A stretch of 45,020 nt of DNA from a virus: the IMG/VR virus record IMGVR_UViG_3300020160_001711, positions 1 through 45,020 of that record; one strand, 5' to 3'. The position numbers were made by a program, and so were the translations under genes. Positions 1-45,020 of the stretch are shown one piece after another. The notes below the pieces were generated by a model. It was not told where the DNA came from. It was given only the letters and a program-made list of their open reading frames with translations, and made no database searches. The number at the start of each line of letters is the position of its first letter. Position 1 is the first letter of the stretch.

Positions 1-519
1 CCCCCCCCCTTTTTTCGTGTCCGCTATCCTACCATTCAAAACAAATCAAACGCAATCCTGCGCCATCCTTGAAGCAAAGACAAGCCTATAAAATCCGATT
101 CGTTTTTCTATTAAGCATCCCGCATAAACAATGTTCGCGTTTATCCAATGCGCGACCCTCTTCAGAAAAGAAGTCTTGTATTCTTTAAGGTTGCAATCTG
201 AAACCTTAAACATATTGGCATGGGTCTTGCTATATGGGCGGTGACTATTCTGGCATGGCAAATGCTATACCCATACAGCGTATGGTTGGCACGGTTCTTG
301 CTCCAGAAATTTTGCTATTGGTGCAAGATTTCCCTTGACAGGGAGCACCAAAATTTGGTATAATAGAAGGCTGCACTTTTTTTGACGGGGGGGGGCGTAC
401 TCCCAAAATATTTTTCAAATTTTTTTTATATTTTTACCCTATGGAATTTCCCATGGGGGGGTGGTGTTTTTTGAAATTCCCTATATCTCAAATTTTTTTT
501 TTCAAAATTTTTATGTATT
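1..519. other. Gene-free contig-edge-like segment with homopolymer runs
   Basis: I see no convincing gene here. The stretch opens with nine C then six T. It contains a run of about ten G near 388-397 and another G run near 454-461, each set among T-rich sequence. Roughly the first 360 bases are visibly richer in G and C than the rest of the window. A 71-codon reading frame on the minus strand (46-261) resembles no family I know and has no upstream motif like those of the other genes. A consensus bacterial promoter faces rightwards at 335-364 but leads into no plus-strand gene. It could be a true genome end, a fragment of other DNA joined during assembly, or low-quality contig-edge sequence. 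Confidence 0.5.
335..364 (+). promoter_or_regulatory. Consensus sigma-70-type promoter
   Basis: TTGACA (335-340) and TATAAT (359-364) are separated by 18 bases, so both hexamers match the housekeeping consensus exactly. It points away from the nearest gene (520-996, minus strand), and no plus-strand gene follows for nearly 3 kb. It could drive a short RNA, be an early phage promoter, or belong to DNA that is foreign to the phage. Confidence 0.5.
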
Positions 520-996
520 TCAGCTATAGAGGTCTGAAAACAATTTAACTATAATATTCCTTATAATTTCCTTCTGGATAATGATCCTCTCTGCGAGATC
601 CATATTTGTTGGAGACTCTATATAGCAATAGGGTATCTTTGTTTCCTTTATAATGTTCTTTAGGAAATACTCATCTGTTTTCTTCCCCTTGGAAATTTTT
701 TCACTCTTAATGATTTCCTTCCTCAATTCCTTGGATACTTCTACGTTTATCTTCTTGGATCTATTATTCTCATTTAGAATAACTATGAACTGAGGATTCT
801 CCTTTAGCAATATTTTTAGTATCGCTATTTCCCTTTTTTTAATGAAATGGGTATCTATATCCCTCTCTTCTGGAACTCCTATGACGAGTATATTATCCAT
901 CTCATCAAAGAATTGGGAGGCATACCTTCCAGATTTTTCGTCGCTCTCCATACCAGCTACAATGATAATGGATTTTTTTATCTTTGTAGATATCAT
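520..996 (-). CDS. Conserved-looking protein of unknown function, Rossmann-like start
   Basis: 158 residues, not assigned to a family. The N-terminus has a hydrophobic beta strand (SIIIVAGMES) followed by alternating strands and helices (NILVIGVPEER, FIVILNENN), as in small alpha/beta folds. The middle and C-terminus are rich in Lys, Glu and Ile, with helix-forming stretches such as AERIIIQKEIIRNIIV. No catalytic motif can be named. The ATG at 996 is supported by a late-promoter-like CATAAATAAT just upstream (1004-1013). It is the last gene of a minus-strand group whose other members carry capsid-targeting-like N-termini; this protein does not. Coding is likely from the promoter and the uninterrupted frame. 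Confidence 0.7.
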   Translation of the reverse strand: MISTKIKKSIIIVAGMESDEKSGRYASQFFDEMDNILVIGVPEERDIDTHFIKKREIAILKILLKENPQFIVILNENNRSKKINVEVSKELRKEIIKSEKISKGKKTDEYFLKNIIKETKIPYCYIESPTNMDLAERIIIQKEIIRNIIVKLFSDLYS

Positions 997-1003
997 TCCA
1001 CTT

Positions 1004-1013
1004 ATTATTTATG
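1004..1013 (-). promoter_or_regulatory. T4-late-like promoter motif before 520-996
   Basis: Reads CATAAATAAT on the minus strand and ends 7 bases before the ATG at 996. It matches the core of the T4 late promoter (TATAAATA) except for the first base. Confidence 0.5.
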
Positions 1014-1036
1014 GAATATAAAATCAAGTTTATATG

Positions 1037-1525
1037 TTAATAAGAACCTAAATCTACCAGTCTAGCTTTAAAAAAAGGAAATGTCATTGTTAATGTGGAT
1101 ACACTTTTAGCTGGATTCTTTTTAAACCGATCTGTTTCACTGTTGTCGAATTTAATTTCTACATTTTTTGTAAACAACTCACTATCATCTGGCACCACCA
1201 CATCGATGACTTTTGCCCCAGTTTCCACATTGGAGAAACTATAACCAACGTCTCCGTTCTGGTTATAACCCTTTAAATTTTTTTCCCAATTAAAAATATC
1301 CAAGTACATATAATATGGTCTGTGAGAAACGGTTTTGATTAAAGGACTGAATTTCACAACAAGTTTATCTCCATTGCCACGATTAACATACACGCTATCA
1401 AACTTATATTTATTTTTAAGTTGTTGTAAATTAAATATATAATTACCAACCCCTTCAGTATCCAAGAGTTCTTTCTTTAATTTATCATACTTACCTTCAG
1501 TTATAAACTCTTTAAAGCTTTTCAT
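1037..1525 (-). CDS. Paralogue A of a tandem pair; capsid-targeting-like N-terminus
   Basis: 162 residues from ATG 1525. A TTG two codons further upstream is less likely because TATAAATATT ends just before the ATG. The protein begins MKSFKEFITEGKYDKLKKEL. The first ten residues match the T4 internal-protein targeting pattern (a short amphipathic start ending I-T-E before Gly), the type of site cut by a gp21-like prohead protease. The remainder looks mostly beta: VIDVVVPDDSE and a final STLTMTFPF strand. Both have clear counterparts in the next gene upstream (VIDVIIPED, LTMKFPF), so the two are tandem duplicates. No enzyme motif was recognised. By analogy it is a candidate head-packaged protein; its function is unknown. 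Confidence 0.8.
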   Translation of the reverse strand: MKSFKEFITEGKYDKLKKELLDTEGVGNYIFNLQQLKNKYKFDSVYVNRGNGDKLVVKFSPLIKTVSHRPYYMYLDIFNWEKNLKGYNQNGDVGYSFSNVETGAKVIDVVVPDDSELFTKNVEIKFDNSETDRFKKNPAKSVSTLTMTFPFFKARLVDLGSY

Positions 1526-1527
1526 TG

Positions 1528-1983
1528 TCAATATTTATAAAACCTATTTCCTATAAATGGAAACTTCATTGTGAGTATTGGGAAGTAAGGATTTTCCGCT
1601 ACCTTGGTATTATCCAGTTTTATTGTGATTTTGTTTTTAGCTATATCTTCTGGTATAATGACATCAATGACTTCTGCTTCATCATAGAATAATTTAATCC
1701 CTTGATCCATTGATATTCTTCTTTCCTCATTCTGATCCCACATTTCAATAGTATTCTTATCCAATACCATCATAATATCCATCCTACCTCCAAAGGTTAC
1801 TGCATTCTTATAGTGAAATTTGAATTCATAATGGATATAATCACTGGTTCTTACCCCCTCCAATGTTCTACCCACAGATTGCTTTATGAAATTTAACCCC
1901 TCTTGGATGGATTCAGAGTTCATCAATTCCTTCTTCAATGCATCGTACTTACCCTCTGTGATATATTGTTTAAAGCTTTTCAT
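1528..1983 (-). CDS. Paralogue B of a tandem pair; capsid-targeting-like N-terminus
   Basis: 151 residues. It begins MKSFKQYITEGKYDALKKEL, nearly the same as its neighbour 1037-1525, with I-T-E before Gly as the likely maturation site. The centre (ESIQEGLNFIKQSVGRTLEG) is longer than in the paralogue. The two share the VIDVIIPED and ILTMKFPF blocks near the C-terminus. An AAAGGA Shine-Dalgarno-like sequence lies about 7 bases before the ATG, unlike the late-promoter-type start of paralogue A. The stop lies two bases before the paralogue's ATG, so the two are likely co-translated. The stop of the upstream gene (1984) abuts this start. Function unknown; a candidate internal head protein. Confidence 0.8.
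   Translation of the reverse strand: MKSFKQYITEGKYDALKKELMNSESIQEGLNFIKQSVGRTLEGVRTSDYIHYEFKFHYKNAVTFGGRMDIMMVLDKNTIEMWDQNEERRISMDQGIKLFYDEAEVIDVIIPEDIAKNKITIKLDNTKVAENPYFPILTMKFPFIGNRFYKY
1530..1539 (-). promoter_or_regulatory. T4-late-like promoter motif before 1037-1525
   Basis: Reads TATAAATATT on the minus strand, containing the full TATAAATA. It ends 4 bases before the ATG at 1525 and overlaps the stop codon of the upstream gene. Confidence 0.6.
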
Positions 1984-2535
1984 TTAGTATCCTTTCATTT
2001 CCCCATTGTCATCGAAATAATCCTCATAATCGAAAGACGTGTCTATGTGGAAAGCATCATGTGTTATACTGTGTTCCTTGTTCTTCTTCCACGTATATCC
2101 TCCACCTGATTCGTAAAACGATGGATGCAATGCGATTTCCATCATTGCATCTATTTCATGATTAACTATATAAAAATCGGTATGGCATTGCCACTCTTTG
2201 TAAAAGGTAAAACCATACCAGTTTTTCAACTCTTCTGGTTTGAGACTCTCGAACGTTGATGCCATCTCTTCTGCAACTTTGTCACAGATGCCACCACTCC
2301 CATATTCCTCAGACTGACCATCATCGTCCTGATCCCAACCATCGAAAACAGATATCGCAGCTTCTGCAAGTTGTGGGAATATAGACTCTAAGAAAGCGAT
2401 AACCTTTTTAATCTGTTCATCTCGAAGCATATCCAATTTTTCAAACTCCTCTATCTGATCATCATCAAAATTACTTTGTTGTCTGCTTAACTTGCTATAC
2501 AAGCCTTCTAGAATTATGTTATCATCGTCTCTCAT
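1984..2535 (-). CDS. Candidate Cys/His hydrolase-like phage protein with N-terminal (I)LE signature
   Basis: 183 residues, acidic. It starts MRDDDNIILEGLYSKL, a second flavour of targeting-like N-terminus shared with the 719-residue protein at 4378-6537; I-L-E before Gly is a possible prohead-protease site. Near residue 84 there is GICDKVAEEM, then a His (118) and N-H (125-126), then YESGGGYTWK at 141-150. A Cys at a helix start followed by His and a GGGY-type motif recalls papain- or NlpC-like phage proteins; this is an inference from pattern only. A GGAG sequence precedes the ATG by about 12 bases. It sits between the tandem pair and 2539-3216 with gaps of only a few bases, so it is probably in one transcript with them. 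Confidence 0.75.
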   Translation of the reverse strand: MRDDDNIILEGLYSKLSRQQSNFDDDQIEEFEKLDMLRDEQIKKVIAFLESIFPQLAEAAISVFDGWDQDDDGQSEEYGSGGICDKVAEEMASTFESLKPEELKNWYGFTFYKEWQCHTDFYIVNHEIDAMMEIALHPSFYESGGGYTWKKNKEHSITHDAFHIDTSFDYEDYFDDNGEMKGY

Positions 2536-2538
2536 TTT

Positions 2539-3216
2539 TTACGCTATCTCCACAAGTTCGTATACTGGATGTTTTTTCTTTCCGCTGTATATGTAACATT
2601 CTCCGTAAATGCTACTGGATAAATTAACTGAACCAAAACTTGTTGGTCTTAATCTTGGCTCTTTCTTTGTCATCTCTGGATAATTCTTCAACATCACAGG
2701 GTTTTTAAATTCAACCCTCATGGCATACACATGATCGTTTCCGCTTTCAATTGACACTATTGGATGCGGTGAGATCCATACACCTTCCCCTTTTCTTGTT
2801 TTTAATCTTATGTTCTTCTTTTTATTCTCCTCATCCACCCATGCCCATCTGAAGTTTCTTGGGTTTAATAGATTAATGTAAACTTTTTTGCCAGTTGCTT
2901 TAACGTTTCCATCTATCTCGTTCTCCACGTTTAACTTCGGACCTTTGAATGTATCAACATAACCCCTTTCATACATCTTACCGTTTAAAATTTCCCCGCT
3001 ATGGATGTCGTAATATTTTCCACCCGCTGTGTATGAGGCATCCACATCTTCTCTTTCCAAGTACTTATTAATGAAAGGGCTATCTGGTTTTCTATATTTT
3101 CCTCCGCTCCGTTGAGATCTTTCAATATCTTGTTCTCCAGAAACAGAAACCAACCAACGCTCTGGTGCAACAATGACATCAGCCATTTCTAAAAGATATT
3201 GTTTGAAAGTTATCAC
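2539..3216 (-). CDS. Unknown protein with capsid-targeting-like N-terminus (GTG start)
   Basis: 225 residues. It starts at GTG 3216 with MITFKQYLLEMADV; the L-L-E before Met fits the gp21-type cleavage pattern. The start is supported by GTAAATAAT 7 bases upstream. The body has a beta-rich centre (KKVYINLLNPRNF, GEGVWISPHP, YAMRVEFKNPVML) and a C-terminal SSSIYGECYIY. The VYINLLNP...VWISP arrangement is faintly like phage ADP-ribosyltransferase-type proteins, and T4 Alt is a head-packaged enzyme of that kind. No R-S-E catalytic triad can be assigned with confidence, so function is left open. It is the first gene of the minus-strand group 520-3216 and is divergent from 3253-3492. Confidence 0.75.
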   Translation of the reverse strand: MITFKQYLLEMADVIVAPERWLVSVSGEQDIERSQRSGGKYRKPDSPFINKYLEREDVDASYTAGGKYYDIHSGEILNGKMYERGYVDTFKGPKLNVENEIDGNVKATGKKVYINLLNPRNFRWAWVDEENKKKNIRLKTRKGEGVWISPHPIVSIESGNDHVYAMRVEFKNPVMLKNYPEMTKKEPRLRPTSFGSVNLSSSIYGECYIYSGKKKHPVYELVEIA

Positions 3217-3223
3217 TTTATAT

Positions 3224-3232
3224 ATTATTTAC
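3224..3232 (-). promoter_or_regulatory. T4-late-like promoter motif before 2539-3216
   Basis: Reads GTAAATAAT on the minus strand, 7 bases before the GTG start. It is back-to-back with a plus-strand AATAAATAT at 3237-3245, so one 36-base gap may hold two divergent late promoters. Confidence 0.55.
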
Positions 3233-3236
3233 TTTT

Positions 3237-3245
3237 AATAAATAT
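3237..3245 (+). promoter_or_regulatory. T4-late-like promoter motif before 3253-3492
   Basis: Reads AATAAATAT on the plus strand, 7 bases before ATG 3253. It is a weaker match than most of the others. Confidence 0.4.
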
Positions 3246-3252
3246 ATTTGTA

Positions 3253-3492
3253 ATGAAATTCGATAATTTATACGAAAGCATTCTCAAAGGTCTATCCCAT
3301 GGAATGGATTTGGAAGATATTGCAAAGAAACATAATGTGGATGTAAAGCATCTGGAACAGCAATTGGAGATGGGTCTAGAGGTTGAGAAGGAACACGATG
3401 ATGATTTGACTATAAGAAAAACCATTGCCATGGATCATCTTGTGGAAGATCCAGACTATTATACTAAATTAAAAACCATACACAAGGATTGA
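3253..3492 (+). CDS. DUF5661-type small protein
   Basis: 79 residues from ATG 3253. A longer frame begins upstream, but that extension is hydrophobic and would start inside the divergent gene. The C-terminal half matches the pattern I recall for DUF5661: GLEVEKEHDDD, then KTIAMDHLVEDPDYYTKL. The middle (MDLEDIAKKHNVDVKHLEQQL) reads like a small helix-turn-helix-type segment that discriminates a partner or DNA. The N-terminus MKFDNLYESILKG has L-Y-E before Ser, another possible prohead-protease site. The biochemical role of this family is not known to me. It ends with TGA, showing that the standard code applies. Confidence 0.8.
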   Translation: MKFDNLYESILKGLSHGMDLEDIAKKHNVDVKHLEQQLEMGLEVEKEHDDDLTIRKTIAMDHLVEDPDYYTKLKTIHKD

Positions 3493-3558
3493 TTATAGCA
3501 AATTCTCTTTTAAATACTTCTTGAAGAAAGTAAAATATGTGCGATAATAAAAAAGAGA

Positions 3559-4071
3559 ATGTACTATCGAAACTCTTTAGACAAATACGGGGAATGTTCA
3601 GCAAGAGGGGAAAGTGCGGAAAATGCGTTCATTGCTGTTGTAAAAAGAAAAAAGATAAGGTATCGTGACGCTACAATCAAGGAGCAATTCGATCACATCG
3701 ATTATATTCTGGAAATAGATGGTAGAGAAATTCTTATGGATGTAAAGGCCAGAAAGAAAGTTTCACGATATGATAATAAGACTGCTGATGACAAAGTATG
3801 GGTGGAATTTAAAAACGTGTCTGGTAACAATGGTTGGCTTCATGGCTCCTCAGATTTCATAGTCTTTGAAAGAAATGAGGATTATGTATTGGTCCCTAGA
3901 AAAAAATTGTTGGAATATTGTGATAACAATATAGATAAAACAAATATAGTATCTGAAGCGAGCAATGCTTTATATAAATTATACACAAGGTATGGGAGGA
4001 AGGATATTATATCCATGATTAAAATGGAAGATTTGTTTTTAAATATGAAACCTGTTGTCTGGAAAAAATAA
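3559..4071 (+). CDS. PD-(D/E)XK-superfamily nuclease-like protein
   Basis: 170 residues. The nuclease signature is EQFDHIDYIL (Asp45, Asp48) followed after a beta turn by ILMDVKARKK (Asp61, Lys63), the usual D...D-x-K core. A Glu in GESAEN (about residue 20) could complete the site. Then comes WVEFKNVSGNNGWLHGSSDF, a block I associate with a family of phage-encoded nuclease-like proteins that share the VWVE...GWL...D pattern. The C-terminus is helical. No late-promoter motif precedes it; only AAGAGA lies just upstream of the ATG. It ends inside a strong bidirectional terminator. Possible roles are host DNA degradation or processing of phage DNA; neither is shown by sequence. Confidence 0.65.
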   Translation: MYYRNSLDKYGECSARGESAENAFIAVVKRKKIRYRDATIKEQFDHIDYILEIDGREILMDVKARKKVSRYDNKTADDKVWVEFKNVSGNNGWLHGSSDFIVFERNEDYVLVPRKKLLEYCDNNIDKTNIVSEASNALYKLYTRYGRKDIISMIKMEDLFLNMKPVVWKK

Positions 4072-4100
4072 AACCCTTGGTATTACCCAAGGGTTTTATT
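4067..4100. terminator. Bidirectional intrinsic terminator
   Basis: A perfect 14-bp inverted repeat (4067-4080 with 4087-4100) with a 6-base loop and A/T-rich flanks. It overlaps the TAA of 3559-4071 and lies just downstream of the convergent 4114-4320, so it can end both transcripts. Confidence 0.85.
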
Positions 4101-4113
4101 GAATCACCAAGCG

Positions 4114-4320
4114 TTATTCCTTTTCAGAAACAAACTTGTATAGTTCTTCCGCTCTTGCTATAATATTAGCAGTCTTTGGCGTGAGTGCATCAATTCCTTG
4201 TGCATCATCCAAAAAACCGTCTTTATTACGAATGGTATCCAACTTGTGATGATACTTATTATATTCATCGCTATGGGCCATTTGAAGAACTTCCAAACGA
4301 ATTTCGTATGCGTTTTTCAT
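4114..4320 (-). CDS. Small conserved T4-like phage protein
   Basis: 68 residues, highly charged and helical. It begins MKNAYEIRLEVLQMAHSDEY, a start I associate with short proteins of unknown function in several T4-like phages. The C-terminus is TANIIARAEELYKFVSEKE, predicted helical. AAAGGAGA at 4332-4339 is a good Shine-Dalgarno sequence about 11 bases from the ATG. There is no TAAATA motif, so it may belong to an earlier expression class than its neighbours. Upstream, TTGACT and TTGACA hexamers occur near 4365-4375, but I see no well-spaced -10. It is transcribed toward the terminator at 4067-4100. Role unknown. Confidence 0.75.
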   Translation of the reverse strand: MKNAYEIRLEVLQMAHSDEYNKYHHKLDTIRNKDGFLDDAQGIDALTPKTANIIARAEELYKFVSEKE

Positions 4321-4331
4321 GTATGTGTGTG

Positions 4332-4339
4332 TCTCCTTT
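4332..4339 (-). promoter_or_regulatory. Shine-Dalgarno sequence of 4114-4320
   Basis: AAAGGAGA on the minus strand, about 11 bases before the ATG. It is one of the few strong ribosome binding sites here, in contrast to the late-type starts. Confidence 0.65.
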
Positions 4340-4377
4340 CTGAATATATTGAGACGTTACATGTCAAAAGTCAATGA

Positions 4378-6537
4378 TTAAAAATCTTCAGATTTACCCT
4401 TTTTTCTTTTAATGAAATCTTTGAATGTCATTTGTCCACCCAACTTATTAAGTAAGAAGTTTCTAGAAAGTTCTTCATTGTAATTCGGAAACTCAAATTT
4501 CGGATACCTTCTTAAATAATCACTAACCTTATCCATCACCCTACCATCTATTATTTCCTTATTTGTTTTATAATCAAGTTGTTTGTCTAAATCTTTTTGA
4601 TAAGCATTATCATTTTCATAATCATCTGCTTTAAAGATATCTCTTCTCCAAAAACTCAATATTCCTAATTCTTGGTTATCTTTTTTAGAATACATTGGTA
4701 TATTGGCATCAGAATAATCACCAACATCTATTTTCTTAAAATGATTCAATACTTTTATTATGTCATCTTCTTTGATATAAGTATTATCGGTATCATATTT
4801 TACAGCGGCTTTAATATTTGGTATCAATATTTGATCTTCAAATTCTTTGTAAGCGTCCAATAACTTATTTCTATTTTTTATAATAGTTTCAATATCTTGA
4901 TATAAACGATCATAATTATAGGATTCACGATCATCATATTCCAAATCTATTTTTATGTTTATAAATGAAGCAGACATCTTACCATCTCCAACAACATCAA
5001 AAAGTTGAGAAACATTTAAATATTCGTATAGAAAATATTTAAAGAAATCCATAGCGTACTGCGCATATGGGATCTCATTCCTTTTTTCCTCTGTCAAATT
5101 AGAATGTTTGGTATAATTCATAGAGAAAAAATCTTGCCTTACAACGTTATAATATTTCTCAGTAAGATTTGGAAAAGATATAATTTTAAGTTTGACATCA
5201 ATATTTTTATTATCTTCAGCACTAATAATGCTATTGTCAAAATCTTCCTTCACTTTAAAATAAAAATCGGTATATTCATCTGATATCCAACCTTGTCTCA
5301 ACATTGCCATTTTAAATTTTTCTATAAAATCTTCCTTGTCAAATCTTTGATCAGTTGCTCGATAGGAATCACATTCACCTTCAAATGAACGTAAACCATT
5401 ATCATCCATTGCGAAATAATTATCATTAGATTCAATACCGCAGCTTATAAAAAAACTTTCTTTATCGTTGTATGAAATATCTATTCTAAAACCATTACCC
5501 CCCGAATATATGTCGAAATCTGATAATAGATCATTAAATGCTTCAAGATCTTTAGTATTATAAAATTCTCCAGCATTTTCTTTTATTATCTCTTTCATGT
5601 TCGGTATATCTGGAAACTCGTTATAATTCAATTTGATATAAAAAGAATAATCCGCTCTCACATAACTCTCTTCACCGTAATCCTCGTCTATGTCTATTCC
5701 AAAATATTCGAAAGAATATTCATCTAATACTTTTTTGAAATCTTTATATGATATATTGTTATCTGATATTTTTTCCAATATCTCATCGCTGTTTGGTATT
5801 TGCACAGCATGTTCTTCAACATACTCTCTCAAATCTTTATCGGTAAAATCATGCGATGAATCATATTCAAATTTAAAAATAAAACATTCTTTTTCTATCA
5901 ATATATCAGCTATATATTTGTGGTATTCATCTTTAGGTTTAGAATTTCTTTTACCTTTACATTGATACCAAATACCCTCATCTGGACTAATAGCCATTGT
6001 TATAAATGGTTCTATAGTTTGTGTTTCTGGAAAATACTTTCTCAAGGAGTATAAAGTATCGGCTTTATTTGTTGTACCACAATGACCCATCGCATCGCTT
6101 TCACTACAGTCTCTTGTAGATTCTAAATCAACCCAATAAAACCCATCAGAATATTTTTTTATAATTGTATTTTTTTCAACACCTTCTAGATTTTTTATTT
6201 CTATATTTTTGTGGTATTCATCTTGAGCTTCAACGGCTTGATCCCAATTGTATGATTTCAAATTAATGTTTGGTACGTTCCTAACCCAATCCAATATACC
6301 TTGCATTTGAGTTAAAAGGTTTATAGTTATCCAATTGATTTTATTAGTAGATGCTTGAAAGGCACCCATATTTTTTATTTTATCAGCAAACCATATTGAA
6401 TATTTTTCACTAAAATTGTGTAAGTAATCCGCGACATCTTGTGGAATTCCGAATTTGATTATTTTATCCCTATGATCTTTTTCTAGGATCAAACCTAAAT
6501 ATAAGTTCTCCAGAATTAAACTGTCGTTATCTTTCAT
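4378..6537 (-). CDS. Large protein with GHC/GK-N motif (PcfJ-reminiscent) and targeting-like N-terminus
   Basis: 719 residues, acidic, soluble. It starts MKDNDSLILENLYLGL, close to the N-terminus of 1984-2535. I-L-E before Asn and a second I-L-E at 17-19 are candidate prohead-protease sites. Around residues 143-201 it carries DCSESDAMGHCGTTN, then YSLRKYF, then a beta segment and YQCKGKRNSKPKDEYHKYI. This C-G...LR...KGK.N order recalls the PcfJ-type domain (HCVG...R...Q.KG.N). The similarity is a pattern match, and the biochemistry of that domain is not established to my knowledge. The remaining 500 residues are rich in Asp, Glu and Tyr, with no motif I can name. It has its own late-like promoter (6541-6553) right after a terminator, so it is a single-gene unit. 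Confidence 0.75.
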   Translation of the reverse strand: MKDNDSLILENLYLGLILEKDHRDKIIKFGIPQDVADYLHNFSEKYSIWFADKIKNMGAFQASTNKINWITINLLTQMQGILDWVRNVPNINLKSYNWDQAVEAQDEYHKNIEIKNLEGVEKNTIIKKYSDGFYWVDLESTRDCSESDAMGHCGTTNKADTLYSLRKYFPETQTIEPFITMAISPDEGIWYQCKGKRNSKPKDEYHKYIADILIEKECFIFKFEYDSSHDFTDKDLREYVEEHAVQIPNSDEILEKISDNNISYKDFKKVLDEYSFEYFGIDIDEDYGEESYVRADYSFYIKLNYNEFPDIPNMKEIIKENAGEFYNTKDLEAFNDLLSDFDIYSGGNGFRIDISYNDKESFFISCGIESNDNYFAMDDNGLRSFEGECDSYRATDQRFDKEDFIEKFKMAMLRQGWISDEYTDFYFKVKEDFDNSIISAEDNKNIDVKLKIISFPNLTEKYYNVVRQDFFSMNYTKHSNLTEEKRNEIPYAQYAMDFFKYFLYEYLNVSQLFDVVGDGKMSASFINIKIDLEYDDRESYNYDRLYQDIETIIKNRNKLLDAYKEFEDQILIPNIKAAVKYDTDNTYIKEDDIIKVLNHFKKIDVGDYSDANIPMYSKKDNQELGILSFWRRDIFKADDYENDNAYQKDLDKQLDYKTNKEIIDGRVMDKVSDYLRRYPKFEFPNYNEELSRNFLLNKLGGQMTFKDFIKRKKGKSEDF

Positions 6538-6540
6538 GTT

Positions 6541-6553
6541 ATTATTTATTTAG
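6541..6553 (-). promoter_or_regulatory. T4-late-like promoter motif before 4378-6537
   Basis: Reads CTAAATAAATAAT on the minus strand, 3 bases before the ATG at 6537. It lies directly downstream of the hairpin at 6566-6588, so transcription is insulated from the gene upstream. Confidence 0.6.
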
Positions 6554-6565
6554 AATAAAAAAAAT

Positions 6566-6588
6566 GTGAGGTTTTAATAAAACCTCAC
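6566..6588 (-). terminator. Intrinsic terminator after 6640-7260
   Basis: A perfect 10-bp stem (6566-6575 with 6579-6588) with a 3-base loop, followed on the minus strand by a run of eight T. This is a strong rho-independent terminator for the GAF-like gene. Confidence 0.85.
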
Positions 6589-6639
6589 TTACAATCCATC
6601 CTGCAATATAACATATTATATAAGTTGCCATAATTTAAA

Positions 6640-7260
6640 TTAAACCTCCAAGTATCCAGCCATATTCGAAGCATTTATTATCAGTTTATTAATTTGATCA
6701 TCGACTAAAACAATATCATTAATAACACCTTCCATGCAAAAAAATCCCACAAAATTACCAGAAATATCTTTTATGGAAACGCAAATGAAACTAGAAACGC
6801 CTCGATTCTCCCAAAAATTTTGCATGGCATACGACATTGGATCATTCGTCTTTTTTACATCATTGGTATAATAATAACCACACTCCATTAATTTTTTAAA
6901 AAATAAGGAGAATATGGAAGTTGGGATGTTTTGAGTATGCACGGCTTCAGAGGCCACACCTTGATTCACAACTTCATATGTTGTTGAAAATCTCTGAAAA
7001 CTTTTACCAGAATATGTTTTACCGCCATTATGAAATTCTGCAATCCATGCCCTATCGCAGTTATACTTTTCCATTAAAGATTTTAACTTTGTGGTTATAA
7101 GTTCATCAGCTTTTATAGCACCATTTTGAGCCAATGTATGTTTCTTTTTATCTTGTCTTTTCTTCAAAAAAAATTGCAATATTTGTAATGAAAGTGGTGA
7201 AATTAATCCTGTAATTAAAGCGACTATTATTAAAGTGAAGTGTTGAGCGTCAAAATCCAT
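6640..7260 (-). CDS. Membrane-anchored GAF-like domain protein
   Basis: 206 residues. Residues about 9-32 are a transmembrane segment (LIIVALITGLISPLSLQILQF) followed by a positive patch KKRQDKKKH, so the C-terminal domain should face the cytoplasm. The domain from about 50 to 206 has the features of a GAF-type sensor fold: NCDRAWIAEFHNGGKTYSGKSF (FHNGG at 76-80), STTYEVVNQGVA, and VGFFCMEGVIND near the end. I recall similar GAF-like proteins in other T4-like phages; their ligand is unknown. An AATAAATAT near 7276-7284, about 15 bases before the ATG, may be its promoter. It is followed by its own terminator, so it is a single-gene unit. It could sense a host metabolite at the inner membrane; that is inference. 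Confidence 0.75.
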   Translation of the reverse strand: MDFDAQHFTLIIVALITGLISPLSLQILQFFLKKRQDKKKHTLAQNGAIKADELITTKLKSLMEKYNCDRAWIAEFHNGGKTYSGKSFQRFSTTYEVVNQGVASEAVHTQNIPTSIFSLFFKKLMECGYYYTNDVKKTNDPMSYAMQNFWENRGVSSFICVSIKDISGNFVGFFCMEGVINDIVLVDDQINKLIINASNMAGYLEV

Positions 7261-7336
7261 ATCTCGATGTTTTATATATTTATTTTATTTCTCATTACAA
7301 ACAATGTTACTATCAAATATTACTTGACTTTTTTTA

Positions 7337-7346
7337 TATAAATATT
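7337..7346 (+). promoter_or_regulatory. T4-late-like promoter motif before 7350-7703
   Basis: TATAAATATT ends 3 bases before the ATG at 7350 and contains the full TATAAATA. Confidence 0.65.
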
Positions 7347-7349
7347 ATT

Positions 7350-7703
7350 ATGAAGATGGTTAAAAATATGAATCCTAAAGAAATGGATAAAAAAAAATTA
7401 AGATATATCTTCAGAAGAGTTTTAACGAGGATAAAGGAAAAACCTGATGGTTTTTTCAAATTTAGAAAAATGAGAGGTACTAGAGGTTTGTGGTGGGGCG
7501 GTGATCTCATAGAAATAGATCATAGAAAAGAAATCATACCAACAATTGTACATGAGGTTCTACACGATTTATATGAAAGTAAAAATGAAAAATGGATACG
7601 CCAAGTTGAATCTAAAATTTCTCAAATATTAAAGCCGAAAGATATTTTCCTTTTAATGGAAGGCGTCTTTTCAAAAATGAATATTGATAAAAATGAAAAA
7701 TAA
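7350..7703 (+). CDS. Small zincin-like HExxH protein
   Basis: 117 residues. HEVLHDLYE at 68-76 contains the HExxH zinc-binding motif of metallopeptidases, followed by EKWIRQVESKI, in which a downstream Glu could be the third ligand. The N-terminal 45 residues are strongly basic (KKKLRYIFRRVLTRIKEK). A short beta part, GLWWGGDLIEIDHRKEIIPTIVHEV, precedes the active-site helix, as in small SprT-like or minimal metallopeptidase proteins. The ATG at 7350 is preferred over internal Met codons because the promoter motif abuts it. It is followed 14 bases later by 7718-8584 on the same strand. Proteolysis is an inference, since only the motif is seen. Confidence 0.7.
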   Translation: MKMVKNMNPKEMDKKKLRYIFRRVLTRIKEKPDGFFKFRKMRGTRGLWWGGDLIEIDHRKEIIPTIVHEVLHDLYESKNEKWIRQVESKISQILKPKDIFLLMEGVFSKMNIDKNEK

Positions 7704-7704
7704 A

Positions 7705-7712
7705 TATAAATA
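7705..7712 (+). promoter_or_regulatory. T4-late promoter, exact TATAAATA, before 7718-8584
   Basis: Exactly TATAAATA, ending 5 bases before the ATG at 7718. The preceding gene's TAA (7701-7703) lies immediately upstream. Confidence 0.7.
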
Positions 7713-7717
7713 AAAAT

Positions 7718-8584
7718 ATGAGTTTAACAACTTTTCGTAAATTTTTGGAAGTTAAAGATGTTTTAATAGTCGAAGCTAATAAAGAGGACATTTATCAGAA
7801 ATACTATAAACAAGCTATAGATGAGGAATCATTTAATAAAATAGTTGCGATGTTTCAAAATAATAGTGAGGTTAGATGGATTGTGCAAGCTTTTAGAGAA
7901 TTAAATAGCGACGATGAAAAAAATAGATTTTTAAACGAAGATATGCCTAAGTTGAAAGATTATTTTGAAACATTGAATTTACTCAAGAGAAAGAATAATC
8001 CAGAAGCTAAAGCTTTGAATTTGTTTTCAATTAAAAGCATACCACAATTGGCGAAGGCTGTGAATTCTATTTTAGGTTCTACTGATACTGAAGAATCTTC
8101 CCCTGCAAGTGGCGGTGGTGGCGGTGGATGGAAAATGATGTTTGTGGGCAAAGGTGGTAAACCTTTAAACATGGAAAAAATATACGAGAACTCAGAATAT
8201 ATTGTAGTTAGACCAATGGATCAAGATGCTCTAGGAGAAGCGGCTAGAGGTTCCGAATGGTGTGTAAGTTATGATAAGACTAATTGTATGATCGATAACT
8301 ATGCTCCAGAAAAAAATCAAAGAGGAAATGCTAATAGATTATATCTTATAAGAAATAAACAGAACAAAAAGGATTCATTTTTATTCCACTTTATATCAAA
8401 TCAAATGATGGATTACGAAGATCAAAACATATCTATAGATGATATAATCAATTCCAAACCTTCCTTTAAAGAAGCTATGCTAAGTCTTTTAAACAATCAA
8501 GAAATAAAGGAAGAGATAATGAACAGTTCGGATGCTTCTTTAAATTATTTAATGTTGTTAGATTCAATGGAGGATGGAGAATAA
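7718..8584 (+). CDS. Protein with WC motif domain and targeting-like N-terminus
   Basis: 288 residues. The start, MSLTTFRKFLEVKDVLIVEA, has I-V-E before Ala as the best prohead-protease-type site. An alpha-helical half (20-120) is followed by a Ser/Gly linker with six Gly in a row (132-137). A second domain from about 138 holds GEAARGSEWCVSYDKT (WC at 181-182) and RLYLIRNKQNKKDSFLFHF, then a C-terminal acidic helix. The motif order (GS.WC...., lyli.nk, D) is one I associate with phage proteins of unknown activity, and it parallels the GHC motif of 4378-6537. Its last codons overlap the ribosome binding site of the next gene. Enzymatic function cannot be stated. Confidence 0.75.
   Translation: MSLTTFRKFLEVKDVLIVEANKEDIYQKYYKQAIDEESFNKIVAMFQNNSEVRWIVQAFRELNSDDEKNRFLNEDMPKLKDYFETLNLLKRKNNPEAKALNLFSIKSIPQLAKAVNSILGSTDTEESSPASGGGGGGWKMMFVGKGGKPLNMEKIYENSEYIVVRPMDQDALGEAARGSEWCVSYDKTNCMIDNYAPEKNQRGNANRLYLIRNKQNKKDSFLFHFISNQMMDYEDQNISIDDIINSKPSFKEAMLSLLNNQEIKEEIMNSSDASLNYLMLLDSMEDGE
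8569..8579 (+). promoter_or_regulatory. Shine-Dalgarno sequence deciding the start of 8586-9770
   Basis: GGAGGATGGAG within the end of the upstream gene. It abuts an ATG at 8574 with no spacing but is correctly spaced for the ATG at 8586, so the latter is taken as the start. Confidence 0.65.
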
Positions 8585-8585
8585 T

Positions 8586-9770
8586 ATGTTTGACAAAGAT
8601 CAAAAAAGTTTATACGAAGCTTATAAAACAATTTTCGAGGCACCTGTAACGGCACCAGATGAAACGGAAGTAGAAGAACCACAAATTGATGCTCCACCAG
8701 AAAGAGAAAGAGCACCTAGACGTTCTCCTTTCAGACCACCTAGACCAGAAGTTCAACCTGAACCTCAAAATACATATCTTAAAGAAGATTATGAAGATGA
8801 GGCTGAACCTTCTACTAGAAACTGGTTTGCTTCAAAACCTTTAGATGGTCATCCTATTTTAAGCAAATTTGGACCGTCTTTGGCTAAAAAATCCTTTGAT
8901 TATAGTAAGCAAAGACTTCAAAATTTAAATAGTGAATATACTGATTCTTTTAGATTGTTTAGAGAAATAATGCAAATAGAATCTAGGCATAAAGAACAAT
9001 TAAATGAATTGGCTAAAAACATCGTATCTCAAGTTTATGGTATAGATGAATCCCAATTAGAAGTTGAAGATAATGTTCAAGTCAATAAAACAGAGGAACA
9101 GTCCGAATGGAGTGAAAAAGGTGCTGTTATTGACGATAGAGTGAAGAAACATATTCACATGAGAGCCACAATGAACATGTTAAGTCATGGTGCCGCTGTT
9201 CATCAAATGTTCACATTACACCATATGGTCAGAGAGGCTTTAGACGATATCGATCCTAACCTCGTTGGTCTTTATGATAAATTCAGTGTTGGTGCAACAC
9301 ACATGTATTGGTTTCAAAATATTGAAAGGGCGGCTGAACAATTAAAAGGGTCTGCTGTCGGTTCCACTAAAGTAGAATATCAAGATGGTGAAGACGGTGA
9401 AGAAGTTCCAGTTGTAAAAGCTGCTGCTATTTGTTTTCCAGTATTAGTTCAAGAATTAAGTAAGGGTGTAATGCAAATGCTATCACATCACCACATTGGA
9501 AGACTGGACAAAGCTACTCTCCAAAAAGTATTGGCAGAAGCTGATAAAATTCAATTAGAACCTTATTTTATAATGGTTGGACCAGCTTTATGGAGAACTA
9601 CACTTGAAGTTTCGAAGAAATTAAACGCTAATTTATCAGAAATTATCTCAGCCATAGCTTCACATGAGCCAGACGAAGTTCATAATTTATTCGATAAAAT
9701 GGAAACAAATCCAAGTGCTGCCGAAAATATTATAAGAAATTGGCACCAAGAAATGTACAACGAAGAGTAA
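8586..9770 (+). CDS. Large Pro/Arg-linker protein, probable head-associated, function unknown
   Basis: 394 residues from ATG 8586. It begins MFDKDQKSLYEAYKTIFEAP; L-Y-E before Ala and I-F-E before Ala are both gp21-type sites. Then follows a disordered, acidic and Pro/Arg-rich linker to about residue 85 (APPERERAPRRSPFRPPRP). The rest is mostly helical. It includes the His- and Met-rich block HIHMRATMNMLSHGAAVHQMF, then HHMVREALDDIDPNLVGLYDKFSVGATHMYW, and later MLSHHHIGRLDK. No enzyme motif is recognised. It is the last gene of the plus block 7350-9770, and its TAA touches the stop codon of the convergent prohead protease with no gap. The targeting-like start and this neighbourhood suggest a protein incorporated into the prohead; a scaffold-like role is possible but not shown. 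Confidence 0.75.
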   Translation: MFDKDQKSLYEAYKTIFEAPVTAPDETEVEEPQIDAPPERERAPRRSPFRPPRPEVQPEPQNTYLKEDYEDEAEPSTRNWFASKPLDGHPILSKFGPSLAKKSFDYSKQRLQNLNSEYTDSFRLFREIMQIESRHKEQLNELAKNIVSQVYGIDESQLEVEDNVQVNKTEEQSEWSEKGAVIDDRVKKHIHMRATMNMLSHGAAVHQMFTLHHMVREALDDIDPNLVGLYDKFSVGATHMYWFQNIERAAEQLKGSAVGSTKVEYQDGEDGEEVPVVKAAAICFPVLVQELSKGVMQMLSHHHIGRLDKATLQKVLAEADKIQLEPYFIMVGPALWRTTLEVSKKLNANLSEIISAIASHEPDEVHNLFDKMETNPSAAENIIRNWHQEMYNEE

Positions 9771-10445
9771 TTACATTACTTTAGAAATCTTATCGAAAAA
9801 TTCTAAAATTTGATCCTTTAAATAATCCTCGACATTTTTTCTAGGAAGCTTAGATACTTTATCTTGAAATCTGTCATATGATTCTTCAAATGATCCATCT
9901 TCGGACAGAACATACTCCTTAGATTCCAATATACCATTTACAAATGCTTTAGGACAAGACGGATCGGCAACACAATCGATAGCCACCAATCTGAAATCAC
10001 TAACTCTATTTGTGCCATTATATTGCTCTGTCAATTTACCTAAAGCTCTAGTTGACATACCAATCTTCACACCATCATCAATCAAAGCTTGAACAATTAA
10101 ACCACATGGGGTGGAAAGAAGTTTGGATTTACCAATGTAAACGTTACCTTCATTTCTTAAATCAGTTACCAAGTGACAAGCTCTCTCCAAAGACACATCA
10201 GGACTAGAAGGATGATTTAATTCACCCATAGACCTTTTAGCATCGATCATTTCGTTAGTGTAACGACGAACTTCTCGGTGCATCTCTTCTCTATCATAGA
10301 TTCTTTTATTTTTATTGACTTCCTCATACATCATATAAGGTCCAGTAACGTAATAAGATGGTTTGGATTTATTATTCGTTTCCTCTTTGATATATTCGAA
10401 TTGATCTTCAGAAAACGATTGGTCCACTAATAATTTGAATGACAT
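9771..10445 (-). CDS. 21: Prohead core protease (T4 gp21-type)
   Basis: 224 residues against about 212 in T4. Conserved landmarks of T4-type prohead proteases are present: GELNHPSSPDVSLERACHLV (His at 78), KSKLLSTPCGLIVQAL, then GVKIGMSTRALGKL with the probable nucleophile Ser131, and VAIDCVADPSCPKAFVNGI. In T4 this serine protease cleaves scaffold and internal proteins after (L/I)xE, then itself. Several proteins in this window begin with such sites. It is the last gene of a 27-kb minus-strand block, downstream of gp4-like and gp13-like genes, whereas in T4 gene 21 sits beside the scaffold and capsid genes; those are not here. A doubled TAAATAAT motif precedes its ATG. Confidence 0.88.
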   Translation of the reverse strand: MSFKLLVDQSFSEDQFEYIKEETNNKSKPSYYVTGPYMMYEEVNKNKRIYDREEMHREVRRYTNEMIDAKRSMGELNHPSSPDVSLERACHLVTDLRNEGNVYIGKSKLLSTPCGLIVQALIDDGVKIGMSTRALGKLTEQYNGTNRVSDFRLVAIDCVADPSCPKAFVNGILESKEYVLSEDGSFEESYDRFQDKVSKLPRKNVEDYLKDQILEFFDKISKVM

Positions 10446-10447
10446 AT

Positions 10448-10456
10448 AATTATTTA
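10448..10456 (-). promoter_or_regulatory. T4-late-like promoter motif before the prohead protease
   Basis: TAAATAATT, 2 bases before the ATG at 10445, with another TAAATAAT immediately upstream that overlaps the end of the gp4-like gene. Confidence 0.6.
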
Positions 10457-10459
10457 TTA

Positions 10460-10939
10460 TTATTTATAATCGTATTTATTAATTCCAAGCTCTTTTTCTG
10501 TTAAAAGTGTAAATTCATATCCCATTTTATTGCACCACTTTTTAGCAGCTTCCCATTTAGCTATATTTTTAACATATGTTAAATCTTCATATATAATACT
10601 TTTCTTCTTTTTATTTTTTCTATCAAACTGTTTTGGATCTAATGTTTGTCTGTAAGGTTTAACTTCTACTAAAAATTTTTTCACTTCATTTGCAACTTTA
10701 ATTTTAATAGCAACGTCTGGAAAATATGAAGATGTTTTTTCCGTTATAGGGTTTGTGTATGGTATAACTATTCCTTCTGAAGACCATTCCACCACATCAT
10801 CATTCATATCACACCATCTAAAAAGTTTTAACTCCCAAGAAGATAAAAATCTAGGATAATCATTACCTCTATATTTTTTAATATTTATAGGTTTATATAT
10901 CCCTTGTTTAAATTTTTTATTTATTTGTGTGAGCTTCAT
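10460..10939 (-). CDS. 4: Head-completion nuclease (T4 gp4-type, TnsA-like fold)
   Basis: 159 residues, close to T4 gp4 (about 150). The motifs of the PD-(D/E)XK TnsA-like family are visible: FLSSWELKLFRWCD (Glu36), SYFPDVAIKI (Pro74-Asp75) and KFLVEVKPYRQT (Glu92-x-Lys94). The rest continues with a basic segment KNKKKKSIIYEDLTYVKNIAKWEAAKKWC and a C-terminal GYEFTLLTEKELGI, typical of this family. In T4 the protein acts late in head filling, before tail joining, and mutants yield heads that cannot attach properly. Its start overlaps the end of a 70-residue gene by 23 bases. Its position between the neck protein and the prohead protease keeps it with head-finishing genes. Confidence 0.85.
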   Translation of the reverse strand: MKLTQINKKFKQGIYKPINIKKYRGNDYPRFLSSWELKLFRWCDMNDDVVEWSSEGIVIPYTNPITEKTSSYFPDVAIKIKVANEVKKFLVEVKPYRQTLDPKQFDRKNKKKKSIIYEDLTYVKNIAKWEAAKKWCNKMGYEFTLLTEKELGINKYDYK

Positions 10940-11129
10940 TTTTCATCAACTCTAAAAGTTCTTTAGCAGCTTGATCTACTGATATCATAGGATGTAAAGA
11001 TGAAGAATTATAATCAGGCTCTTTTTGTGGAGCACGATAATCCAGTATATCTTTCATTTGATCAAATATAGCATTTAATCCAGCTTGAGGTTCATAATTA
11101 CCTTCAATACTGTATCTATTTTCAAACAT
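10917..11129 (-). CDS. Small protein between neck and gp4-like genes
   Basis: 70 residues, not recognised. It starts MFENRYSIEGNYEPQAGLNAIFDQMKDILDY and ends with a helix (VDQAAKELLELMKNEAHTNK). The gene overlaps gp4 by 23 bases and follows the neck gene by 3 bases, which suggests translational coupling. AGGGT lies about 6 bases before the ATG. It is likely expressed with head-completion genes, but the sequence gives no direct clue to its role. Confidence 0.65.
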   Translation of the reverse strand: MFENRYSIEGNYEPQAGLNAIFDQMKDILDYRAPQKEPDYNSSSLHPMISVDQAAKELLELMKNEAHTNK

Positions 11130-11132
11130 AAA

Positions 11133-12146
11133 TTACCCTATTCTAAAGAGTATAGGTTCACTATCACCGAATCCAGCGGATGCTCCACTGAATAATTTTT
11201 CTTCTAAAGAATCTTTTTCTTTCAAACCTTGTTCAAGCAAAGCTGGATTTATAGTGCCACCGCCAAATAACGCTGTTCCAGAATATTTGCCACGAATATT
11301 TCCTATTGCTATTTTTGTTAAAGCTGATGCGTATTGATAAACCCAAGGCTCTTTTATTATATCAGATAATGGTCTTTCAACATAACAAGAAATAGCCCCA
11401 TAAAATCTGGATGGTGAAGAACCCATTTTAGGTTGAGGTGTGATTCTCATATATTGTGTTCTTTCATCAAATTGTATATCTCTTCTAAGAGATAGAACCT
11501 TTTCTCTCGTTTCTAACCAATTTTTTAAAACATACCAAGAAACTAGATCAAATCCATAATTTCCCATTGAATATGAAAAGTATGTTTGTTGAGCCATTGT
11601 TTGCTCAATGGTAAACAATGTATTGATACCATTTGTAGATCCCTCTTCAAAATCTGTTACCGCTATAACTTTACGATAACTGTTTAAAAGATAATCATAA
11701 GAATTCATTAATTGTAAAGTTTCTCTTCCTAAACTATCTGGTTTGTTGATTTGAAAAATCCAAGGAGAGTTAGGATCACCTATAACCATTTTTCCTATAG
11801 TGTATGCTTTAGATATATCTTTGTTTATATTTTCATTATCTAATCTAGCATTAAAATCTCTGGTTAAAGAAAATAAAACATCTAATCTAATTCCTTTATC
11901 TTTTTCATAAAGATCTGAATCGAATACCAAATATTCTCTAGTATATCCAGCATATTTAGTAAACATTTCTGAAGCAATAGATATAAATTCATTTAATTGG
12001 TCCTCATGTATTTCTAAATTTATCATTGGTGCTCCAAGAGATCTGCATATTCTTTGCCCCACCCTCTCGTAACTATCCATTATATTGTTTAAATTACTAC
12101 TATAAAAAGAAGAAACAGGTAAAGATGTTGTGCATTCCATTGACAT
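11133..12146 (-). CDS. 13: Neck protein, T4 gp13-type head-tail connector
   Basis: 337 residues compared with 309 in T4. The N-terminal ICRSLGAPMINLEIHEDQLNEFISIA (LGAP at 37-40) matches the LGAP-x-I-x-(V/I)-E-L pattern of gp13 neck proteins. The C-terminus has YASALTKIAIGNIRGKYSG, a GGG turn and LLEQGLKEKDSLEEKLF, also as in that family. In T4 gp13, with gp14, closes the filled head and provides the surface for tail attachment. The middle (residues 150-250) includes a mostly hydrophobic part with WYVLKNWLETREKVLSLRRDIQF. The start is supported by CTAAATAATT at 12154-12163, whose TAA is also the stop codon of the upstream gene. Confidence 0.82.
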   Translation of the reverse strand: MSMECTTSLPVSSFYSSNLNNIMDSYERVGQRICRSLGAPMINLEIHEDQLNEFISIASEMFTKYAGYTREYLVFDSDLYEKDKGIRLDVLFSLTRDFNARLDNENINKDISKAYTIGKMVIGDPNSPWIFQINKPDSLGRETLQLMNSYDYLLNSYRKVIAVTDFEEGSTNGINTLFTIEQTMAQQTYFSYSMGNYGFDLVSWYVLKNWLETREKVLSLRRDIQFDERTQYMRITPQPKMGSSPSRFYGAISCYVERPLSDIIKEPWVYQYASALTKIAIGNIRGKYSGTALFGGGTINPALLEQGLKEKDSLEEKLFSGASAGFGDSEPILFRIG

Positions 12147-12153
12147 ATATTTT

Positions 12154-12163
12154 AATTATTTAG
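12154..12163 (-). promoter_or_regulatory. T4-late-like promoter motif before the neck gene
   Basis: CTAAATAATT on the minus strand, 7 bases before the ATG. Its TAA doubles as the stop codon of 12160-14160. Confidence 0.6.
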
Positions 12164-14160
12164 ATAAATTTCCATTTGTCCAAAAGATAATCGTTTATTT
12201 TTTCAACATCCGTTGAATTTTTAAAACCTTTGTATAATAACAATTCGTGTAATTTGAATTCTGAAAATCCAGAATATGGATCTTTACCACCTATCACTGT
12301 ATATGAATCGTTGAATTTTGCAGTTAAAGCTATCACATTAACATAACCATTACTATCATTGATGATAGTGGATTGAGAGGATGGACGCACTGGATTTGCA
12401 CTTAAAAATCTCGTAGAAATGCATAATGGTTTATTCTTATTGTTAACCCCATATTCATATTCGTAATATTTTACCAAAGTTCCTATACCTATAGAATACT
12501 TGTTCGGTATCTTAAATATACCATAATTGGCATTAGCCCATAACCATTCCACATTAGCCGAAGAATTGTATGGAGTGAATACAGTAAACGTGGAAAAATC
12601 ACTATTACCAGACAGTATCAAATTACGATAATGGGTCGATGATAGGTTATAATTTAAAGACTGTTTAGGTGAAGTATTGTAATACGAACTCGTAGTTGTG
12701 TTGCTTGTAAAATATATTTTAGATCCACTAATTTTTGAAGACAATGATGTTATATAACTATTCCCGTCTATAGTTGTAAAGTCAACTGTAGAATAATCCA
12801 TAGCATCCAACCATAAAGATATTCCTGACGAAAGTGTAGGAAGAAGAGGAACAGTCTCACCATATTTAACAAATATGGATTGTACTCTAGAATCCGTATA
12901 TGATGGGTTAGCTGTTATTATGTGACCAGTTTCGTTTTTTTGATAACCATCAGGTTTAAAGATAAAATCTTTAATTTCAACGTCATTAACCACAAGCTCC
13001 GATATATAACCATAAGATCTTGTGAAAATTTGAATAGATTGATAGGGATCACATCTTGTTAGAAATATAGAATTTGATGCTGATAAATGATTTATTACTG
13101 GTATCGTATCAGTGTTTGGTAAAACTATATTAACTCTATCATAAGAACCCGCTGCACCAAATGGAGGAGATGCTGAAAGTGCGGATAAGGACAAAAAAGT
13201 AAAAACAAAATCTTCATTATATTCCGATTTTGCAACATTTATACTATTGCTTGAGTCGTATGGATCTGAACCTAATATGTTTAAAGTCAAACCTATATCT
13301 GGTAAGAAAGATTCATCAAAGTTTAAAGATATTGGATTTATGGGTATATTGTTTTCAAAAAAAGATACACCATCTCCAGCGTAATATAAATTTCTGTCTG
13401 GAGCATTTATATTGTATAAATGATATTTTCCATGTAAAAACTCCCCATCATACAAAAAATTAAACTTTCTAGCATGTATACCACTTATAGTAAATGAGTT
13501 AGTATTTTGTGGGAATTTAAAATAATCTGGATTGAAATTAACACTTAATGCAGAATAACAAGTAGCATCCGTTATTAACAATAAATTATACAATCCACCT
13601 TTTTGAGCACCAGAAAAACCAGAAAATGATGAGGTGTTTGTGGTTACGTAAATAGCAGTTTGTGCAGAACTTAAATTCCAAACTATATTGCCAATATCAT
13701 TTGGAAATATATTAAAAGCAGAAAAACTTTTTTGCCTTGTAAATTCTTGGACTTTATTTGAATATACTGTATTTGAAATATTATTATTCCATTTATTAGA
13801 TTCTATTTCATATGTTCTTTGAAAAGATGCCCAATTAGAAGATGCTGCTGAAAAAGAAGTAAAAAGAGATATGTTATTCATCCACAATGCGCTGAATGTA
13901 TTAACAGTAGTATAAGTTGTTCTAAATTTATTCCATTCCGAAGCATTTGCTGTTACCGTATCATATGTGCTTTTCCAATTGTAACTATTGTCTAAAGTTA
14001 TAAAATCACCATTTTGATCATATATGTTATTATAAAATATTCCCAAATAAGGAAATTCTAAAGAAGCTATCGGATCAGATGCCGAGTCTGGAAAACCAGA
14101 CATAGCAATCGTATGGTGATTGCTTCTATGGAATTTGTTGTGGAAAATAAATACAGACAT
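12160..14160 (-). CDS. Fibre or adhesin-like protein with C-terminal LamG-like domain
   Basis: 666 residues. The N-terminal 190 residues are homologous to those of the next gene upstream (14164-14919). Both begin with a block like HNKFHRSNHHT, then DPIASLEFPYLGIFYNNI, then repeated units built on W, T and Y (YNWKSTYDTVTANASEWNKF). The shared part probably anchors both proteins to the same virion site. The C-terminal 230 residues, from about 445, have LamG/concanavalin-type features: SGISLWLDAMDYSTVDF, ILSGNSDFSTFTVF, and FKLHELLLYKGFKNSTDVEKINDYLLDKWKF as final strand and helix. Such domains bind glycans or proteins. Very high Ser, Asn and Thr content fits an extracellular beta fold. A receptor-binding role is inferred. 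Confidence 0.75.
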   Translation of the reverse strand: MSVFIFHNKFHRSNHHTIAMSGFPDSASDPIASLEFPYLGIFYNNIYDQNGDFITLDNSYNWKSTYDTVTANASEWNKFRTTYTTVNTFSALWMNNISLFTSFSAASSNWASFQRTYEIESNKWNNNISNTVYSNKVQEFTRQKSFSAFNIFPNDIGNIVWNLSSAQTAIYVTTNTSSFSGFSGAQKGGLYNLLLITDATCYSALSVNFNPDYFKFPQNTNSFTISGIHARKFNFLYDGEFLHGKYHLYNINAPDRNLYYAGDGVSFFENNIPINPISLNFDESFLPDIGLTLNILGSDPYDSSNSINVAKSEYNEDFVFTFLSLSALSASPPFGAAGSYDRVNIVLPNTDTIPVINHLSASNSIFLTRCDPYQSIQIFTRSYGYISELVVNDVEIKDFIFKPDGYQKNETGHIITANPSYTDSRVQSIFVKYGETVPLLPTLSSGISLWLDAMDYSTVDFTTIDGNSYITSLSSKISGSKIYFTSNTTTSSYYNTSPKQSLNYNLSSTHYRNLILSGNSDFSTFTVFTPYNSSANVEWLWANANYGIFKIPNKYSIGIGTLVKYYEYEYGVNNKNKPLCISTRFLSANPVRPSSQSTIINDSNGYVNVIALTAKFNDSYTVIGGKDPYSGFSEFKLHELLLYKGFKNSTDVEKINDYLLDKWKFI

Positions 14161-14163
14161 CTT

Positions 14164-14919
14164 TTAAAGTTGTGTTGTGTACAAATCACCAAACATTAAA
14201 GAACCATCACATAAAAAATTTAAAACGGTAACTCCGTTTGGCGTTTGTAAAATATCATCTGGAATAACTGTACCCACTGGAAATTTATACACTGTGTCAA
14301 AATTAACATCCCATCCTCCACCATTTATTTGTTTAACGTATAATGTATATAAACCTCCCCTTTTCATACTAACTGATGTTGGATTTTTAATTGTAACATT
14401 AGTATTAACGTTTAGAAAAGCAACTTGAGCTATATCCAAATCCCAATCAACATTTCCACCGTTTATACCTAAATTGTATCCACTGAAAGTTTTCGATCTC
14501 GTATTTTGTTGAACCCTATTAGTGTATAATAAATTGGAATCCCCCCACAATGCGCTATTGGCACAAATTGTAGTGTATGTCGAGTCATAATTGGCAGATA
14601 CTGGATTCAAGGACAAATATGCACCATAACCTAACCCCCAACCACCGCTTTCATAGTAAACTGTGGTATAAACTGTTTTTATAGAATCCCAATTAGCTGA
14701 TAGAGAACTTACCGTAGAATAAGTACTATACCATTCATATGAATTGGTGTTTATGTTAAACGATCTAATTTGATCAGTTAGAGTGTTATAAAATATACCA
14801 TTGAATGGCTCATTATATGAAGCTATAGGATCAGTACCTTGATCTTGATTTAAATAACTAGATAAGGTATGATGCGACGATCTATGAAACTTATTGTGTG
14901 CTCTAAAAATACCAGCCAT
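14164..14919 (-). CDS. Short paralogue of 12160-14160 N-terminus
   Basis: 251 residues. It starts MAGIFRAHNKFHRSSHHTL and keeps DPIASYNEPFNGIFYNTL, the W/Y/T units (SYEWYSTYSTVSSLSANWD), the NRVQQNTRSKTFSGYN block and the QVAFLNVNTN...KRGGLYTLYV strands seen in its longer paralogue. It lacks the LamG-like C-terminus. It could be a truncated copy left by duplication or a separate structural subunit sharing an assembly interface. It ends with FLCDGSLMFGDLYTTQL, which aligns to FLYDGEFLHGKYHLYN of the paralogue. A TAAATAATT motif sits 3 bases before its ATG, so the copy has its own promoter. Confidence 0.75.
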   Translation of the reverse strand: MAGIFRAHNKFHRSSHHTLSSYLNQDQGTDPIASYNEPFNGIFYNTLTDQIRSFNINTNSYEWYSTYSTVSSLSANWDSIKTVYTTVYYESGGWGLGYGAYLSLNPVSANYDSTYTTICANSALWGDSNLLYTNRVQQNTRSKTFSGYNLGINGGNVDWDLDIAQVAFLNVNTNVTIKNPTSVSMKRGGLYTLYVKQINGGGWDVNFDTVYKFPVGTVIPDDILQTPNGVTVLNFLCDGSLMFGDLYTTQL

Positions 14920-14922
14920 ATG

Positions 14923-14931
14923 AATTATTTA
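14923..14931 (-). promoter_or_regulatory. T4-late-like promoter motif before 14164-14919
   Basis: TAAATAATT on the minus strand, 3 bases before the ATG. Confidence 0.6.
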
Positions 14932-14940
14932 ACAAAAAAG

Positions 14941-16542
14941 CTATTCAACAATGCTATATAAAACAGCATTCAAAACATTTTCTTCCAATTCATATATTTT
15001 TAAAAGTTCACGATTTATTACCGACGATTGAAAGTTTTCATTTATACCTACAATGCAACTCTGATTAAAGTTTTCGGCAGATAATTCCAAAACACTAGTG
15101 TTGTATATTTTTTCTATAGAAATAATATCACCTAAATAATTTTCATCTTTTACAAAAGTGAAACACACATTATTTTTTAAAAAATCTATATTGTGCAATA
15201 ATTTTTTAAAACTTTTTTCGTAAACCCAACTTTGATTCCATTCTTTTTCTTTGATCAAAACTTCATCCTTTGAATATACTTTAAAATCACTATCATTCAA
15301 AATTGTTATCAAATCCAACTCATCCGTATATATTAATATTTGATTAGCTCTAGCTGTAGAATTGTACATATAAACATATATAAAATCCGAATCTTCGGTT
15401 TTAGATATATTCATAAACCATTTAAAATGAGAATTTGTACCAAAATCAACAGCTTTTTTCCTACCTATAGATTTTGACATTTTACTATCCCATTTTTTTA
15501 TCAGACTTTTATTCGTTAACACATAGACGATATCTTTTTCATAATTTGAAAAATTCATATCTATTATTTTCTCATCAGATTCCAATATGGAAGATAATGA
15601 CGCGAAATCATTCAATGTCATTTTTTCATCTATTAATGACAAATTAAATGTGTAATATCCCTTATCAACTATTCCATAAATTTCATTTTCATTTTTTAAT
15701 TTTAAAGAATTGAAAGATGATATTGATTTATACAAGCTTATATTAGTTTCATAAAATAAAAAATTAAAATTTGAATTATAAAATTTAAATATTTTATTAT
15801 CAAAATCTTCCACTAATATAGTGTTCCTATATGTTGGGATTTTTTTAGGTTTTTCAAAACGTATGCTGTCGTATCTACCACCCTGACCTCCCAATATATC
15901 TAATAAAAACAATCTATTATTAAAAGGAGAAGATGTGTTTTTAAAAATATTCTCATTTGAGAAATATGACAACAGATCATATTTAAAAACAACATCTAAT
16001 TTTTCATCGGATATGCACAAGTATCTATCATCCAATATTGAAATTGAATTTATTTTTTGAAATGTTAATTCTCCAGATAATGCATCGACCAATGTTATAA
16101 TATTTGGGCAAACTTGACAAAAAGTTGTGTCATAATCATGTCTCAATACAGTGATAGCTGATATGCAATTTACAAACAGATAAAACATATTATCATTTCT
16201 ATAAACTACACCATTTTGTGCGAAGTCTAATGGTTTGAAATTGGCAGCTGAAAAATCATCAGAATTTGTAGTATTGTTGTATATACCAACTTTAGTTCCA
16301 GTAACTCCTATAAAACCATTAAAAGTTGTAGGTATTACATAATTTGGTATAGAACACCTACTATACAAATACATAAAATTATCATAAAGATGTGACAATT
16401 TAAAATTTATTGTTCTATGATAAGATAATTCGTTAGGTTGTATTGTTATTTGATTTTCACTATAAGGTAAAACGTCTAGAACATCAATCGTCTTATCATA
16501 ATCAAAAACGCTCTTTTCGAATTCTGAAGAAATTGTTATCAT
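14941..16542 (-). CDS. Virion-type beta-rich protein, unknown
   Basis: 533 residues, beta-rich with alternating aromatic and polar residues. The N-terminal region has ENQITIQPNELSYHRTINF then KLSHLYDNFMYLYSRC, a helix-containing block unlike the rest that could be the part built into the particle. From about 60 onward, units of 40-50 residues (GVVYRNDNMFYLFVNCISA, SISILDDRYLCISDEKLDVVF, NTILVEDFDNKIFKFYNS, DIVYVLTNKSLIKKWDS) suggest a beta-propeller. It overlaps the 1401-residue gene upstream by four bases (ATGA), so the two are translationally coupled and probably work together. No catalytic motif was recognised. Confidence 0.7.
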   Translation of the reverse strand: MITISSEFEKSVFDYDKTIDVLDVLPYSENQITIQPNELSYHRTINFKLSHLYDNFMYLYSRCSIPNYVIPTTFNGFIGVTGTKVGIYNNTTNSDDFSAANFKPLDFAQNGVVYRNDNMFYLFVNCISAITVLRHDYDTTFCQVCPNIITLVDALSGELTFQKINSISILDDRYLCISDEKLDVVFKYDLLSYFSNENIFKNTSSPFNNRLFLLDILGGQGGRYDSIRFEKPKKIPTYRNTILVEDFDNKIFKFYNSNFNFLFYETNISLYKSISSFNSLKLKNENEIYGIVDKGYYTFNLSLIDEKMTLNDFASLSSILESDEKIIDMNFSNYEKDIVYVLTNKSLIKKWDSKMSKSIGRKKAVDFGTNSHFKWFMNISKTEDSDFIYVYMYNSTARANQILIYTDELDLITILNDSDFKVYSKDEVLIKEKEWNQSWVYEKSFKKLLHNIDFLKNNVCFTFVKDENYLGDIISIEKIYNTSVLELSAENFNQSCIVGINENFQSSVINRELLKIYELEENVLNAVLYSIVE

Positions 16543-19500
16543 AATATATCAGTTAACGTATTAGAAACGTTATAATCTCCCTCCAAGTAAACTGGTTTAG
16601 AAACTGTATCTATCCATTTAAAAGTTTTCAATTCAGTGTAATATGGTAAATAATTATCCAATTTTTCTCTAATATAATTTTCCATTTCTATTCTTGTTTT
16701 TTCAGAAAATATTCCACTATTAAATATTTTTAAATTAAAAACATTTGATTTATATAAAGGTAAACCAAAATCAAAGGTTTTATCCATAGTATCTATGAAG
16801 CTTCTAGTTCCAGATGGCATATTATATTTTAAATGATTGGATGGATATACCATATTATAAAAATATAAAACTTGAAATCTATCCAAATATTTGTTTAAAA
16901 TGTTTATTTCTTTTATATTAAAATTACTACAAGTGTAATTACTCACATCTTTAAAATATTTAAATAATGGAATTCCGTTAAAATAATTATCACATCCATA
17001 AAATATTCTTCCTTTGAAAGTTTGACTTAAAGAATATTTTTTATCTTTAAAAGTCTTTCTTTCATATAATTTACCATCCAAGTAAAAATCAGCTACACCA
17101 TTCAAAGGATTTATTGAAAAACAAAAATGTCTCAAGCCTGGCGTGATATCATACCCGTTTAATATGAAATCGAGTTCTATACAATCTTCAGCATTAATCT
17201 TATTCAAAAGTTTCGCTTTAAAATTATAAGTGTAGTCTTTATATTTGCTCAAATATGCTTTATTAAAATTGTAACTTGTGGCATTTAAACTATTCTGAAT
17301 TTTATCATAATTACCATCTAGATCTATTATCTTTTGATTGTTATTTTCATCCAATTCTATTATAAAAGTTTTACTATCAGATTTTTTACAAAATAATTGT
17401 TTTTTCAATGTGTATTTACCATATTCGAAATTTTCACAAAAAGATAAATCAAAAGCAGATACCGTTTTACTATCTGTACCAGAAAGTGGTATAATTTGTT
17501 TTAATTGATTATATTTCGTATCGTATAAATTCAATTTACCATCATTGGTGCAAATGTAATAAAAATTATTATCTTTATCTATATTGTATGATAATATTTT
17601 AGAACTTGTAGTTATTATATTAGATAATGAGCTTAAAGATATTGAATATGAATATAAATTTTTATCATCATTCGTTCCATAAATAAAACCATTTCTATAA
17701 AAAGTATACTCCCCTTTAAAAAGATAAATATCACCATCTTCAGACGCTACTATTCTATTAATAGAAGATCCAGTATTAATCGTACTTTTTATATTTTTTG
17801 AAGTGATTACATTTGATAATAAATTTATAGATACCAATCCTTTATTTGTGTATACGTAACAATTATTATTATCATTTGTAATTGAATATATTGAATCGCT
17901 ATTTCTTTTCAAAGGTATAACTTCACCCATAGCTGAGTTTGAATCCACTATAGTTCCCTTTAAATCAAATTCTATTAACCTAAAATCTTTGGTTATCACA
18001 TGAATATTTTCCAAACCATTTCTCCTAGAAATCCCAGCTATGGCACATAAAGATAAATTGTCGGTAGATATTTGATTTATTTTTTTAAAATCATTATTAA
18101 AAATTTGCAATGTGGTGTCATTTATCTTGAATATAGAGTATGGTGTAGTATGCGAGTAATTATAAAAACCGAAACCATTATTCGTATAATTTCCAAAAAT
18201 CTGATTGCCACTTGGAATCGTCCAATCGTCTTTTTCCAAAAAGAAAGAAAAAGTTGCTATGTTATGTTCGTATTCGTTATTTGAATCTATATAACCGAAA
18301 GTTCTACCATTTAAAATATATGTTCTCGCATCAACATCTAAATCTTGAAATTTAGTATTTTGGTAGTCGTTTAATTTATTATAATATATTTTATCAGATA
18401 AAGATTCTTCTATTAATTGTTCATAATCTCTTTTACCTAAATGCATATATGCATAATAAGATCCTTTTTCAAAAGTCATGCTGCTTTTAACATCTGAGAT
18501 ATTTTCTTTTAAATCCAGACAATTAAAACTATCTTGATACAATATTTCTAAAGCTGTGGAAGAAAGAGCTTCAAACTTTGTAACCTTTGAGGGTTTGTAG
18601 TATCTATCAACCCAAATTGGTCGTGTATCTTCATTTCCAGCAGATAACCAAGTGCATAACCATTGACCAGTTAGTTCTTCTTGAGGATAAGAATAAGGTG
18701 TTGTATCTTTATAATTTTTTAACTTTTTCCAAATTTTATCACTGTTTAGTGGCGTGTTTCCACCAATTGCACCACATTCTGCTAATTTGCTTGAATTTAT
18801 ATTCAATATTTCATAAGGATATATGTTGTGGGGTACGTGGAAATATGTAGTTTTACCAGATTTAAATTCAAATTGATTTGTATATATCGAATATCCTAAA
18901 TTTATTTTATCGTAACCTAACTCTCTATAACCTCCAGTGAATATACTCTCATACTCTTTAATGTTCGTTTCATTTTCGTTTAAAAACACATTACCTCTAG
19001 ATTGTTCATTATTTTGATTTAATTGGTTTTTCAAACTCAACATGTTGACTGGAAGAGATGATAATATATTGTTTATAGGTGCTGTTAATAAAAAGTTATT
19101 AGAAATGTTTAAATAACTTCTATCATTTTCCACATTTATATTATTTTTATTATATGTATCCTCATAAGAAACCCAATTGTTTGCACAATTTATAGCATTA
19201 GGTTCTTTTATTTTTTTAATATAAAAATTGTTTATTTTTTTAAAGTTGTCAGTTTTATTCAATAATAATCTGCCATCTATTGATCTGTATAAAGAAAAGA
19301 TTCCAAGCTGTGTGTTTGTATATAAAATTATTTCATTACTTTTTAAATTATAATTAAAATCTTTATTGTATAATTCAAAATTATTGGATTTTTCACTTAC
19401 AAATTTTAAACCACTTAAAGATGGGGAATATACCAAATAATACTTTATCTCATTTTCATAATGAGATATTTGACATTTACTTTCATTTAAAAAATCTATT

Positions 19501-20744
19501 TCTAATATATTGTTTTGTGTAAAATAATTTTCTGTTGTTGAAACTGAAACAAAATTGGTTGAAAAATTCCAATATTTCTCACCATAATCATCCTTTAAAT
19601 AATTAAACTGCGCGTTTCTACCACATGATATATATTCATCGAAACCATAACCCAATTTTCTAATAGTAGTGGTGGAAGTTGGATATGTGAATTTATACCA
19701 AATAATAGCATCATACGAATAATATCCGTTAGTAGATGATGTTTCAGATATTATAAATTTATCCTTTCCATAAACAATAGAGTCTAAAGTTGCAGAATTT
19801 GGTAGATATGATTCTTTCCAATTTACACCATCTTCGGAATAAAAAACTTTATCACTAGTACCATTTAAAATGGCAACAAATCTATGCTCACCATATATTA
19901 CAGATTTTGGAGATATCGAAATATCTGAAGATATTTCAGAGGAATGCCAATTCAAACCACCATCATTCGAATAAGAAGCTAAATTGGAGTTGGATGATAT
20001 TGCTACAAATTTATCTTCTCCAAAAGTAACGGAAGCCCAAGAAGAATAAAAAGGCATGTAAGCATATAGGTTCCAATTAAAACCATCTATACTTGAAAAA
20101 ACTTGGTTCGAATCTTTTTTTATTGTTAAAAATAAATTTTTACCGAATGTTAAACAATCAAATCTACCAAATGGATTATTGATACCATCCATAGTCCAAG
20201 TTAAGCCATCGTCTTCAGATATTGCAACTTTAGGGTTGGCATCAATATCTTGAGATAGTGCCACAAACAAGCCTTTGCCATATATTAAAGATTTCCAAGT
20301 CGTGTTTAACGATAAATCCTTCTCTATCCAAGTTTTCGAATTTTTTGGCAATATATATGCTTTTGATGAATTTGATCTTAACATTACAACATTTCCATCC
20401 CCTTTAACTATATCCATCCAATCAGAACTTGTAGCTGGAGAAGAGTATGATTCCCAATTATTACTATTGCTGGAATGTAATGAGTAAATATAACAAATTT
20501 TATTTGTAAATTTATTATTTTGAATTAAAAATACATTCTCTTTCAAATGATCATTTTTTGTCAAAATATTTAAAACGTAATTGTTTATCTTTAAATCTCT
20601 TGCATTTTTCAAACTAGGAACTTTTGTAAAGTCCATATTACCATCTACACCAATACGTGTATTTTCGAATTTAACATTCGAATCTTCTTTGTATTCGAGA
20701 TCTAATGTCTCATAGCTCCTATCTGAGATAAAACGAGTAAGCAT
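16539..20744 (-). CDS. Very large fibre/adhesin with Asp-box propeller and LamG-like C-terminus
   Basis: 1401 residues. Residues about 80-375 form an Asp-box (BNR/sortilin-type) beta-propeller of roughly 43-residue blades. Repeats include ISEDDGLTWTMD, SIDGFNWNLYAY, YSNDGGLNWHSS and YSEDGVNWKES, each followed by a (V/L)-(T/I)-(F/Y)G(E/K)...F(V/L)A strand. The middle (800-1080) contains more propeller-like units such as NNCYVYTNKGLVSINLL. Near 1200-1330 a LamG-like segment shows FSINPLNGVADFYLDGKLYERKTF. The C-terminal KLDNYLPYYTELKTFKWI is a motif I associate with phage virion proteins. Asp-box propellers occur in sialidases and other glycan-binding proteins; I see no sialidase active site. 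A promoter motif precedes it by four bases. Confidence 0.8.
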   Translation of the reverse strand: MLTRFISDRSYETLDLEYKEDSNVKFENTRIGVDGNMDFTKVPSLKNARDLKINNYVLNILTKNDHLKENVFLIQNNKFTNKICYIYSLHSSNSNNWESYSSPATSSDWMDIVKGDGNVVMLRSNSSKAYILPKNSKTWIEKDLSLNTTWKSLIYGKGLFVALSQDIDANPKVAISEDDGLTWTMDGINNPFGRFDCLTFGKNLFLTIKKDSNQVFSSIDGFNWNLYAYMPFYSSWASVTFGEDKFVAISSNSNLASYSNDGGLNWHSSEISSDISISPKSVIYGEHRFVAILNGTSDKVFYSEDGVNWKESYLPNSATLDSIVYGKDKFIISETSSTNGYYSYDAIIWYKFTYPTSTTTIRKLGYGFDEYISCGRNAQFNYLKDDYGEKYWNFSTNFVSVSTTENYFTQNNILEIDFLNESKCQISHYENEIKYYLVYSPSLSGLKFVSEKSNNFELYNKDFNYNLKSNEIILYTNTQLGIFSLYRSIDGRLLLNKTDNFKKINNFYIKKIKEPNAINCANNWVSYEDTYNKNNINVENDRSYLNISNNFLLTAPINNILSSLPVNMLSLKNQLNQNNEQSRGNVFLNENETNIKEYESIFTGGYRELGYDKINLGYSIYTNQFEFKSGKTTYFHVPHNIYPYEILNINSSKLAECGAIGGNTPLNSDKIWKKLKNYKDTTPYSYPQEELTGQWLCTWLSAGNEDTRPIWVDRYYKPSKVTKFEALSSTALEILYQDSFNCLDLKENISDVKSSMTFEKGSYYAYMHLGKRDYEQLIEESLSDKIYYNKLNDYQNTKFQDLDVDARTYILNGRTFGYIDSNNEYEHNIATFSFFLEKDDWTIPSGNQIFGNYTNNGFGFYNYSHTTPYSIFKINDTTLQIFNNDFKKINQISTDNLSLCAIAGISRRNGLENIHVITKDFRLIEFDLKGTIVDSNSAMGEVIPLKRNSDSIYSITNDNNNCYVYTNKGLVSINLLSNVITSKNIKSTINTGSSINRIVASEDGDIYLFKGEYTFYRNGFIYGTNDDKNLYSYSISLSSLSNIITTSSKILSYNIDKDNNFYYICTNDGKLNLYDTKYNQLKQIIPLSGTDSKTVSAFDLSFCENFEYGKYTLKKQLFCKKSDSKTFIIELDENNNQKIIDLDGNYDKIQNSLNATSYNFNKAYLSKYKDYTYNFKAKLLNKINAEDCIELDFILNGYDITPGLRHFCFSINPLNGVADFYLDGKLYERKTFKDKKYSLSQTFKGRIFYGCDNYFNGIPLFKYFKDVSNYTCSNFNIKEINILNKYLDRFQVLYFYNMVYPSNHLKYNMPSGTRSFIDTMDKTFDFGLPLYKSNVFNLKIFNSGIFSEKTRIEMENYIREKLDNYLPYYTELKTFKWIDTVSKPVYLEGDYNVSNTLTDIL

Positions 20745-20748
20745 TTAC

Positions 20749-20757
20749 AATTATTTA
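20749..20757 (-). promoter_or_regulatory. T4-late-like promoter motif before 16539-20744
   Basis: TAAATAATT on the minus strand, 4 bases before the ATG at 20744. Confidence 0.6.
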
Positions 20758-20758
20758 A

Positions 20759-22537
20759 TTAATCAAGTTGAATTACCTCTATAGTTATACCACTTCCAGC
20801 AAAATATGGAGCACCTCCAGAAGATATTGTCAAACCATTATTAGGTGTTACAAAATTTTCCTTTTCGTAAAATCTTACATAATTTGGATTTATACTTATA
20901 CCTCTATATTCTCCATATATGTAAAAACCAGTATCCAAATATATCGGATTTTCGTTTATAGGAGGTTCTGGTATGTATGGATCTATGCTTTCCAGAGTAG
21001 ATTGTTGAGGCACTAATTCCAACAAGAAAGGTAACTCCACATCTTTAGATGGCACATTTGCTGATAAAACAAATGGCAATTTAGTATTAATATCACCTAT
21101 GAACAAACTATTATCGCTATCATCGTTTATAAAAAGTAAAACATTATTACTATTACCATAATACGGTAATGAATCCAATACTTTTTTATGTTTATAAGTT
21201 TCATAAATTCCACATTGAAAAACTGTTAAAGGAACTGTTAAATTTATATAATTACCATCTTCATAATATATTTGAAAATTTGGATGATAAAAAGTATTAT
21301 ACAATTCACTCGGATAATATATAGATTGTATACTACTTAGATTTGGATACAATATATCGTTATTCGACAATTGTGAGGTGAATGTTTGAATATCATTTCC
21401 ATTATCTGGATTAAATGTCAATTTTATTATTTTGGATTTGCTCTGATCAAAATCTGAAAAATCGAATATTACATTTGAATCGCAAAACACATAATGTCCT
21501 ATGTTTACATGTTTTATATTTTTTAAATCGTTATAAGTTGTTTTGAAATTACCACCAGATAAAGATGTTACAGTCGGTATACCTCCACTTAAATTCCAAA
21601 CTTGTGAAGCTGGTATGCTATATTGATATATATTATCGTATTGACTACCCAAAATATAAAATCTATCACCCTCTGGTTTAAAAAACATTCCAACTGGTCT
21701 ATTATCTTGAGCACTTATTGCGAAGGAAATATTTGTATAATATGCGGTTGTTATATCCCAAGGAGTTAATAATTTATATTCAAAAATTCTATATTTTTCT
21801 AAACCTGTAACAAAACATTCGGAACCATCAGGTTTAAAAAATAAATCAGAAGGTAAAGATTCCTCGCTTTGAACGGAAAATTCTTTCAAAGGATAGGTGC
21901 CTGTAGATATATCCCAAGGGGTTGAAAGTGCGTATTGATGAATTTTTTTGCTACTAACTCCAGTAACATAAAGATTTGTACCATTTGGGCTTATGAATAA
22001 ACCTTTAGATCCAGATTCGAATAATATTGGAAATTGTGAAGTATATGTTGATGTGCTTGTATCCCAAGGTATTGTTAAATTATATTGCATTACGGCATTT
22101 TTATTATCACCTATAATGTACATTTTTAATCCATCTGGTTTAAAAAATACACCAGTTGGGCTATTTTCTAAACTAGGGTTCAAATTTAAACTTTTACTAT
22201 AATATGCTGTTGAAATGTCCCAAGATAAAGAAAGATTATATGTGTGTACTTTGTCACTAACATTACCAACTACGTATATTGAATATCCACTATTACCAAA
22301 AAATAAAGATTGTGGATTTATTTCTCTATCAAAAACGGATTTAGTTTTTCCAGTATAACTTGTTACACTATACGGTAAACCATATAATGTTTCTTGAAAT
22401 AAAAAAGATGATGGATATAAAAGTGGATCTATGAAATAACCTCCAGAATAAACGACGAAATCATTTAAAGCACTGAAAGGTGAATTAGTAGTAGCTGATA
22501 CTTTTATAGTAAATGTGTTTGTTGTAGATTTCATCAT
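20759..22537 (-). CDS. NHL-like propeller protein with five about 50-residue repeats
   Basis: 592 residues. Residues about 65-310 hold five copies of a unit of about 50 residues with the consensus G(V/M)FFKPDG..(M/F)Y..G....I.QY.L..PWDIST..Y. Examples start near 74, 128, 178, 230 and 282, each with FFKPDG or a close variant and PWD(I/T). This is the six- or seven-bladed NHL/YVTN-type propeller pattern. A short region follows (GGIPTVTSLSGGNF), then a beta-rich C-terminus with QIYYEDGNYINLTVPLTVF. MM at the start is ambiguous; the first ATG is used. A leader of about 34 bases separates it from its TAAATAAT motif, one of the longer leaders here. It is likely a virion adhesin. Confidence 0.75.
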   Translation of the reverse strand: MMKSTTNTFTIKVSATTNSPFSALNDFVVYSGGYFIDPLLYPSSFLFQETLYGLPYSVTSYTGKTKSVFDREINPQSLFFGNSGYSIYVVGNVSDKVHTYNLSLSWDISTAYYSKSLNLNPSLENSPTGVFFKPDGLKMYIIGDNKNAVMQYNLTIPWDTSTSTYTSQFPILFESGSKGLFISPNGTNLYVTGVSSKKIHQYALSTPWDISTGTYPLKEFSVQSEESLPSDLFFKPDGSECFVTGLEKYRIFEYKLLTPWDITTAYYTNISFAISAQDNRPVGMFFKPEGDRFYILGSQYDNIYQYSIPASQVWNLSGGIPTVTSLSGGNFKTTYNDLKNIKHVNIGHYVFCDSNVIFDFSDFDQSKSKIIKLTFNPDNGNDIQTFTSQLSNNDILYPNLSSIQSIYYPSELYNTFYHPNFQIYYEDGNYINLTVPLTVFQCGIYETYKHKKVLDSLPYYGNSNNVLLFINDDSDNSLFIGDINTKLPFVLSANVPSKDVELPFLLELVPQQSTLESIDPYIPEPPINENPIYLDTGFYIYGEYRGISINPNYVRFYEKENFVTPNNGLTISSGGAPYFAGSGITIEVIQLD

Positions 22538-22571
22538 TAAATGTCATAAACACCATATTAAGCGTTATATT

Positions 22572-22579
22572 ATTATTTA
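22572..22579 (-). promoter_or_regulatory. T4-late-like promoter motif before 20759-22537
   Basis: TAAATAAT on the minus strand, about 34 bases before the ATG. It is one of the few copies that would leave a normal leader. Confidence 0.5.
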
Positions 22580-22584
22580 AACTA

Positions 22585-24675
22585 TCAATCTAAAATATAA
22601 AATGATATATCATCAATGTAAGCTTCAGTACCTTCATTATCAGAATATGGAAAATGTTGGAAAAAGTCTATCAACACTTTATCCACACTAGGTTCAACAT
22701 ACCAAGTTAAAATCTGATAAAAATGATGTTTCAAAATATCGTTTACATATACATATCCGTATTTCTCAACATTATCATAAAAATAAGTAATTTTATCCCA
22801 AACATTTATACCACTATTCCAATTTTTACTATAAACTTCATCAGTTCTTTCACAAATATCACCTTTAATAAAACTGCCATAATTGAGAGAACTCGTATTA
22901 AAATCCCATGTTAACGTATAAGTGTTATGTTGAGGGTGAACACCCCAATTTGAATGATTATAATAATCAAAACCTACACTAAAAATAGTAGGATATGATT
23001 TTTGTAAAGTATTTTTCTTCAATGCATAAAATTCAATAATAAATCCATTCTTATCATTAAAAAATTCTGAAGATAAACCAAATGTTAAAGATATGTTTTT
23101 ATTGGCAAAAGAATTTGCATAATATGAATAACCGCCACTGTAACTTTCATTGTTCACCACATTACCGTAATTTCTTATAATTAAAACTTCGTTTGTAGAT
23201 GCAGTTCCAGCATTTTGTGCAACCACACCAAAGTCAAAACCAGTACCCCAATACAACGTTTTATTGGTGGGTGGTGTGTTGTAAAAAACCGATGGTGGCA
23301 CATTTTGTGGGCAAGGTATAGTTGGGGTTGGTGTTGGAGTTGGAGTTTGTGTTGTAGTAACTGTAGGCGAAGGTGTTAAATACATATAAGTATGTTGAAC
23401 ATTTACATCATTTAAAATATCTTCAACCACATCATCTCCCCAAGATATATCATACGATCCTGTATTGTATTTTATATTAAATTCTAAAATTGTTTTACCA
23501 AAAGGATTGTCTATATCCCAAATATCCCAAAGAATGTATGGGGAAATATAAGTATGTTGAACATTTACATCATTTAAAATATCTTCAACCGCACCATCCC
23601 CCCAAGATATATCATACGATCCTGTATTGTATTTTATATAAAAATTTGAAATTGTTTTACCATAAGGATCGTCTATATCCCAAATATCCCAAAAAAGAGA
23701 AGGTTCGGGTGTCGGTGTTGGTGTTGAAGTGGATGTATTCGTTTGTGTTGGTGTTGGTGTTGGAGTTGGACATCTGCTTTCTAAAGGAGTTCTAGTTGGA
23801 CTTCTACTTGGAGTTATAGTGTTCGTAACTGTTTTGGTTGGCGTATTTGTTGGTGTTTTTGTTACTGTGGGTGTTTGTGTTCTAGTAGGTGTTTTTGTGG
23901 GGGTTCTTGTTACTGTAGGTGTTTGTGTTTTAGTTGGAGTTTGAGTAGGTGTGGGAGTATATGTTGGAGTTATTGAAGGTGTGGGAGTTTGTGTTGGGCA
24001 AATTGGAAAATTTTGTATAGCTGACAATGAGAACGATTGTTCGGATATACCTAATATCGGAGAACCCCCATACCCAGTATTAAAATAATAAAAAGTATAA
24101 ACATTATTATCAGAAGCTGATAATGTAACACTGTTTTTTATGAAAATTTCATTTTGACTGGATGTTATTTCATTCGTATTGGTGAATGTTATTTTGCAAT
24201 TATTAAAATTATTTAAATCGTAAACATTACTGACCTGTAATCCATTTATCCCCTTTAAGTAAACATTAAAGTTTGAAACGGTATTATTTAAAATAATATA
24301 ATTTCCATAATAAATTCCAGTATCTACTAAGTCGTAATTGTTAACAACGCAATAGTACTTTACAGGAAACGCCGAAACTACAAACGATTGAGTGTATGTA
24401 CCATATACATTTGTCCCAGATAGTTTGACGTAATATACACCATCATCGTTAAAAGTGTGTATAATGTTTTCAGAAGTATAATTAACATCATAACCACCAC
24501 TGACATTCCAAGCCCAAGAATCAACTGCTAAAATATTTCTATTAAAACCGCTTAATGATACGGTAAGCGGAGCAAATCCTTTTAATGTTTTATAAATTTG
24601 AGTATTATTAAATGTGCTAGACGGTGGAAATTCTCCATTATTAATCAAAGGAAAATATGTCTTCAAATTAATCAT
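22585..24675 (-). CDS. Adhesin with PKD domain, Thr/Pro-rich stalk and tandem 54-residue repeat
   Basis: 696 residues. Residues about 30-110 are PKD-like: [23 protein letters not shown], then THTF-type [17 protein letters not shown]. From about 225 to 320 it is almost purely Thr and Pro ([15 protein letters not shown]), a stiff or glycosylatable stalk. Then come two near-identical 54-residue units ([39 protein letters not shown]) and a second short Thr/Pro stretch. The C-terminal 230 residues are a single beta-rich domain, perhaps carbohydrate binding, ending [13 protein letters not shown]. The start has a consensus Shine-Dalgarno and overlaps the upstream gene by four bases. A bacteriophage fibre or spike that projects binding domains on a stalk is the simplest reading. 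Confidence 0.8.
23319..23383 (-). repeat. Second Thr/Pro-coding simple repeat
   Basis: A shorter low-complexity stretch coding for [19 protein letters not shown], downstream in the protein from the two 54-residue units, separating them from the C-terminal domain. Confidence 0.75.
23384..23545 (-). repeat. 162-bp tandem repeat, copy 2
   Basis: The nucleotide sequence is nearly identical to 23546-23707; for example the block TATGTTGAACATTTACATCA occurs in both, exactly 162 bases apart. It encodes 54 residues. Few differences and a whole number of codons indicate a recent in-frame duplication. Confidence 0.85.
23546..23707 (-). repeat. 162-bp tandem repeat, copy 1
   Basis: First unit in the direction of translation. 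It starts at the WDIWDID block just after the Thr/Pro stalk and differs from copy 2 at a few residues (for example DDPYGK against DNPFGK). Confidence 0.85.
23709..23999 (-). repeat. Thr/Pro-coding simple repeat
   Basis: Low-complexity DNA with GTTGG, GTGTT and GGTGT units on the plus strand, coding for about 95 residues of alternating Thr-Pro with Gln, Lys, Ser and Val. It also creates Gly/Val-rich open frames on the opposite strand that are not genes. Confidence 0.85.
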
Positions 24676-26600
24676 ATTATATCACCTCCCAATATTTCAA
24701 CTTCTGGTATCATTATTTTAGCCAAGTAATCTTCGTTTTCTTTATCTATTAAGAAACCGCTTTGATCGTTTTGTTCCATAGCCGACAACGGTACAGCCAA
24801 GTGTTGATAAGGATCTGGTAATAGACATTCTGTATTAAAAATATTAATATAACCATCATTTTTATCTAATGTAAAAGGTATGCCAACCATTGCTATATTT
24901 TGTATAATATTTACTTGAGATCCAAAAAATTTATACGATCTAAAGTCTGAAGATAATGGATATAGAGTGGTTTTTTCAGCGAAATATCCAGTGTCGTTTT
25001 TTGTGAAAACGTAAGCTCTACCATAGTTTGGCAATTCAATAGTTGGTCTTGTGTCAGTGTAGAAAGCCTCGCCAGGACATCCTACGATTGCTTTATTCTT
25101 ATCCATCTTTACCGAATATCCGAAATTTCCAGCTGGTGTATTTAAATTAAATACCGTACCTAATTCTGCAATCAAAATCCATTTCTTCAATACAGGCGTT
25201 AGAAAATAATGAAAAACTTCACCTTGTCCAGAATCTCTTAAACTTCTTTTATTGCCCATTGGAGCACCTATAAGCAATTCGTTGTTATATATGCTCATAG
25301 ATTCACCGAATCCCCTAGCTTCTTCATAAGGAGGCGTTAAAATTTGGTGATATTTATATCCAGAATTTGGTTCTCTATAAAAAGAAATAACGTAATTTTT
25401 CTTGGAATAAGATAACAAATACTCATTCGACATTTCAACATTTAAACCAAATCCACTACTCAATGGGAAATTAAATGATTGTGCGAGTTTCCATTTTCCT
25501 ATATCCTCTACATTTTCAGATTTTGTAATATAATCATAAACGTAATAATATTCTCCACTAGATGAAGAAGATATTACCAAAGTATTATCCGATCCAGCAC
25601 ATGATGTTATATCATCATTTGTTGGAAGTGTTATAGTGTTTTGTTTTACAAAAGCGTTTCCTTTATTTTCATAAACCAATAAATTGTTTTGAGATTTAAC
25701 GTATATAAAATTTTTATAATAATTTAATATTTTCAAATAATTTGTAGATCTTGTAGTTTTTTGGGATCTATACGAATTTCCATCGAATTTGTAAGTATTA
25801 AAATATTTGTAATTATTACTAACAGCCCAAGTTTTATATGCTGGTAATTTGTTACCATACAAATTACCTTTTGTGGAAATTTCTTGAAAACATGTGGATA
25901 AATACTGTTCATCTATTCTTTCAGGATATCCAGCAACATTGAATTGTTTTACTAAAAATCTACTATCTTGATCCAGTGATGTATAGAATAATGCAGCTTT
26001 TATAGACCTTCTTTCTAAAATAGGCAAATTGTTTAAAAGTAAAACTGTTCTAAAATCTCTCTCGTCATCATTTTTCACTTGTATTTCTAAATTGCTCATG
26101 CATTTTGAAAAAACGACACGAACTTGTTTGTATTGAATTTTTTCATCTAATGATGTCAATTGTTGAGATATTTTAAAATTATGATTGTATTCTAAATTTT
26201 CACTTTGTTTCAAAAAAGAATAATCTTCTCTTATACCTTTTCTAACACATATTGAATTTGAAACGGTAAAATCCACACCATCGACCAATCTTGTTTTTTT
26301 AGCAAAAATTCCATTAGCATCAAAACCTATACCATACAATGCAGATTCTAAACCCAAATAACCTTCTTCATTACATTGATCATTAATATCACTAGGAGTA
26401 TATGCTAGACTATAAGCTGGTCCACCACCTCTAGGTTTTTCATTTATTGTTTCAAAAAAAGCCAAACAAAAGCCACAAGAGGGTATGTCATTATAATTAT
26501 AAAAAGCATAATCAACAGATACGATTATATCATGATGAGTGTTCAAAGGTTGATCATTCCACATTTGAACAAATTTAAATGTTGAGTTTCTTTGTTGCAT
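24672..26600 (-). CDS. Lectin-like and FG-GAP-repeat virion protein
   Basis: 642 residues. The N-terminal 210 look like an L-type-lectin or concanavalin-type sandwich: [43 protein letters not shown] and [18 protein letters not shown]. Beyond about 430 are FG-GAP repeats of the integrin-propeller kind: [38 protein letters not shown] and [19 protein letters not shown], each ending in a YVFTKN-like strand. Upstream of these, [16 protein letters not shown] and [12 protein letters not shown] may be more divergent blades. The start is supported by TAAATATT plus an AGAAGG ribosome site. It overlaps the next gene by four bases. Lectin plus FG-GAP is a typical adhesion architecture; its ligand is not predictable. 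Confidence 0.78.
24681..24690 (-). promoter_or_regulatory. Consensus Shine-Dalgarno of 22585-24675
   Basis: GGGAGGTGAT, almost fully complementary to the 16S anti-Shine-Dalgarno, 5 bases before the ATG and inside the end of the upstream gene. It shows that at least some genes here use normal ribosome binding. Confidence 0.75.
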
Positions 26601-26613
26601 TTTTACGCCTTCT

Positions 26614-26622
26614 AATATTTAA
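26614..26622 (-). promoter_or_regulatory. T4-late-like promoter motif before 24672-26600
   Basis: TTAAATATT on the minus strand, followed by AGAAGG and a 7-base gap to the ATG; here the leader holds a ribosome site. Confidence 0.5.
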
Positions 26623-26650
26623 GATTAAAGTCCTCTTAATCCACTAAACT

Positions 26651-29600
26651 TTATGTCGTAAATGGATTTTTATAATCCAAATAAGCTGTTAAATATACAT
26701 TTTCAGTTAATGATAAATCTTTAACATCTTCATAATTTATATAAATCCCAGTGGAATTTTGATATATATTAGATTGAGCATATGGCGCTCCCAATTCCGA
26801 ATTTGATATAATTAAACTATCATCCACCAAAACAAATCCATCAGAACCCGCTTCAACTTGAATTGAACTATAACCCATATCTATACCATCACCAGAAGAG
26901 TATTGATACATTAAAGGAACATTCGCATCATAATACAATATTCCAGAACCATTAATAAATTGCGGATTTATATCAACATTAGTATGTTTTATATACAATC
27001 CAGACGCCTCTCTAGTTATAGTATCCAAAGACAAACCTCCAGTGCTTCCAAAAGCGTTAGGTTCTGGAGTTGAATTTAATAATACTTTATTAGGACCAAC
27101 TTTATTAAGCCAAAGTTCAACTTGACCAAAGGGTAAGTATACCGCAGTTAGTGATACGTTTCCAGTGATAACAAATGTTAAAGTATTATTACCAGCAATA
27201 CCTTTAATATTTGGATCATCAGCACATAAGGCTATAAATGTGCTACCCTCAAAAGTATTGTCGGCTTTTATAGTAACTTCTTTACCAGATAAAAATTCGT
27301 ACTCGCAAATATTCAAACTGGAAGGATTAAATGGTTCACAATCTAAACCAATTGGCTCCACAGAGTAAACTCTACCAACTCCTCCTCCAGCAGAATATGT
27401 AACAGTCACAGTATATGCCAAATAATTAAAATAAGCTACAAAGTTATAATTATCATCTAAAATGAAATTACATTTTGGATTGGTGGAATTATTACACGGA
27501 CCACCAATCCATCTATTAAATTGGTAATATTCGTTGGTTGGTTTAGCAGTTAAACTTAAAAAAGTTTGTTCGGATAGAGACTTATATGTGTTCGAGGTGG
27601 TTATATTTAATTCAGAATCATCGTAAACCCATTCTATTATACCTTGCGCTGCTTTATTCACTAAAATACTTTTAGTTTTAGGGAAAGCTAAAACCTCGAA
27701 TTCACCACCTTCTGTATTGATTATTAAAGAATCGTTATCAAATGGTTGACTCTCAACTCCTAAATTTAAATCATAGTATATAATTTCCCTATATAACGAC
27801 TGTACATCAATATCTCCCCACATTATAAATGTGCAAACTCTATTTCCATCATAGCAAGGCACACCATCGAATTTATTAAATAAGTAACCAAAAGGTGCTG
27901 GAGATGCTGATATGGTAACATATGTTCCTAAGAAATAATCAGTTGCGCATTTTCCAGTACAATTCAATTGACCATCCAATGTTATTATGCTACCTAAAGT
28001 TGAATCCGCTTTTAAAGTAACTAAAGGTAATAATTCAAAATTGGCTATTAGTTTCTTATCATCATTTAAATATAAAACACAATCATTTGTAGTACCATTA
28101 CATTCCGTATCCCCCAACCATGATGAAAATCTACTATTAGATGCCGCTGAAGCAATCAGAGTTATTGTGGAATTTGCCGAATATAAATATTCGCAATTAT
28201 CTCCACAATAAATGCATGGAGGGTCTGTAAACACATCACCTTTACCAGATCCAACCTTCTCTATTTTTAATCTTTTATATATGCCAGATAAGTTATTTGA
28301 TAAAAATCCAGAAAATTTAACATTTTGAGTAGTGTTGACATCTATAAAAACAACTTCATCGTAAGGGTATGTTGGTCTTGTAACATTTACATAAAATTCT
28401 ATACCATCTACGAAAAAATTAAAAATATTTTTTGTTTCATTATATGATGTCAAATACGTAGTTGTGGTTGATTGTGACAATTCATCTGTGTGGGTTACTA
28501 ATAAATTGTTTTGAACTTCTTTAACATTAAAAAATTCTTTACCTACAAAAATATTAGTGTTATCATAAGATTCCCAATCAAAGTGTACAACATAATTTCC
28601 AACTTGGTTTATTTCTAAAGTTTCAACATTTGAAGCAAATGCGTAATTTACACTATATGGTAGCGTGTCAACTATATTTAAAGAATCGTCATCTCTAACT
28701 CCTATATAACCCGATTTATTAGATATAGCTCTGACATAATATGTCGCGGAAGGATTTGCGTAATTATTGTCTAAAAAATAATAAAATGGTTTTAACAATA
28801 ACGGACCTTCTGATACAAAAGTGTTGTCTTCTGGTTTATAATATAATTTTTCGTTTACTATAAAGGGTATGGAATTTAAATTTCTAGAAAAATAACTGAA
28901 ATTATATTCGTTTAAAAATGAATTTTTTCTAAAAGATCCTCCAGAATACTCCACTAAATTTATTTCTGGCACATCTCCATAAGGGCTGGAAAGGGAATAT
29001 ACATTGGTTAGAGTTTTATTATTAGGATATATTTTGCTATAATTTAAACTATCCAGATTTGAAGCATATATCTCTGGACAAATATATTTGTAATTTGATG
29101 CTGATAATGAATTTTCTAAAGTTTTTATAAAAACTAAAAATATTTTTTTATTTTTTTCATCATACCATGGGTTTATAAATGTATCTAGAAATTTATTAAA
29201 TCCTACTTTTTTATTATAAAACGGTTTAGTACTCGCGTTTTGAAATTCGTTATTTTCTATATCATACAAATATGAATCACTAATAACATAATTTTCAGTT
29301 TCTATAACTATTACGTTATTGATTACAAATAGTTTTAAAACTTTATCATTTATTTCATCCACCACGAAGTCTGGATATTTAAAAAATATTTTAGAAAATG
29401 CTGTATTAATATCATTTACAGTATTATAAAAATTATTTCTTACAAATATTTTACCAGTCTTAGTGTTTTTCTTTTCATATATTGAAGAATTTTCTACTTT
29501 TTTATTTGAAAAAACTGTAGATGATCCGTTAATCAGACCCCCATCGTATAAATCTCCTGAAATATTTTTCGTTTCAGTGTTAAGTTTTTTGTATAAACCA

Positions 29601-31087
29601 AATTCGTTACTATATTCATCAGTATACCAATCAACAACAACACCTTCATCTAATAATAAATTTTTAGTATCTTTTTCTATAGGGTATATATCTACATCAA
29701 AAGTACCTTGCCATATTTGATCTTTATCCCCACCCCAAAAAGTTATATTATCCGTAACTTTAGAAACACCTTCTGTGGATATTTTAGTATTTTGTTGTCT
29801 ACTTTGATAGCCATAAAAAAGTTTATCATAATTGTTGCTTAAAACGTCATTGAATCTAAAACCATCGGATATCTTTGTTCTATTCCAATCGACATTCACA
29901 CTATAAATTAAAGGAGAATCATTATTTTCTTTATCGGATGTATATATTGTGTTTCCTATTTGATCTGGATTTGGAAAAATGTAAACTTTATCTGGTAAGG
30001 TATTATTTGAATTTAAAGAATATGTTTTACTCGGAGTATTATAAATTAATAATGTTTGGTTCTGTGGTATGAAAAAACCCCCCAATTCATATAATGAATA
30101 TAACTGATTTAAAGGTTGGTTTAATATATTTGTGGAAAAGTGTTTATTTAAAAATTCAGATCCATTTTTTTTAGATTCGAATAGTAATCCAGAAACGCTT
30201 TTATTTTCAGAATTTGTGGATATGTAATAAAAATCAGTGCTTATAAATTTTGGATACAATGATTTAAAGAGATTTAATTTTAAATCTTCATTATTCTCAG
30301 ATAAAATGTAATTTAAAAAATCTCTATTTTTTAAATAATATAATTCATCTCCACTTAATATTGGATTGAATGTGAAATCTGAAATATAATCATTATTCGA
30401 AGATTTTAAATATAATGGATATGCAGATATTGAATTTATTATAGATTCTTTAAAATTTAAAAATATATTGTAATCTAATTCATTCGTATATGTGAATTCT
30501 GTATTATCAGATTTATTATAAAAAGGATCATTTCTCCCATACAATTCCTCAACATTTATATCAAAATTGTTATAAAAAGAGGATAATTTACTACCTTTAG
30601 TATCTACATTGTTTTCTATGTATTCAAATATTATTTTTTTAACAATACTTTCAACACCTATGTTGCTACCTTTTAGGTTATATCTTAAAACACTATCCTT
30701 TACATCTTTTCTCTTACTTTTATAATAAAAAGATATTTGCTTTAATTTCTGTATAAAAAAAGGAATAATGATGTCCAAATCCGAATCATCTGTAAAATCG
30801 GAATTTAATATAAATCTTTTTTCTTCTTCTGTGGAAAAATTTAATGTTATTTCTCTTAAAAGATTAACATAAGCATCTCTGATTATTTCTTTTTCCTTCG
30901 ACTTTTTAATGTTTTTTTTAGATGACCATTTAAAAATATAATTTTGATAATTTTTAAAATTTTTATCTAATTCAAAGGATTGATAACTTTCATATTGAAT
31001 AAAAGATAAAAACGAATAAGGGGCTTCGTAATCCTTTGGATTATCTACATCATTGACTATACTGTATGGTAAAAATGAAAAATCCAT
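26651..31087 (-). CDS. Giant virion protein with divergent InlB-type repeats
   Basis: 1478 residues, the largest gene in the window. The N-terminal third is charged and helix-containing (KKNIKKSKEKEIIRDAYVNLLREI) and may attach to the baseplate. A long beta-rich middle follows. From about 950 to 1340 there are several divergent InlB-B-like modules, each with a hydrophobic strand, F..W.G..C, a Cys-containing loop and a closing (L/V).A.F: RFSSWLGDTECNG...LIANFE; YLFNKFDGVPCYDGNRVC; YQFNRWIGGPCNNSTNPKC...FVAYFN. Paired Cys in the loops could form disulphides outside the cell. The last 150 residues form another beta domain. The order after gp25, gp6 and the gp7-position gene suggests a tail fibre or baseplate-linked adhesin. 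Confidence 0.78.
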   Translation of the reverse strand: MDFSFLPYSIVNDVDNPKDYEAPYSFLSFIQYESYQSFELDKNFKNYQNYIFKWSSKKNIKKSKEKEIIRDAYVNLLREITLNFSTEEEKRFILNSDFTDDSDLDIIIPFFIQKLKQISFYYKSKRKDVKDSVLRYNLKGSNIGVESIVKKIIFEYIENNVDTKGSKLSSFYNNFDINVEELYGRNDPFYNKSDNTEFTYTNELDYNIFLNFKESIINSISAYPLYLKSSNNDYISDFTFNPILSGDELYYLKNRDFLNYILSENNEDLKLNLFKSLYPKFISTDFYYISTNSENKSVSGLLFESKKNGSEFLNKHFSTNILNQPLNQLYSLYELGGFFIPQNQTLLIYNTPSKTYSLNSNNTLPDKVYIFPNPDQIGNTIYTSDKENNDSPLIYSVNVDWNRTKISDGFRFNDVLSNNYDKLFYGYQSRQQNTKISTEGVSKVTDNITFWGGDKDQIWQGTFDVDIYPIEKDTKNLLLDEGVVVDWYTDEYSNEFGLYKKLNTETKNISGDLYDGGLINGSSTVFSNKKVENSSIYEKKNTKTGKIFVRNNFYNTVNDINTAFSKIFFKYPDFVVDEINDKVLKLFVINNVIVIETENYVISDSYLYDIENNEFQNASTKPFYNKKVGFNKFLDTFINPWYDEKNKKIFLVFIKTLENSLSASNYKYICPEIYASNLDSLNYSKIYPNNKTLTNVYSLSSPYGDVPEINLVEYSGGSFRKNSFLNEYNFSYFSRNLNSIPFIVNEKLYYKPEDNTFVSEGPLLLKPFYYFLDNNYANPSATYYVRAISNKSGYIGVRDDDSLNIVDTLPYSVNYAFASNVETLEINQVGNYVVHFDWESYDNTNIFVGKEFFNVKEVQNNLLVTHTDELSQSTTTTYLTSYNETKNIFNFFVDGIEFYVNVTRPTYPYDEVVFIDVNTTQNVKFSGFLSNNLSGIYKRLKIEKVGSGKGDVFTDPPCIYCGDNCEYLYSANSTITLIASAASNSRFSSWLGDTECNGTTNDCVLYLNDDKKLIANFELLPLVTLKADSTLGSIITLDGQLNCTGKCATDYFLGTYVTISASPAPFGYLFNKFDGVPCYDGNRVCTFIMWGDIDVQSLYREIIYYDLNLGVESQPFDNDSLIINTEGGEFEVLAFPKTKSILVNKAAQGIIEWVYDDSELNITTSNTYKSLSEQTFLSLTAKPTNEYYQFNRWIGGPCNNSTNPKCNFILDDNYNFVAYFNYLAYTVTVTYSAGGGVGRVYSVEPIGLDCEPFNPSSLNICEYEFLSGKEVTIKADNTFEGSTFIALCADDPNIKGIAGNNTLTFVITGNVSLTAVYLPFGQVELWLNKVGPNKVLLNSTPEPNAFGSTGGLSLDTITREASGLYIKHTNVDINPQFINGSGILYYDANVPLMYQYSSGDGIDMGYSSIQVEAGSDGFVLVDDSLIISNSELGAPYAQSNIYQNSTGIYINYEDVKDLSLTENVYLTAYLDYKNPFTT

Positions 31088-31104
31088 TATATGTTATTAG
31101 ATGT

Positions 31105-31113
31105 AATTATTTA
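31105..31113 (-). promoter_or_regulatory. T4-late-like promoter motif before 26651-31087
   Basis: TAAATAATT on the minus strand, 17 bases upstream of the ATG at 31087. Confidence 0.55.
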
Positions 31114-31139
31114 CAGGAAAAATAAAATTTTAAAGAGTA

Positions 31140-34100
31140 TTATATTAATTTCAAACCTCTATACAAACTATAAGATAAAGATTTGTCCATTTGGCCCCCA
31201 AATTTAGACCAATCTTTGAAAGATGTTTGTTGAGGTGTTATTGTGGTAAAGTCAGAATCAAAATCTATCATATTGTCATAAATATCTAATTCTTTGTTGG
31301 GTATATAATTGTAAAATTTATAATATTGTTTTATTTCCGATCCAGACTGTTCTTTTGTAGCTGTAACTAATCCCCAACCCCAATTGTAGTTCACAGAAGA
31401 TAAGGGAATAATGTCACCATTTTTATAACCTTCGACTATAGTATTCGTAACTAAATTAAAATTTTCAGAAAATAATTCAAATGTAACTATCGGATACCCT
31501 GCTATAAATTTGCCACTTTCTATATTTATCTCGCTACCTAAATTGTTATTTTTCAGATATCTTATAGAAGAAAGTGCAAAATTTCTATTATACACATTAG
31601 GACTTCCAAAAATCTTTTTTTGTCCTATTGATAAGAGATCCAAAGACCTTCGCACGGAAGGTGGGTATGAGTATAAGTATTTATTCAATTCCACACCAGT
31701 AGATTCCGCATATGATATCAATTGCTGTATATTGCAAGTATCTATATCAGAATTATTTTCTACGAAATTTGTTATTTTTTCGTATATTATTTTCCCTATC
31801 TCATCTATATTTTCATTTTTACCTATGATTTGTCCTATAAAATCATCTAACAATATTCTTTTATCAAATAATGATTCTTGTTGAACGTATGATTTGAATT
31901 GAAGAGATGCGTCTAAATTTTCTCCCTTTTTAGCTATTGCTGGTTTTGGTTCTAATATATCAAAATAAGTACTCAAGCCTTGAATTGTTCTAGGTTGTGG
32001 GTTTTCAGTTTTTATAAATTTATTAATCCATCTAAATCCAGTCCAATCTCCTGTCACAAAATAAACACTTTGCAAATCTTGTAATGTTTTTAATTGAAAA
32101 TCTTTCAACTTAACAGATGGTAAAGCAGATAATGGAGTGGACATATTTTTAGTATCTGCGAAATAAATTTTACCATCCACATTGTTCACAACCCAAAGTT
32201 CGCCAGATGAGTCAACAGCTATTCCTCCAATGTCTTTTAGATATTCATATCTAATAGTTCCTTTACTAAAAATATAATCTTTTTTAGTTTTTGTCGTAAA
32301 ATCTATTTTACTTATCGTGTCTGTTTTGTGTAAAACGTATAGATTTTGTTCAGCATCTATGCTCATCATGCCAAAACCTTCTATTCCTCTAATTTTAGTT
32401 TTCTCTAAAGTTTCTGTATTTATATGATAAACATAATCTTCCCTATCATAATTTAAAAACGATGATTCATTAATATTCTCAACACCCACCCACAAATTGT
32501 TAGTATTATCGACTATTATCTCTTGTGGAACTTCCAGATAATTAAAATATATAATATCCAATAATTCCCCATTATTAGCATATTTACAAACAAAATTTGA
32601 CAATGGGTGAGTATAAGCGACATATACATTATGATCTAAATCGACATCAACGCAGCTAGGTATTATCGTATTTTCACCAACAAAGCCAAAATATTGAGGA
32701 TATTTTTGAATTGTTCTTATATCATATTTTTGTTCTATAGTTTTAGTGTCTATAAAACCACTGGATATTTTAGATATATTTTTTCCCTTTTCACGATATA
32801 AATCGATATCAAAAAGTTCTAAATTTTCAGAAGAAAAAGGTGGTAAATATACGACACTAACAGTATCGGTTTCATAATTTATTTTTATAACAGATATTGC
32901 ATCTGTTAAAGAGACGTAAAGATTTCCGAATCTATCAGTGGTTGACCACATTGGACTTGCGGTATTATTATGATTTAAAAAAGATATATTACTCCTTAAT
33001 GCTCCAGAATTATCCAAATAATCCATATCTTTTAAATCTATTATCGATATAGAATTCCCATCAACATCTGTTCTATAAATTTTATCATTGTCCGCATCTA
33101 GTATGAAAACTCTATTTTCTTTGTTTTCATCTATGTAATTTAAAGGACAATAAGATACGTGAAAATTAGCTGTTGTTGTATCGGTAAAAGTGTATAAGGA
33201 TGGTTTAAAGAAAAATTCCAATTCTTCAGTATCACAATAATTATAAACATTTAATTTTTGATATCTTTTAATTTTAGAAACCCCTATTTGAGACAGAAAA
33301 CCATATATCGGATATATTTTTGGAACTGGGATGTCTTGTATTTTGACAGTTGCTGATATGGCGACAGTTTTGGCTTCGTATGGTAAAGACACCTTTCCAG
33401 CAAAATAAGGTGAGTCGTTATATCTCGGCACAGATTCATTTTTAGTAAAAACAGCGTCTTTTAATTCATAAGCACTTACATTAACATACTCTTGAAGTGG
33501 ATCTAAATCCACATATTTTATTAATTTTAAATTTACATCATACAATTCTTCATTAAATTTTCCTGTATGAAAATTGTAAATTGGTTCATACGCTTTTACA
33601 CTATAATCCTCATTATCCTTTAAATTTAATACAAATGGTATATTCGTATTTTTCCATTTTATGGGATATATGTCAAATGGGTAAACCGATTGAGCGGATA
33701 ACGTACCAACAGTTTTATTACTACCTTCTATTGAAATTCCATTGCTGGTAATTCTTATACTAGATGCTGGATTAAAAATGGATCTAACTGTTTGAGCCGA
33801 CCATGGAAGGTTGAAATAACCTTCATCATAATTTTGAAAAAAATTATCAGCATTATTGTTTAAAATATAATTATCGTTAAATTCTTTAGAATTAAATGAT
33901 GCATATATTATATCAACACTTTTTTGATTGAAATCCGACTGTTTTTGGTCAACAAAATATATGTTATCTAACTCTTTATTGCTACCACTAGATCCTATAA
34001 AACAAGAACCATCCACATAGCTACTGTAAAAATTAAAATCCATTTTCCAATTATTGTCAATATATCCAGTTGTATACGGTATCGCATATACAGATACTGA

Positions 34101-34727
34101 ATTAGTTTTAGTACTTTCAACTACTTTGCTTTGTAAAAAATTATCTGAATTAACAGATACACTTACAAATCCATGGAAAGCTCTTAAATGGCTATATTTG
34201 TTAGTGTAATACGATGAGAGTGTTAAATGATCACTTTTAGATCCAGATACGTATAAATTTATAGTATAATCATTTTTTTTCAAAAAATCCTCATTTTGCC
34301 AAGAATTATATCTGGTTACTATTATTTGATTACTAGCTTTACCTGTTGGTAAATTGTAAGCTTTACCATTCGGATTTAATGGATGTAAGTAGATATAATC
34401 TGGAAAAATATTTTTAGCGGTTAGTGTGTTTTCAAGTGTTAAATTATAAGACTCTCCATTTTTATCGAAAATTGTAGCCCCAACATTGTATGTGTTTGGA
34501 AATTTATAATAATGTTTAGCAGATGATCCAGTAAAAATAGTATTATCCCCAAAATCCCATATCACATAATTATTTGAATAAAAATTTCTATCTGTAAAAT
34601 TAGGACTCCAACTTAATGAGAAATAAAAAGCCGTGTTTTCTAAAGTATACGATTCGTGAGTTTCTGGCGCTCTATAATCATCATAAACTTTACATACTAT
34701 TTTTACACTGGATAATAAATGTGTCAT
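31140..34727 (-). CDS. Large baseplate-associated protein in the gp7 position, PKD and NHL-like propeller
   Basis: 1195 residues; T4 gp7 is about 1030 and also follows gp6. Residues about 35-125 are PKD-like (YVIWDFGDNTIFTGSS, then HYYKFPNTYNVGATIFDKNG). Roughly 530-900 form an NHL/YVTN-like propeller: VFILDADNDKIYRTDVDGNS, FGNLYVSLTDAISVIKI, NHNVYVAYTHP-type DHNVYVAYTHPL, NLWVGVENINESS and GELWVVNNVDGKIYFAD. The last 260 residues differ: IGKIIYEKITNFVENNSDIDTCN, SPPSVRRSLD-like YPPSVRRSLDLLSIGQKKIFG and a Trp-rich beta end; this part is the best candidate for baseplate attachment. The gp7 assignment is by position and size only. Five bases separate it from gp6. Confidence 0.7.
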   Translation of the reverse strand: MTHLLSSVKIVCKVYDDYRAPETHESYTLENTAFYFSLSWSPNFTDRNFYSNNYVIWDFGDNTIFTGSSAKHYYKFPNTYNVGATIFDKNGESYNLTLENTLTAKNIFPDYIYLHPLNPNGKAYNLPTGKASNQIIVTRYNSWQNEDFLKKNDYTINLYVSGSKSDHLTLSSYYTNKYSHLRAFHGFVSVSVNSDNFLQSKVVESTKTNSVSVYAIPYTTGYIDNNWKMDFNFYSSYVDGSCFIGSSGSNKELDNIYFVDQKQSDFNQKSVDIIYASFNSKEFNDNYILNNNADNFFQNYDEGYFNLPWSAQTVRSIFNPASSIRITSNGISIEGSNKTVGTLSAQSVYPFDIYPIKWKNTNIPFVLNLKDNEDYSVKAYEPIYNFHTGKFNEELYDVNLKLIKYVDLDPLQEYVNVSAYELKDAVFTKNESVPRYNDSPYFAGKVSLPYEAKTVAISATVKIQDIPVPKIYPIYGFLSQIGVSKIKRYQKLNVYNYCDTEELEFFFKPSLYTFTDTTTANFHVSYCPLNYIDENKENRVFILDADNDKIYRTDVDGNSISIIDLKDMDYLDNSGALRSNISFLNHNNTASPMWSTTDRFGNLYVSLTDAISVIKINYETDTVSVVYLPPFSSENLELFDIDLYREKGKNISKISSGFIDTKTIEQKYDIRTIQKYPQYFGFVGENTIIPSCVDVDLDHNVYVAYTHPLSNFVCKYANNGELLDIIYFNYLEVPQEIIVDNTNNLWVGVENINESSFLNYDREDYVYHINTETLEKTKIRGIEGFGMMSIDAEQNLYVLHKTDTISKIDFTTKTKKDYIFSKGTIRYEYLKDIGGIAVDSSGELWVVNNVDGKIYFADTKNMSTPLSALPSVKLKDFQLKTLQDLQSVYFVTGDWTGFRWINKFIKTENPQPRTIQGLSTYFDILEPKPAIAKKGENLDASLQFKSYVQQESLFDKRILLDDFIGQIIGKNENIDEIGKIIYEKITNFVENNSDIDTCNIQQLISYAESTGVELNKYLYSYPPSVRRSLDLLSIGQKKIFGSPNVYNRNFALSSIRYLKNNNLGSEINIESGKFIAGYPIVTFELFSENFNLVTNTIVEGYKNGDIIPLSSVNYNWGWGLVTATKEQSGSEIKQYYKFYNYIPNKELDIYDNMIDFDSDFTTITPQQTSFKDWSKFGGQMDKSLSYSLYRGLKLI

Positions 34728-34731
34728 TTGT

Positions 34732-36567
34732 TTAATTTATGATAATATTTTTTCTTAAAACATCATAATCTTCATAAGAAACCGCTTTAAAATAAGGTAA
34801 TTTTACAGATTGTGTTGTTATGAAAATATCTTCACTAGGCGCGTTATATATAGGATTGTGTATTAAAAAACTCAAGCCATTTACCAAAATATTTTGACCA
34901 TTTACTAATCTTTGAGTATAAAAGGAATCCAAACCATTAACTTGGTATAATGATGAATTTAATTGATCTATATTAACATATTTCCCTAATTGTAAATTAT
35001 CGAAATATGATTTGAAAAGATTTATCACATTCTCTATTAATGATTGATTGCTTATAAAGGATTGATTCGTTTTGTTGATGTAAAGTTTTGTTTCGGATAT
35101 TATTTCTGGATATAATTTTTTAGTTGAAACTTCTTCAGTTGTTGCAACTCCTAATCCTAAAGATACGTAGACTGGATCTTGAAATACTATTTCCGATGTT
35201 ATCACTTTTAAGGGCGTTATTAAATCTTTTATTTTATTTTTCAAACCTAAATTTAAAAATCTATTATAATTCGCATTCTCATTTTGAGGAACCTTTGGTA
35301 TGCAATATAAATTAATGTTATTAAAAGAAGAAGAATTTCCAAAATTTATCTGATTGAACATCACTCTACTATCTAAATTTGGTTGAGTTAAACCTAAATC
35401 GAAATAATATTTCATGTGCTCGTTCGTATACACCGAGTTATCAACAGCTTTAACATCTTGTATTAAATTTGAAAAATTTTTCAAAATATAATTTTCAAAA
35501 TCACTAGAATTAATCAACCTATACTGCGTTTTATATGTATTGGTTGCATTTTTCTTAATGCTATTAACATCTTCTTGAAATGTGAATTTGGAAGATGGTA
35601 ATGTATTAATAAAATTTATTTTTAAAGCTTCATTAATATTTAAAATTTTCATTCCAGAAAATCTTATATTAGACATAATTTCATTATATTCAACCGAGTT
35701 GTATAAAAACATTCTAGACCCATTTAAAGAATTTGAACCTATTTCACCATTCACACCATCACTCTTCAAATAATATATAACAACTATGTCACCTTCATTT
35801 AATTTTTTTCCAGTTATACCGTCTCCAAACTTAATAACGTATCTTTGATTCTCGTTAAGCCTCAATTCAAATGATTCCGATAATGGATTTTCTAAAAATA
35901 AATTATTAACGTTTTTTAATTGTCTCCAAGATTCGTTGGGAGGTTTTACATAAACGTGTATATTATTATGATCTATTAAATCATTTTCACCATTTTCATC
36001 GACTGATACTAATGTCAATTCTTCAAAAGGTTCACCTGTAGAAATGTATAATGGATATTGAATGAATGAACCTTGATATAATAAGGCAGATTCATTTAAA
36101 TCATTTAAAACTTCAAATCCAGATTCCGATTTGGTAAAAGTCACATCTTCTACAAAAGAATATTTTAAATCGTTTATAGTAAAAAAGGCATATCTAGGAA
36201 CGGTATATATTCCAATAGGTAAATCCGAATTAGATGCTGCTGAAAAAGACATAACAGATGTTTGAATTCCTATAGGATTATAATTCAAAGTTTTAACTAT
36301 TCTATTAACGTTTTCATATAATTGTGCAGTTGTGAAAGCTGATTCATTCGCTGTTCTGTTTAAATAAAACAATAAAACGTGATAACTGTAAGCTATAACG
36401 TCCAATAAGCTGTTGAAATTTGAACCTTCAAAGATTTGATCAGTGAACACTCCACCTTCAATCAATCTTTGTTGCATTAAGGTTTTCATGGATGTGGCAT
36501 CAAATGCCGCATAGCTATTGAAAGATAGTGGAAAGTTCTGATTTGTTATGTTGTTGTCTTCAGCCAT
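34732..36567 (-). CDS. 6: Baseplate wedge protein, T4 gp6-type (baseplate J-like)
   Basis: 611 residues (T4 gp6 660). The N-terminus has the family landmarks FDATSMKTLMQQRLIEGGVFTDQ, then GSNFNSLLDVIAYSYHVLLFYLNRTANESAFTTAQLYENV and RIVKTLNYNPIGIQTSV. The centre holds RYVIKFGDGITGKKLNEGDIVVIYYLKSDG, the characteristic FGDG...G..L..GD..V..Y block of baseplate J-like proteins. It ends with helices and the SLIENVINLFKSYFDNLQLGKYVNIDQLNSSLYQVNGL segment typical of that family. In T4, gp6 forms the ring that holds the wedges together. It directly follows gp25 with a 5-base gap, the same order as in T4. Confidence 0.9.
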   Translation of the reverse strand: MAEDNNITNQNFPLSFNSYAAFDATSMKTLMQQRLIEGGVFTDQIFEGSNFNSLLDVIAYSYHVLLFYLNRTANESAFTTAQLYENVNRIVKTLNYNPIGIQTSVMSFSAASNSDLPIGIYTVPRYAFFTINDLKYSFVEDVTFTKSESGFEVLNDLNESALLYQGSFIQYPLYISTGEPFEELTLVSVDENGENDLIDHNNIHVYVKPPNESWRQLKNVNNLFLENPLSESFELRLNENQRYVIKFGDGITGKKLNEGDIVVIYYLKSDGVNGEIGSNSLNGSRMFLYNSVEYNEIMSNIRFSGMKILNINEALKINFINTLPSSKFTFQEDVNSIKKNATNTYKTQYRLINSSDFENYILKNFSNLIQDVKAVDNSVYTNEHMKYYFDLGLTQPNLDSRVMFNQINFGNSSSFNNINLYCIPKVPQNENANYNRFLNLGLKNKIKDLITPLKVITSEIVFQDPVYVSLGLGVATTEEVSTKKLYPEIISETKLYINKTNQSFISNQSLIENVINLFKSYFDNLQLGKYVNIDQLNSSLYQVNGLDSFYTQRLVNGQNILVNGLSFLIHNPIYNAPSEDIFITTQSVKLPYFKAVSYEDYDVLRKNIIIN

Positions 36568-36572
36568 ATAAT

Positions 36573-37046
36573 TTAATTAAAATAATAACCAGATTCTGCC
36601 AATGCCCCTTTTATTTCTAAATTATTAATGTTTAGAGACGGAACGGATAATACTAAATCTATATTGTATTGTTGTTCATCCATATTTGTTGTGATATTTA
36701 TGTTCTGAACGGTCATTCTAGGTTCAAATCTAGTCAACCCTTGTAATATAGTATCTCCCAACAATCTAGCATTAGCGGATGTTACTCCAGTGAATAAAAA
36801 TTGTAATAAATTCAAACCAAAGATTGGGTTTAATATTTTTTGACCTGGCATTGTTGTAAATATATTATATATGCTATTTTTTATAGCATTTAAATCGTAA
36901 TCAGCTACTATATCTTTTTGCTCTTTAATATTATATAACGGATTGGTTCTAGTGTAATCTATTTCTAGATCTACTTCCAAATCTATATACGTATTTTTTC
37001 TAGCTTTTGGTAAACGATTAAACTCTTTTACAATTATTGCAGCCAT
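36573..37046 (-). CDS. 25: Baseplate wedge protein, T4 gp25 / GPW family
   Basis: 157 residues (T4 gp25 132; the extra length is N-terminal). The core matches the gp25/GPW family: NAIKNSIYNIFTTMPGQKILNPIFGLNLLQFLFTG (T-x-P-G at 65-68), an ARLLGDTILQGLTRFEPRM segment (FEPR 107-110) and the closing strands VQNINITTN...DLVLSVPSLN. In T4, gp25 binds gp6 and nucleates the sheath on the baseplate; it resembles lysozyme-related GPW proteins in contractile systems. It is the first gene of the 27-kb minus-strand block, with CTAAATAATT two bases before the ATG, and is divergent from a methyltransferase-like gene. Confidence 0.92.
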   Translation of the reverse strand: MAAIIVKEFNRLPKARKNTYIDLEVDLEIDYTRTNPLYNIKEQKDIVADYDLNAIKNSIYNIFTTMPGQKILNPIFGLNLLQFLFTGVTSANARLLGDTILQGLTRFEPRMTVQNINITTNMDEQQYNIDLVLSVPSLNINNLEIKGALAESGYYFN

Positions 37047-37048
37047 AG

Positions 37049-37058
37049 AATTATTTAG
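37049..37058 (-). promoter_or_regulatory. T4-late-like promoter motif before gp25
   Basis: CTAAATAATT on the minus strand, 2 bases before the ATG. This is the clearest case where the predicted transcript would begin at the start codon. Confidence 0.65.
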
Positions 37059-37121
37059 ATTTAAATTTTAATATTGAAAGATATATTGCTTTTATGCAAT
37101 AAAAAATTAAGTAATATCTAT

Positions 37122-37694
37122 ATGGCTGGAAAAATAACTATTGAAGAAATAAAGACAATTCTAAACTCTAGAGATGAAATAAAAAATAAATACAAGAATA
37201 TAAATTTTGATACCTTTATAGAAACTGGTACACATTATGGTTCAACAATATTTTCATTATGTCCTTTTTTTAAAAAATTACACACTGTAGAATTATCTGA
37301 AAATTTTTACAATATATGCAAAGAAAGAGCAAAATACGAAAATATTGAAAATATACATTTTCATTTGGGTAGTTCCGATGTGGTTATTGAAAAAATATGC
37401 GAAGATATTAAACAACCTTTAATATTCTTTTTAGATAGTCATTGGTCTAAAGATAATACAGCTAAAGGGGATGTTGAAGTTCCTCTTTTAAAAGAATTGG
37501 AAAGTATAAAAAAAAGAAATGAAACAGATATAGTTATAATAGATGATTTGAGGCTTTTTGGTACCAAAAATCCAAATGATGTTGATTGGAGCGAAATAAC
37601 TATAGATAATATTCTAAAAATATTGAAGGGAAATGTTTTCGCCACAATGGAGTATAATGATAGATATATTGTTTTTTTAAAACAAAATATGTAA
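37122..37694 (+). CDS. Class I SAM-dependent methyltransferase-like protein
   Basis: 190 residues from ATG 37122; a TTG at 37074 would add 16 residues but lacks support. The Rossmann-type signature reads FDTFIETGTHYGSTIFSLC (motif I, with E-T-G-T-x-x-G), then KLHTVELSENFYNIC with the acidic Glu for the SAM ribose. NIHFHLGSSDVVIEKI, LIFFLDSHWSKDN and DIVIIDDLRLFGTKN follow as later strands. This arrangement is shared with FkbM- and macrocin-type O-methyltransferases and with many phage methyltransferase-like proteins. The target (glycan, protein or small molecule) is unknown. It stands alone between the divergent gp25 and a same-strand gene 36 bases downstream. Confidence 0.75.
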   Translation: MAGKITIEEIKTILNSRDEIKNKYKNINFDTFIETGTHYGSTIFSLCPFFKKLHTVELSENFYNICKERAKYENIENIHFHLGSSDVVIEKICEDIKQPLIFFLDSHWSKDNTAKGDVEVPLLKELESIKKRNETDIVIIDDLRLFGTKNPNDVDWSEITIDNILKILKGNVFATMEYNDRYIVFLKQNM

Positions 37695-37709
37695 AAATGT
37701 TTCTTAAAG

Positions 37710-37720
37710 CATAAATAATT
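37710..37720 (+). promoter_or_regulatory. T4-late-like promoter motif before 37731-38348
   Basis: CATAAATAATT, 10 bases before the ATG at 37731. Confidence 0.6.
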
Positions 37721-37730
37721 AAGTCAAATT

Positions 37731-38348
37731 ATGGGAAAATTTATAAAATTATACGAATCAGCTATTCAAAGATTTACTAGAGGTGGTCTATTAGTAGGGG
37801 ATCTAGTTAAATTTAAAGATGGATATGGGAGTGATGATTTTTTTAATAATCAAAGCTCCAATTACATAGAAAAAATTAAAAGTTTTATAAGTAGTGGTTT
37901 AAATATACGAGTTTCTAGTATTAAACCTGTAAGACCTTCTTATCAGCCAGGTAATGTATACAATGAATCTAGTGAATTTTTAGTAGATATTGTTTTGGAA
38001 AAAGCACCAGGTCTTTATTATGAATTCATAACAGTGCCGATGAGAATTTTAGAACACTTCGATACTGGAGTAAATCTAGCCCCAATACCAGACGCTTTGA
38101 GATATGATGATAACTCTTCAACTGATATTGAACAATTAGGATCTATCCGTAAAGGTGCTGAAACCCTCCTAGATCCATACAGGCAGACGAGAACTACCGA
38201 TTTTGGAGATGGTAAAGACTCAAAATCTTCAACAGAGTTGCCGACAAAAAATACAAAAATACCATCCAATGTATCAATAGATGCTAAATCCCCATCTATA
38301 TATTCGGCTCAAAAAGATTATACTAAAAATTATCTTCCTAAAAAATAA
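37731..38348 (+). CDS. Unknown protein, targeting-like N-terminus, disordered C-terminus
   Basis: 205 residues. It begins MGKFIKLYESAIQRF, with L-Y-E before Ser as a possible prohead-protease site, like 3253-3492 and 8586-9770. Residues 15-120 look folded and beta-rich (GGLLVGDLVKFKDGYG, SSEFLVDIVLEKAPGLYYEFITVPMRILEHF). From about 145 the chain is Ser, Thr, Lys and Asp-rich and probably disordered (RTTDFGDGKDSKSSTEL). No motif of known function. Its stop lies one base from the stop of the convergent clamp-loader gene. A late-type promoter precedes it. Presence in the head or tail is inferred from these traits only. Confidence 0.7.
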   Translation: MGKFIKLYESAIQRFTRGGLLVGDLVKFKDGYGSDDFFNNQSSNYIEKIKSFISSGLNIRVSSIKPVRPSYQPGNVYNESSEFLVDIVLEKAPGLYYEFITVPMRILEHFDTGVNLAPIPDALRYDDNSSTDIEQLGSIRKGAETLLDPYRQTRTTDFGDGKDSKSSTELPTKNTKIPSNVSIDAKSPSIYSAQKDYTKNYLPKK

Positions 38349-38349
38349 T

Positions 38350-39285
38350 TTAATTTTTAATTATCTTATTCAAAGATAGTAATAAACAGTAAAAATTAAT
38401 CTCTTGATCTGCTACAAAAGAAGATCTATACATATATTCTCCTATATCTACAAGTATTAACTTTTTCTTCATTTCATCAATTTCTTGTATTTTGATATCA
38501 CAAATTTGATCAAAAAGATTTTTCATCAAAACATAATAATCTCCTTTAAAGTCATGTTCATTTTGAATGATAATTTTTCTCAAATCAAACATTTTATCAT
38601 TAATAGTGAAGTTTATTATTTTTTTAACAAAGTTGTCAACATTTGACAAATCTGGAATACTTAAAACACCATTTATACAGTATTTTTGAATTTCATTAAT
38701 AGTTTTACGTATATCTGGAAAATATTTTTTAATCAAGCCTATTAACTTGCCAATAGAATCATTCTCCATTTTTATATTCTCGTTATTAATAATAAATTTA
38801 ATACGCTTAACTATTAATTCGATAGGAGGTGTTAATTGTATGGTTTGACATCTAGACTGCAAGGGAACAATGACATTGTGTATATAATTTGAAGTCAAAA
38901 TATATCTACAATATGCGGAATTTTCTTCCATCGTATTTCGCAAACCCCTCTGAGCAGCTGGAGAAGCAGAATCTATTTCATCTAGAAAAACTATTTTCTT
39001 TTTGCCATTGAAGCTTTTAGTTTTACTAAAAGTTGTAATAGTACTTCTAACATCATCTATGCCAACTTCAGCGCAATTTAAAAATAAATCTTCAGCATCT
39101 AAAGATGATATCAATATTTTACCAGTACTAGTTTTACCAGTACCAGCATTTCCATAAAATAAAAGGTTCGGTATCTCGTCATTAGAAATAAAATTGTTTA
39201 TTATTTTTTTATCATTTTCAGACACAACCAACTCATCTATAGTTTTAGGTCTATATTTTTCAGACCAAAGATTATTAACACTCAT
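38350..39285 (-). CDS. 44: Sliding clamp loader ATPase, T4 gp44-type
   Basis: 311 residues (T4 gp44 319). An AAA+ ATPase of the clamp-loader class: N-terminal WSEKYRPKTIDELV, Walker A FYGNAGTGKTSTGK (45-52), Walker B IVFLDEID (98-105), sensor-1 YILTSNYI, and the arginine-finger SRC motif in PLQSRCQTI (144-146). With a small gp62 subunit and gp45 clamp, T4 gp44 opens and loads the clamp at primer ends for replication and late transcription. The gp62 and gp45 partners are not in this window. It overlaps dUTPase by four bases, a replication pair inside a virion-gene region. No late motif precedes it, so an earlier class is plausible. Confidence 0.92.
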   Translation of the reverse strand: MSVNNLWSEKYRPKTIDELVVSENDKKIINNFISNDEIPNLLFYGNAGTGKTSTGKILISSLDAEDLFLNCAEVGIDDVRSTITTFSKTKSFNGKKKIVFLDEIDSASPAAQRGLRNTMEENSAYCRYILTSNYIHNVIVPLQSRCQTIQLTPPIELIVKRIKFIINNENIKMENDSIGKLIGLIKKYFPDIRKTINEIQKYCINGVLSIPDLSNVDNFVKKIINFTINDKMFDLRKIIIQNEHDFKGDYYVLMKNLFDQICDIKIQEIDEMKKKLILVDIGEYMYRSSFVADQEINFYCLLLSLNKIIKN

Positions 39286-39746
39286 TTTCCGCTAGAACCA
39301 AACCCCCTTTCTTGTCTTTTGGTAGGCACCACCTTACCCCACTCAAAAGAAAAATCAATATTCTCGTAATATATGACAAGTTGAGCCACGCGATCCCCTT
39401 TTTGTACTTTATAATTTTGATCTGAAAAATTAAACAATTTCACACCAATCTCTCCCCTGTAAGGATTATCTATAATGCCTTGAAATGCCAAAATATTATG
39501 CTTAAATGCCAAACCAGATCTAGATTCCACTTTAATCCAATACCCCTCATCAATATATGCCAATTTTAAACCTATTTTAACTATAATAGACCCCTTCGCT
39601 GGTATTTCAACATCCTCTATAGAGGAAACATCCCAACCAACATCTTCTTTCATTGATTTACTCGGTAAGATGGCATCTGTATGTGTTTTTTCAAAACACA
39701 CTTTCGGTTGTCTTGCCATATTCTTCAATAATGAGAATTCTTCCAT
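39282..39746 (-). CDS. dut: dUTP diphosphatase, trimeric family
   Basis: 154 residues, a typical length. All five family motifs appear: motif I EDVGWDV (35-40, where the usual DAGYDL has changed), motif II SRSGLA (75-80), motif III GIIDNPYRGEI (90-100; the substrate-recognition region), motif IV GDRVAQLV (117-124) and motif V ERGFGSSG (146-153). The enzyme hydrolyses dUTP to dUMP and pyrophosphate, limiting uracil in DNA and supplying dUMP for dTMP. The start could be ATG 39746 or ATG 39719, which begins MARQPKVC; the longer form overlaps no other gene. It shares a 50-base gap with the divergent small-terminase candidate and overlaps the clamp loader by four bases. Confidence 0.93.
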   Translation of the reverse strand: MEEFSLLKNMARQPKVCFEKTHTDAILPSKSMKEDVGWDVSSIEDVEIPAKGSIIVKIGLKLAYIDEGYWIKVESRSGLAFKHNILAFQGIIDNPYRGEIGVKLFNFSDQNYKVQKGDRVAQLVIYYENIDFSFEWGKVVPTKRQERGFGSSGK

Positions 39747-39784
39747 ATATGGATCATTATATATTGATGCCAGTCGAAGTCAAC

Positions 39785-39793
39785 CTAAATAAT
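39785..39793 (+). promoter_or_regulatory. T4-late-like promoter motif before 39797-40273
   Basis: CTAAATAAT, 3 bases before ATG 39797. It favours this start over in-frame ATG codons further upstream. Confidence 0.6.
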
Positions 39794-39796
39794 ATC

Positions 39797-40273
39797 ATGA
39801 ATAGTTTTTCGGATAATTCGCAATCTAACACTTCAAATGATTTAACGGATCAAATAAAAAAAACCATAGGAGTTATAAAAAATAAAGTCAAAGAAAATGA
39901 AGAAAGTGAAAGTGATGATTTAAATCAATTTATTTTAAAAAATTCAAAAGAATTAGTAGAGAGTGGTATAGAAGCTATAAATGAAATAAAACAAACCGTA
40001 TTATTAAACCCTCAATCCGATGAAGTCGAAGCTTTAGCTGAAATTTTTAAAGGTGTTTCTAGTGCAATGAATATTTTAAAAGATATTCATATAGCTAAAA
40101 TGAAAGCTGAAAACTCAAAAGAGATGAAACAAATGGATATAGAAAGTAAAAAGGAATTGGAAAAAATAGAAGATTCAAAATCTGGTATACATATGACAAG
40201 AGATGAAATTTTTAAAATGTTAATGAATAATGAAGATGCGATAGATACCGAATTTACTCTACTATCTTCTTAG
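39797..40273 (+). CDS. Candidate small terminase subunit, T4 gp16-like
   Basis: 158 residues from ATG 39797 (T4 gp16 164). A charged, disordered start leads to a helical core: FILKNSKELVESGIEAINEIKQTVLLNPQSDEVEALAEIFKGVSSAMNILKDIHIAKMK. This has the spacing of the central gp16 coiled helices (an early helix, a helix-breaking N-P or S-P turn, then a second helix ending in DIH-x-K). A long Lys/Glu helix and a C-terminal IDTEFTLLSS follow. In T4, gp16 forms rings that recognise DNA and regulate the large terminase gp17. The large subunit is not here. The gene ends inside the convergent gene 40254-41093 by 20 bases. Identification rests on size and helical pattern, so it is moderate. Confidence 0.55.
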   Translation: MNSFSDNSQSNTSNDLTDQIKKTIGVIKNKVKENEESESDDLNQFILKNSKELVESGIEAINEIKQTVLLNPQSDEVEALAEIFKGVSSAMNILKDIHIAKMKAENSKEMKQMDIESKKELEKIEDSKSGIHMTRDEIFKMLMNNEDAIDTEFTLLSS

Positions 40274-41093
40274 GTAAGAATGGATTTTTAGCTTCCAATT
40301 TTTTTACAGTGTATCCATATATTGTTGAATTTACACTCTTATCTCCTATTTTTGTTGGTATGTTTATGTTCGGCGCTCCAGTCTGTACATTGTTGGAAGA
40401 CGGTTTGAAATTTATATTATCCATAACATATTTCGCATTTCTCCCCAAAAAATTTTGAATTTTTCCCATGTATTCGGTTGCTACTTTAGCTACTCTTTTC
40501 GGGAAATTATAATCACCAACTTCAACTTGTCCATGAGATTTATCAGGAGTTGCGACTTTAGTTATTACTGCACTTAAAGCTCTGTCTTTACAAACTTTAA
40601 TACGTGCCATTTTCGTTAAATACATGGCTGTATCAGCACTATTCACGCAATTTTTAGGCACAGTAGCCGCATTACAAGGCACTTTTTGTTCCAGTGAATT
40701 GAAAGGAGGGACTGTATTTGAAGTATACCAAGAAGTGACATCCATTGTTTTATTTAAAGAATCAAATGAAAATTTCTTATCTAGAGATTGTAATGGACCT
40801 TCTAATAAAATTTCACCTTTAACTTCTTGCGAAATTCTTTTATCGTAAAATTTTTTAAACCAATCTTGCATAGGGACTGGTAAGTTTATCAATTCATTAT
40901 CTAATTTTCTAAAAAATTTCTTTAAATTTTCAGTCCTTCTTGTAAAATTTGATGTCATTACTATTTTAAGTTCCACCATCAAATCAATACTTTCTTGACC
41001 TACAGATTCAAATAAACCATAAAATTCTGGAGAAACTGTTTTAGTTAGAGGATCTACCGTTTGATATAATATATAACCATCGATTGAGTTCAT
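40254..41093 (-). CDS. Baseplate-block protein, unknown
   Basis: 279 residues; no family recognised. The N-terminus reads SIDGYILYQTVDPLTKTVSPEFYGLFESVGQESIDLMVELKIVM, then a basic helix RRTENLKKFFRKLDNEL. The middle contains three Cys within about 30 residues (VPCNAATVPKNC...KVCKDR). The C-terminus is a helix-rich, basic part (YNFPKRVAKVATEYMGKIQNFLG) followed by Asn- and Pro-rich sequence. It overlaps the hub-like gene by four bases and is therefore translated with it, so a role near the central hub or tail is likely but not shown. It is the last gene in its transcript; its end overlaps the convergent terminase candidate by 20 bases. Confidence 0.6.
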   Translation of the reverse strand: MNSIDGYILYQTVDPLTKTVSPEFYGLFESVGQESIDLMVELKIVMTSNFTRRTENLKKFFRKLDNELINLPVPMQDWFKKFYDKRISQEVKGEILLEGPLQSLDKKFSFDSLNKTMDVTSWYTSNTVPPFNSLEQKVPCNAATVPKNCVNSADTAMYLTKMARIKVCKDRALSAVITKVATPDKSHGQVEVGDYNFPKRVAKVATEYMGKIQNFLGRNAKYVMDNINFKPSSNNVQTGAPNINIPTKIGDKSVNSTIYGYTVKKLEAKNPFLPKKIVE

Positions 41094-42742
41094 ATCATTT
41101 GTGCAAATTTATGTTCTTCCGAAGAAGCTGGTTTAGTGGCATATATGTGATTATAATACATGCCTTGACTGAATTCGTGTATAACCATAGTTGTAAAATA
41201 AGTCCCTAGAACCATTTTATCATGTTCAGATGGAAGTTGATTATCGGATCTATTTAAATTGAAAAATGTTCCAGATTTTCTTTTAGTTAAACCTCTAATT
41301 CTAAAATATATAGCAGTATTTTTAAATACTGAAGCCATTAATGCTTTATTTCTACCAAAATTTAATTTTTGAAAATTCTGACCAGTACCCAACCCTGTCT
41401 CAAAAACATGTTTAACGTTTTGATTATTTTCTCTTAATTGATTCACTGGTATAGTGTCAAATTTTTGGGATGTCGTGAATGTTGGTAAATTTTTAACATT
41501 ATCGTTAAAAATTGATTTTTTAGAGCTATTTATATTATTCGAACCTATAGAACATGTAAAACCACCATGAGGATCATATGAATGTACAAAATGAGTTGAA
41601 ACATCTTGTTGCATCATATCAGCATCTGGTTTTATGAAAGAGTAATGTTCTATAATATTATAATTTATAGCGTTAAAAGAATTAGGAGATGTTAAAGATC
41701 CAAAATTGAATTTATTACCCAAACCTGAACCATTAGCAGTGTCCAATTTACCCAAATACATATCTTCTGTCATTTCTTTACCGCCCAATTTTCTAGAAAT
41801 AGATCCTAAAATGCCACCGCTTTTATAACTAGCATTTTGCAAATATGATGTTATTGGTAAAAATGTATACTCATCCGTGTATCTATGTTTTTTTAAAATA
41901 CATGGAACGTATTCATAGCTAGGTTCACTCACATGGTATTCTATTAAATATTGAACATCGTCTATACTTTTATATTTACCATTAGTGTGGTGTTCAATCA
42001 AAGCTCCACCTTTGTCCCATTCCGTAGATGAAGCCTTAAATCCAGTTTTATTCAAAGTTTTTTTCAACAAGTATTTTAAACAATCTCCAGTGTATCTTTT
42101 AAAATCATCTGTATTATTTACTTTGCTTTTTTGATTTGATAAATTACTAACATTATTATTTGATTGAAATAGGCTGTTAATACCTTCTAATATACCATCC
42201 GAGCCATTTACTGGAACTTCTGAAGTGCTAAAATGAGAATCTATTTCATTTAGCAATTGATAATCAACATCCCAAAAATATAATTTTTTAAATTTAACAC
42301 CTCTATCTTCTCTCATTTCTTCTTCTATTTTATATATGGAAAATGTATATTTTAAACAAAATTCCTTTCTTTCAGATTCCGATAACGTGCTCATGCAATT
42401 ATCGTTCGGATTCATTTGAGGCATTATTTCAACTTGCAAGTAGTCCTTACCATCCCCTCTAAAGTTGTAAGGTATTATTTTTTCCCCTCCATCTATACCG
42501 TTGAATGTTTCCAACACATCATTTGTATTATTAACTACAATATAACCGTATGAGTAAAAATATCTTAAATCGTCTACTATTTTAAAATCTTTTATAGATC
42601 CGAAAGTTATACCAGTTTTTGTTTCCCCGTTCCATAGATAAACATCAAAAATATAATAGTTATCACCTATCTGCACGATGTTCCCAGTTTTACCACCTTC
42701 ATCGCCTCTTATAAAATTAGATATTATGTTATTAAAGTTCAT
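41090..42742 (-). CDS. Candidate baseplate central hub protein, gp27-like
   Basis: 550 residues, longer than T4 gp27 (391). The N-terminus has two barrel-like blocks: NYYIFDVYLWNGETKTGITFGSIKDFKIVDDLRYFYSYGYIVVNNTNDVLETF and the following IMPQMN region. These have the strand order expected of gp27-type hub barrels. A later TGDCLKYLLKKTLNKTGFKASS...DVQYLIEYHVSEPSYEYVPCILKKH fits the second barrel. An extended beta-rich C-terminus (RNKALMASVFKNTAIYFRIRGLTKRKSG, LGTYFTTMVIHEF) follows. In T4 the hub links tail tube and spike. It lies between gp53-like and a 279-residue protein. The assignment is by pattern and neighbourhood, not by strong residues. Confidence 0.5.
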   Translation of the reverse strand: MNFNNIISNFIRGDEGGKTGNIVQIGDNYYIFDVYLWNGETKTGITFGSIKDFKIVDDLRYFYSYGYIVVNNTNDVLETFNGIDGGEKIIPYNFRGDGKDYLQVEIMPQMNPNDNCMSTLSESERKEFCLKYTFSIYKIEEEMREDRGVKFKKLYFWDVDYQLLNEIDSHFSTSEVPVNGSDGILEGINSLFQSNNNVSNLSNQKSKVNNTDDFKRYTGDCLKYLLKKTLNKTGFKASSTEWDKGGALIEHHTNGKYKSIDDVQYLIEYHVSEPSYEYVPCILKKHRYTDEYTFLPITSYLQNASYKSGGILGSISRKLGGKEMTEDMYLGKLDTANGSGLGNKFNFGSLTSPNSFNAINYNIIEHYSFIKPDADMMQQDVSTHFVHSYDPHGGFTCSIGSNNINSSKKSIFNDNVKNLPTFTTSQKFDTIPVNQLRENNQNVKHVFETGLGTGQNFQKLNFGRNKALMASVFKNTAIYFRIRGLTKRKSGTFFNLNRSDNQLPSEHDKMVLGTYFTTMVIHEFSQGMYYNHIYATKPASSEEHKFAQMI

Positions 42743-43124
42743 TGTTCAATTTTGTTAAAACGGTTCTAACATATTGCGGAAATAATATTTTCAATTTAGT
42801 ACCAGCCTTTGGGAATTCTAAAGGATTATAAATTTTATTTATTAACACTATCAACCACCACAAGTCTATAGTTCTATATTCATTATAACTTATAGATGTC
42901 CAAGGCATCTGTTTATTGAGTTGAATTTCATAATATGCGCTGGTATCCAATTCATCTAAAAAATAAATCGAAAAAGATTGCAAATTGTAATAATATTGAT
43001 TATCTTCAGTCAGATACATTTTCATGAAATTTTCATACTGATACTCGTTAAGTTTAGGTAAACTTAATATATTTTTTTGATAATCTCCAACCGCAGAAAG
43101 TCCGTCTATATATGATGTTATCAT
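42732..43124 (-). CDS. Candidate baseplate wedge protein, gp53-like
   Basis: 130 residues, shorter than T4 gp53 (196). The segment ISYNEYRTIDLWWLIVLINKIYNPLEFPKAGTKLKILFP has the W-W, hydrophobic-N and P-x-G-x-x-L-x-I/L pattern of LysM-like wedge proteins, of which gp53 is the T4 example; the protein mediates wedge contacts. The N-terminus is helical with Tyr-rich parts (YQYENFMKMYLTEDNQYYYNLQSFSIYFLDEL). Overlaps of 4 bases with the upstream gene and 11 with the downstream hub gene suggest tight co-expression with neighbours. A CTAATAATT-like sequence lies in front of the ATG, a weak version of the late motif. Confidence 0.55.
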   Translation of the reverse strand: MITSYIDGLSAVGDYQKNILSLPKLNEYQYENFMKMYLTEDNQYYYNLQSFSIYFLDELDTSAYYEIQLNKQMPWTSISYNEYRTIDLWWLIVLINKIYNPLEFPKAGTKLKILFPQYVRTVLTKLNNEL

Positions 43125-44407
43125 TGTGTTGAATTATTAGAAACCTCCCTCCTAAAACCCTCTAATATAGATTCTATTAAATTTCCACCACCACTAGAAG
43201 ATTCTGTCACATTTATAATATCTTGCTCAAATAACATATGATATAGAAAGTTTTGACTTTCTGCCACCAGCCCTTGAAGTGTAATACTTACCATATAAGC
43301 ATCTGGCACTATGGTTAAAACTTTACTACTACCTTTCAAACTTGGAACATTTAAGTAATAACTTCTTCTAGAACCCATAAATTGAACAGATAGTCCAGAT
43401 ATATAAGCATATGGCATAAATTTCACACCTGGTATCATAACTTCATACAAACAAGGAGGATCTATCAAATCTCTACTTTTTCTATTCGGTCTATTTTGGT
43501 ATATTAACATATATATCAATTGCCAATTTCTTTGAACATCTTCTATAGTGGACCAACCAGTGTTTATTAAAGGGAATGTAAATCTTAAAGAATCTCCACT
43601 CGCAGCATTTTGATAAAATTGAGGTTTTTCTATATAAATACCAGGCTCCATGATATTCATACTTGTGGATAATCCATAAGATAAACCTTCAGCCTTACCA
43701 GCCAAATCACCAATCATCGCACCCAATCCACCTTTTTTGGTAAATATGTGATCGTCTGTACTAAAAGCATTTTTAACGGCATTTGGAACGTCTTCGAAAT
43801 ATGGCATAATATAGTTGAATTTAGTATCCTCTGTTATATAAAGACCCTCATATGGTGTTAAAACGCTAGAAGATGCTTTGTCCCATGTTATCGAATTTAA
43901 AAAACCACTAGCATTTTTTCCAGTTATCAATTCCGTAAGTCCAGAATTTAATACACCACTCCCAAAATTAGAAGCTCCTCCTAGTAAACCTTTTCCTATA
44001 GATGTTAACCTTTCTCCAAATGAACCACTGAACAAATTACCAAAAGCTCCAGAAAATGTTTTAGAACTTCCTATTAAATTGCCTAATCTCCCCCCAACTT
44101 CCCCGCCCTTGCCAGCAGCTATCAAGCTATAATATGCTAATTGAGCTATTAATGCGTTGGTTTTAAGTCTTTTTTCTTTAAGATTTATATATGGAACATC
44201 TTGTCTGCTTCTTAAATGAGAAGATGTCCAGTGAAAATCATTAACAACATTTATCAATCCAGATGTAGCATCTCCTAAAGAATCACTTTTCAAAAAATTT
44301 CTAGATAAAGATGCAAAAATACCTCTACCCCCAACTGGTATTATTTTCGGAGATCCAGTTGGTACATTACAATCCGTGGTAGATTCGAATTTGAATAAAT
44401 TATTCAC
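43121..44407 (-). CDS. Candidate baseplate/tail-tube-cap protein, gp48-like
   Basis: 428 residues (T4 gp48 364) from a GTG start. The second half has SGDSLRFTFPLINTG, then VQRNWQLIYMLIYQNRPNRKSRDLIDPPCLYEVMIPGVKFMPYAYISGLSVQFMGSRR. DAYMVSITLQGLVAESQNFLYHMLF near the end resembles a conserved block of gp48/gp54-type proteins. Residues about 90-175 are a Gly/Ser-rich stretch (GGEVGGRLGNLIGSSK), with low hydrophobicity except for an early YYSLIAA part; it may be a flexible insertion. In T4, gp48 and gp54 cap the baseplate and start the tail tube. The gene overlaps gp53-like by four bases. Start supported by CTAAATATT just upstream. Confidence 0.5.
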   Translation of the reverse strand: MNNLFKFESTTDCNVPTGSPKIIPVGGRGIFASLSRNFLKSDSLGDATSGLINVVNDFHWTSSHLRSRQDVPYINLKEKRLKTNALIAQLAYYSLIAAGKGGEVGGRLGNLIGSSKTFSGAFGNLFSGSFGERLTSIGKGLLGGASNFGSGVLNSGLTELITGKNASGFLNSITWDKASSSVLTPYEGLYITEDTKFNYIMPYFEDVPNAVKNAFSTDDHIFTKKGGLGAMIGDLAGKAEGLSYGLSTSMNIMEPGIYIEKPQFYQNAASGDSLRFTFPLINTGWSTIEDVQRNWQLIYMLIYQNRPNRKSRDLIDPPCLYEVMIPGVKFMPYAYISGLSVQFMGSRRSYYLNVPSLKGSSKVLTIVPDAYMVSITLQGLVAESQNFLYHMLFEQDIINVTESSSGGGNLIESILEGFRREVSNNSTQ

Positions 44408-44410
44408 AGA

Positions 44411-44419
44411 AATATTTAG
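44411..44419 (-). promoter_or_regulatory. T4-late-like promoter motif before the gp48-like gene
   Basis: CTAAATATT on the minus strand, 3 bases before the GTG. Its TAA is also the stop codon of the upstream gene. Confidence 0.6.
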
Positions 44420-45020
44420 ACATATGAACCAATGTTATTGGCCTTTAATTTCTTCTCTATACCCATTAAGGAAGGCATGGGTAGATTGTTTCTCAAACTT
44501 TGTCTATATTCTTTTATATAATTATTAAAAGTATTTTTAGGATTATCTTGATACGATTGATCACCATCAACTCTTTTTTCTTTTACAGGTTCATCCGATT
44601 CGTTTTTTTTTTCAGATTGTAAACCAGATATAGATTCATTCAATTTTTCAAAATTTTTATTCAAATTATTGTTCATTTTTTCGAATAAATCGGTTATTTT
44701 GGTTAAAACGCCACCTTCTTTTTCATCAACTTTCGGACTTTCTTTATCTTCAAATTCTTCAGAATTTTTCAAATCTCCCATTGGAGAGTTTTCATTTTCT
44801 GGAGGTTTTGCCATAGAATATGCCGCATTTTCATTTTTTAAATTTTCCTCTTCACTAGCTACTGATTTTAATGATTCAGATTTACTAGATTCTTCAGACT
44901 TTGCTATTTGCAATTCTCCACTAGCATTTTCTGGAGATTCTATGCCATTTAGAAATTCGTTAACTTCCTGCGTAGATTCAGCACCTTGCAATTCATCACT
45001 AACATTTTCTGGAGATTCTA
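44416..45020 (-). CDS. Acidic repetitive virion-associated protein (partial)
   Basis: The frame stays open to the window edge, so the N-terminus is missing; an internal TTG at 44991 is not needed as a start. At least 201 residues are seen. The first part is very acidic and Ser/Glu-rich with a repeated unit (ESPENVSDEL, then ESPENASGEL) and many Glu-Ser pairs, so probably disordered. A predicted coiled coil follows (LTKITDLFEKMNNNLNKNFEKLNESISGLQ). The C-terminus NYIKEYRQSLRNNLPMPSLMGIEKKLK is basic and could bind DNA, an acidic partner or a baseplate protein. It is upstream of the baseplate block and could be a scaffold, a tape-like helper or a fibre component; nothing decides. Confidence 0.65.
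   Translation of the reverse strand, partial: ESPENVSDELQGAESTQEVNEFLNGIESPENASGELQIAKSEESSKSESLKSVASEEENLKNENAAYSMAKPPENENSPMGDLKNSEEFEDKESPKVDEKEGGVLTKITDLFEKMNNNLNKNFEKLNESISGLQSEKKNESDEPVKEKRVDGDQSYQDNPKNTFNNYIKEYRQSLRNNLPMPSLMGIEKKLKANNIGSYV

Follow-up and report, generated by a model that had tools for sequence, protein, structure and literature searches.

The first part of the window (1-10 kb; the window is the whole 45,020-nucleotide stretch of viral DNA analysed here) is very likely the cargo island of a T4-like myovirus, in which leaders load proteins, a gp21-type protease cuts them and they are ejected with the genome. The island is probably head-packaged and injected, working like the internal proteins of T4 but differing in its enzymatic cargo and its interchangeable leaders; it may extend past base 1, where the window is cut. 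The cargo proteins would be synthesised late in infection, each with an N-terminal leader of 10-20 residues by which it docks onto the scaffold core as this grows and is thereby enclosed in the prohead; the protease would then cleave after the glutamate of an (L/I)-x-E site and release the mature cargo into the packed DNA. At the next infection this cargo would leave the head with the genome, enter the host and act ahead of phage gene expression. We infer from sequence that the proteins are packaged, cut, ejected and active in the host; that the window's own cargo acts against host defences or metabolism is a guess. A preliminary description had proposed a head-packaged cargo set, and this proposal is supported by blind recovery of T4 internal proteins, a match of conserved leader residues to IPIII and swaps of leaders, and further by the presence of the protease in near-complete tagged genomes and by a virion homologue in phage PA5oct.

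Nine N-termini had been singled out, and all were found at the positions and on the strands given for them; six stand above chance, while those of g12, g06 and g30 are weak. Profiles for two leader types were trained on other IMG/VR contigs only, with the window held out, and were compared to a null of 12,487 internal positions from the window's own proteins; every start was scored too. The type-1 consensus is M-x-[ST]-F-K-x-[YF]-[IL]-x-E and the type-2 consensus M[KR][NSD][KD]D[QSN]-[IV][IL]LE-x-[LI]Y-...-[IL]xE. The top null scores were 3.9 (type 1) and -3.4 (type 2), and each of g02, g03 and g05 (type 1) and g04, g09 and g13 (type 2) outscores all null positions. In the same test g12, g06 and g30 reach no significance on their own. 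Strong leaders occur in 6 of 13 genes within the 10 kb adjoining gp21 vs none of 23 elsewhere (Fisher P=0.0009). Among the fetched contigs 380 ORFs, with 134 families of bodies, pass the leader profiles vs three shuffled decoys; under strict cut-offs 322 ORFs and 117 families remain, and the loose cut-off admits some false positives (for example, a UvsX-like recombinase). Chance origin of the leaders is rejected by the held-out test together with the decoy counts.

Table 1. Genes with leaders, and the neighbouring protease, in window coordinates (scores are those of the matching leader profile).
Gene	Product	Position	Strand	Leader	Leader position	Score
g02	162 aa	1037-1525	-	type 1, MKSFKEFITE	1496-1525	29.1
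g03	151 aa	1528-1983	-	type 1, MKSFKQYITE	1954-1983	30.4
g04	183 aa	1984-2535	-	type 2, MRDDDNIILE(GLY)	2497-2535	7.3
g05	225 aa	2539-3216	-	type 1, MITFKQYLLE	3187-3216	20.5
g06	79 aa, DUF5661	3253-3492	+	weak, MKFDNLYE	3253-3276	
g09	719 aa, DCSESDAMGHCG domain	4378-6537	-	type 2, MKDNDSLILENLY plus second site LILE	6481-6537	11.1
g12	288 aa, EWC motif	7718-8584	+	irregular type-1-like, weak, MSLTTFRKFLEVKDVLIVE	7718-7774	-9.6 (P=0.02; not significant)
g13	394 aa	8586-9770	+	type-2 variant, MFDKDQKSLYEAYKTIFE	8586-8639	0.7
gp21	224 aa, gp21-type prohead core serine protease, Peptidase S77 (PF03420, E=2.7e-30)	9771-10445	-			
g30	205 aa	37731-38348	+	weak, MGKFIKLYE start; outside the cluster		

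On sequence comparison the type-1 leader is the capsid-targeting sequence of T4. The resemblance to T4 internal proteins that had been noticed holds up in a blind scan of T4, in which the type-1 profile places IPI, IPII and IPIII at ranks 2-4 among 2028 starts, behind gp61.1 (MKTFKEFIKED). These proteins and their targeting sequence were reportedly the subject of work by Mullaney and Black in 1996. Positional conservation in type 1 is concentrated at F4, K5, Y/F7, I/L8 and E10; mutagenesis of T4 IPIII assigned targeting to residues 4 and 7 and permissiveness for processing to residues 8 and 10 (PMC9026906, which also reviews IPI, IPII, IPIII and the targeting sequence), and the conserved F4, Y/F7, I/L8 and E10 coincide with these. 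The window shares with T4 the 10-residue leader, its determinants and a gp21-type protease. T4 has three small basic internal proteins plus Alt, whereas the island has at least six tagged proteins and two exchangeable leader types, and its cargo is mostly larger, probably enzymatic and without detectable T4 relatives. A match to the PHROG 'internal head protein' family was obtained for g02 (residues 1-51; weak, E=0.073) and for no other cargo protein. T4 Alt is a packaged and injected ADP-ribosyltransferase with a propeptide of 7 residues. Sister islands at the same gp21-adjoining site likewise carry ADP-ribosyltransferase (ART)-like cargo, with PARP/ART-PolyVal matches and a conserved YHRT...GI...YGRGLY motif; in contrast to Alt, whose propeptide the type-1 profile misses (rank 1020 in the T4 scan), no recognisable ART is present in the window itself.

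The gp21-type protease said to lie beside the cluster is confirmed by its Peptidase_S77 match (Table 1), and its catalytic-type residues H78 and S131 are invariant in the comparison with T4 gp21; we propose, from sequence, that it is the leader peptidase. Counting against the cargo-island explanation, the window gp21 itself has LLVD in place of LLVE. An S77 protease was found in each of the five tagged contigs that reach 168 kb, against two of nine contigs above 150 kb that carry g04 relatives, in which no leader is significant; overall it was detected in only 10 of 32 tagged contigs, most of which are fragments. Ejection proteins of SPN3US/phiKZ-like giant phages offer a parallel: their propeptides are mostly >100 residues and have an (S/A)-x-E site (PMC5694885). 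As is predicted for the window, the head holds many of them and a related protease cuts after Glu, but leaders in the window are 10-20 residues with (L/I)-x-E.

The two leader types exchange with each other. In four cargo families, on bodies that are 72-89% identical (ART 76%, the MAYPVSF family 89%, an ASCH-like family 78%, GP88 72%), a type-1 leader found in one contig is replaced by a type-2 leader in another, and the alignment begins directly behind the leader. Only these four, each verified by pairwise alignment, were counted; of the initial count, two-leader cluster 2 was an artefact of fused DUF5661 domains and another cluster was doubtful. The two types also occur next to each other, in the window as well as in other contigs. 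Exchange and co-occurrence support a probable capsid-leader role for type 2, interchangeable with type 1. Alternatively, only type 1 would mark internal proteins of the T4 style, and type 2 would be a different assembly signal, uncut and without injection, for example one that docks proteins to the core, the neck or some other part of the virion. No T4 protein scores with the type-2 profile, type-2 starts vary more and often have a second [IL]xE site 8-9 residues further on, and tail-fibre proteins share N-termini too. We nevertheless consider this alternative unlikely: the exchanges and adjacency tell against it, and type 2 likewise ends in an (L/I)xE site. As to tail fibres, an unsupervised search, which counts in favour of the cargo explanation, recovered 116 N-termini common to several families (none in an internal control), some of which are tail-fibre N-termini such as the MADVTIS... 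group; shared N-termini can therefore arise from other causes, and those of the tail-fibre kind constitute a separate group.

The shared N-termini might also have no present function and be left over from duplicated genes or a copied piece of DNA. Nine type-2 leaders in one contig are 82% identical at the DNA level with flanks dropping to 29-45%, and 37% of their identical residues are encoded by different codons. That DNA identity stops at the leader edges, and that synonymous codons are near-randomised, indicates selection on the peptide and rules out a copied repeat. Similarity between g02 and g03 does extend past the leader: g03 is a probable paralogue of g02 by eye, and the diversity of the eight proteins of the cluster is somewhat lower than first described. 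With 134 unrelated body families and leaders exchanged between homologous bodies, an origin as remnants is highly improbable. Tagged proteins might also be head-building scaffold or core parts, later degraded like T4 gp22, gp67 and gp68, rather than effectors; T4 core proteins are likewise gp21 substrates (PMC9026906), and g13 directly adjoins gp21. Against this, the bodies are unrelated, differ between close relatives and include enzymes, unlike a conserved scaffold, and g12 and g13 are missing from this site in relatives L003-L013, which leaves the scaffold explanation little probability.

The reading as injected cargo also draws on what the leaders are attached to. Tagged bodies include ADP-ribosyltransferases, acetyltransferases (GNAT), a methyltransferase, Zeta toxin, tRNA nucleotidyltransferase and muralytic enzymes. 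The largest tagged family has a homologue in phage PA5oct that ESI-MS/MS identified as a virion protein, and the best-scoring PA5oct ORF was MS-identified as well; beyond the top hits the leader profile adds little there. PADLOC gave only scattered, weak hits on 126 cargo families, so that known defence targets are not claimed. A full-text literature search for the motif strings returned no paper, a weak test given that sequence logos are images. Some weaker leaders recur on other proteins: the DUF5661 assignment of g06 is secure (Pfam E=5.7e-18, 65.5 bits against a gathering cut-off of 27), and its orthologue in sister contig G004 has a complete type-1 leader, MLSFKEYILLE; MKFDxLV is common to two unrelated G010 proteins; the 'KDxxLIFEAY' leader of the g13 type is found on four unrelated families in G009, G010 and L014; and g30, itself not significant by profile, shares its start with its orthologues in G004 and G006. 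The Flavobacterium phages immuto (host Flavobacterium sp. LMO8) combine a T4-like block of head genes with a DUF5661 protein and repeated leaders of their own. The leader of g05, whose start codon is GTG (3216), abuts an internal Met11 (MADVIV...) directly. Searches returned no relatives of g05 in IMG/VR and none of g12 in the IMG/VR, INPHARED and GTDB contigs (viral and bacterial collections).

The C-terminal Cys/His domain of g04 (37 viral relatives) has invariant columns at W67, GG-C84, H118, an acidic position near 135, Y141-E142 and W149; the C84/H118/acidic pattern suggests catalysis. Its AlphaFold2 model is confident (mean pLDDT 91.7); Foldseek against PDB and BFVD gave no match at E below 0.3, and hence no structural match to a cysteine hydrolase of known fold (papain/NlpC-like or other), and searching PDB sequences with the profiles of g04 and of the ART family yielded no useful match. 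The domain also occurs untagged inside giant 'polyvalent' proteins together with ART-PolyVal, 2'-5' RNA ligase/Acb1, PolyA_pol and SprT domains. Such polyvalent proteins, which both phages and conjugative elements encode, are predicted to be co-injected with DNA (Iyer et al. 2017; PMC5512222). Their repertoire overlaps that of the tagged cargo (ART, muralytic, GNAT and other enzymes), but the cargo activities are separate, individually addressed proteins, and only a few sister proteins link two units via an internal leader; polyvalent polypeptides hold 2-15 disparate domains, the window cargo at most one recognisable domain each. For T4-like phages at large, there is perhaps an even chance that several exchangeable leaders form a general address code for head loading of fast-changing single-domain enzymes – polyvalent proteins in distributed form – and that an internal leader in a polyprotein is both address and gp21 site.

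Were the cargo reading true, a motif of 10-20 residues would suffice to predict which proteins enter the host with a T4-like phage, also for thousands of uncultured phages, and a sequence search could address what is injected along with phage DNA and what it acts against. More than 100 cargo families, many of unassigned role, would be candidate counter-defence or take-over proteins, and with two exchangeable leaders there would be a second signal by which foreign proteins could be packed into phage heads.

Internal leaders are claimed solely where alignments display them, since a general scan gave 10 vs 6 in shuffled sequence, a count not above shuffled. AlphaFold2 of g09 (three sequences) gave a pLDDT of 37 and no assignment of its GHC domain. 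At the C-terminus of g09 an internal leader of type 1 survives as a remnant (MTFKDFIKRK..., 4381-4431), and the relatives of g09 in L083 and L084 run on past MNFEQYFLEKYKRMSAG into a DUF5661 domain. Leader-DUF5661 units are fused to two unrelated proteins, and in an ART-like family of 555-860 aa an invariant TFKKYLMLKE precedes exchangeable C-terminal domains.

The window, a 45,020-nt fragment of a T4-like myovirus, carries genes for baseplate gp25, the tail and adhesins, as well as a gp21-type prohead protease in which H78 and S131 are invariant relative to T4 gp21; thirteen genes, on both strands, lie to the left of the protease. Every N-terminus cited in the preliminary description is present. 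IMG/VR was scanned with degenerate DNA encoding both leaders (type 1 and type 2), matches were translated, and two profiles were built from one leader per distinct body – the protein behind the leader – giving 64 type-1 and 49 type-2 sequences, with which the window was scored. Type-1 scores were 30.4 (g03), 29.1 (g02) and 20.5 (g05), against a maximum of 3.9 over 12,487 internal positions; type-2 scores were 11.1 (g09), 7.3 (g04) and 0.7 (g13), with a best null of -3.4. The claim of capsid-targeting-like N-termini beside a gp21-type protease is supported for these six proteins, which exceed all nulls, and weak for g12, g06 and g30, which neither leader profile recognised in the window. The six leaders are confined to the 10 kb adjoining gp21 (Fisher p=0.0009); this cargo island is probably truncated at the contig end, and the full set may therefore comprise more proteins. 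Across all fetched loci, 380 ORFs from 134 body families pass, compared to 3 with shuffled N-termini (322 ORFs and 117 families at strict cut-offs).

The leader of the T4 internal proteins IPI, IPII and IPIII is experimentally established. Scoring of all 2028 candidate starts in the T4 genome with the type-1 profile, which was built without any T4 sequence, placed these proteins at ranks 2, 3 and 4. Alt, gp67, gp68 and gp21 went unrecognised in the same scan, and the profile therefore captures the IP leader only. Contigs not fetched via the type-1 pattern show conservation at F4, K5, Y/F7, I/L8 and E10; mutagenesis of IPIII assigns residues 4 and 7 to targeting and 8 and 10 to processing (PMC9026906). 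Judged by its sequence, the type-1 leader is the T4 capsid-targeting sequence (CTS). Rank 1 fell to hypothetical gp61.1, a candidate for an overlooked packaged protein of T4 itself.

The type-2 motif, M[KR][NS]KDQILLExxY with variants, found no counterpart in the T4 genome scan. Up to eleven different proteins in a single contig bear it. Four families differ in leader type between phages, one phage having type 1 and another type 2, with alignments beginning directly behind the leader: an ADP-ribosyltransferase (ART)-like protein (76% identity between versions), the MAYPVSF family (89%), an ASCH-like protein (78%) and a GP88 protein (72%). In the MAYPVSF family and g05 the leader immediately precedes an apparent ancestral start methionine. 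Type 2 is a second, exchangeable leader. In the cultured Flavobacterium phage immuto a homologue of another type-2 cargo begins with yet another start, and leaders seem to vary between lineages. A profile-free search of other gp21 relatives gave 116 cross-family pairs of similar N-termini (internal control 0), which include leaders, among them MxKDxxLIFEAY (the g13 type), plus a tail-fibre group, so that a common N-terminus by itself is no proof. In one contig (L148), nine type-2 leaders are 82% identical in DNA (flanks 29-45%) and use different codons at 37% of identical residues, approximately as codon usage predicts: conservation is of the peptide rather than of the DNA. As to a link with the head, the largest tagged (leader-bearing) family matches PHROG 14802, a virion structural protein, and its PA5oct homologue is a virion protein identified by ESI-MS/MS. 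The top-scoring PA5oct ORF, gp257, was likewise MS-identified, PA5oct giving little further support. Among tagged contigs measuring 168 kb or more, 5/5 contain the S77 protease, as do 2/9 contigs above 150 kb that have g04 relatives but no significant leader.

Very probably, the leader would guide cargo into the prohead core, where it would be enclosed, gp21 would cleave behind (L/I)-x-E, and the cargo would leave the head together with the DNA and act. Less likely, type 2 serves for docking without processing; it is unlikely that tagged proteins are scaffold components, and very unlikely that the shared N-termini are repeats without function. T4 internal proteins have long been known; the novelty lies in a second leader exchangeable with the first, in how large and enzymatic the set is, in how quickly it turns over next to gp21, in domains overlapping those of polyvalent proteins, and in fused units. 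An earlier suggestion was that the CTS lets T4-like phages carry a variety of proteins (PMC9026906).

Sister contigs (L003-L013), with gp21 79-82% identical, harbor another tagged set in the same neighborhood: ART-like proteins, a methyltransferase (E=1.2e-8), an ASCH-like protein and GP88 (8e-31). Pfam matches among 126 family representatives comprise GNAT acetyltransferases, ART-PolyVal, PARP, PolyA polymerase/tRNA nucleotidyltransferase, Zeta toxin, glucosaminidase, GH19, DPBB, HD and several DUFs; in the window cargo the sole match is g06 (DUF5661).

The g04 protein has 37 viral relatives with invariant W67, G82, C84, H118, Y141, E142, G144, W149 and K151. Its confidently predicted structure (pLDDT 91.7) found no match in PDB or BFVD and is possibly an unseen fold; from the Cys/His pattern we would guess a hydrolase. 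The domain has three settings: behind a type-2 leader, alone in a small protein with no tag, or within proteins as long as 2058 aa. In two of these long proteins it neighbors ART-PolyVal, 2'-5' RNA ligase/Acb1-like, PolyA_pol or SprT-like domains, the same architecture as polyvalent proteins, for which injection along with DNA is predicted (PMC5512222).

In some alignments leaders also occur internally. A general scan for them was not significant, so processing of fused cargo as a polyprotein is hypothetical. In an ART-like family (555-860 aa) internal TFKKYLMLKE is invariant from F to E in 6/6 proteins and is followed by two alternative C-terminal domains, one of which also exists as a gene of its own that begins with a leader (MITFRKYILLNEWTRE...). 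Relatives of g09 terminate in leader plus DUF5661, a unit also fused to an unrelated 658-aa protein (L189); g09 itself ends within the leader that in relatives precedes DUF5661.

Locations of the protease, g04 and additional observations
Feature	Location	Strand	Remark
gp21-type prohead protease	window 9771-10445	-	Peptidase_S77, E=2.7e-30
g04	window 1984-2535		
g11	window 7350-7703		VHEVLHDL metallopeptidase-like motif; untagged, stays beside gp21 in relatives
g23	window 22585-24675		long repeat; probably tail or adhesin stalk
Homopolymer C and G runs	window 1-15 and 380-400		contig end
T4 gp61.1	L312:18966-19130		54 aa, MKTFKEFIKED; scores above IPI-IPIII
immuto, near head genes	L082:12295-35469		MKKSQLRxIIKEEL on four unrelated proteins; MxNFDLKKFLVENKLTxNSxLLKE on several
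Large ART-like proteins	L003:12998-17196; L086:4537-9032; L087:7432-9396; L088:6377-8560		repeat region (INLPxL...), invariant internal type-1 leader, then exchangeable C-terminal domains
DUF5661 segment in DUF2213-annotated protein	Vibrio phage vB_VpaM_VPs20 (H34) 28234-28401		further tie of DUF5661 to virion proteins
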